A stretch of 64,000 nt of DNA from Argopecten irradians. Lineage: Eukaryota; Mollusca; Bivalvia; Pectinida; Pectinidae. Shown one piece after another: positions 1 to 64,000 of the stretch. Numbering within the stretch: position 1 is the stretch's first letter; the number at the start of each line of letters is the position of its first letter. The translations under genes were made by a program, and so were the position numbers. The stretch covers positions 6,389,778-6,453,777 of the forward strand of contig NC_091142.1 in NCBI RefSeq assembly GCF_041381155.1, written 5' to 3'. Below the pieces are notes generated by a model. The model was given only the letters and a program-made list of their open reading frames with translations. It made no database searches and was not told the origin of the DNA.

Positions 1-1042
1 TTGGAGAAGTGAACCGAATACCGATCATTACGACCGGATTTAATCGATCGGAAGTCGTTTTTTACACTAGTGTACCGCATGTATGGCTAGTGTTCGTTAA
101 AACCGACCGATATTGATTGTTAATAAGAATGTTATCACAAAAGAGAGAATAATACGTTTAAAAAGGAATGGATTACAACAATCTTGACTTTGTTACCGCT
201 TATAAACGTAGTTTAGTTAGTTAGTTGCGTGAATGTTCTTGGGGATGTTCTCGTCTGCACTAACCTACACTATGATCGCTTCCGGTTACGTCAAGAATCA
301 AATTATATGGTCTAATTACACGATGATCAGTCGATGCCGGTCATTATATGACATAGTCATTTTCTAAAACTATACATGGCTTCGGCTTCTTCATACAGAT
401 AATTTACGTTATCAGACAACTACATATGTAAATAAAAAATCTGTGTGATTTGAATACGAAACTTTCTCTTTATTACTAGCTCTGCTTGTTTTCCTACAGT
501 AAACAAACCGCGTGCACGTGGTAGATCTTCGTTAAATATCTAAACAATAGACATGATTAAATAATTACACCACATCTCGGGTTATAATTACCGGGTTAAT
601 TACTGTTGTACCCACCCTATAGCCAAGGATGTTTCACATCTGTATACATGCCCCAGGACATGGCATGCGACAACTATGCTACAGGTACGTGTGTATTTCA
701 CGGTCGGTTGATCAGACCTCAATGCAATCTATCGGTGTCGCTCAGGTAAGGCCGGTTTTCAGAAGTGTATTTTAGTTACATTTGACTATTCTGCTCTCGG
801 AATTGGGAGGGATCGGTTTTGGGAAGTTTTATATACTATTAATAAAAAGGAATTCATTCCGTACATGACATCCATGTTCGGTTTCTAGAGGTGATCGGTT
901 TTGAGAAGGTTCGGTTTTGGGAAGTTCCACTGTATCCTTAAAATTAAAACACACAAATATTTGGTGTAAACCAATAAATTGTCTATTCATATTGCGTAGA
1001 CTACAAGGATTTAAACCCAACTCATCACAAAGATAGACACAC
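1..1042. other. Left edge, downstream of the last TBC-gene exon found
   Basis: Apart from the candidate element end at 782-934, I see no convincing exon here. The short open frames in this stretch have neither conserved-looking protein sequence nor matching splice phases. The missing 3' exon or exons of the TBC gene either lie off the window or are too short to recognise. Confidence 0.4.
782..934. repeat. Candidate end of a pogo/Tigger-like DNA element
   Basis: The motif GATCGGTTTTGGGAAG recurs in slightly varied form around 810, 893 and 910. The segment ends in a form that reads CAGTGGAACTTCCCAAAACC on the minus strand, which resembles the CAGT...AACC-rich ends of pogo/Tigger-type elements. 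Related ACCGA/CGGTT words also occur at 1-120, so the element may span the left edge. No transposase reading frame or second terminus was found, so the class is tentative. Confidence 0.35.
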
Positions 1043-4000
1043 CTGATTGGTTAGACGCTGGTTTCTTGTACTCTACCCTTATAAGGGCATATGGGTGTGC
1101 CCCAAGTTCCCGTTCTACGTCGTACTGGGAAATATCGATACTCTCGTACACAAACTTGTCCTGTGGGAAGTGCATCTCATACAACAGGTTTTTGTACATA
1201 TCTTTAGTCTGCACAGACGTGTATGCTGGGTGCATTGACATACGGGAACGAAGCTTGATGCTTCCGAAGTAGATGGACACATGCAGTTGCATTTCAGCCG
1301 CCATCAAGTGATTCAACCACGATTCCTGTCGAAAGAAAAAAGGACATGAAATGGTGATATTATATACGGTATAGTGGATAAATTTTGCGGGGTATTTATT
1401 CTTGCTTTATTTACAGTTTTCCTGAAATTTGCAAAGGCAAAACACCAGTGAAATTCTTTTAATTTCAAAACTGTTAATATGCTAATTTAGCTAATAATGC
1501 ATTTAGAGCAATTGGTATACCCCAAAATTAAAACCCTGCAAATATGTTTCATAACGAAACTGTGAAATATACATCCCTCAAATCTAAAGTGCTACTACAT
1601 TTTACATATCAGGCATTTCTTGATAATTTTTATTATTTTCTTTGTATCATTTCAGTTATATTTCAATTTTTTATGTATAAGACAATATGCTCAAGTTACT
1701 GTACAGTTGGTTAACTCTGTGGGAGAAAATTTCGTTATTTACTCATTTATATTTTACTGTGGGGAGAAATGTTTGCTCATTTGTCAATATCTCACAATAA
1801 TAAGCTTTACTGAAAGGTCATTTTACTTTCATTCGTTGGCTTTTCGATAACAGGTATTTCAGTTCACTGAACTTGGACACCAAAAGCACATTACACATTA
1901 GGGGTGACTATCGCTTACAATTTTAACTATTGCAATACTATTGCTATCGAGTGAAACACTATTGTGATAGTTCAACTATTGCAGAATACAATTGCAATAG
2001 TATTGTGATAGTATTGCACACTGAATTCCATGACAATCCGGTCGATAAATTGGCCGGCATGATGTACATTTACCTGCTAGCGTCAGTACCAACTCAAACG
2101 CAATGAAGATCGTGATTGAGAACATTGTCGGTGTTTGCGTTTGGATTGAATAGTATGGAAAAGTGACATTTTATCATGACTGTTAGTCTGTTACTGTATG
2201 AAACCTCTGTGAGTACATGATTTTAGCCCAAGTTACAGAAAAATATCTGACTATTGAAACTATCGATAGTTTGGCATACTATCGGCGATTGTTATTGACT
2301 TTTTGAAATTGCCATCGATTGATAGAGTTGAGAAGCATACAATTGCAATATATCGATAGACCGATGTATTGTTACACCCCTATTACACATAGACTGATAC
2401 ACAGGTACTTACATTAGACACAGCATTTGATGGGATAACCAGCTTCAGACTAATGTCCTTGATACCAAACGACTGGAGGAATCCAGGGACAGTGGGACTG
2501 GCGATGGAAACACCACCACTGAGGCGTGATGCTGGTGTCCTGTAACAAAAAAGCAAAATCAGATCAGCTGAATTCACTTAATGAAAGTATTTCTTAAAAT
2601 AGCAAAAAAAAGTTCATTTACAACTTTACAGTTTTTATCTTATGTGAAGAATTTTACAACTTTATATTTTTTTTTATTTCATTTTTTTTCAACACAAATT
2701 GACCTCACTATTAATGTACATTCCACTGTGGCCTAATTAAATTGAACTTTGACCTAGTTAAATTCCACTGTGACTTGATTACAGTGAAACCTGCCTTAGT
2801 GAATCCTCTATATAAAGACCACCTGTTTATTAAGACAACATTCTTTGAGTTCCAAATGGCCATAGAGACCACTTTTCCCTTGTCCCTTGAGTGGCCTTTG
2901 TAGACAAGTTTGACAATACAATGCATTATACCATGCATAGATTTCAAGATGGAGTAAAATGAACTAGAACTGTCGCCAGAGTGGCCAACTGATACCCCTG
3001 CTGCACATATTTAGTAATAACACCATTAATGAGTGCCATTGCAGAACCCTATATAGTTTAATCAACTCCCTTTTATGTTGGGGTTCTGTGTACCAAATTT
3101 AATCAAAATCTTTCAAGTAGTTCAGGAGTTTGCGGGACAAAATTGTGTCTACAGACAGACAGACGGACAACCCGATTCCAGTATATCCCCCCCCCCAACT
3201 TGCAAAGGGAATAAATACAGAAAGCAGAATATGTATAACTCTGCCTTGAAGACCCATGTGTATATATATATCTGTATATACACAAGATAAGTCTCTATAT
3301 TGCATTAAAACATGGACACCCAAATCATTGCTAGATTTAGAACTAAAGTACACTCGTGATGAAATTTCACTTACCTGCTAAGGTAAATATATCGAAACTG
3401 GTGTTCATTTTTCGATTCTTTTACACCCATTTTAATTTGAGGAGATATTGGATTCTAACAAAACGTGAAGAGTATGGTTTGTATAATAACGTATGACTAA
3501 GTACAATGTATGCCCAACTGTAAACAGAGTACACCAGAACTGTGTATATCCCATTGTCAGGGTCTTTAATAGATAGCAATCTACACACTCTGATGAGCCT
3601 TCAAGAGCAATACAATGATTACGGTAGATATTTGGCAGTTATGATCTTTAGTAAATTCATATCTAATTTATCATAATTTCTGTAATATATGAATTAAACT
3701 CTTACAATTGGAAATTGCCAAATTGACCCCTCCCAGGCCATTGGAAGGGGGTGGTGGTGGTGGGGGGTAGGGTGGGGAGGGAGTGGGTTGTCACTCCCAC
3801 AGTTTGTAAAATTTTGAATCACCAACACATATGGATGCCATCAGTTCAATATGACTACAAAAACTATTCAATGCATAGTTTCAATAAGAAGTTGTAGAAA
3901 TAGCCAAATTGACACACTCAGGGAAAGCCCCACCATTTGTATAAGTTTTGATCCTCATCCCATAAAGATCTTATCAATGCAATATGAGTGTTATTCAATA

Positions 4001-7000
4001 TTTAGTTTCAAATAAGAAGTCATTATTTACATGGAAATAGCTAGATTGACCCTTTTGGTCCTATCCCTCAGGTACCTGGGGGAGGTGGGGGGGGGGGGGG
4101 GTCATTTACATGGAAATACCCAGATTGACCCCATCTGGCCCCGGCCCATCCCTCAGGTCCCTGGGGGAGGGAAGAGGGGGTCTTATCCTCACCATTTGGA
4201 TTATTGAACTAAAAGCTTGACCTGTATATAAAAACTACTTGGCTATACAACATTCTCTTTGACCATTGGGTGGTGTTTGTAAACAGATTTGGCTGTATGT
4301 AAAACTGAAAATACTATAACTCTTGCCTAGAAAAAAAAAAAATTAATGTAATTTGTGACACCGAACAGTTATGATAATAAAGTCAACCATTGAACTAAAA
4401 ATTATTAGATATACATACACAGGACGTTGACGGTTGAGGTAGGGGATTTCCGTCAGATCTTTTCCACTCTCCAGATGAATCCAGGCCATTTGGATATCAA
4501 CTGTATACAGCTTACATGGCTCAAAGAAAAACACCTACAACACAGAATCAATAATAGTCATTCCTTTAAACCACTTGGGGTATTGATTGTGACGCCATAT
4601 ATTTATTAAAGTATATAAATAAGAGCTTCGATCAATTCTTAATTTTCAGATAAAACAGATTTTTGACCTTTTCAGAAATATCCTGTCCCAGCTTTTAACA
4701 CCACCCTATATAGCTATTCTGACTTAAAACATCCCCTGTAGCCTCTCTCACCTCCTTCATCCCAGTGTAATCCCTCGCCTTCATGAACTTGTGTTTGAGC
4801 AGCATTAAAATGGCCATGGCGAAGTTCTGGAGAACGGACGGCTGCCAGCCTTGTAGGAATAACTGATCCCATACATACATAATCCCTGGTGTGTCCAGTA
4901 CACTAACAAAGCCCTGAAATTCATGTCATGATCAAATTTACAATTTGTTTGGATTTATCATGTCAAAATATTCTATCATTAGCTAAGATCATTGAAGGGT
5001 TTGCTGATGTTCTCCGGTGTTTATAGCGTGGATGTTTGTAGCCAATATAATTCTATAAGTTTCTTAATGAGTATGCTAATCAATGAACCCGCGTAGATAC
5101 CTAATTTACATAACTGAAAATCAAATGCAGAAATTGCAACTATTCTGCTTTATCAAAAATCTGTAATTCTTCAAAAGAAAAACACACAATATTTGTTCCA
5201 TAGCATAACTCTATTTTACTGCTCAAGAAAAATTAAAAAAAAAATTAGAAGGCCAAACCTCGCCTTTCTCTATTTTACCCTCTATTTTAGTGCATAACTG
5301 CTTTACTGATCGAGAAATATTTGAGAATTTTAAGGTCAAACCTCGCCTATCCAGCGACGGAGGAAGATGAGTGGATCTGCGAGGAGTTCAGAGTTCATGT
5401 TCTCCTCTCGTTTACTGCCGGGTGTGGCCTTCAGAAGTTCCTCCGCTTTGGCCTTCTCTACGCTGATCAGCTGGACTAGAAACTCCTGTAATATACATAG
5501 TTATATCACTTTAATGAAGGCCTTCTCTCTGATCAGCTGGACTAGAAACTCCTGTTTAATCAAAGTTATATCACTTTAATCGAAGGCCTTCTCTACGTTG
5601 ATCAGCTGGACTAGAAACTCCTGTAATATACAAAGTATATATCACTTTAATCGAAGGCCTTCGCCACACTGATCAGCTGGACTAGAAAACTCCTGTCATA
5701 TACAAAGTTTATATCACTTTAATCGAAGGCCTTCTCTACGCTGATCAGCTGGACTAGAAACTCCTGTAATATACTAAGTTATAACACTTTTAATCAAAGG
5801 CCTATTCTCTACGCTGATCAGCTGGACTAGAAACTCTCCTGTAATATACAAAGTTAATATCACTTTAATCGAAGGCCTTCTCTACGCTGATCAGCTGGAC
5901 TAGAAACTCCTGTAATATACATAGTTATATCACTTTAATCGAAGGCCTTCTCTACGCTGATCAGCTGGACTAGAAACTCCTGTAATATACAAAGTTTATA
6001 ACACTTTAATCAAAGGCCTTCTCTACGCTGATCGCTGGACTAGAAACTCCGTGTAATATAACAAAGTTATATCACTTTAATCGAAGGCCTTCTCGATAAT
6101 GACGCTGATCAGCTGGACTAGAAACTCCTGTAATATACATAGTTATATCACTTTAATCGATAAGCCTTCTTCTACGCTGATCAGATCTGGACTAGAAACT
6201 CCTGTAATATACAAAGTTATATCACTTTAATCAAAGGCCTTCTCTACGCTGATCAGCTGGACTAGAAACTCCTGTAATATACAAAGTTATATCACTTTAA
6301 TCAAAGGCCTTCTCTACGCTGATCAGCTGGACTAGAAACTCCTGTAATATACAAAGTTATATCACTTTAATCAAAGGCCTTCTCTACGCTGATCAGCTGG
6401 ACTAGAAACTCCTGTAATATACAAAGTTATATCACTTTAATCGAAGGCCTTCGCCACACTGATCAGCTGGACTAGAAACTCCTGTCATATACAAAGTTAT
6501 ATCACTTTAATCGAAGGCCTTCTCTACGCTGATCAGCTGGACTAGAAACTCCTGTAATATACAAAGTTATAACACTTTAATCAAAGGCCTTCTCTACGCT
6601 GATCAGCTGGACTAGAAACTCCTGTAATATACAAAGTTATATCACTTTAATCAAAGGCCTTCTCTACGCTGATCAGCTGGACTAGAAACTCCTGTAATAT
6701 ACAAAGTTATATCACTTTAATCGAAGGCCTTCTCTACGCTGATCAGCTGGACAAGAAACTCCTGTAATATACATAGTTATATCACTTTAATCGAAGGCCT
6801 TCTCTACGCTGATCAGCTGGACTAGAAACTCCTGTAATATACAAAGTTATAACACTTTAATCAAAAGGCCTTCTCTACGCTGATCAGCTGGACTAGAAAA
6901 CTCCTGTAATATACAAAGTTATATCACTTTAATCGAAGGCCTTCTTCTACGCTGATCAGCTGGACTAGAAACTCCTGTAATATACAAAGTTATATCACTT

Positions 7001-10000
7001 TAATCAAAGGCCTTCTCTACGCTGATCAGCTGGACTAGAAACTCCTGTAATATACAAAGTTATATCACTTTAATCGAAGGCCTTCGCCACACTGATCAGC
7101 TGGACTAGAAACTCCTGTAATATACAAAGTTATATCACTTTAATCAAAGGCCTTCTCTACGCTGATCAGCTGGACTAGAAACTCCTGTAATATACAAAGT
7201 TATATCACTTTAATCAAAGGCCTTCTCTACGCTGATCAGCTGGACTAGAAACTCCTTGTAATATACATAGTTATATCACTTTAATCAAAGGCCTTCTCTA
7301 CGCTGATCAGCTGGACTAGAAACTCCTGTAATATACAAAGTTATATCACTTTAATCAAAGGCCTTCTCTACGCTGATCAGCTGGACTAGAAACTCCTGTA
7401 ATAATACAAAGTTATATCACTTTAATCAAAGGCCTTCTCTACGCTGATCAGCTGGACTAGAAAACTCCTGTAATATACAAAGTTATATCACTTTAATCAA
7501 AGGCCTTCTCTACGCTGATCAGCTGGACTAGAAACTTCTGTAATTTACAAAGTTATATCACTTTAATCAAAGGCCTTCTCTACGCTGATCAGCTGGACTA
7601 GAAACTCCTGTAATATACAAAGTTATATCACTTTAATCAAAGGCCTTCTCTACGCTGATCAGCTGGACTAGAAACTCCTGTAATATACAAAGTTATATCA
7701 CTTTAATCGAAGGCCTTCTCTACGCTGATCAGCTGGACTAGAAACTCCTGTAATATACAAAGTTATATCACTTTAATCAAAGGCCTTCTCTACGCTGATC
7801 AGCTGGACTAGAAACTCCTGTAATATACAAAGTTATATCACTTTAATCAAAGGCCTCTCTATGCTGATCAGCTGGACTAGAAACTCCTGTAATATACAAA
7901 GTTATATCACTTTAATCGAAGGCCTTCTCTACGCTGGCCTTCTCTACGCTGATCAGCTGATCAGGACTAGAAACTCCTGTAATATATATCATGGTTATAT
8001 CACTTTAATTGAAGTAATTAGATAATGGAAAACATGGACATTTCTATAATACAATATTTATGCTATTTTTTTTTAATTTCACAATTAAGAGTTATCAAGT
8101 TATACACTGTGACTATGCCTGATGCTTTTTTCGTTGGTAATTTAATTTCACGATTTCTACTTGCCAGTGAATTTGAAATATGCAAAATTTAACTGCACAT
8201 GAATATTAGTTAGTAGCTGAATAACTTGTTTGCAAAATACTATGAAAATTAATTTCATGCAAAATCACAGTGAATGGATACACGCAATCTATAACATGGT
8301 ACATCTAAAATAAAATCACTCGTATCATTTGTGAGAAAAGAAGTAGAGCAGCGTGTTTATTATCGTGTACCTTTTTGTTGATCTTGATGTTGGTGGTAGC
8401 GATCGCCTTAAGGTGGGTGAACATATCTGGATCAGCCTGACTCAGAATGTTCATAACGGTCTCGGCGATGGCGAACACTTGGATCCACGTGGGGAAGCAG
8501 GAGTTGTTCAAGAGGTCCAGGTACATTGCTAACTCGTACACATGTTGGCCTGTAAGAGAGTGGAACATTGGAGTGGATATTAGGGTAAAATACTTTTATT
8601 AATAAGAAAAAGAACATTTAGGGATAAAATTAGAAATTTAGAAACTAAATTACATCAGTTTGAAGCATTAAAAACATCTGCAAACTACAGAATTAAAACA
8701 TGCACGCATGGATCAAATGCTTTCACAGTGTCAATGGGCCTGCTATGTAAATAAAGTGCATGGTTTTATAACTAAGTTGGTATAAACTCCCCACCAACCC
8801 ATCCATAACAAAAACTGTACCTTTTTCAGTGGGTTTATTGGACTCCTGTTGGAAGCTGACCTGTAGAGGGAACAGCCAGTGAATCAGGTACGGCTCATAG
8901 CTTCGATCGTATGTGTAGAGAATGTTGAGTGTGCGGCTCGCCTCGATCATGTGTTCGTTGGTGCGGAACGCCACCATACCAGTTGTCTTGTTGTAGGTCT
9001 GAAAATACAGGCATCGGATAATGATTATGCATGATTGGTTTCACATTCTATTAATAGCCGGGGTCAGTCAAGAACATATCGTGTTTAGGAGGTGGATAAA
9101 AACCAGAGAACTGGGAGAAAAACCACCGACCAGTGGTCAGACATACCTAGCAACTGCCCCACACAGTATTTGAACTGGCGACCCAGAGGTGGAGGGCTTG
9201 TGGTAATATGTCGAGACATCTGAACCACTTGGCCATCGTGATGATATTACTGACTCATCCAATAATGTTACTATCTGGCCGTTCCTAATCAATCATTTAA
9301 TGAAACTATCATGACATTTTATAACAAGATGGAATAAGATAGTACAGGCAACACTAGCAACATGCCTCTATGAGGAGAAACTACAAAAATAACATTAAGC
9401 TGTATTCTTTTAGTGTACATGTTTATTACGAATCTGATTCTAAATTTACAAGGCAATATCTTGCATTGTTATTCAGTTGGAAAATATTCATGAACTGTAA
9501 ATGTTTGTACGACATAAATACCCCTACCTCCACAGGACATGTTGGGACGTGATGGGACAGACATGAGTAACACTAGTATTAATTTTTTTTTATGCCATTA
9601 TGCCCCCCCCCCAACCACAGAAAAAAAAAAAAAAAAAAACAAAGAATGCACCAGTAGCAGATTACATTTTAAGAATTACCACTACAGAGGAATTTGTCTA
9701 TGAATAGATGTATACTTCAGAGGTCTGTTAGTCAATGTTTATATAGGCACTCATGTGGAATTCTCTTTATGATTCAAAGATGCGTTACTAAAGCCTACCT
9801 CGACAACAGCATTTTCTATGAGGCCAGCTATAGGGGTATTGGTAGCCCTTGAGATTCTCAAATCGTGTACACCTCTCGCCACCGCTTTGGCAAAACGCTC
9901 GCGTAATACACGCTCCAGGTTACTGTAAATATATACAAATCATCACAATAATACACAAAATATTGTTCAATCAAATTGTATTTCTTGATTTTACATAAAC

Positions 10001-13000
10001 CAACATTTAAGAAGTATAGACTCATACATCTTGAACAACAATTTTTTACTTAAACCCATACTATAAATCAATTAATTATTGTGTGCAATTGAATTTCACA
10101 TATTTCACAAGCAAGTAGCTAAATCGTGAAATTAAATCTTTGTAAAAAATATTTACACAATAGTCATGAAAATTCAAAATTAGGTCGCTGTGAAAATAAG
10201 TTTAATGTTTTTTCTAATTTCCCCCCAACTAAAATTCAATTATCATATAATACCATATTGACTGTATTAAGCGCCCCTCTCTTTTTCTGAACAAGAGTTG
10301 AAGTTGTATAAATGCCCAAATCCCATGTGTTTAATAATATTTTACAACATGTGATGCCTGTAACATCAGCATTGTATCCCACATTTCATGAACTTGTGAG
10401 TCTTTTCATTTCAACCAATTTTATTGAATCAATCAAAAGGATTGGGCAACAGGCTATGCCTATATAAGCCCTTTCCTAGCCAGAAACTATAATCAAATTA
10501 AAGTATATACATGTAATAAGTTGATTAAACAACATCTTAATTAAACAAATTTGGTATGTAACAAAAGGATTTTATTAATACTATTAATATGCCAAGTATT
10601 ATACTCTTATGGATAATTATATAAGTTTGGGAATAAATTTCAAATTGGTAATTTTATATATATATATAATATAATTGTACAAGGGAGATAATTCATTAAT
10701 AGACTGAATAATATTATAGTAGTAAGATAGTAATTAGTTATGTAATATAACAGACTAGTAAGTCTTTTACATGTTAATCACGACATGATAAGGCATCTCA
10801 AAGGATAAAAGGCATAGACATGTTTACTGTTACAAATTATTGTACCAGGAGTGCAGAAAGATTTAAAATTTGGCTGACTTTTTTCATCCACAACTTACAT
10901 TTTGATTCATTAATAAGTATCCCCCTTTATTGCAAATTATTTAAGTGCCCTGGGCGCTAGTTTCGGCGAATACAGTAATTAAAATCGCAAAAATTTCGAC
11001 CCACATAAAAATAATATGCAGTAAACAAAATATATATTTACCCTTCTGACAAACGTTTCCGCTCCTCCCTGAACAATACATCAGCCCACATGTGTGTTCG
11101 TAGTGTCCCGGGCAACTGACGCCCGTGCATTCGACCAGCGACGTGGTCAAACTTGCGGGGATCTCTTTCTAATATCGCCATGACAGCCAGGCCAATGGCG
11201 TCGCTCTGGACCCCCCACAGTGGGGGAGGGTCACCCTCAACTTTCTGTACCATTGCTGTAAAAGAGCAATTATAAACATCAAAATGTTTTATTGTAATTA
11301 TGCAAAATATAATTATATGAGTAGCGTTTTGATTAATATATACTGAATCTGCATCTAGTACTAACACTTTAAGAATTTTTTTTATAATAACCCAATGTAT
11401 AGTTTATAAGATTTTTTCAAGAATCTCTGTTTTAAAGGCTCGTTAAATAATTATTTTCATCAATTTAGATAGAAAACACATGGATAAATGGTTTATTCAT
11501 AAACTACTTTTTTAATAGCAACTTATATGTAATTAATGTTCTACAAGACTAAACTATTAAATCATAGAAACTCTTTAACATTTCCTCAAAAGTCAATATT
11601 CCAACAAACACCTACAAATTCAAGTAAAACATCATACACTGTCAGGTATATGTAAAACAACATTTCAATTAAAACTTTAATGGACATTCATGTGTATTAA
11701 TATGAACAGACTATTTGTCAAAAAAAATCATTTTTTACAATCAATATTTTATCAGTACATATCCTGAAAATAAGATGAAGCACCAAACGAACTCATTTTT
11801 CAAGTTGGTTTCTTTTGCAAGAAAAAGAACAAATTGATGGCTATTGCATAAAACATAACATCTAGGTGATTTGTGATTTAAAATATATGATTCTAGCACA
11901 GAGTCTACCAAACAATCACTCTGATACCTGTGGTCGGTACAGTCAGTGATCAGAATAAAGTCATGGGTCATTCTCAATAAAGTCAGAGATTGGTAAAGTG
12001 AGTGGTCAGTTAAGCCAATGGTCAGTTATAAAGTCATGATTAGTGGTAAGTTAAGACAGTGGCCAGTAAAGTCAGTGGTCAATCACAGAGGTCAGTTAAA
12101 GGCCCACTACCTTTCCGAAACGGTTTTTGATTTTTAAAATGGGAATGTAAAACGAGATTAATAATTTTGTCGAGTGGCAAAAGTTATTAACTTTGCGTAA
12201 ATACTACACTTATTATCACCTCCTAAACAATTTAATTAAAATAAATAAAATGTTAATTTTCATAACGCGGGTCGTCTTATGTTTTCCCCTGTCGTCATGA
12301 ATACCGCGCGGTTGTTGACTATCACTGCGGCAGACGGTAAAACAGCGAAATGACTCTCCACTGTTTTCAAATATTACGCAGGAAATCTTGCATATGTTTG
12401 GTGTTGTAACCTCATTTAGGCCATCGGTAGATATTTTCTGAGGTAATTAATGTTTTTAAGAAATCTTTATATTTTGCTCCGGAAAGGTAGTGGGCCTTTA
12501 AGTAAGTGGCCAGTAAAGTCAGCGATCAGTCACAGAGGTCAGTTAAGTAAGTGGTCAGTTACAGTAAGTAAGTGGTCAGTTACAGTAGTGAGAGGTCAGT
12601 AAAGTCAGTGGCCAGTCACAGAGGTCATGTTAAGTCAGTGGTCATCAGTTAGGTAAGTGCCAGTTACAGTAATGAGAGGTCAGTAAAGTCAGTGTCAGTC
12701 ACAGAGGTCAGTTAAGTAAGTGGTCAGTTAGGTAAGTGGCCAGTTAAGTCAGTGGTCAGTAAAGTCAGTGGTCAGTCATGTCAGTGGTCAGTAAAGACAG
12801 TGGTCAGCAAAGTCAGTGGTCAGTACATACAGTCAGCGGTCAGTAAAGTCAGTGGTCAGTAAAGTCAGTGGTCAGTAAAGTCAGTGGTCAGTAAAGACAG
12901 TTTTTTTGTACATACACTACAAAACTACAACATATAGAGCTCTGTATGTATCACACGAACTATAAACACACCGATATCATCAATTACTTGTAGATTTGTG

Positions 13001-16000
13001 ATCTCGTCGTAGTGTAGCATGCTACAGTACAATCAATATCTAGACCTACAAAAATCATCAAAATGCTTTACATTTTGTCTCGCCACCCACTGTTAGTATT
13101 TTATCTGAGAAGAAAAATCAAATTCAGAATAGATTAAAATATATTCACAAAACACATTTTTTCAAAACATGTTATTATGGCATCAAATTCTTTCTTTCAC
13201 ACACAAGAACAAATTTTAGTAGCTTATATAATTATGATTCTAAAATTATACAAAAACATCACTTTACACCAATTCCTAATATACCTTTTATGACATCAAA
13301 ACAACACAGCATATAAAATATGTTATATCACATCAATATCAACTTCAGTTTGCTGTTTTTGACACAGAAGCATGAACAGATCAAGTTTAGCTGTAAGGAA
13401 AGCTATTACACATTTATTATTCGAACAGATCAAATTTAGCTGTAAGGAAAGCTATAACACATTTATTACACACTTTTTACTAAATATTTACATTTTCTAA
13501 CCTAGGTGAAAATCACTAGCGTTTATTTCATCCTGGAGAATAGACTACATCAATTTTGTCATCCGTAACATAATTCATCATTATCTGATGGTTTTGCCAG
13601 GAGCAATCAAAAGTTTATGTTTCCAATCCTACCTTGGTCGGAATTTATTTCAAATCATTACAGTGCACGGTAATGGCCATCTAAGGTTTTATTCTTAAGG
13701 CAAAACTGCAATGCTATTTCGAATATGTTCTATAAAGTTATAGTATCTGTAATGCTAAAATTTGGTATTGAGATTCAGAATCTGTCAGAGGCTGCATCTT
13801 TTGTATTATCTTACAGTTAGCCCAATGTATTCACAAAAAGTATGTTTTCAAATTGTATTAATACAAATCCTTTGATTTAATTCACAGAAAAGTTCCAATG
13901 ACCTATACTGTATACACTTTCATTCGCCTGTGAATTATCTAAATTTCTATTTGAACTTTTGATAATATTGCCTATATACCCAGGGGCATAAAAATGATAG
14001 TATGATTTCACCTGGGTCTGAAGATGCTAACATATAAACAGCACAGACAAATCTCCTCAAAAATACCGACTTACCAGCAACCATCTGGGGATCACCTAAG
14101 GAAGTTTTATCATTCTTATATATCTGCTACAATCATTATCACAAAACTCTGATACACTATATATCCATCATACCCATTATAAAATGTTTGATTGATTGAT
14201 ATATTGCTAAACATTAAATTTGGTCTGATTTATTGATGATTCCTTTGGCTAATACTTGATTGTACTAAATGTTTTCATTTTTAGAAACATAAAGACGATA
14301 TTATTATTGAGACGTCACACTGCCCAAGGATGTACATGAGATCCTTGCACTGCCCAAACATTTGAGCTCCAGAAGGTCGTCTCCTAAGACCCTCATTCTA
14401 CCAGGATAGTATAACATCATATTGACCTCAACAATTAATAGATATCTAACGCATAGAATTGGTCATAACTTTTTATATACATGTAGAGGATATTACATAA
14501 GTGCCTTAATATTGAAAAACCCAATATTGGACAAGTTCAAGGAATTTCAGTCGGCGAGTGGTGGCTCTGTAGAACTCGCTTCCAAATTCACAAGTTAAAA
14601 CCCCAATTTTGAATATTTTTTTAAATAATTTAAATAAACATTGGTGCAATTACTTTTTAAGTTTTACCCAAATTGTGTGAAATGATATGGCAGATTTCAT
14701 TAGTCTTCTTGGAAATTGGAATTACCAATATTTTTGCAAATTCATAATTCTTCCTCATACAACTCAATGAATCAATTTACAACTATGAAGAAAACAAATA
14801 TGTAATAGAAAAATGTAGTAGACCTACTTCTGATGGCAGCAGAGTTTGGTTTGCTGCTTGGAGTTGAGGAAAGAGACGAGGATGAGGATGCAGTGGTTGA
14901 TGGCTTCACACGACTTGGTTTCACCATCTTTCTCAACTGGGAATCAGCTTGAAGTTCCTTCACCTTCTTTCTCTATAAATTGAAGATGAGACATCATTTA
15001 GCTGAGCTAAACAGGGGTTTAACAGTGAAATGATTAACAGAAAACTAATAATCCCTCTGTTGGTTTGAATAAGGGACCAATGACACCATCTCGAACCTTA
15101 TCTTATCTTAGTCTTAGGCTAATTAACATGTATCATCTTAATCAAATCAATTACGAATTCATTATTAATTTATCAATATTTTGATGTTAAACATTGAACT
15201 GCATTTAGTTGGCAATTATATGAGTTCAAATGCTAACTGGACATCGGTAAATTTAATGGAGTACTATTAACAGCGCTTTAGATACTTGTGCTTCATATTA
15301 TATGTGGTGTGGTCCTGAAGGCAGTTCATATTGAATTGGACATTGTATAAGAATGCATTTTGTCCCCCTCCATTACCATGAGAGTTAGAGTTATGATAAA
15401 ATATGAGTGCTATAACTTACTGATAGGTCCATCTCCTGAATGTATAGTTCTCGATCCAGGCCCTTGTTGAAAACACTAAAACAATGCTGTAGGAACTCTG
15501 CATATTCGCCTTTTGGTGCTTTGCTGGATAAAGATAAAGAACAGGTTTATTTATCTTAATTTACTCTTTACAATTTTTTTTTTTTTACTTCTGATCAGGT
15601 AATTTATATCAAATTTGAATACTGGTACATGAACATGGCAATAAACATTTCGAGATACACCAAAATGATGTGGGTAAAAGTATGATTTACCATCAATCAG
15701 TCCTATCTTCCGATGAGTAATGTCACAAAAATTATGTCAAATATGACGTCAGAATTACTGAAAGTTCTATTTAGTGTCAAACTTACCCATCAGACCTAGT
15801 TCTACTTCCTGTCAAACTTACCCATCAGGCCTAGTTCTACTTCCTGTCAAACTTACCCATCAGGCCCACTTCCTGTCAAACTTACCCATCAGACCTAGTT
15901 CTACTTCCTGTGAAACTTACCCATCAGGCCTAGTTCATACTTCCTGTCAAACTTACTCATCAGACCCACTTCCTGTCAAACTTACCTATTGAGACCTAGT

Positions 16001-17421
16001 TCTACTTCCTATCAAATTTACCCATCACACCCCAGTTTTACTTCCTGTCAAACTTACCCATTGGCCCTAGTTTACTTCCTGTCAAACTTACCCATCAGAC
16101 TCACTTCCTGTCAAACTTACCCATCAGACTCACTTCCTGTCAAACTTACCCATCAGCGTTAGAGAGCATGTCCCCATATCCTTCCTCCTTCACACATTTG
16201 TACAGCTGACTGGTCAGATAGGCTTCGGCCTCTTTCATGAGTATAGCTTTCTCTGAGGGCTGCATGTCAGGAGGTTCCTGTGTTTTGACGACAAGTTAAC
16301 GAACTATTGTGATTACTCTCCATATCTGTATAAGAGTACTAATCTAAACTTTATGAAACAGACTATACGTTTAGAGAAAAGTAGCATAAAAAGTGCAAAT
16401 GAATTGATAAATGATGATTAATATAACAAATATGTACATTAAAACAGTGTGAAAACAAACCTCTAGGAACAATATTGCTTCACAATAAACAGGGACTTGC
16501 TTAAATCATATAAGTGATATACTAAAGAACATTGAGAGGAAAAAATATGGCCACATATGACAGAAAATCAATTAAAACAGTAGGTCGATAAGACAGGTTT
16601 CATCATTCTGTAATTGCATATTACAGAGTTATCTGCCCTTGTGGCCATATATGGGTAGTACAGATTGTTATGTGTTTAAGAATGTAATGCTATATTTTTC
16701 TGAGAAAACAACATAGCGGCCTCTATCAGATTGTAATCCGCAGAAATATTTCCTCCCTACCTGTATGCAGTGCTATGTAAAATCTTAGGATTTACCAGAA
16801 TCTGTGGGTTAGGTTCCACATCGGGTAGGTAGCTGGCCACATACTGCTTGCCTAGACTTCCCAATAATGCTTCCTTCCTCTCTGGCTTCTTAAACTGCTT
16901 AGACACTTTCTTGGCCAGAGCTTCAGCTATTTTGTGCTCAATCTACAAGAATTAAATATCTGAAGAGATATATAACTGTATAAAAGATCAACAGAAAATT
17001 CTTTATAATTAAAGATCTTGTTAATTACATTTTTATACTATTTTCTGCGTTCCTATTTGTATTTTTATATATGGAATACCGGTGTTTCTCTCATTTTTTC
17101 ATCATTTTAGTTTCTCCCCTGTTTTTTTCCTTTTTTTATATAATTTTTTATTTAACATATTATCGATGGTTTATATGAAACAAACTATATTTTTAAAGAA
17201 AAGTAACCTAAAGTGGAAATGAGTCGTTAAAAGATGTTCAAGAACTGTGCTTATAACACAGTGTTAAGACCCACCTTGTGCCATGGAGCGTCAGGAAGTA
17301 GTGTCTGTTGATAGCTGGAGTTCAGCCAATCCTGAGAGAAAGGGCGCTGCTCCGCAAACTCGGGGTTGTCAGGGTACTCGACCCTGAGCCCTGTCTTCGG
17401 CGCTCCCATTTTGTTCGACAT
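1043..17421 (-). CDS. TBC (Rab-GAP-like) domain protein, 15 exons, 3' end not found
   Basis: Exons read on the minus strand: 17275-17421, 16796-16942, 16150-16277, 15421-15523, 14828-14972, 11042-11255, 9799-9922, 8821-8998, 8371-8549, 5342-5485, 4752-4913, 4421-4534, 3375-3454, 2413-2539, 1043-1325. All junctions are GT-AG and phases match, giving 758 residues so far. The first ATG (MSNKMGAPKTGLRVEY) opens exon 1. Residues 1-220 are charged, with a Ser-rich linker near 200-220. A TBC-like fold follows: LPGTLRTHMWADVL near 275, then HVYELAMYLDLLNN, FPTWIQVFAIAETVMNIL and GFVSVLDTPGIMYVWDQLF near 505. TBC proteins normally activate Rab GTPases, but I see no IxxDxxR arginine finger and no YxQ glutamine finger, so this may be a non-catalytic scaffold. 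The C-terminal 230 residues are unrecognised. The last exon ends in phase 1, so more coding sequence is expected. Family call moderate; I cannot name an orthologue. Confidence 0.75.
1898..2381. mobile_element. Non-autonomous hAT-type element in intron 14 of the TBC gene
   Basis: The element is flanked by a perfect 8-bp direct repeat ATTACACA (1890-1897 and 2382-2389). Its ends are short inverted repeats, AGGGGTGACTATCG on the left against AGGGGTGTAACAATACATCG read inward from the right. An 8-bp target duplication with AGGGGTGTAAC-type ends fits the hAT superfamily. The interior is about 480 bp with no coding potential and is rich in ATTGCAATAG and CTATCGATAG palindromes (1920-2030, 2255-2365). 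It depends on a transposase supplied elsewhere. Confidence 0.75.
2775..3200. repeat. Old dispersed repeats in intron 13 of the TBC gene
   Basis: Two repeat-like blocks lie here. At 2780-2900 is a segment with CAGTGAAACCTGCCTTAGTG and AAAGACCACCTG words that recurs in form at 51930-52100. At 3060-3200 is a block with CCAAATTTAATCAAAATC, TTCAGGAGTTTGCGGGACAA and a CAGACAGACAGACGGACAA run, a pattern I associate with dispersed repeats of marine invertebrates. A poly-C tract follows at 3188. Class unknown. Confidence 0.45.
3700..4320. repeat. Degenerate repeat block with G-rich tracts, intron 12
   Basis: Similar segments start near 3710, 3900, 4030 and 4105. Each carries an A-T-T-G-A-C-C core preceded by AAATAGCC/AAATAGCTAG/AAATACCC and followed by a C-rich then G-rich stretch. 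Two of them share CATCCCTCAGGT(A/C)C(C)TGGGGGAGG. A run of about 16 G occurs near 4090. It looks like a diverged tandem duplication of a mobile sequence; no gene. Confidence 0.45.
5449..7985. repeat. 70-bp minisatellite that copies the exon 10 splice acceptor (about 36 units)
   Basis: The unit length is 70 bp, seen from the spacing of TCTCTACGCTGATCAGCTGG (6241, 6311, 6381). On the gene's own strand each unit reads TATATTACAG followed by the first 36 bases of TBC-gene exon 10 (GAGTTTCTAGTCCAGCTGAT onward), then TTTGATTAAAGTGATATAAC. The outermost copy at 5449-5485 is the genuine exon start; the others lie upstream in intron 9. Copies are highly similar, with occasional 1-4 bp indels and variants such as CGCCACAC for CTCTACGC (5661, 6451, 7083). 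In a decoy unit the exon-like part runs into an in-frame TAA. Confidence 0.95.
7990..8370. other. Remainder of intron 9, no feature seen
   Basis: This is AT-rich intron sequence between the 70-bp array and exon 9 of the TBC gene. I see only scattered dispersed-repeat words such as TTAATTTCACGATTTCTACTTG near 8140. No open frame or RNA gene is visible. Confidence 0.4.
9055..9240 (-). mobile_element. Old tRNA-derived SINE copy, intron 7 of the TBC gene
   Basis: It is a diverged copy of the SINE at 21385-21606 in the same orientation. Shared words on the plus strand are GAGAAAAACCACC, CAACTGCCCCACA, CCCAGAGGTGGAGGGCTTGT, GGTAATATGTCG and CCACTTGGCCA. The promoter B box and tRNA-like head are eroded, so it is older than the 21385 copy. 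No clear target duplication remains. Confidence 0.75.
10245..10985. repeat. Candidate palindromic element in intron 6
   Basis: The left side reads TTGACTGTATTAAGCGCCCC (10257 onward). The right side, read inward on the other strand, gives TTACTGTATTCGCCGAAACT followed by AGCGCCC. The two ends are thus partly inverted copies about 700 bp apart, and the interior is AT-rich without coding sequence. No target duplication was recognised, so limits and class are uncertain. An (AT)n run lies near 10655. Confidence 0.35.
11940..12902. repeat. GTCAGTGGTCAGTAAA-type minisatellite, intron 5 of the TBC gene
   Basis: Irregular tandem copies of GTCAGTGGTCAGTAAA and GTCAGTTAAGTAAGTGGTCA run from about 11940 to 12100 and again from 12498 to 12902. 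The two blocks were one array, interrupted by the TTAA-flanked element at 12100-12497. The right block is more regular (12740-12900, units of 16-17 bp), which suggests recent local amplification. Confidence 0.9.
12100..12497. mobile_element. TTAA-flanked MITE inserted in a minisatellite
   Basis: The 398-bp element begins AGGCCCACTACCTTTCCG and ends with the exact inverted copy. It is bounded on both sides by TTAA (12096-12099 and 12498-12501). A TTAA target duplication is the hallmark of piggyBac-type transposition, so this is likely a non-autonomous piggyBac-like element. The interior contains no long open frame. It sits inside the GTCAGTG array, so the array is older. A lone copy of one end with its TTAA is at about 41565-41585. 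Confidence 0.8.
12903..14827. other. Rest of intron 5, no gene seen
   Basis: AT-rich intron sequence of about 1.9 kb. A short tandem duplication of AACAGATCAA(G/A)TTTAGCTGTA occurs at 13375-13460. Nothing else stands out on either strand. Confidence 0.4.
15774..16167. repeat. 29/35-bp minisatellite that copies the exon 3 splice donor (12 units)
   Basis: Twelve copies of the core GTCAAACTTACCCATCAG occur in two unit lengths: a 29-bp form with CCCACTTCCT or CTCACTTCCT, and a 35-bp form with CCTAGTTCTACTTCCT. On the gene's strand the core reads CTGATGG|GTAAGTTTGAC, the 3' end of TBC-gene exon 3 with its GTAAGT donor. The unit next to the exon (16141-16156) is the genuine donor. The other eleven lie downstream in intron 3. 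Read-through from the exon meets TAA at once (GAT GGG TAA). Confidence 0.93.
16611..16668. repeat. One end of a palindromic MITE, intron 2
   Basis: The sequence TTGCATATTACAGAGTTATC followed by TGCCCTTGTGG matches the arm of the palindromic elements at 48084-48254 and 60168-60344. Only one arm is present here, so it is a truncated copy. Confidence 0.6.
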
Positions 17422-17903
17422 GATTCTAGCTTATATTCACACCTTTTAAAGGTGAATAATTTTCCTAAGATATCCTGTTCTTATTAAATATTAACTTAAA
17501 TCTTTTTGCCAGTTGATCTATTTGTAGACAAACTTTAAACCACTAGTCGAACAAAAAATATTTTACTATTTCACAAAATTAAATAAAAATACTGCAAAAT
17601 ATCAAAATAAGGAAAAGCTTAAAAATCTTTAAAAAAAATAACCTACATCAGTTATATTTCATTTAAAAATCAAGCACTGAGGAAGCATTTGTGGATAATA
17701 AGTATCATTAACAACTTTTACATCAAAAGCAAAAACTATTTGATAGCTTACAAATAATAATGTGTTCAATATTTAAAATAATATTTACATCCAATTTATG
17801 ATTATTTACATCCGGTTGGACCTATATACATTAGATGTCCCTATAAAAATAAATACTGTACAGATATATATTCATAGATATATATTCATATCATATCAGT
17901 CTC
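17422..17903. promoter_or_regulatory. Interval between the TBC gene start and the SPRING1 3' end
   Basis: About 480 bp separate the TBC-gene ATG from the stop codon of the next gene on the same strand. It must hold the SPRING1 3' UTR and the 5' UTR and promoter of the TBC gene. It is very AT-rich. I see no distinct core-promoter motif that I would defend. Confidence 0.4.
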
Positions 17904-20900
17904 TCAGACAGGTAACGAAGCCTGTAAGTCGGGAGGGTTCTCTCCGTAACAATATTTGGTGTCCGAATTTCTGTAAGAATTTTCATGTTGCACACTCTGG
18001 GAAAGAAAAATAAATAAATAAAATTCATAACCTATGATTATCACATGAGAATCACAATGTTAAGATCCATCTCAAACGAAAAATTTAAGGCATTTTACAA
18101 TTGAACATGCATCTGGTACATAATTATATTGATCTTTATTCTATTTCCAATGGATATTATTTCTTTTTAACACTTTCCTCATGATTATTTCGATGTAAGA
18201 CAATGCTAAATAAGCGAGAAATACCAACAACTTTCATATGTGAATTACGTCTTTTTCTCAAAACATCATATGATATAAATTTTTGTCACATGTGGATTAT
18301 TATAAGCCACACTCCGGATTTCCAAGAGAAAAAGTAACGGATTATAATCCGGAAAATGTGGTATCAAAGTGGATGGTGCATGATGGGACTTATAAGGAAG
18401 GAAATGGGAAAAGAACAGAAAGACGTGAGACATTTTATAACTGGTCATATTTACCATTGATGATGTTCTACACTTGGAGAGACAAAGTTCAAATAGATTA
18501 TCTACAGACGCAAACAGTTTGTCTAGGGCTTCTCGTCCATCTCTCAGAATTTTTTGCATCAAAGGTTTCTGAAATATAGAAATACATATATATATAAACA
18601 TAATAATCACTGCATATTTATCATAACAATTGTGTTTGCATCTGACACAGTTACTGTAACAAAGGGTTTCATTAAAATTCTGGAGTGTAAATGTATGAGA
18701 GACAAAAAAATAAACATGTAGTCGACTGGTACATTTCACCTAGTCGGCTCATTGATATATAAAGATAACTAGCTTTAGGTTTGACTCATCCTTGATATTC
18801 CAGGGGTTCCTATTTCTGCTATTTTTTATCCGCCCCTAAACTATTTCATAGTAAAACTGAAGGCATTTCAGGAGAAATAAACTGACCGATCACATCCCTG
18901 CAGAGACTTCCTTTGAAATTTACAGAAAACAATGCTCAACTATGTCAGTGTAATGTTATTCGTTATACATCAAAAGACCAAACTACCTGTTTCATTTGTC
19001 ACACAAAGTGCCTTCAGTTTCCCTATGACAAAGTCCAAGAAAGAATACCACGAGAGTGACAAAAACCCAAAGAGTATTGTAATTGAGGATGAGTCAGTCT
19101 GTATCTTAGTTATAACAAAAATTTTTATCTTCAATTATCATCTCAAATCTATTTAAGAATTTAGCCTACATCTTATTATTGCTTTGATGTTATCAGGCAG
19201 GTTGTCCGCAAATAAGACCCCTCACCACTTTTACCTTTATTTCTTCTCTAAGTGGAGGGTCTTATTTGCAGTGAAATACGGTAATTACGTATACGTGTAT
19301 TTGTTATATACAATGTACCTTTTCCGGGCGAAGGCAGCATGACACACAGAACTCATATTTCTCACAACAGCCATTCTTCTCACAAGTATCACAGCTGTGC
19401 TTTGATGCTCGGGCTTGTTTAATGTCACAACATCCTCCACCGACTACGTGTTCCCGATCACACACATAACCTGGAAAAGTAGGTCAAGGTTAAACTGTGC
19501 ATTGTGTAAAAAGTAGGTAAACTGTAGGTATGTAAAAGTAGGTCAAGGTTAAAATCATGTGAATGTGTCAAGGTTAAGTGTACAATGTGTAAAAGTAGGT
19601 CAAACTTACACTGTTAAAAAAACATATAACAGTATGTCAAGGTTAAACAATGGGTAAAGTAGGTACAACATGTAAAAAAGGTTAAAGGTTAAATTATAAA
19701 GTGTGTTAAACTGTGTAAAAATAGGTAAAAAGGTTAACATATGTTCATGTAAATGTGTCAGTAGTTAAACTCTAAATAAAAGTAGGTCAAACTTACACTG
19801 TTAGTTAAACATATAAAAGTATGTCAAGGTTTAAACTGTACAACATGTAAAAGTAGGTCAATGTTAAACTATACAGTGTGTAAAAGTAGGTCAAGGTTAA
19901 ACTGTGCATCATGTGAAAGTAGGTCAAGGTTAAGCTGTACAATGTGTAAAAGTAGGTCAAACTTACACTATTACAATGTGTAAACATGTAAAAGTAGGTC
20001 AAACTTACACTGTTAAACATATAAAAGTATGTCAAGGTTTAAACTCTACAATGTGTAAAAGTAGGTCCAAGTTTAAACTGTAAAACATGTAAAAGCAGGT
20101 CAAGGTTAAACTGTAGGGCATGCAAAACCATCATCACACACTATATAACTTGCATTTAAAAGTAGGTCCATGTTAAAATGTATGGAAGTAGTTCAAGCAA
20201 ACAAAATATCAAGTTGCATTAAAAACTGTAGTCACTTATCTTTCCAATTGGATGCTAGCAATATAACAATAACAAAATTGAAGCACATCAGCATGAATCA
20301 TTGGATCCTTAAAAATACATCGCTTACTTATTACCTTTAAATTTCGATATTGTTTCGAAAAAGCGTGATATATATATAAATGCTAGCCTAGGCCTGTTTC
20401 TACACACATTGACATTGAAAATTCTGTAAAGAGTTTTAAAATGTACAGCAATGTATAAAACTCTAACACAAAACAAACCTCGTTCATCTACTATAAGTTT
20501 TTTCCCTTGTACCGAGTTTCTACATATGAATTGTCTAGTTGAGTTGGCCTCTGGCAGATCTGGAATCTTTGGTTGCCATTCAAAAGGTTGTCGTAGGAAG
20601 GTCCTCTTTATCTCATACTGTTCATTCACAAGGTCCTGCTTCTATAATAAATGATAAAAATGACAGTACATTAGTAACAAAAGAGAATAAGTTAATACTT
20701 TGATCCCTTACAGGGGTCACAAGCATAAATTGAATCCTCTGCCACCTTTTCATGTCCATTATTAGATATTAAGAAATTCCCATTAACCTAAACTAAAGCT
20801 TGAAAGCTAGCTACTAGAGTTCACCAATGCAGCCCATTGACAATGTGGACTACTTATGTGGACATACCTCTGTATTTTCTAATTTCCATTGAAAGTACAA

Positions 20901-23112
20901 AGCTACCATATTCGACCTAATACAAGCCTTCATCTTTATTTGAGCTAGTCAAGCGACCCTCTGGAACCCCTTTTTGAATTTTGAGGCCTCAAATTTACTC
21001 TCAAAATATATCAAAGCAGCAAAGCACACTGTTCGAATCAGTCTGACAGCTGCTGCATCTTCTCTGCATCTTCTCTCCTGATACAAACTTGGCACCCAAC
21101 TTAATACCCACAGTGGTTATATTTATAAGGGTCTCGTATGTCTAAGTTGCTCAGTAGTAGAGCATTAGGCTAGTGTTCGGAGGTCCCAGATTTGATTCCC
21201 GGTCTGGCTGCTGCATTTTCTACTCTCCTGATACATATATAGTTCAGTCAGTAGAGCGGCGGACCAGTAATTAATTCCGTGGTTGCAGGTTCAAGCCCTG
21301 CTGGCGGCACACTAAATCACATTGTTACATGGTGTCATATACACAGTCACCACTGGAAATGGAAGCAATGGAGACTTCCTTGGATTTTGGTTTGGTTTGT
21401 TTATTTTTACGTCCTATTAACAGCCAGGGTCATGTAAGGACGTGCCAGGTTTGTTGGTGGAGGAAAGCCGGAGTACCCGGAGAAAAACCACCAGCCAACG
21501 GTCAGTACCTGGCAACTGCCCCACATGGGATTCGAACCCCCTTCCCAGAGGTGGAGGGCTTGTGGTAATATGTCGGGACATCCTAACCACTCGGCCACCG
21601 CGGCCCACTTCCTTGGAGAGAGAGCCTGGGTTGGTATGTGTTTTTGGACTAATGCAGTAGTGTAAATTCTGCATGTAATATTGTAATTTAGTTGTCTTCT
21701 TTTAGCTCAGTTGGTACAGCAAAGAACTTTATATATATAACATATGTTCAGAGTAGCAGGTTCAAGCCTGCGGCCGGCTGTGCCATAATATGTACGGTAA
21801 ATGCAAGGATTTATAAGTGAGAAGGACTTGTCACTGTCGCTTTACACTACTAAACACCATGCAAGACCAGGGATCAATTTAGCTCCGATTTATTACCGTT
21901 TATGGGTAAATTTCCCCTCAAGGAATGAATTCCCCTCAGGCCTAAAATTCCCTTGAAGATTTAAAAATTCCCCATTTGAAGCTAAAAAATGACTGTTTTT
22001 GTAACACAATTTTCCCTGTGACTTACTTTTCATTAATTTTCTATACTTTTTGTTTGCAAATTTCTTCATATTTATCATATAACTACTGCATATTCTATGA
22101 TAAACTCAAATTTTTCATTATTGAGCGTAAAATTTTGCTTTACTAAATCTAAAAATAAAATAATTTATTTTACAATACTTTTTCGTCAAAATGAATATAA
22201 TTTTGGACAAAAATAAGAAGATTCAAATTCCCCTATATTTCGCCAAACTTTTCCCCTATTTCGAAAAAAGGGTAGTTTCCCCAAAAACCTAGTTTGATCC
22301 CTGGAGACGCCTATGAACCAGGAATAAAAACTTTTTGTTGAGACAAATACTTATCTTATCAAGTCAAAAGAAACACCATTGTAAAACTTAATAAATCTCG
22401 TGGAAGATTTAGAAGAAATGTCTTCATTAAAAAAATACGACAGCTCATGAAACGACGGCCCGCTTCAGAAAGTAAGACGGTAAGCCTAGCACCCGCAAGC
22501 TACATCAAAGTTTGCGTTGGCAAATATCAAAGGGAAATCAGTCGTCGCCCAACGTCACGGTCTGTGCAAAAACACAAAAGCTCTCGTGACGTATTCTTTC
22601 AAAACCCCGAGTGACAAATCCCTCTCACTGATAAATCGTTGGGTACATGTAACAGGCCGATATCGCAGAGAAGAGAAATATGTAATGATCATAGACCGTG
22701 GCTACTTAAGACTACCGTTTCACTTTCAGAAGCAAGTTAGATACTTGTGTCTGAAATACAATGACCAGTACTATTTTGATAATCCTATTATATACCCGAA
22801 ATGCTTACACATGACATATTTGCAAGGCTAGGCTATATATAGGCCTAGTCATGGCGATATCTTCGAATGATCAGAGTCATAACAAAATGTAAACACAGCG
22901 TACAGTCTCATTGTATTTGTGAAACCACTGAAGTGGCCGGTGTTACCTCACAGACTACAGGTTATCACTAAATCGATGAATGTCTAGACATAAGTTAGGT
23001 TGTAAAAACTTACATTTGAAAGAGTTTTGGACAGTAAAAATATCAAAGAACCAATGAGAAACACTGTCAGCACCCAACGTCTTCGGAATTTCCGAATTTT
23101 CAACATTGGCAT
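17904..23112 (-). CDS. SPRING1: SREBP-regulating gene protein (SPRING1/C12orf49 orthologue), complete, 5 exons
   Basis: Exons on the minus strand: 23014-23112, 20479-20641, 19319-19470, 18455-18568, 17904-17996. All junctions are GT-AG with matching phases, giving 206 residues; the human protein, from memory, is 205. Residues 1-33 hold a basic N-terminus and a signal-anchor helix ([19 protein letters not shown]). The Cys-rich core follows: [19 protein letters not shown], then [25 protein letters not shown], and later [12 protein letters not shown] and [20 protein letters not shown] before the stop. These blocks match vertebrate SPRING1, a Golgi membrane protein needed for site-1 protease maturation and SREBP-driven lipid synthesis. 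Molluscan function is inferred from that homology. The ATG at 23112 opens the only frame giving the signal anchor and a proper GTAAGT donor. Confidence 0.95.
18786..19095. mobile_element. CATCCTCGAT-type palindromic MITE, intron 3 of SPRING1
   Basis: The left end is CATCCTTGATATTCCAGGGG. The right end is a diverged inverted copy ending ATTGAGGATGAG. The arm includes the diagnostic block ACTATTTCATAGTAAAACTG followed by AAGGCATTTCAGGAGAAA. It belongs to the same family as the copies at 26862-27155, 37565-37671, 51602-51893 and 56918-57235. About 305 bp, with no protein-coding capacity. Confidence 0.75.
19195..19283. repeat. Short imperfect hairpin repeat in SPRING1 intron 3
   Basis: CCGCAAATAAGACCCCTC (about 19206) and its inverted counterpart GGAGGGTCTTATTTGCAG (about 19255) form arms around about 30 bases. 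It looks like a miniature foldback element or a remnant of one. No target duplication was identified. Confidence 0.5.
19471..20130. repeat. AAAGTAGGTCAAGGTTAAACTGT minisatellite filling half of SPRING1 intron 2
   Basis: Irregular copies of about 31-36 bp with the core AAAAGTAGGTCAAGGTTAAA run from the 3' splice site of exon 3 (19470/19471) to about 20130, roughly 18-20 units with many indels. On the gene's strand the core reads TTTAACCTTGACCTACTTTT. The copy next to the exon supplies the pyrimidine tract of the real acceptor (CCTACTTTTCCAG). The array therefore begins exactly at a splice site. Confidence 0.88.
21040..21325 (+). mobile_element. Two tRNA-like SINE heads in tandem, SPRING1 intron 1
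   Basis: Two tRNA-like modules follow each other. The first (about 21143-21216) has GCTCAGTAGTAGAGCATTAG and a B-box-like GATTTGATTCCC. The second (about 21240-21310) has GTCAGTAGAGCGGCGGACCA and a perfect B box GGTTCAAGCCC. Each is preceded by a CTGCTGCAT(C/T)TTCT(A)CTCTCCTGATAC stretch, and the first also by GGCACCCAACTTAATACCCA. This pattern suggests linked tRNA-derived SINE units rather than true tRNA genes, because I cannot pair a 7-bp acceptor stem for either. Confidence 0.6.
21385..21606 (-). mobile_element. Well-kept tRNA-derived SINE with target-site duplication
   Basis: The 222-bp insertion is flanked by the 11-bp direct repeat ACTTCCTTGGA (21374-21384 and 21607-21617). Read on the minus strand it opens with a Leu/Ser-tRNA-like head, GCCGCGGTGGCCGAGTGGTT (A box), and has B box GGTTCGAATCC. 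A body with GGTACTGACC, TCTCCGGGTACTCCGGC and CCTGGCTGTTAATAGGACGT follows, ending in an A/C-rich tail AAACAAACCAAACC. The exact target duplication shows it is fairly young. SINEs depend on a LINE-encoded reverse transcriptase. Confidence 0.88.
21698..21790 (+). mobile_element. Third tRNA-like SINE head, SPRING1 intron 1
   Basis: The segment has TTTTAGCTCAGTTGGTACAG as an A-box-like head and a B box AGGTTCAAGCC (about 21759). Between them is an unusually long AT-rich spacer with ATATATAT. The spacing and lack of a clean cloverleaf argue against a functional tRNA gene, so I read it as a SINE-derived fragment. Confidence 0.5.
21895..22310. repeat. TTCCCCT-rich repeat-like block in SPRING1 intron 1
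   Basis: AATTCCCCT or TTTCCCCT words recur near both sides of this block (about 21895-21975 and 22228-22290), next to GGGATCAATTTAGCTCCGAT on the left and AACCTAGTTTGATCCCTGG on the right. The terminal words GGGATCAA and TTGATCCC are inverted, which suggests a degraded palindromic element of about 420 bp. Tentative. Confidence 0.35.
22320..23013. other. 5' part of SPRING1 intron 1, no gene seen
   Basis: An open frame on the plus strand spans 22517-22831 but it lacks an ATG start and resembles no family I know. I do not call it a gene. The rest is ordinary intron sequence. Confidence 0.4.
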
Positions 23113-23589
23113 CGCTGGACTCCATGGATTTCTACTTGTTTAGTTTCGTAAATAAGTTAATGAACGAGCTAAAAATAACACAATTAGCGGAATGGATATT
23201 TATGTAACAAAAAAATATTACTACATTAATTATTGTTGTATTTTACCAAGCATAATACGAAATCATAAACTTCTTTTCTTCAAATACGAAACTTAATATA
23301 AATCAATTTGACCAATGAAATTACACTACACTTTACAGTATATTTCCCGCGTTTTTTCACATTGCGACCTACAAATCTCTTACACGCCTAATCAATCATG
23401 CATGCACATGATCATATCGAGGAAATCCTGGCTATCTGTAGACGATTGCGTTGAAATAATTTCTATTGCTATTACAAAAAGAAGATTTCTCTAAGGAAAG
23501 ATGGTGTCTTCTACCGTCAGTACTCTTGGATGAAAAATAGACTATAAGATCAATGCAGATTTTCTATCAGAGATTTAGAATTCAGCGGC

Positions 23590-23715
23590 GTAGATAGGTT
23601 TGGATAGGCCTGCATGCCTGGGGGTGCAGGGGGCAAAAGCCCCCTGCTCAGGGTCCAGGGGCGAAGCTCCGGTAGGGGGTATGGGGGGCGAAGCCCCCAG
23701 AAGCTGACGGGAACT
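23590..23715. repeat. GC-rich triple-hairpin repeat
   Basis: In an otherwise AT-rich region this 125-bp patch has three successive G-tract/C-tract hairpins: GGGGGCAAAAGCCCCC (about 23630), GGGGCGAAGCTCC (about 23659) and GGGGGGCGAAGCCCCC (about 23683). The loops are AAAA or CGAAG. Base composition and structure differ sharply from the flanks, so it is likely an inserted repeat of unknown type. It lies about 480 bp upstream of the SPRING1 ATG. Confidence 0.6.
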
Positions 23716-24980
23716 TGTTACAATGTAGTAACCATTTTACTCCAATGGTTAAATGGAGGTCACGATATTTAGTTGATAACCATGCAGAACTATACACAAA
23801 ATTAGAACAGTGGTGATTTTTTATATACATATAATCGTACTATACTAGACTCCCCTGACAAGTGCTCGAACAAAAAACACGGATTTTTGTCTGTAAAAAA
23901 TCAAAATAGTAAGCAGTGGGAGAATTTTGTGTTATTTTAACTGATGAAAAACTTATGGCGAATATTTTAAACAAAATTGAAATTAAGTTTACCTGTTGGT
24001 TTGTTTATGACAGCCAGTCAAAGACCACTGTCAAAATGGCGTAAATTGCGTAAGAAGGGACCAGTCCACGACCACCTCAATAAAAAAAATTAAACATAGT
24101 ATTTATAACCTATTTTTCTACCTATTCTGTTATAATTCTAACAATTACAACAACCAAAAATATTTTCTAAATCAACAATCTGTTCATATTCGACAAAAAT
24201 AAAAGTCAACTATTTCGTGAGTAGACACCGAAAATCATGGATTAACACGCGTTTTAACGGGGCGGGAAGTGAACTAAAATTGAAAAATTCATTTTGGCCA
24301 GGAACATGTTGCATTGCTATTTTAGTTAATTTGATATCATTTTAACTTAGTTATATGCTTTTAGAATATTTCCAACTTTTCATGCGATGTTGTTTATTTT
24401 TGGTATTCGTAAGTGTTTCCCGATTCAAAAGCCACATTTGCTTGAGGGATTTTTGTGAAGAAGTCTAATATTGTCTTCGACAAGATTCAAACAATCAAAT
24501 TTAACAACTAAATGCACGTGGTAACCGGAAATATATAGACTATTATAATAAATTTCCAGAATGGCCAATCTTCAAGTCTTTCTAATGTGCACAAAGTTAT
24601 GTTAGGCATATAGTTGGACATATCATATGTATTATACGTAATTTATATTCTGCAGCGTTACGTCCGTAGTATTCAAATGTTGTGTTTTTTCTGACTGTAT
24701 AAAAATGTAAGTCAGAATATTTTTTGCATGCTTGAGCATGTAAGCATGCACGGGCGCTACTCCACTGGAATTAGATCTATCTAAGCCTCTGCTAACATAA
24801 ATGATGATACTTCAATTTTACAATGAAAGATCGTGCCGTGACACCGCCAACAAAGAAGAAAACCCGACGTTGTTTACTGGTTTAACTTGCAGCTGCAAAT
24901 AGGAGAAATGCCAGTTATTTGACTTTTGACACGTGTACACTTCAGTATGCGCGGTTTTAAAAGCGCAGCAGATACTGCAT
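23716..24980. other. Interval upstream of SPRING1, nothing recognised
   Basis: About 1.26 kb of AT-rich sequence between the hairpin repeat and the LINE remnant. No open frame with family resemblance, RNA gene or clear repeat was recognised on either strand. Confidence 0.4.
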
Positions 24981-24984
24981 ATCT

Positions 24985-25605
24985 ATTTTCTAAAGAACCC
25001 CAAACAGGCCCGGGGTTGTACTATTTACAAAAAAGGAGACAAAAGTGAAGCGGGCAACTACATGTACCGACTTGTTAGCCTAACATCAGTCGTATGCAAA
25101 GCAATACGGGAGCACAAAACAAATACATGCACTCAAACAACTTATTTTCATCACGACAATACGGCTTCACATAGGGAAGGTCAACTTCACTACAACTCTT
25201 AGAAGTATTGGATAAATGGACAGAGACTACTTGAGGTCAAGGATTCGGAGTGGACTGTGTGTACACATGGACTATCAGAAGGCATTTGACACCGTACCAC
25301 ATAGACACTTAGTCAATAAGCTACGTGCATATAAATTTTCAAACCAAGTTGTTCATTTGATAAGGACGTAAACAACGTGTTGCGATAAAAGAAATACATT
25401 CTGAATGGACAGATGTAGCGTCAGGAATTCCACAAGGTTCAGTTCTTGGTCCGCTACTCTTTGTGATTTTCGTAACAGTCTATCCGAAGAAGTTGTTTCA
25501 ATACCCAACATAAACTGCTTTAAAAACAGACTGGATGATAATTTAAAAAATCGGGAAATACCATTTAACTACAAGGCTATCATAACTGGAATATGAATTC
25601 AACCA
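24985..25605 (+). mobile_element. Decayed LINE reverse-transcriptase fragment (CR1/Jockey-like)
   Basis: Fragments in shifting frames match a non-LTR ORF2. YKKGDKSEAGNY plus RLVSLTSVVCKAI (25020-25110) is the RT palm start. DYQKAFDTVPHRHLVNKL (about 25275-25330) is the first catalytic-Asp region. SGIPQGSVLGPLLFVIFV (about 25420-25475) is the GxPQG motif. It then jumps to SLSEEVVSIPNINCFKNRLD (about 25480-25545), typical of the ORF2 C-terminus. The segment with the FADD/YADD catalytic box is deleted, and there are several frameshifts. It cannot encode an active enzyme. Confidence 0.85.
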
Positions 25606-26861
25606 CTTTAACTACAAATGAATGAGTCCGGTGTAGAGGATTAAATACTTTAGTTCCTATACTAGAAATTTTCTGTATTCTATTTTATATTATATTCTAA
25701 ATGTTTCAAGGATGGTAAAAGTGTATAGTAAAATTACTTTTGTAACAATATGGATTATAACAAAAACTGCTCTTGTGTTTCTATTGAAGCGATTTTGTCA
25801 AGTTAAAAGGAATATGAAGGTTATATTAAATGTTTAATATCTAATATAATTCTATAATTTAGGAAAACGTATAATTACACCTTTGTCGGTCTTGTCAACA
25901 GCGGTTTGGTTGAGGTATTTCATGTCATTCTGACAAAATGTTAGATCCGTCAGGGAAACATAGCCTCGCCCGAGCACACTATCTAGTACTGCTCAATTCT
26001 TCAATCGCAGACCGGATCACTCTGTATTACATATAATATGTACATGTAATTTGGGAAGATAGTCTTTTTTCATCTGACAATGAATCTTTTATATGTAGTC
26101 TTGTCATAAAAAAGACAATTTACTGCTCAAAGCTATAATAAAATATTTGCATTGCAAGAGAAAAAAATTGCTAGATACGGGCAGATATTTAAATAATAAC
26201 TGCAATATATATTTTTTTGGCTGATACGGGTATGTATATATATATATATATTTTTTTTTTGGCCTTTGACCTAGTTGTCCTATGTGGGTTACAGATGTTT
26301 ATCACAGGGAATTCTGGGAGTTATATGTTCAGATGTGACACAGATGTGATCTGTTGTTACTGATCGCGGCTAGACATTCCTACGGCTCATCATCTAGGTA
26401 AGCACGCGACAGGTACGTGCAGAAATTTAAATATTTACACGAATTGATAATAGTCTACGCCTGTGATCAGCATCAGGTGACGATCTATGCTATCGTTACC
26501 GATATATTTTATTCGAGTTACCTCCCTTCGGCTGCACTTTTAAACATATCTAAATCTTGACTTGTAAAGAGAAATTATTATAAAAATAATGAAGTTATGA
26601 AATATTTAAGTTTTTATTTGCTAACAATTTTAACAAGAACCCAGATTGCTTTAAAATATATCATTTAGTTTTATGATCACGTACTTTTATATGATCGTCC
26701 CCATTGCATGATCGTAAAAAGTGATTAATATTTCTAGTATTTCTCGCTAATTTTCTTTCCTTAACGTCTCCTTTGAAACACACTTTCGGTTCGATTAATT
26801 CCATAAGATTCCCTTTTGCAGTTTCCTTTGTCTTTAATTAAGAAAGCTACAGTAAATACAT
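25606..26861. other. Interval between LINE remnant and MITE, nothing recognised
   Basis: About 1.25 kb of AT-rich DNA with an (AT)n/T tract near 26230-26265. It should contain distal regulatory sequence of the downstream P450, but no motif can be defended by eye. Confidence 0.4.
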
Positions 26862-27152
26862 CCTCGATATTCCAGGGGTATTATAACTGACGTTTTATCC
26901 ACCCCTGGACTATCTCATAGTGAAACTGAAGGCAGCTCAGAAAAAATCTGATTTAATCAAAGATTTCCTTTGAAGACTACAGAGAGAGCAACGCCTAACA
27001 TCAAAGCCACACAGTCAACAACAGTGTACCGTTATACGACTCTTTTGATTTACATCAAAGGACTAAATTACCTGTTCTGTTCTCCAGTTCTACTATATTT
27101 TACTCCAGGGGTGGATATAACGTCAGTTATAGTAACCCCTGGAGTAACGGGG

Positions 27153-27155
<3 letters not shown>
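26862..27155. mobile_element. CATCCTCGAT-type MITE ending at the P450 start codon
   Basis: The left terminus is CATCCTCGATATTCCAGGGG and the right terminus is its inverted copy, ending CCCCTGGAGTAACGGGGATG. Each arm contains a second, nested palindrome: CCAGGGGT, about 20 bases, then ACCCCTGG. The internal block ACTATCTCATAGTGAAACTG with AAGGCAGCTCAG identifies the family. The terminal GGATG at the right edge contains the first in-frame ATG of the P450 (27153-27155), so the element makes up the immediate 5' leader of that gene. No transposase. Confidence 0.85.
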
Positions 27156-40201
<13,046 letters not shown>

Positions 40202-40224
40202 CAGACGCTACGACACTAACCTAC

Positions 40225-40475
40225 ACATTTTGCGACCAGTTTCAACCTACTCATTTTTCGACCAATTTCAACCTTCTCATTATGCGACCAATATCAACCT
40301 TCTCATTTCCGACCAATTTCAACCTACTCATTTTCGACCAATTTCAACCTACTCATTTTACGACCAATTTCAACCCATTTGTTCTGCGACCAATTTCAAC
40401 CTACTCATTTTCGACCAATTTCAACCTTCTCATTTTTCGACCAATTTCAACATACTCATTTTGCGACTATTTTCG
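40225..40475. repeat. CGACCAATTTCAACCTACTCATTTT minisatellite in the P450 3' UTR
   Basis: About ten head-to-tail units of 23-26 bp, with the core GACCAATTTCAACCTACTCA, begin about 25 bp after the P450 stop codon. Units differ by a few substitutions and indels, so the array is moderately old. It should lie within the mature mRNA unless the 3' UTR is extremely short. Confidence 0.9.
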
Positions 40476-41950
40476 AGTTTTCATATTTTAAAATGACAGC
40501 GATGAAAAACCGACTATATTATGTTTTTAAACCTGCTAATTTTTGCGGTCGACTTCGCGTTTTCCAACAACACTATTACAGCGAAGAAAAACTGTAATTG
40601 TATTTCCAGCTGCAACGTTTTCGCGGATATCGAGTTTCGCGAATTCCAAACGCGAAATTTGGAAAATAACGCGCGCGAAAATAACTTTGCTTACAGTACT
40701 CCTCTTTAGATTTTTTTTTCCAAATGACTTTACAGACAATTTCGGTCACGTACTTGACGTGATAGCACTATCACGCACCATTGCATGATGTTAATGTTGT
40801 TGTTTTTATAGAAAATTACTGTCACGTCACCATTGCGTGTTTAATCACATCAGAGGAAATTTGACCTAGATTTTATTCACGTACCAGTAGATCATTTCGC
40901 TATGTCCCTTTGCGCTACCGCGTATGTGATACTTCTATACATTTACTATGGCGTAGTTAAAAGGTGGACGTGCAACGTTCTTTTTTTTGTTGATTGTCAC
41001 AAAATGTGATTTTCATTACCTCAGATTTTTGATGAAACATAATATCAAATATTTTTATTCAATGTTAAACGTTGTTACAATTGTGTTTTTCTTTTTATAG
41101 TTTTATGATGAAATGTTTCTAAATTAATGTACAAGTGATATCAACATTAATATCACTTCCAGTTTAAAAGATGTCGTCGTCAAGGCAAACAAAATAAACT
41201 AATCTGAAGAAAAAAAACATTCACTGTGAAGTTTTTTTTCTGTGTATACTTTTTACTGAAACCAATTCCAATTACACTGGGTTTACGCTGTTGTGAAAAT
41301 CTGATTGTATATTTAAAAATAAAACTGTAATTGTTAATTACAAGAAAAACAATAGTCATAGGACGCTACCTTGAAGAAATGGACTTGGTGTTTCTAAAAA
41401 CGGGAACACCGAGTCGATGCGCTTAATATTGAACTCCTATATTGGTGCATTAGGACGTTAACATGTAAAGTCAAGTAATGATATATTTGTATATTATTGC
41501 CTTCTTTTGAGGACACTATGGTATCATAGAGTTTTCGAGGAATGGCATAGTGCCGGAGCCGGAGCCGAAGGTAGTGGGCCTTTAAACATCATATTATCAT
41601 TGTATTATGCATATTTCAGTGGTTTTTTTAAACATATGTTCTACCTTTTGTATGTGTCTCTATAATTAATGTTCACATGTGTTACAATATGTTACCTTTA
41701 CGTTGACATTGCCTCCCAAATAGTGCTGTCATCAATCTATACAGATTCACAATACAATCCTTACCTCCGTAACTCCATTACGGAAGACAATGCGGATAAG
41801 TTTCTTCATTGTTTTGTTACAATAGACGACAGCTGTGGGAATGGGCCAGAGGTAAATGTAAACAACACAATATTGATCGACATAAAGCAATTCTTAAAAC
41901 GAAACATGTTTTGGCTTATTCGCTATGTATGTATATTTATAAATATAGCG
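40476..41950. other. Downstream of the P450; repeat fragments only
   Basis: A block with CGCGGATATCGAGTTTCGCG and ACGCGAAATTTGG lies at 40530-40700 (GCG-word family). The end of a TTAA-type MITE, GAAGGTAGTGGGCCT followed by TTAA, lies at 41565-41585 and matches the element at 12100-12497. The open frame at 41669-42004 shows no family resemblance. AATAAA motifs occur at about 41193 and 41321 and could serve the P450 transcript. Confidence 0.45.
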
Positions 41951-42062
41951 GAATCCGGTTATATTGAAGTCCTTCGGGAATTGAAAATATCTTCAATTTA
42001 TTAGAATTTCAATATAACCAAGGAGAAAGACAATGGATATGTGTAATCAGGGATTTTATTTC

Positions 42063-43475
42063 ATTTCAAATTAAACGGTATTTCAATATAACCTATTCCA
42101 AATTATTAAATGGGTTCACTGTAATAAACAGTATTTCAATATAACCTATTCCAAATTAAATGGGTTTACTGTATTAAACGGTATTTCAATATAACCTATT
42201 CCAAATTAAATGGGTTCACTGTAATAAACAGTATTTCAAGATAACCTATTCCAAATTAAATGGGTTTACTGTATTAAACATTATTTCAATATAACCTATT
42301 CCAAATTAAATGGGTTTACTGTATTAAACATTATTTCAATATAACCTATTCCAAATGAAATGGGTTTACTGTAATAAACAGTATTTCAATATAACCTATT
42401 CCAAATTAAATGGGTTCACTGTATTAAACAGTATTTCAATATAACATATTCCAAATTAAATGGGTTCACTGTAATAAACAGTATTTTAATGTAACCTATT
42501 CCAAATTAAATGGGTTCACTGTAATAAACAGTATTTTAATGTAACCTATTCCAAATTAAATGGGTTCACTGTAATAAACAGTATTTTAATGTAACCTATT
42601 CCAAATTAAATTGGTTCACTGTAATAAACAGTATTTTTAATGTAACCTATTCCAAATTAAATGGGTTCACTGTAATAAACAGTATTTTAATGTAACCTAT
42701 TCCAAATTAAATGGGTTCACTGTAATAAACAGTATTTTAATGTAACCTATTCCAAATTAAATGGGTTCACTGTAATAAACATTATTTCAATATAACCTAT
42801 TCCAAATTAAATGGGTTTATTGTATTAAACATTATTTCAATATAACCTATTCCAAATTAAATGGGTTTATTGTATTAAACATTATTTCAATATAACCTAT
42901 TCCAAATTTAATGGGTTTACTGTATTAAACAGTATTTCAATATAACCTATTCCAAATTAAATGGGTTTACTGTAATAAACAGTATTTCAATATAACCTAT
43001 TCCAAATTAAATGGGTTTACTGTAATAAACAGTATTTCAATATAACCTATTCCAAATTAAATGGGTTTACTGTAATAAACAGTATTTCAATATAACCTTT
43101 TCCAAATTAAATGGGTTCACTGTAATAAACAGTATTTCAATATAACCTATTCCAAATTAAATGGGTTCACTGTATTAAACAGTATCTCAATATAACCTAT
43201 TCCAAATTAAATGGGTTCACTGTATTAAACAGTATTTCAATATAACCTATTCCAAATTAAATGGGTTTACTGTATTAAACAGTATTTCAATATAACCTAT
43301 TCCAAATTAAATGGGTTTACTGTATTAAACAGTATTTCAATATAACCTATTCCAAATTAAATGGGTTTACTGTATTAAACAGTATTTCAATATAACCTAT
43401 TCCAAATTAAATGGGTTTACTGTAATAAACAGTATTTCAATATAACCTGTTCCAAATTAAATGGGTTTACTGTAT
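42063..43475. repeat. 50-bp satellite array, about 28 units
   Basis: The period is exactly 50 bp, for example TGTAATAAAC at 43021 and 43071. The unit contains CAGTATTTCAATATAACC, TATTCCAAATTAAATGGGTT and TACTGTAATAAA. A short palindrome ACTGT(A/T)(A/T)TAAACAGT falls in most units. Variants cluster: a TTTTAATGTAACC version occupies about 42480-42770, and a GGTTTACTGTATTAAACATT version lies on both sides, showing local homogenisation. Confidence 0.95.
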
Positions 43476-44154
43476 TGTCATAGAGAAATTTGAGATGTTC
43501 TTTGTTGTTATATAATTGTATATTTTACCTATAGATGTGTTGACAAGTTTAAAATCTACCCTAAGGCATTGTGGTCTTACTTTTGTGGAGTGACCACCAA
43601 TTACATATAGTATTCACATGTCAAAGTGTTTATAAACTTCCTTGAGGCAATGGTGTCATTGATAAGCTTAAGTAGATATATTTCATATCAAACTGTCGAT
43701 ATATTGTCAAGTCGTTTAATTGTGATAATATCTTTATGCTATTAATCTTGATTACATCCGGGTTTACCTATTGGACAATGGTCATTTTATTATAAAAAAA
43801 CCCATGCCTGATGTATGAACATCAGTTGGATTTCCAACCTTCAAGGCGGTCACTACGGATATTTCTTGGATTACCAGATAGTGAACTGTGTGTGAACATT
43901 ATTCAAATTCGGAACTATTATAAGGTGGATCGCCACCTACGGACAATTAATTCGGTGTATACATATTGGATTACCAATACGAGTGAACTTTCATTTTATT
44001 TCTATGTAATGTGCCACATATGTTTGATATATGGGAAAGAAATACAATACAAGAGAAAATCAAATTCCACTTGAATTCTTCGTTTTGTGTCCTGCAATAT
44101 ATACTCATTACCAACGAACCGAACCCTCAATAACACAAACATTTTCTTTATTAA
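43476..44154. other. Spacer between the two satellite blocks
   Basis: About 680 bp of non-satellite sequence splits two blocks with the same 50-bp unit. Either a sequence inserted into one array or the array spread to a second site. I could not find terminal repeats that would show a mobile element, nor a convincing gene. Confidence 0.5.
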
Positions 44155-44312
44155 ATATTAAACGGTATTTCAATATAACCTATTCCAAATTAAATGGGTT
44201 CACTGTAATAAACAGTATTTCAAGATAACCTATTCCAAATTAAATGGGTTTACTGTATTAAACATTATTTCAATATAACCTATTCCAAATTAAATGGGTT
44301 TACTGTATTAAA
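44155..44312. repeat. Second block of the 50-bp satellite, about 3 units
   Basis: Three copies of the same unit as at 42063-43475, in the same orientation (TATTTCAATATAACCTATTC then CAAATTAAATGGGTT). The order of variants (first ACGGTATTTC, then a CAAGATAACC unit, then ATTATTTC) closely matches the units at about 42180-42300. A segmental duplication of that part is likely. Confidence 0.9.
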
Positions 44313-45270
44313 ATACCTTCATATGTGGATATTATTAAGGACAGGGATATTCTTTCCGAGGGTCATAAAATGTAAAACCCGAGGCTTGCCTTTAAATAGA
44401 AGCAAGGGGTATGTTCATTCATTTTTGGACATGTGCCAATTTTGGATGTGTGCTAATTTTGGACAGATGCTAATTCCAGTGTTATTGAACGACTATATGT
44501 GACACATTGAGTCAATATCACTTGCTGGTTTTTTTTTTTTTCAAATTCTTCTACCGTTTGTTTTCAGAATACAGATATCTGAATGATCTATTTTGTAATT
44601 TTTTAAATGCAATTGTCGAGTCTTTCATCCATCACCTCTCACTTACATGTATATATCCGTATATTGGCTTATTAATTTGTTGAAAATAGTTTTAAAAAAG
44701 AAAAAAAATGAGCATTAAAATTTTATTTTCAAAAACTTTTTTGATTAAAGATAATTAAAAACCTTATTCGAAATGTTTATTTTTATCTTAACAAACTAAT
44801 CTCACACAAACTGAAATAAAACAATTGTATAATTTTCGTGGATGCATTCAGATTGTTATTATGTTCAAAAAGGTTTTAATCATGCAATTTTCAATAACGA
44901 AACAACATTAAATCATTCTTAGGAAACGATCATAAGAACAAATCCGAATCAGATAACCAAAGGTGTTGAATAGAATTAATCATACATGTTTCTGGAAACA
45001 ATAAAGTTCCCATTGTGACGAATCGTTACAGATTTTACTGCCCATATCGTACTTATTTGATTAAATAAGGTTTTGTTGAGTGAGCTGCCGTAAAGTGTCA
45101 AATTAACAACCTATGAATGATTTACCAATTACACCTAACAAGAACTCTCTGTATTGATTGATGTTCGCGGCTAGAGGCCACATACAGACTAACGCGTCTG
45201 GTTACTGCCTTCCGACACGATCGACTTAATAATTCACGCCCTCACTGCCAGTCAATCGGCCGAGAAAACA
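44313..45270. other. AT-rich interval, nothing recognised
   Basis: About 0.95 kb with homopolymer A and T tracts. No gene, RNA or repeat family seen. Confidence 0.45.
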
Positions 45271-45274
45271 TGAC

Positions 45275-45755
45275 CTTAGGTTTATACCGTAGTTATTCTG
45301 TACCAAGGAAACAAAGCACTTGCAATGTACCGTAGTTATTTTGTAACGAGAAAACACGACTTTAGGTATATACCGTAGTTATTCTGTATCGAGGAAACAA
45401 AGCACCTGCAAAGTACAGTAGTTATTTTGTAACGAGAAAACACGACTTTAGGTATATACCGTAGTTATTCTGTATCGAAAAAACGACCCCCACCCCACTA
45501 CTACTAAATAGCGTAGTTTTTCGGTGTCGAAAACACGACACTCTTCTTAGTACCGTAGTTATTCTTTGTCGAGAACGCACGACCCCCCGCAAAGTGCCGT
45601 AGATATTCTGTGTCGAAAGCACACGACCACGGTAAATACCGTAGTTATTCTATGTTGAGAAACAAAGACACCCTCTCCCCGCGCTAAATAAGGTAGTTCT
45701 TCATTACCGACAAAAATGACTACCGGTAAATACCGTAGTTATCATGTATGGGGTT
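45275..45755. repeat. TACCGTAGTTATTCTGT minisatellite upstream of the GT31 gene
   Basis: Ten to eleven diverged units of roughly 40-50 bp share TACCGTAGTTATT(C/T)TGT followed by A(A/T)CGAG(A/G)AAACA. The left half (45285-45475) alternates two unit types, ACGACTTTAGGTATA and AAGCACCTGCAAAGTA, forming a higher-order pair. The right half is more diverged. The array lies 0.7-1.2 kb upstream of the galactosyltransferase ORF. Confidence 0.88.
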
Positions 45756-46472
45756 AGAGAAGCACGCCTTTATGAAACAAGTTATTCTTTCAAAACTCAA
45801 TAAAATGATGTTTTCATCGGCCGGGATAAAGTCTAGATTACCATTGTTTTTTTTATAAATTATAAATGGGCACTATTGCACAATAAATGAATAATTTATT
45901 CTTCGTACCTACTTTTTATTTGGTTGTTAATTAAGTTTAAGCTTGACTGAAGAATAACACAAACTAGAAGATGTTTCAAGTCCGTCTTTACGGTTTATTT
46001 TGTTCATTAAGTTTAAAATATTTCGCGTTGGGGAAATGTTTCGCGATCGAGCGAATTTCGCGCATTTAGCGTAAATTTCCTCATTGCATAAATTTCCACG
46101 TATACTGTTTATACACTGTATTGCGTTTTATTTAAGATATTATCATTAACTGTTATTTTTCAATGAAATTTTAATAAAAAAGACAAGTTTTAAGAAATAC
46201 ACTTGGTCCATGAAATAATCCTATCCAAGTGCGATATGTTGAAAGACGCATCCAAACACGCCATTCTCCAGCTCCTTTCAATAGTGATTAATCGATCTGT
46301 TAGCCTGCGGGTGGAAACATAACAGTATTTACGGTAATTGATATCGGTAAATTGATTATTGGGTAAGATGCTCCCAGATGGTGAAATATGGTAATTGGCC
46401 TCGCAATAAAAATCAGCAAAACACCAACATATCGGGCAGTAAGTCAGTGGCTCATTAGAGAGACCGGTGGAA
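45756..46472. promoter_or_regulatory. 5' flank of the GT31 gene
   Basis: The stretch holds a GCG-word repeat at 46010-46135 (TTTCGCGTTGG, TTTCGCGATCGAGCG, TTTCGCGCATTTAGCG) and must contain the promoter of the intronless gene that follows, unless a 5' non-coding exon lies further upstream. No TATA box at a defensible spacing was identified. Confidence 0.4.
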
Positions 46473-47747
46473 ATGAGTCGCCGACTAGCGGGTAGCAGCA
46501 TGTACTCGCGTTTCCGTTCGGCCAAATTCATCTTCTTTATGACCTTATGTAATGCAATGGTTATGCTTATGAACGTGGTGTATATGTATCATAGAGGCGA
46601 AGTCGTGCAGACCAAGCAGGAAATCATTCGCGAAGTAATAAGAACAGTGCCATGTGAGGAAGAAATTGAAAAAGAACACAAAGCGAAAGTGCGTGTGAAA
46701 TATTTTGATGATGTAAAGCACAGACACGAGGAAGAGGAGACTGAGAGTGAGTTACCATTGTGTGCTAATGTGACGACACCTGGTGTCGAGTGCGAGCTGC
46801 CATTCTCGGAATTTCATTATCCACTTCAGATTGACATGAAAAATTTAGTATCAATATATAAAGAAAAAGGACACGTGGATGAACCAATAATTAACAAATA
46901 TACTCACATAGAGACGATTCGGCCCACCAAAATTTGCGTGTATGGGGGTGACAAGGGACCTAAGAAAGACGTTTTTCTTATTTATCTGATAAAGAGCACG
47001 CCGACCAACTATGCAAGACGGAATGCCATAAGGAAATCATGGGCGAACGAATACAAGTTTCCAAATATCAGACTTGTATTCCTGATGGGAATTCCTGAGC
47101 GATCGACCTTGAATGATATGGTAGTAACAGAGAGTAAAGAATTTGGTGATATACTGCAATTGGATTTTATAGACACGTATTACAACTTAACGTTAAAAGC
47201 TATCGGTGGAATACGATGGACAGCCAAAAATTGTCCAGGAGCAAAATTTGCAGTGATGGGGGATGATGATTATTACGTAGCGACGGATTTTATGTTGTCT
47301 TTGCTGGAGCATATGTATAGCATACAGCCAACCAAGATATACATGGGCGGATTAATACATAGTGCCAAACCACAACGTGATAAATCCGCCAAGTGGTATA
47401 TTTCCCCGGCGGATTACCCTTTTAATAGGTACCCTCCCGTCATACGTGGCGGGACATTAGTGATGTCCATGGACTTCGTCATAGATATGAATATTGTGAT
47501 ACCATACACAAAAACAATACCTTTCGACGATGTTTATTTCGCCATTGTTGCGTATAAACTTGGGATAAAAGCCATGACGGAAGACAGATTTGCCTTCCGA
47601 AAAGTGAGATACTCAGACGATGAGTTCCGAACGGTTCTGAGTTCCCATGGTTACAAGCGTCCATTTGAACTGAAGCATGCATGGAGATGTCACGAAATAA
47701 TGCAGGAGCTAGCGCGTGAAAATTCTACAAAGAAAACGTGTTGGTAA
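46473..47747 (+). CDS. GT31-family beta-1,3-glycosyltransferase (galactosyltransferase-like), intronless
   Basis: A single 424-residue frame from ATG 46473 to TAA 47747; the frame is open six bases further 5' but only from a GTG. It is a type II membrane protein: a short basic N-terminus, a hydrophobic anchor (about residues 17-40), an acidic stem, then a lumenal catalytic domain from about 160. GT31 marks are present: VFLIYLIKS, ARRNAIRKSWAN, VFLMGIP, the metal-binding GDDDYY (Asp 264-266), YPPVIRGGTLVMS and FDDVYFAIVAYKLGI. N-glycosylation sequons occur (NVT, NLT). Such enzymes act in the Golgi and transfer galactose or N-acetylglucosamine in beta-1,3 linkage. Acceptor and donor cannot be told from sequence. 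An uninterrupted coding region is common in the family. No damage is visible, so it looks functional. Confidence 0.93.
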   Translation: MSRRLAGSSMYSRFRSAKFIFFMTLCNAMVMLMNVVYMYHRGEVVQTKQEIIREVIRTVPCEEEIEKEHKAKVRVKYFDDVKHRHEEEETESELPLCANVTTPGVECELPFSEFHYPLQIDMKNLVSIYKEKGHVDEPIINKYTHIETIRPTKICVYGGDKGPKKDVFLIYLIKSTPTNYARRNAIRKSWANEYKFPNIRLVFLMGIPERSTLNDMVVTESKEFGDILQLDFIDTYYNLTLKAIGGIRWTAKNCPGAKFAVMGDDDYYVATDFMLSLLEHMYSIQPTKIYMGGLIHSAKPQRDKSAKWYISPADYPFNRYPPVIRGGTLVMSMDFVIDMNIVIPYTKTIPFDDVYFAIVAYKLGIKAMTEDRFAFRKVRYSDDEFRTVLSSHGYKRPFELKHAWRCHEIMQELARENSTKKTCW

Positions 47748-48083
47748 AACGATATTGACCCTCTCTGTGTGGATATTTAGTATGCAATAGTGTGGCTGTT
47801 AAGGTTAATTAAGAATGAATAATTAAGGAGTTACTTAACGGCAGGTAAGATGGATGGATCTCAGGTAAACGATCTCTTGGTGTATAAAAATGGAAAACGT
47901 GTTAAATTAACATAAAAGTGTTAATGGTGTCAGCGGTTAGGAATCTCAAAATGGCAGTTTATAAAAACGCAGTCTGTGATTTACTATATAACTTTAATAT
48001 TCATGCACTCACAATTTAATGTTATATTATATATTTAAGAAATGATAGTTTTGCTTTAAAAGCTTTCTGTGTATTATTTCGTC

Positions 48084-48254
48084 TTTGCATATTACAGAGT
48101 TAGCTCCCTTGTGGGTAGGTATCAATTGTAACGTCATCATTTTGTGTGCGCAATTCACGCCGTTTCCTCCGAAACGTATGACGTTACGCTCGCAAACACA
48201 TGACGTCACAATCAATACCTACCCACAAGTGCAGATAACTCTGCAATATGCAAA
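48084..48254. mobile_element. Palindromic MITE with TTTGCATATTACAGAGTTA arms
   Basis: The arms are nearly full-length inverted copies: TTTGCATATTACAGAGTTAG on the left and, read inward from the right, TTTGCATATTGCAGAGTTAT. The second part of each arm contains GTGGGTAGGTAT and TGACGTCA-like words. The total is 171 bp, a near-perfect foldback with no coding capacity. A second full copy is at 60168-60344 and one arm at 16611-16668. Confidence 0.85.
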
Positions 48255-49685
48255 TTTGGAATAGTATTTTGGAGGAAACTCTAGGAGACTACTGAAAACC
48301 ATCGTCTTTCGCGTGCGATTTATTTTCGCGAATTTCGCAAACAAGGTAAATTCGCAAAAGTTTTATCTGGTAATTAATAGCTTCCACAATTCTTGCACCA
48401 TTTCTTGCACCACACCACAAAGATTTTTCCGTTCAATATTAAATCAACGAAACTTAAGATATTTCCATTCAATATTAAATCAACGAAACTTAATCTCCGC
48501 GAAAATGTTTTGAAACGGAAATCGCGAAATTTAGTGGCCGCTAAAGAGAGTTGATTCACAGTAAATTATGTTATAGTTTATATGTCTTTGTGATGTGTCT
48601 AGTGCTCCAGATAATGTTTGGAGGGCTGGGGGACATTGTACTCACACATTTGAAGGGGAGGGTACAACTCTGACATCTGTGCGAATCCAGATATTTCAAT
48701 AGAAGTTATGTGGTGATAGTATAAAACAATCGATGATAAGCTAGCAGTTATAATTGCAAATATCTATCTGAAACAAGAGCACAGTTGATGCACACTCTTT
48801 AAAATGACTAGATTTCATCTGATTTTACTAAATTTCCACTTATTTTATTTCTTGATATAAGCGGTCATGCTTATTGGAATGCGTAATATAAATATTTTAT
48901 GGGGTAATTATTACACGTTCATACAATTTTTAAGAGTAACAGGCAGATTTCAATGGGTATTTTACCCATGTACGCATCTTAACTGGAACACTGATTAATT
49001 TGACTCTTTATAATTCTTTTCCTACATCAACTTATTATTTTAATGTATTCTTAGGCATTTATAGGGGTTTTATTTTATATAACACGACGTTTTCAAAAGC
49101 GAATAACTCTGTGCAAAATAATGATGAAATCAAATTTTTTTGTCATTTTTTTTCTGAAATGTTTACACAGTTATATCAAAAGTTCAAATAAAATCAAAAT
49201 ATTCATAATCATCTTCGTTTTTTGTTGTTTTTTTTTATCTCTGTCCATATTATAAAACAGTTATGGACTTTTGTGATGACAAATATGATGTTACTGGCAA
49301 AAAAGATATTGACCTCAGTTTTGTTCAGCTCGGCTCAACTTTTCTACTTCATAATACATCATATTCACCAGTAAAAAAGTTCATAATTATATAATAAACC
49401 ATGTTATTGTACTTCCTTAAAAATAGGTACATGAAAAATTGTAGATTTAGAAAATAGTTGAACTACACCTTTTGTCAAACTTCTAGTCGTGCTTCTCATT
49501 GTCAATTTAAAGAAGATAACCAATACAGCCGACATAGGCAATTAGAATAGTCAAAGACGTTGGTATTTTATTTGCGTTTGTATTTTAAAAAAAAACCAGA
49601 ATTATTGTCAGTTATTTATAAATTGAAATACTTGTATTCCAGGATTAGATGACTCAAAAGGTGCATTGGCTCGCCTTTGACCTAG
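48255..49685. other. Interval with GCG-word repeat, no gene
   Basis: 48300-48570 has TTTCGCGTGCGATTTATTTT, CGCGAATTTCGC and later CGCGAAAATG and ATCGCGAAATTTAG words, plus a two-copy direct repeat CCATTCAATATTAAATCAAC GAAACTTAA at 48430-48495. The rest is AT-rich with no recognised gene. Confidence 0.5.
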
Positions 49686-49687
49686 CC

Positions 49688-49747
49688 CCCCCCCTCCTCC
49701 TCTCCTCCTCCTCCTCCTCCTCCTCCTCCTCCTCCTCCTCCTCCTCC
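49688..49747. repeat. (CTC)n microsatellite
   Basis: About 18 CTC triplets preceded by a short poly-C tract. In one frame it would read poly-serine, but there is no supporting gene context. Confidence 0.95.
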
Positions 49748-51601
49748 GGGGTTTCGATCACCGTCACGGTCGTGAAAAGTTCAGTGATCATAATCCCAAA
49801 GACGCTGATTTTATCCAGGAACTCCGGATTTCTCCCACTCTAAGACTCTCACGGGCTTATATACAGGACATTAAAAGTATTTTGTATACGTTGCATGACT
49901 TGCTTTCCAATCAATGTGTACTGAATTATATTTTTTCAAACTAGTTATATGATGTAATTGCAAAATATTACACAGCCGAAATAACTTCAAGTCAATTTGG
50001 CTTGGTATTGAAGTTAATTTAACATAAAGGAAACTTCTGGTACATCTCGCGTACATTTCAGGTCAATTCCAGGTCAAAATCAGATCAGGTTTTTGTCCTC
50101 AATTGACCTTCTGCTGTTTTATGGTAAATTTGACCTAACAAATCTACACTTGAAGTTAGCCTGACTTAACTTGAAGACATTTTGCTTGTGTAGTTGAATT
50201 TTGCTTGTGTAGTTGAATTGAAAACAATGGAAAGAAGAAAACAAATCGATTCTCTTTGACGATCTACATTTATTGTGGCTAAGTACAAGTTTATAATACG
50301 TATCTATAACATATTTATACTTTAACATTATATAATAAATAATAATTACGTGTCCTCAAAACAACCTTTTCGGATATCGTATAGACGGTTGTTTTGCGGG
50401 TCGAAATTTTCGTCAATAACATTGAAAACAAAAGGAAAATTTGAAGGAATCGATTCAGTCATTGATTCATTTGAAACAACGACAATTCTACATACAACTT
50501 CAGTACGAGTAATAGTTTCTACGAAAATAAAAAGTGAATTTATAAAACTGTAATACTTGATTTAATTTTACATAGGAATGGAAATTCCATTAAAATGGAT
50601 GTCTTAAAACATGCTTCATCATTGTAATACGCTTAGATTAGCGTCATGGAAATGACAAATAACGCACACTTAATAATAAAATTGAAAATAAAACAACTGT
50701 CTAATCATTATCACTTATAATTATACAGAACAATAACAGTTAAAGACGCTTCACCACCAACAGAGCATAGATAAAAATTATCATTTGGAAATTATCTGAT
50801 GTTTAAATATGTATATAGTTAACAAAAACATGCATCTACACAAAATAATTTGTTTTGCTTTCGTTGTCTGCGCAATTAGTACATCATTCCATATAGGACA
50901 TACATGAGTAGTGTCATGATATTTTTTTGGAAACCAATTAATTCTTTTAAATACTTTTATATTTGAGTAAATTGAGAAGCTCATTTGTTCAATATTGTAA
51001 ATTAATTACCATTTGTAACTGAAGAAAATAAAAATCCGTCTACTTGTTTTTAATAAATAAAAACTACCATTTATCGGCGATGTAGCATTTTTTAAAAATG
51101 GGTTTTTGTTCTCCGTTTCAATTTATTATGGCTTAAAAATAAGAAAATTATGAATCTGTTATGAACTGTTTTTAGTAACTTGGATTGATATTCACTTGGG
51201 ACAAATACAAAACGTGGAATATTTTTGTGGAGAAGGAACCTTGAGCACATATACTTGGGAACAACGTTTTAACATTTACGTCACAATGGTCAAGCACAAA
51301 AATCACATCTAATTTAAAATCTATTATCAGCAAACGATAACACAAATATATCTGATCACAGACAGAATATCAACAATACACGTGTTCACAAAAAATACTG
51401 CAGAATAACATTAACAAAAAGCAAAAGAAAAAAAAACCAGTTTATATTGCCTCTACGAATATATTGCCACAAAAAAACTGTAGCGTTTTCAAGAAGAAAT
51501 TTCTATCGCCCAAAAGACAACAGAAATGTTTATGGACATGGAAACGAGACATGATACAGCATTCTAGATTACAAGTCAATATTTGTTGGACCATTCCAAA
51601 G
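49748..51601. other. AT-rich interval, nothing recognised
   Basis: About 1.85 kb. A 19-base direct duplication TTTTGCTTGTGTAGTTGAAT occurs at 50180-50220. The short open frames show no family resemblance. Confidence 0.45.
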
Positions 51602-51893
51602 CATCCTTGATACACTATGGATTACTACCACTTTAGTTATATCCACACTTGAACTATGCCATAGAAAAAACTAGAGGCATTTCAGCAGAAAAAAACAACT
51701 GAAAAATCACAGGTGTACCAAGACTTCTTTCACAGAGATATTCGATTTTTTTGATGAACAGTAAAGTACCAAACTACCTACTCATCTGTTGAAGAAAAAC
51801 GAACCTTTAGTTATACTATAACACAATTAACGGCTGGGGTAGATATCCTGACAGTGATAGTTACCCCTAGAATATCGAGGATGAGGATGATTA
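51602..51893. mobile_element. CATCCTCGAT-type MITE, intergenic copy
   Basis: The left end is CATCCTTGATACACTATGGA; the right end reads GACAGTGATAGTTACCCCTA followed by GAATATCGAGGATG. The internal ACTATGCCATAGAAAAAAC and GAGGCATTTCAGCAGAAA match the family. The left arm is the more diverged. Confidence 0.75.
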
Positions 51894-51929
51894 AGGTAAT
51901 TTGATAAATGTACATGTACTTTTTATCAA

Positions 51930-52110
51930 GGTACAGTAAAACCTATAAAGACCACCAGAATGACGAAAATAAAAAAAAAAGATTATAGACAAGAAGTCTT
52001 TATACACAAGTCAGGTTGTTTCAAAATTGACCATTTGGGAACCTGATAAAGTGGTCTTATTAAGTAGGTGGTCTTTATAAACAGGTGGTTACTAAAGCAA
52101 TGTGGTTGCA
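51930..52110. repeat. CAGTAAAACCTATAAAGACCACC dispersed repeat
   Basis: The block begins TACAGTAAAACCTATAAAGA CCACC and ends with AAGTAGGTGGTCTTTATAAA CAGGTGGT, inverted to the start. It shares vocabulary with 2780-2900. It resembles a short palindromic element, with no coding sequence. Confidence 0.55.
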
Positions 52111-53190
52111 TCATACGTATTCAATTGCAATAAATTGTATTTCAAAAATATTCGAAAAAAAAGGATCGAATAACAGGCATAGCCTATATGAGTTCTCTCC
52201 CTAAGTAACAAATAGTACATAGCAAAATACTAAGATATATAGTGTTGTTTATAACATATTACGGAAGAAATCATTAGATATAAAATTTCAAAGTGGAAGT
52301 TTGTAGTTGCGGATATTTTGCATCATAATTAGTAATAAATGTACTTTAAACGTGAATATTTTAGCGAGTGCTTATTTTCGCGATTGGTAAAAGTAGACAT
52401 TTCGCGGCGGTGTTATTATTAGCGATAAATATAGCCTCAATCTTTTGACAATAAAAGTTATATGCTCACAAAAATTTACGCGCAGTGGAACGACCTTCGC
52501 TTAGTAAGCAAAAAAATCCTTCTCACGTATATTTCTACGTTTATAGTATTGAGCATGAAATGACCACAGTTATCGACGATGATGAGACAATCAATGTGAT
52601 ATTTTATCTTATAAAGACTTTGTTATATAAATTATACTCGTTGTATGGAAGCGAAAATAGAAATAAAAATTCATTCATTAAAATGTTACATATATTTGTG
52701 ACTGCTAACTACATATGTTACTGTAAATCAACTTATTTTTGTGGGCGATAAAATTTGCGGGCGATATATTGGAGTTTGCACAAAGAGAACGAGTAGTAAT
52801 GTGTTTACTGGTAAAGCGCCAAATGGAATCACCACAAACGTAATTTGACGTGAAAAAACATCGAGGGAAAATACGTTGGTACACAGTTTAACATTTCATG
52901 ATAGTGATTGCGGCCTAACCATCTTATTCCTAATTATCTGAGTATAGGTGGTTTCGATAATCTAGTGTTTCTTCGGTACGCATGAGTGACCGTGATAATG
53001 GACTGTATAACCAGAGTTTCAATTCTTCATCCCTTTTATTTCAGAATTAGCATTTATATATATATACGGGCGATGCTTCTAATTAGGAAAATAACTTTCA
53101 TTAAAGATATCGACCTTTTAAGATCGAGAAAACTAGTAAAAATAGTCTAATGTATTAGCATGTAAAATATATTAACAACACACATAAGAA
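52111..53190. other. Interval with GCG-word repeat fragments, no gene
   Basis: Two GCG-word blocks lie at 52330-52490 (TATTTTAGCGAGTGC, TTTTCGCGATTGG, ATTTCGCGGCGG) and 52720-52790 (ACTGTAAATCAACTTATTTT, GTGGGCGATAAAATTTGCGG). The remainder is AT-rich and unrecognised. Confidence 0.45.
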
Positions 53191-53192
53191 TA

Positions 53193-53275
53193 TATAAATA
53201 GCACATATAAGAACATTAATAGCACATATAAGAACATTAATAGCACATATAAGAACATTAATAGCACATAAAAGA
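53193..53275. repeat. 21-bp tandem repeat, 4 units
   Basis: Near-identical copies of AGCACATATAAGAACATTAAT stand head to tail. The short open frame across them on the minus strand (a repeated YVLLMFL peptide) is a product of the repeat. Confidence 0.95.
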
Positions 53276-53930
53276 ACAATAACAGTAATCCAAAATAATT
53301 ATAAACATTTGAAACAATAGAAAAGTGTGTTTCCTTGTAATTGTGATGTTTTAACATTTCATATAAAAATGAAATGATTAATAAATGTATGGAATTGAAA
53401 TGAATATCTATATAACAACATAAATAACTCTTTGGTAAATCTGTGTGCGCTAGTAAACACATATATATACATGTCTTGTACATATGAGACGCGAACTGAA
53501 CTAAAATGAATAAAATGATATGTGTGAAGTTCTATGGTCCATATTTGTTAACCGCTATAATAATCTTATTTCACATATGAAGTTCAACAGTGTTTCTGAA
53601 TATCCCCTATATGTGAACACATTTCAGATTTTTGTTGAGAGGGTTATCCATATATCCCATGTGTCCGATTTTATTTTAAAAGGTCATTTATCTGATAAAT
53701 AAAATATGTAGCACGTGGGGCTATTGTTGTGACGAAGATAAATCCGTATTACATTAACACTTGCTCTAAGATTTTTTTTAGTTTCGATGATAACTTCAGA
53801 GTTTAGTCACAATAGTGAAAACCGACAAAATATTCGATATATGCAAACGTAATCACTACATTAGACTTGATGTGGTGTAAGTTAAAATACTTAGAATGTT
53901 TGTATTACAAAATTCATAAGTCCTTCTCAC
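53276..53930. other. AT-rich interval, nothing recognised
   Basis: About 0.65 kb without gene or repeat signals. Confidence 0.45.
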
Positions 53931-53934
53931 CAAA

Positions 53935-54715
53935 TGTTCGGCAACATGTTCACCTGGTACCATTAAGCCGGTTATTTGCGCGGGGATTGGGATGATATTT
54001 TCCCGGACATTTCTATGGCCGCGTAAATTTGATATTGACAAATTTTGACCAGTATCGAACCTATTTAAGATCTCATTAATATAAAGCAACATACCAAATT
54101 TGGTTGAAATCGGACTATAAATATTTAAGTTATCGAGCGGAAACCATGGATTTTTCTGTTTTGATGATTTTAAAGTCCCGTAACTCTTGAAAATATTGAC
54201 GAAATTTGACCATTATTGAACTCATCCAAGGTCTCTTTGATATAAACAATATATGGAATTCGGTTAAAATTGGACGATAAATATTTAAGTTATCGTGCGG
54301 AAACCATGGATATTTCTGTTTTGACGATTATAAAGTTCCGTAATATTTTGCAAATATTGACGGATTTCGACCATTATCGAACTCATCCGAGAACTCATTG
54401 ATATAAAACAATTTATGAAATTTGGTTGAAATTGGACGATAAATATTTAAGTTATCGATTTTTCTGTTTGACGATTTTAAAGTCCCGTAACTCTTGTAAA
54501 TATTGACGGATATTGACCATTATCGAACTCATCTGAGATCTCATTGATATAAAGCTATACACCAAATTTGGTTGAAATCGGACAATAAATACTTCAGTTA
54601 TCGCACGGAAACCGTTTCCCGGACACCGACGACGACGACGACGACACCGACGACGCCGACGCCGACGCCGACATAGTGATACCTAAGTGTCGCCCTTGCG
54701 TTGCAGGCGACACAA
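53935..54715. mobile_element. Compound repeat of about 180-bp units ending in a GAC/GCC tract
   Basis: Four diverged units each carry TTTGACC(A)TTAT(T)GAACTCATC, ATTGATATAAA, AATTTGGTTGAAATCGGAC and GATAAATATTTAAGTTATCG, followed by CGGAAACCATGGATTTTTCT in the complete ones. The block ends with TTTCCCGGACACCGACGACG, a GAC/GCC triplet run and GTGTCGCCCTTGCGTTGCAG. A CCCGGACATT word also occurs near the left edge (54002), so the outer parts may be related. Its class is unknown. Confidence 0.7.
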
Positions 54716-55092
54716 AAAGCAACTATTAATATTAAAGCTATAGTATACCAGTCGAAGTCGTCAATTATCATCTACTGTAAATCACCCTGGACACGATTTC
54801 CTTCAATTGCAGTTTTTCTGTGTAAATACCACTTCATCAGCATAATTAACTTGCCAGTCAGATGAATAACGATAGTTACATGGTTATATATTTAAAAAAA
54901 ACCAACACATTTATATTGCCAAATAAGGTTAACCCAAACTAAAATACCGATGCTGTCTTAAACAAGCTTATAGCACCTCTGTTCTTTACTTGCAATACTT
55001 GTATGTTACATGAACTATTATGAAAAAAAGATAATATCATAAAAAAGTTCCAAATGGATGTTTTTGGATGTTATAAAGTGTTTAGCTTGACG
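54716..55092. other. 3' flank and 3' UTR of the PSTPIP-type gene
   Basis: No canonical poly(A) signal in the correct orientation was identified close to the stop codon. No other feature is visible. Confidence 0.4.
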
Positions 55093-58000
55093 TTAAATAT
55101 ATTTAGGCATGGTGACACACGACTCTGGAATGGCGCCAACCCGGGTTCCAATCTTTATTTGAAAATATCCTTTGTTTTGATTTAGTACTTCTACAACATC
55201 TCCAGGCTTAACCGACAACTCAAAGGGCATCTGAAATTAATACGCATGTAAATATCAATAACGTTTGTACTCACAAAGGGCATCTGAAATTAATACGCAT
55301 GAATGTATCAATAACGTTTGTACTCACAAAGGACATCTGAAATTAACACGTACCGTACAGTTGTTTAATTTCGTGGGTTTAAAATTTCGCGACTTACTGT
55401 TTACAATTTGTTAGCGGTGGTTTGTTTTGCGAATCATCATTGTAGCCTTTGAATGCGTCATTCACTTGATATGGTGCGATCTATATAAAAAACCCATTAT
55501 TTTTGAACAAATTCTTGAGGTTTAAATTTTCGAGAATCAGGGAAAACTTGTGAATTAATTAAAATTAAAACTCACGTGAATATTAACAACTGCACAGTAT
55601 ATGCGTATACATAAATATTACAGTATTACGATAAGAGCATCAGAATATCTTATTTACCGCATTTGAAATAATTGGCATTGATCAATATTTTTCTGTTGTA
55701 TCGAGATCAAAATATGTATCAAAATTTTGAAATAATTGAAAGCTGAAAAAGACTTTAAAATGGTATTTCTAAAGTATCCTTGAAGTTCATCGCGAATTTT
55801 TAAATGAAATGACAGAACTTGAATCAAACTTGAAATCTGATATATGTTTTGAAGTCACCTGTTATTAACTGTCTAGGGTTTTATTATTATTCTATTCACG
55901 ATATATTTATATACATGGGATATATAAACTATTATCTGTATGTAGATATGAAAAGCATGCCTAATCAAAAGTTAAATCGAAAGTTGCGCAGTTTGTTCCT
56001 TTGATCTTAAGCAGACTCAAAATTTGCGAAATCGGAAGTGAAGCTGCCTTCCTTTTATGAAAAATCTGCACACGCTAATGCTTGAATTACAATAGTAGCA
56101 TTAAAGAGAAAAACAAATTAATATTTGGTCGACAAAATTTTAAAAAGTCTGGAGAGGAGGAGAAAATTGCGTGATTAAATATTACGGATATTTCTATCAG
56201 ATCATTTATTTCTTTCTTTCTTATGATACCGATTATTTTAATGATATTATGGAATTTAATCTTGCTATTTTTGCCGTTAAAAGTAATGAATTACTTTAAA
56301 AGGGTAGAACGTAATTACTATTGAACATTATATATTAATATAGCATTACATATGTATGTTTATATTTCAATTTTATGCATGCTATAAATAAATGATATTA
56401 ATTGTCATTTTAACATCAAATAGTAATAAATAGTGAATGAATTGGAAAGTACATTCAGACAAAAATTGAATATGGTTTAACGTAGCAAAATTAATATCTA
56501 AAACGCGTATTTACATTGAAAACATGATAATACTATAAATGTATTGTTATATTAAGTTCTGCGGTAAATAATGCCATTAAGTCATTAAGTCATAACGTCA
56601 AAACGGTTCAAATTATATAAATGTTTGATGATGAAATTGAAAAATAAACGATTAAAATACATTTTTCTACGCTGTGGCTTGTTGTGACTTGTGTCGCTGT
56701 TAAAAAAAACAACCAAAAAACAACACATAATTAAATATAACTAATTGCCCATGCTTATTAATTTGACTTGCACATGCGTAACCCCAACGTGAGGCCCCAA
56801 GCATTATTCGTAAAATGCATGCACGTGATGACCAACAGGAAATGGTTTCATTTAGCACATTAATAACATGGACGACAACATATATTATATATTTCTATAC
56901 GCATACTTCCTACCATCATCGATACTCCAGGGGTTTCTATCACTGTCGTTATATCTACCCCTAGACTATGCCACAGTAAAATTGAAGGCTTTACGTTTGA
57001 CACTTAATTATCAGGTAGTTTTGGTCCATTGCTTGTACATTAAAAGAATCGACTTACGGTATAACGTATTGCTTTGACGTTGGGCGTCACTCTCCCTGTA
57101 ATCTTCACAGGAAGTCTTTCTAGACCTGTGATTGGTCAGTTTTATTCTCCTGATCTACGTTTAGGTTTCCTATAAGACTGTCCAGGAATGGATAAAACGA
57201 CAGTGAAAGTAACCTCTGGAATATCGAGGATGACAACCTACATGCTTGGCCTATTCAACTTCTAGTGTTAGAACAGTTCATTTAAGTATCAAATTTGGTT
57301 TTGTTTTACCCAGCACCAAAGACTACAGTGGCTGTCACAGAAGCCAAATTGTAATAAAAGTGCACAGACTGCCAACACGGACAACTATAAATCGCAAATA
57401 CTTATTTGTACATGATATAGTCAAATGATAATTAAGATGTTTGAAGCTTTTTATATTTGTGATGTTTTCCATGCCTATTTATCACTTCCTAAGTTCACGT
57501 AAGCATAACTAAGTTGATAGATATTGTGTTTGCATCATGGCTTATTCTATGTATAATTGTTGACTCAAAAATGCGGTCAACGCTCCTAGTACGTGATACA
57601 TACTCTTAGTAAACTAAAATTACACTACTATTTGGTGACAGAAATATGTTCTGAAATGCACATTTTTTGCATTTTTTGTCAAAATTTACAAGCTATATAA
57701 ACAATTGCAGTAATATGCATAAGGGTAGTCATGGTGCAAACACATTTTTGATCAATTTTAATTCTGCTTAACTGTGCTAAAGAAATGATTAATAGGTTTG
57801 GAAAATATTTAAAAAATTAAACTTGAGAGTTAAACCTTAATGCATTTTACGGTGTAGGAATATCTCGTCCGTCTATTTCATTGAAAACCTTCCAGTAGAA
57901 TATGTATTTGATCATATTATAAAATTCCACGATGACATGCACTTTTTAAATTTACAAAATGGCTAACCAATTGTATTCTAAGACAAAACCACTTCCTCAA

Positions 58001-58506
58001 GTCGAAATATTAGAAATCAAAACTGAAATTTGATAAATGAACAAAATGTTAATGTTAGCATGAAAAAGAATAACATTAATATATTCAATAACAACCGTAT
58101 TGACAGTCTGTCTACAAAAAAAATAATAACCACGTGCTTTGGTATTGTCATGGCAACGAGATTAACTGCCCATTCCTATACTCACCAAAGCCTTTCAGAA
58201 GCCTCAATAACGACCTAAATATAGACATGTTTAAGCATTGATAACGTGTTTCTAGGGCATTCCCTTAGTTTTAGTATTCCTCAATTTTTATGTTCAAACT
58301 AGGAGAATATTACGTGAACACGATAACCATTATAAACATTCGTACACTGTTGTCTAATATATTATTTCTTAAAGAAGCGATGCGATTTTTGATTTCAGCA
58401 TATATTACTGCATCAAATATGATGAAAAAATCCTATAATTTTTTTTAGTCCATCATTATCAAAAATGTAGAATGACTTGGTCAACTTCTATATTTGATTT
58501 CGATAT

Positions 58507-58538
<32 letters not shown>

Positions 58539-61500
58539 GTAACTAGATTAAAGTCTTGTTATGAAATAATTTTTAAACGTTAGCTAATCAATATACAAGT
58601 ATAATAAATATTCAGGAATTTAGAAAAAAATGTAGATCAATTTATAAATGGGATCTTGGGACTGGTCTACTGTTCATAACCAAATGACGTGAAAGCAACT
58701 GCAAATAACCCATGTGCAACGCGATTGTATCCCAACACCCTTCCACAATATTTCCATTGGCGAATTACTTTCTATTACACCGGATATAGCTACCTACCTT
58801 GGCTTCATGCGCACGCACAACATTAGCCATTCGTTTACCAGTGGTTGCTGTGCTTATGCTTGCATAGGCACCGTCGTCGTCTAAGAAGAGACAAAATACA
58901 GTTCTAGCGAGTCAAGGGTAGTCTGATACCGCATGTCATGAATTCGTCATGCAGGTCCTTCATTGATGAACGTTATGCAACATATATACGCACTTGTGCA
59001 AATACGATTTGTTACATAGTAAAAAATATATTTTTCATTGGAATTAGATACCAACAACATATTAATTGACCACGCGTTTTAACGAGTAGTTAATTTAGCT
59101 AATAGGATTAATTGTATACACTTGGGGGGGGTACATCTTCTTTCGACATATATACGTGATTACTGTTGCATTTGTTTCATAAGCGTAAAGCAATTTCCAT
59201 ATTTACAATTCGAAATGAGTTAAGCATATATGGCATTCACGTCAGTCACTGAATTATGCAATAGAGTTCTTCTTGTAGAAAATATAAGTTAAGGCAATTC
59301 CGTTTAGATATTAAGATTAAAAAATAGCAAGATCACAGTATCTAAAAATATCCTGAGTAAGTAACAGCGTATCGATGACGTAAGCACATACAATATGAAG
59401 TTATATAATCACTTTTCTTTTATCTTAACCTTTGTGACCTTACCATCACCTAGGGATATCAATGGCTGCTGCCTCGGTGGGGGTCCTCTCGAAGGTCCTT
59501 TTGGAACTGCTGATGGGGGCGATATCGGAGCACCATTTCCTGACACTTGACGACCGACAGGAGGGAGAGGCTGTCGAGGGCGTGTTCCGTTTGTGCCACC
59601 CATTGTAGGATGATTAGATTGATTTCCCTTTCTCCCGTAATAGTTCACATACTGAACTTTTACTGATGTGTAATCGGAATCGAATGAAAATAATGATACT
59701 AATAATAATACAAAGCAATAGACTGTTCTCTGGAAATTAATGATTGATAGATAAGCATTTTATTCACTATTCAGCTTTAACTAAATTTATACCTTATCTC
59801 CTCTTTTAAGTTAAATAATTAATTGTATATCTCTGTTCTATGAAAATAAAATTATTTTCATAGATATCACTTTGAACTACGCTTTTGATTGTTCGAAGCA
59901 ATTAAAAATCATTAAGTGTTTATATATATAATTATGTAAACTATTTCATGATTAATGATCGTCTTGTGAAGTACAGTGTATTGTCCACGCACGATTTGTA
60001 CTAAAGGCTATTAATTTAAGATGTAAATATACTACAAAAATGTGTATGCGGGAAGAGAAAGTAAAAGTAGAACGAACCAAGGAAGGATGGATTTAGAGTG
60101 ATACGATTGGCACAAATGGGAGTAAGGGTGACTGCAAAGCTCATTTTATGTCGTTCTATAGATTATTCCGTCCTTGTATAGTACAGAGTTACCTCCCTTG
60201 CATATAGGTATAAATTGTGATGTCATTATTTTGTAAGCGAAATTCACGTCGTTTTCTCTGTAAATTATGACATTACGCTCACAAACACATGACCTCACAA
60301 TCAATACCTGCCCGTTCGGGCAGATAACTCTGTAATGTGCAAATAATAATAACAATGTTTTTATATCACACGCCTGTTATCATTTGCTAATATTTACTGA
60401 CCTGGTCGAAATGAACCGATGCCACAATTATCAATAAACACCTGTAAATCTGCTTCAATATCACACTTTTCTAGTGTCTGTCGTATTTTCTCAGCACACT
60501 GAAAAACAAAGAAAAGACATGAATAGATAAACCAAACAATTATCATAGCGACTTAATTTTGTATTTTCATGCTCAACGACTTTTTTATTTCTTCAATTCT
60601 AGACTTTTTGGTTCCACTTTATCTTTATTTGAAACAGTTTCGCGGCAATTTTTATTCGCGATATATTTCCTGGGAAATACGCAAAATTTCAATTCGTACT
60701 TGGTATCAAAGATGACCCTTCGCCTACACCTTGAATGTCAGGAATAATTCAGGATTTTTAATGTTATGGAGATATAACAAAAACTCTGAACTCGGTTTAT
60801 GATGAGAGTATACTCATATTATTATGTCATATCTCAATAATATAACAAATCTATTCAAATTCTTATAATCTAATTTACTTAAATCTTCCAAATTATTTTC
60901 TATGAAATCATTACGCCTTCATCTCTCTCAGCCAACCAGAAGCGACGTAACAAACGACGACGCCATGTTTTCCTTTACGGGCTGATAAAGTAAATGTTCA
61001 AATTGAAATGGTTTCGACATACAAAATAGAATTATAACAATGCATAGCTTGTACAACTTGTTTCACGATGAGAAAGAATGTTTGCCCTTTAGGCAGAATC
61101 ACCTCTGTGCACATGATACATCAAAGACATAGATCAGACTGTAACTGTCTCCGCACCTGTATGGCGTCAACACTCGGTGTTATGCACCAGGATATGATAC
61201 ATCTTTATGTCGCTAACTTGACTCAGGTAGTGATATTCTTAATGTTTTAACTAAGCGCACATTTTGACATATTTTCCCCTCAGTAATCTATTAAAAATCT
61301 TTCAAATTGATGATGCCTTATAAACATTAGCTACGACTTTGTTCACTGTAAAATTCGTGTTTTTATGCCTTATGTATGTTCGGATGGAAACATACGTGCA
61401 TAATTTACTTTATTATTACTAATAACTCTGTAGAAATATGTAATGAAATTGTAGACCACAACTTAGCTTCATGATCTGACCGTAGGTACTAATAATGATT

Positions 61501-64000
61501 TTTGGCAGTGCTGCCAAAAGGCATTTTCTGCTCTTATTTTCACTTGTAAAATTAAAACCAATGCATTTGAAGTAATTCTTAAAATATTTGTAATTTGTGA
61601 CGGTGAATAAAATATTAAAAAGCTCTTGTTGATTCGATAAGTAATTTAATGTTATACTGTAAACGGATTTATTGTCACAGTCGATCAGTTTCAGCATAAA
61701 ATAAAACTCGACATTATACCGGTTCTAAAAAACCATGTTTCGAAAAACTGCCAGATGGGTACATGGGAACCTATTTCTCCTCCTCCACTATAGTATCTCC
61801 AATGGTGGTGAAACCTAGCTATTTGTAATCTTCCCGCTGAAATGACGTTAGCGCGGGATATCATCTATTGACGTCATTCTATTACCAATAGAAACAATAG
61901 TCTCGCACACACGTTATCAGGTATCACGTTGTACGTGAATTATTCCCATTTGACACTGCTTCTTGACAGTATACATAGTACCTATTATATGTCGCTCTCA
62001 GGTTTTAGACGTTTTCAACTGTCGCAAAATTAGAGTAAAATGTGAGATGTGACATGCTTCAAAACAAATTACTGGAAAACTAATCTTACGTTATCCTGGA
62101 TAACGCACGCCTGGGAGTCAACGTTGGAAACTTTCCATAGAATGTTCCGTGTCGTATATATTCGGTCATCCTCCATTTTTTGAAAAGCCTGCACATATAA
62201 AAATGACACGTCATATATGTGATATATTATTCATTGTTTTTCTCTGTAATGTGTATCAACTTTTGATATATATTCTATCCTCTTTGTTTTACGTAGAATT
62301 GAATTTTGAGATTTTTTAAATTTGAAAAGACTTTGCCATTCTAATGTAATAATGTGAATATGACTTCAATATATTTCTTAATTCACTCTTTATTTTGCTT
62401 ATAACAATGAAGATGAATGGTCATAGTTTTCCTGTCTTTTCTTACAATTACAGTATATTTCTCATGTTCAATATTAGTGAAAAATTGTGGAACTTGTGGA
62501 TATACATAACAACTTTCTTGTAATTAACATCCACACCAGAGAATCTTTTTGATATCTGTCAAATAAACTACATATGAAATGTAAGGACCTTTAATACGGT
62601 CCATAGGGTAAATACGGTTATGCGCAACACTGTATCCTGTTGTGACTTCCTGTTTCCGGTGTACTGTAGAAGTTTTTAAACTTTACATACTTGGATATTA
62701 TACATTGATGTATGTTACAGTGATATCTCTATCTGTAATTTCGCTTCACTACGCCCTCGGTTATTATCAACTCTATCAGGGCAGTCTAACACCATATGGA
62801 CCTCATTAAAGGTCTATAATTGATCAATATCAATTAAATCCATACCTCACACGTATCGACCATTGCAGATTCCCATGCAGTCCTCGCCGCTTCCAGGGTT
62901 TCAAGGGAACTTTTGTACGCTGTGTCTAAATCAAAACATTGTAATGTAATAAGTATACATAAAGACTGAGTACATCAAACTTTTATTATCAAAATTAATG
63001 TAGAATGTAGAACTTATACATAAAACAATACCTTTTAAGCTTATCGAAAACTTTCCGTAGTTACCGTCCCTTCTGATAACGCTAGGTGGCGTTGCTATGT
63101 TACTTGTGGGAGTGACGTAACCACGCAGGTGATTTTTTTTTTTCAATTTAATTTGAATTTCGTTGGGACTAAATTTAATAATATAAAATACATCTGTTAT
63201 TTTTATGACCTGTTTAAGATTCTATTTTGTACATTTTCATTATTAATTCATGTGAAGTTGAATTTAAATTAGGAAATTGCTGTCCATATTCACCGAGTAA
63301 CTTACCTGCATTCTGCATGTTTTCATTACATTTGTCTTTATTTCTCTCTGCCTGTAACGGTATAGTAAAACATAATAATTGATTAAATACGACCATATTT
63401 AAGGATTAACTTAAGTAGACTTTTTATGTTATGGAGAAAAAAATCTGAGTGTACTCTAAATAAAGCTCAATTTACTGAAGGTAATATCTTCAAAATTACA
63501 AATTAGTTTTGGGACTCTTTCTTCGATGAAATCATTACGTAGGAAATCTGAAGCGACGTCGCTACAAATAATGACGCCAATTGTTCCTTTGCGGCTGATA
63601 AAGTATTTTTTAAGCTAATAAAAATACTCGTATCAAGCAAAATTTAATTATATGTCAATAAAACGTAGTTGAAATAAAATAGGACAAATATAAACAAATA
63701 TATCTATACACCACAGCCATCATAATGTTATGAAGTTATTACGCAAAAATCAGGAGTAGTTCATGATGAGAATATACTTGATTTCAAATTTCTTGGTTGA
63801 CTCTTTTCTGTAAGATATTGTTCCGCATTGATATCAGCAAACTTGAGGCAACGTTACAAACAATGACGTCATATTTTTCAAGCGAATCAAAATGCTCGTT
63901 ACAAGAAAGACTGAATTATTGGGAATTACCTTCTGCAGATCTTTGGCTGGTGTTGATACACTTTTTCGCGCAGCTTTGTAGGTATCTTCTGCTGTATCCC
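55093..64000 (-). CDS. PSTPIP-type F-BAR and SH3 adaptor, last eight exons
   Basis: Exons on the minus strand: 63930-64000 (continues off the window), 63306-63351, 62846-62925, 62090-62188, 60402-60498, 59444-59662, 58798-58880, 55093-55230. Splice sites are GT-AG with matching phases, giving about 276 residues of C-terminus. The first five exons encode the end of an F-BAR coiled coil: AERNKDKCNENMQ, LEAARTAWESAMVDTCE, AFQKMEDDRIYTTRNILWKV and CAEKIRQTLEKCDIEADLQ. These parallel vertebrate PSTPIP1/2 (RNALWxHxNQLS...C(S/D)I...D). A Pro-rich linker follows (RPRQPLPPV, RGPPPRQQP), then an SH3 domain split over the last two exons (VVRAHEAK|MPFELSVKPGDVVEV ... GAIPESCV). The SH3 makes it like PSTPIP1 rather than PSTPIP2. 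Relatives bend membranes and link PEST phosphatases and WASP to actin. The N-terminal F-BAR part is off the window. Confidence 0.9.
55221..55350. repeat. 53-bp tandem repeat copying the last-exon acceptor (3 units)
   Basis: CAAAGGGCATCTGAAATTAA recurs at 55221, 55274 and, with one change, 55327, a 53-bp period. On the gene's strand each unit is TTAATTTCAG|ATGCCCTTTG, the 3' splice site of the last exon with its first 9-10 bases. In the two decoy units those bases are followed by GTGAGTAC, a donor-like sequence, so each could define a 9-base micro-exon (Met-Pro-Phe in frame). Confidence 0.92.
55351..56917. other. PSTPIP last intron, 3' part; GCG-word repeat
   Basis: 55350-55560 has TTAATTTCGTGGGTTTAAAA, TTTCGCGACTTAC and TTAGCGGTGG words of the dispersed GCG family. 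The remaining 1.3 kb is AT-rich and unrecognised. Confidence 0.45.
56918..57235. mobile_element. CATCCTCGAT-type MITE in the PSTPIP last intron (best-kept copy)
   Basis: Left end CATCGATACTCCAGGGGTTT, right end CTGGAATATCGAGGATGAC. The nested palindrome is visible in the left arm: CCAGGGGT, then CACTGTCGTTATATCT, then ACCCCTAG. GACCTGTGATTGGTCAGTTT near the right arm is shared with the copy at 37565-37671. About 315 bp, no coding capacity. Confidence 0.82.
57236..58797. other. PSTPIP last intron, 5' part, nothing recognised
   Basis: AT-rich, with an (AT)n microsatellite at 58512-58538. No gene or repeat family recognised. Confidence 0.5.
60168..60344. mobile_element. Second copy of the TTTGCATATTACAGAGTTA-arm MITE, PSTPIP intron
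   Basis: Arms: GTACAGAGTTACCTCCCTTG on the left and, read inward from the right, TTTGCACATTACAGAGTTATC. The centre shares AATTCACG(T/C)CGTTT, ATGACATTACGCTCACAAAC and CAATCAATACCT with the 48084 copy. More diverged than that copy. Confidence 0.8.
60735..61040. repeat. Dispersed repeat, copy 1 of 3 in PSTPIP introns
   Basis: Shares GAAATCATTACG, GAAGCGACGT(A/C), AACGACGACGCCATG and GGGCTGATAAAGTA words with 63470-63660, and TTTATGATGAGAGTATACTC with 63755-63780. The length is roughly 300 bp. The remaining part of this intron (61041-62089) shows nothing recognised. Confidence 0.55.
63470..63910. repeat. Dispersed repeat, copies 2 and 3 side by side
   Basis: Two related segments follow each other at about 63470-63660 and 63720-63910. 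Both carry a GACTCTTTCTTC/GACTCTTTTCTG word, then AAATCTGAAGCGACG/AACTTGAGGCAACGT, TACAAA(T/C)AATGACG(C/T)CA, and AAAATACTCGTATCAAG/AAAATGCTCGTTACAAG. They occupy the whole intron between the two rightmost exons and look like a tandem duplication of the element at 60735-61040. Confidence 0.65.

Follow-up and report, generated by a model that had tools for sequence, protein, structure and literature searches.

A mirage-like minisatellite repeats the exon 10 acceptor of a TBC-domain gene in Argopecten irradians

When the acceptor of an exon is repeated dozens of times in the intron ahead of it, how is the real site told from its copies? This question is raised by a TBC-domain gene on the minus strand of the Argopecten irradians genome, in which intron 9 carries a tandem array made of its own 3′ end and the start of exon 10. 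The window, which is the whole stretch of 64,000 nt that was analysed (C9:6389778-6453777), lies within a genome of 846 Mb in 1508 contigs. Two adjacent myosin exon pieces of this genome (209 residues) match scallop striated myosin of the PDB (1dfk, 1dfl, 1b7t), entries from Argopecten irradians, at 208 of 208 aligned positions.

The array and its host gene

Exons 9, 10 and 11 of the gene were located. Exon 9 (QHVYELAMYL...KINKK) occupies positions 8371-8549 (minus strand) and ends at the donor AAG/GTACAC at 8371/8370 (4.1 bits). Exon 10 (5342-5485, minus strand; translation EFLVQLISVEKAKAEELLKATPG...RRWIGE) is 144 nt long, and its donor GAG/GTTTGA, of 3.2 bits, is in phase 0 as exon 11 requires. 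The 5′ end of exon 11 (4749-4916, minus strand; the 3′ end is approximate) reads TTTCAG/GGCTTTG. With the three exons joined, the Pfam RabGAP-TBC match covered residues 95-150 of 162 (9.8e-7, 29.1 bits; cut-off 25.2); it begins in exon 10, and most of it lies in exon 11. Joining more exons gave 9.4e-6 and 25.9 bits. The exon 9-11 protein has three matches in the genome, one per exon and at this locus only, and this search found no further copy of the gene to compare it with. A search for a PDB relative of exons 9-11 returned three matches up to an E-value of 10, the best at 0.07 and all of them ribosomal protein L38. Exon 10 has one diverged duplication of its donor end (5170-5350, minus strand; 43/60 identical), and the second donor, GAG/GTTTGG at 5259/5258, lies 80 nt downstream and scores 4.5 bits.

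TRF identified a period-70 array at 5450-7936 with 35.2 copies and 94% matches. An anchored search gave 36 units, the exon start of the last unit being position 5485. Each unit consists of 34 nt of the intron end and the first 36 nt of exon 10 (minus strand), the exonic part reading EFLVQLISVEKA. The array adjoins the authentic exon 10 junction and is in register with it: the real junction (5486/5485) sits in the unit nearest exon 10, which continues into the exon. The authentic acceptor and the intronic part of this last unit cover 5486-5520 (minus strand). Degenerate copies extend the array to approximately 8013 (5450-8013, minus strand), and 8014-8370 is a repeat-free stretch of the intron. 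A first-pass annotation of this DNA had described a 70-bp unit with the first 36 bases of exon 10 and some 35 decoy acceptors ahead of the real one. TRF, the unit alignment and the acceptor and junction tables agree with both, with 35 decoys among the 36 units. The span it gave, 5449-8370, runs past the array at one end, where 8370 is the exon 9 donor. The observation itself holds: a field of decoys has been made from the exon's own edge.

The annotation had also read the similarity among units as recent or continuing amplification. The mean identity of 96% among units 3-25 fits this reading, but the similarity falls to 83% in units 26-36, the 11 closest to exon 10, which have small indels in the unit alignment. 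The units are therefore not all equally young. Exonic columns carry 0.029 substitutions per site and unit and intronic columns 0.033, with two exonic columns counted on the intronic side. Such similar variation of exonic and intronic columns is the pattern expected of unconstrained decoys. When a 161-base query from the array region was searched against the 846-Mb genome, by a nucleotide search that omits very common words, all 36 matches fell within this array, and a dispersed element was ruled out. No second haplotype of the 70-bp array was found in the assembly by nucleotide and protein searches, and no Rfam RNA matched at gathering score. Introner elements are dispersed mobile elements, repeats that carry splice sites. 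The scallop unit carries a splice site as well, but by the genome search it occurs at one place only.

Decoy acceptors and the site used

The AG is intact in 34 of the 35 decoys, or in 35 of the 36 units when the real site is included. The acceptor of each unit was scored with a generic weight matrix, a check that the first-pass annotation had proposed. The real acceptor reached 3.8 bits; 26 of the 35 decoys exceeded it, six equalled it and three were lower. With most decoys scoring above it, the real acceptor cannot be picked out by site strength. Normal splicing of exon 10 would, we infer, require its acceptor to be marked by position rather than by strength. Read through in the frame of exon 9, all 35 decoys hit a stop after 3-18 codons. 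For 25 of the 35, the stop comes after exactly 14 codons, just where the annotation had placed an in-frame stop. There are 184 GT sites within the array, and the best donor score among them is 2.2 bits, compared with 3.2 bits for exon 10, 4.1 for exon 9 and 8.9 for exon 3.

Arrays of this kind have been described in amphioxus. Tandem repeats across exon-intron boundaries were named mirages there, with units of 10-72 bp in Adh3 and 150-160 bp in BflGb6; the available part of the paper reports regular splicing past the arrays by RT-PCR and proposes mirages as a source of introns (PMC3087553). Haplotypes of BflGb6 with six and three copies are reported in the accessible text of two papers (PMC3087553, PMC3902484). 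PGBD5 and troponin C also carry such repeats, those of PGBD5 being termed imperfect by their own paper, and repeats of this kind are said there to leave splicing undisturbed (PMC3902484). Somatic length instability has been reported for the Adh3 mirage.

The scallop array is like the mirages of Adh3, the globins BflGb6 and BflGb9, troponin C and PGBD5, as these are presented in the available text, in being a minisatellite-like duplication of a boundary (PMC3087553, PMC3902484). In both animals 5′ and 3′ boundaries are affected, with donor and acceptor arrays in the scallop, and many copies keep AG or GT (AG in 35/36 units of the scallop array). Amphioxus haplotypes differ in copy number, and in the scallop a probable haplotype pair does so at a different junction array, with 47 versus 29 copies. 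The scallop case differs in its mollusc host, in copy numbers of up to about 62 and in the 20 of 53 sampled arrays that lie at junctions. Judged in this way, the 70-bp array is a mirage-type array in a mollusc, and the kind is already known. No report of boundary minisatellites outside cephalochordates, molluscs included, was found in the literature searched, the coverage of which leaves out most subscription journals. Two other systems were compared. Intron gain by tandem genomic duplication (potato RdRp) shares the intragenic tandem duplication and, in the accessible part of the source, is discussed with the origin of introns (PMC4974935). Unlike that case, the scallop array lies inside an existing intron, and no new intron is evident. 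Minisatellites of C. elegans, linked in the available text to multiple splicing decisions, are likewise intronic and discussed in connection with splicing (PMC4039745).

We consider it likely that the array is a mirage-type minisatellite, that exon 9 is mostly joined to the copy nearest exon 10 and that the decoys are mostly skipped. The founding event would have been a short tandem duplication that spanned the intron 9/exon 10 junction. Slippage or unequal exchange may then have expanded the array to 36 units, mostly away from exon 10. The most likely splicing partner of exon 9 is the copy closest to exon 10: under exon definition, pairing this copy with the exon 10 donor would give the shortest internal exon. 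Good donors are missing from the tract that holds the decoys, which would mostly be passed over. Rare use of a decoy would lead to an early stop, and the message would probably be degraded. In the 11 acceptor arrays of the survey described below, the unit retains at least 19 intronic nt in every case (11/11), as would be needed if the exon-nearest copy is the one that works. The chance of such retention is 0.003 at a threshold of 17 nt, which was picked after seeing the data; the donor arrays keep at least 7 nt in 9/9 cases, with a chance of 0.23. Selection by exon definition is made less certain by the real acceptor, which scores below most decoys, together with the weak donor of exon 10. The would-be exons from the first three decoys (210, 279 and 351 nt) would be tolerable to exon definition, which counts against it as well.

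The same features could be read as a splicing sink that depends on copy number, in which decoys capture a share of the exon 9 donors, translation stops early and the length of the array sets the output of the gene. The annotation had suggested that copy number may vary between individuals and tune splicing. A sink of this type would fit the AG kept in 34/35 decoys, the 26/35 with a higher matrix score than the real site, the early stops in 35/35, the weak exon 10 donor and the difference in length, 47 against 29 copies, at a different junction array. However, such arrays are reported not to disturb splicing in the accessible text on amphioxus (PMC3087553, PMC3902484), and the scallop units show no sign of constraint; we regard the sink as possible but doubtful. 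Acceptors intact in 34/35 decoys would also be expected if the decoys were real alternative or recursive exons, but a top donor of only 2.2 bits in the array and a stop within 18 codons in each decoy read make this very improbable. It is just as hard to credit that the assembler inflated or created the array. Tandem arrays are difficult to assemble, and the small indels in the units nearest exon 10 could be taken in that sense, yet many loci have different arrays with different units, and one array occurs in each member of what is probably a haplotype pair.

Arrays at other splice junctions

Loci were sampled from the genome at 30 of 32 RabGAP-TBC, 30 of 82 myosin-head and 20 of 130 kinesin matches, the kinesin set being hand-picked. 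The TRF thresholds were at least 2.8 copies, 80 bp and a period of 15, and exons outside the HMM hits were identified by eye from open frames. Of 53 non-redundant arrays, 20 contain or abut a junction at which an open coding exon is spliced; uniform founding, in a simple placement model with a mean intron of 1,705 bp taken from the literature, predicts 2.8. These 20 comprise 11 acceptors and nine donors; three of them (L014, L017, L041) have at most one exonic nt in the unit. Copy number reaches about 62 (L026). By family, the junction arrays were 14 of 29 in RabGAP-TBC (1.4 expected), 5 of 17 in myosin (0.9) and 1 of 7 in kinesin (0.5); by itself, the kinesin set gives no sign of an excess. 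From the kinase matches, four of 142 were also sampled and yielded two arrays, neither confirmed at a junction. L013 (2.2 copies) and L052 (2.6) were excluded as below the 2.8-copy threshold, and L032 as the second haplotype of L031. Splice-like units were seen in L036, L044, L062, L071 and L096, with no single junction confirmed, and no junction was found for the L015/L038 array, one of the 53. Arrays at other splice junctions rule out a gene-specific oddity. The annotation's picture of a curiosity of one gene has to be given up, both for the several junction arrays in the sampled loci and for the described kind of repeat to which they belong. Junction arrays are seemingly common in this genome.

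A strict count at the edges of HMM hits gave 7 arrays at 158 edges, compared with 1.8 expected (P 0.003). At the RabGAP-TBC and myosin loci, 10 of 46 array ends lie within 60 bp of an exon edge, and other 120-bp bins hold approximately 2.9; 4 of these 10 span no junction (the second array of L018, L030, the first array of L037 and L048). The L081 array likewise spans no junction. Splice-like sites that reach 7 bits were present in 22/52 units in sense and 10/52 in antisense, these counts resting on 52 arrays and the placement test on 53. At 9 bits, the numbers were 10 and 2 of 52 units, and shuffled units gave a mean of 2.7 and a maximum of 8 in 100 rounds. Sense scored above antisense in 33/52 units, a modest excess (P 0.035 by sign test and 0.003 by Wilcoxon test).

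Neutral placement does not account for the enrichment of arrays at junctions. Splice junctions may be hot spots of tandem duplication, linked to transcription or repair, in which case a mutational bias and not chance placement would put the arrays there. We place this idea a little short of even. It would add to the mirage-type explanation and is compatible with it. The 20/53 arrays at junctions, the strict edge count, the crowding of array ends near exon edges (though 4/10 miss the junction) and the sense excess at 7 and 9 bits point towards a bias. However, the effect is uneven between families, from 14/29 in RabGAP-TBC and 5/17 in myosin to 1/7 in kinesin and 0/2 confirmed in kinase; the model of placement is a simple one, exons not covered by HMM hits were judged by eye, and the sense excess of 33/52 is modest.

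Copy number was compared at one such locus. An 85-bp acceptor array at a RabGAP-TBC exon has 29 copies on chromosome C7 and 47 on the unplaced contig C391, and the flanks are 98.3, 98.6 and 99.3% identical. In the same stretch, a 64-bp array has 17 copies on C7 and 5 on C391; for a 96-bp array, counting anchors gives 6 copies on each, and TRF gives 7.9 and 5.2. C391 is probably the other haplotype of the C7 locus; alternatively, it may be a recent duplication.

The frequency of junction arrays in the scallop would be new, if a full count upholds it. Near-identical acceptor or donor arrays offer natural experiments on how splice sites are chosen, with position as the variable and the sequence near constant. 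Should they prove common in scallops, exon definition could be tested directly against first-AG scanning, and boundary minisatellites would not be peculiar to amphioxus. Such arrays may supply new introns and expression differences between animals, and may be a hazard for gene annotation. A broader picture can be offered only tentatively, and we would sooner doubt it than rely on it: scallop junctions would be duplication hot spots, thousands of them with haplotype-variable decoy arrays, splicing fidelity would come from exon definition and not from site sequence, and array length would be a heritable modifier of gene output.

Further arrays in the window and the sampled loci

A donor array with a 35-bp period and about 12 copies (GATGG/GTAAGTTTGACAGG...) was identified by TRF and the junction table at 15763-16156 (minus strand). 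It starts 7 nt inside exon 3 (16277-16150), which probably belongs to the same TBC-domain gene. The neighbouring gene is SPRING1 (Pfam 4.8e-33), and a degenerate repeat of approximately 33 bp (19471-20115, minus strand) runs up to the acceptor of one of its exons, which starts at 19470. This case is weaker: the TRF array ends at 19808, and the junction table found no array at the junction.

In the sampled loci, three consecutive junctions of one RabGAP-TBC gene have arrays (L026 1-1550, 1651-1856, and 2370 into L094), namely an acceptor (25 bp), a donor (52 bp) and the next acceptor (55 bp). An array with a unit of approximately 34 bp fills nearly all of one intron of L018 (1663-2368), leaving some 10 nt behind the donor and some 3 nt ahead of the acceptor, and L020 has the same intron. 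A kinase exon of L096 is followed at 1479-1806 by a 38-bp unit whose motif resembles an acceptor; the sequence stretch breaks off there, and no exon was confirmed.

Three more features of the window were noted. At 12105-12493, approximately 390 bp with the inverted ends GGCCCACTACCTTTCCGG and CGGAAAGGTAGTGGGCC interrupt a minisatellite, as judged by eye; this resembles the insertion of a small inverted-repeat transposable element into the array. A 26-bp array at 40218-40474 starts about 20 bp past the stop codon of what, by eye, resembles a P450 last exon and would lie in the 3′ untranslated region. Finally, one 50-bp unit forms two arrays approximately 700 bp apart, with 28 copies at 42072-43474 and 3 copies at 44156-44312.
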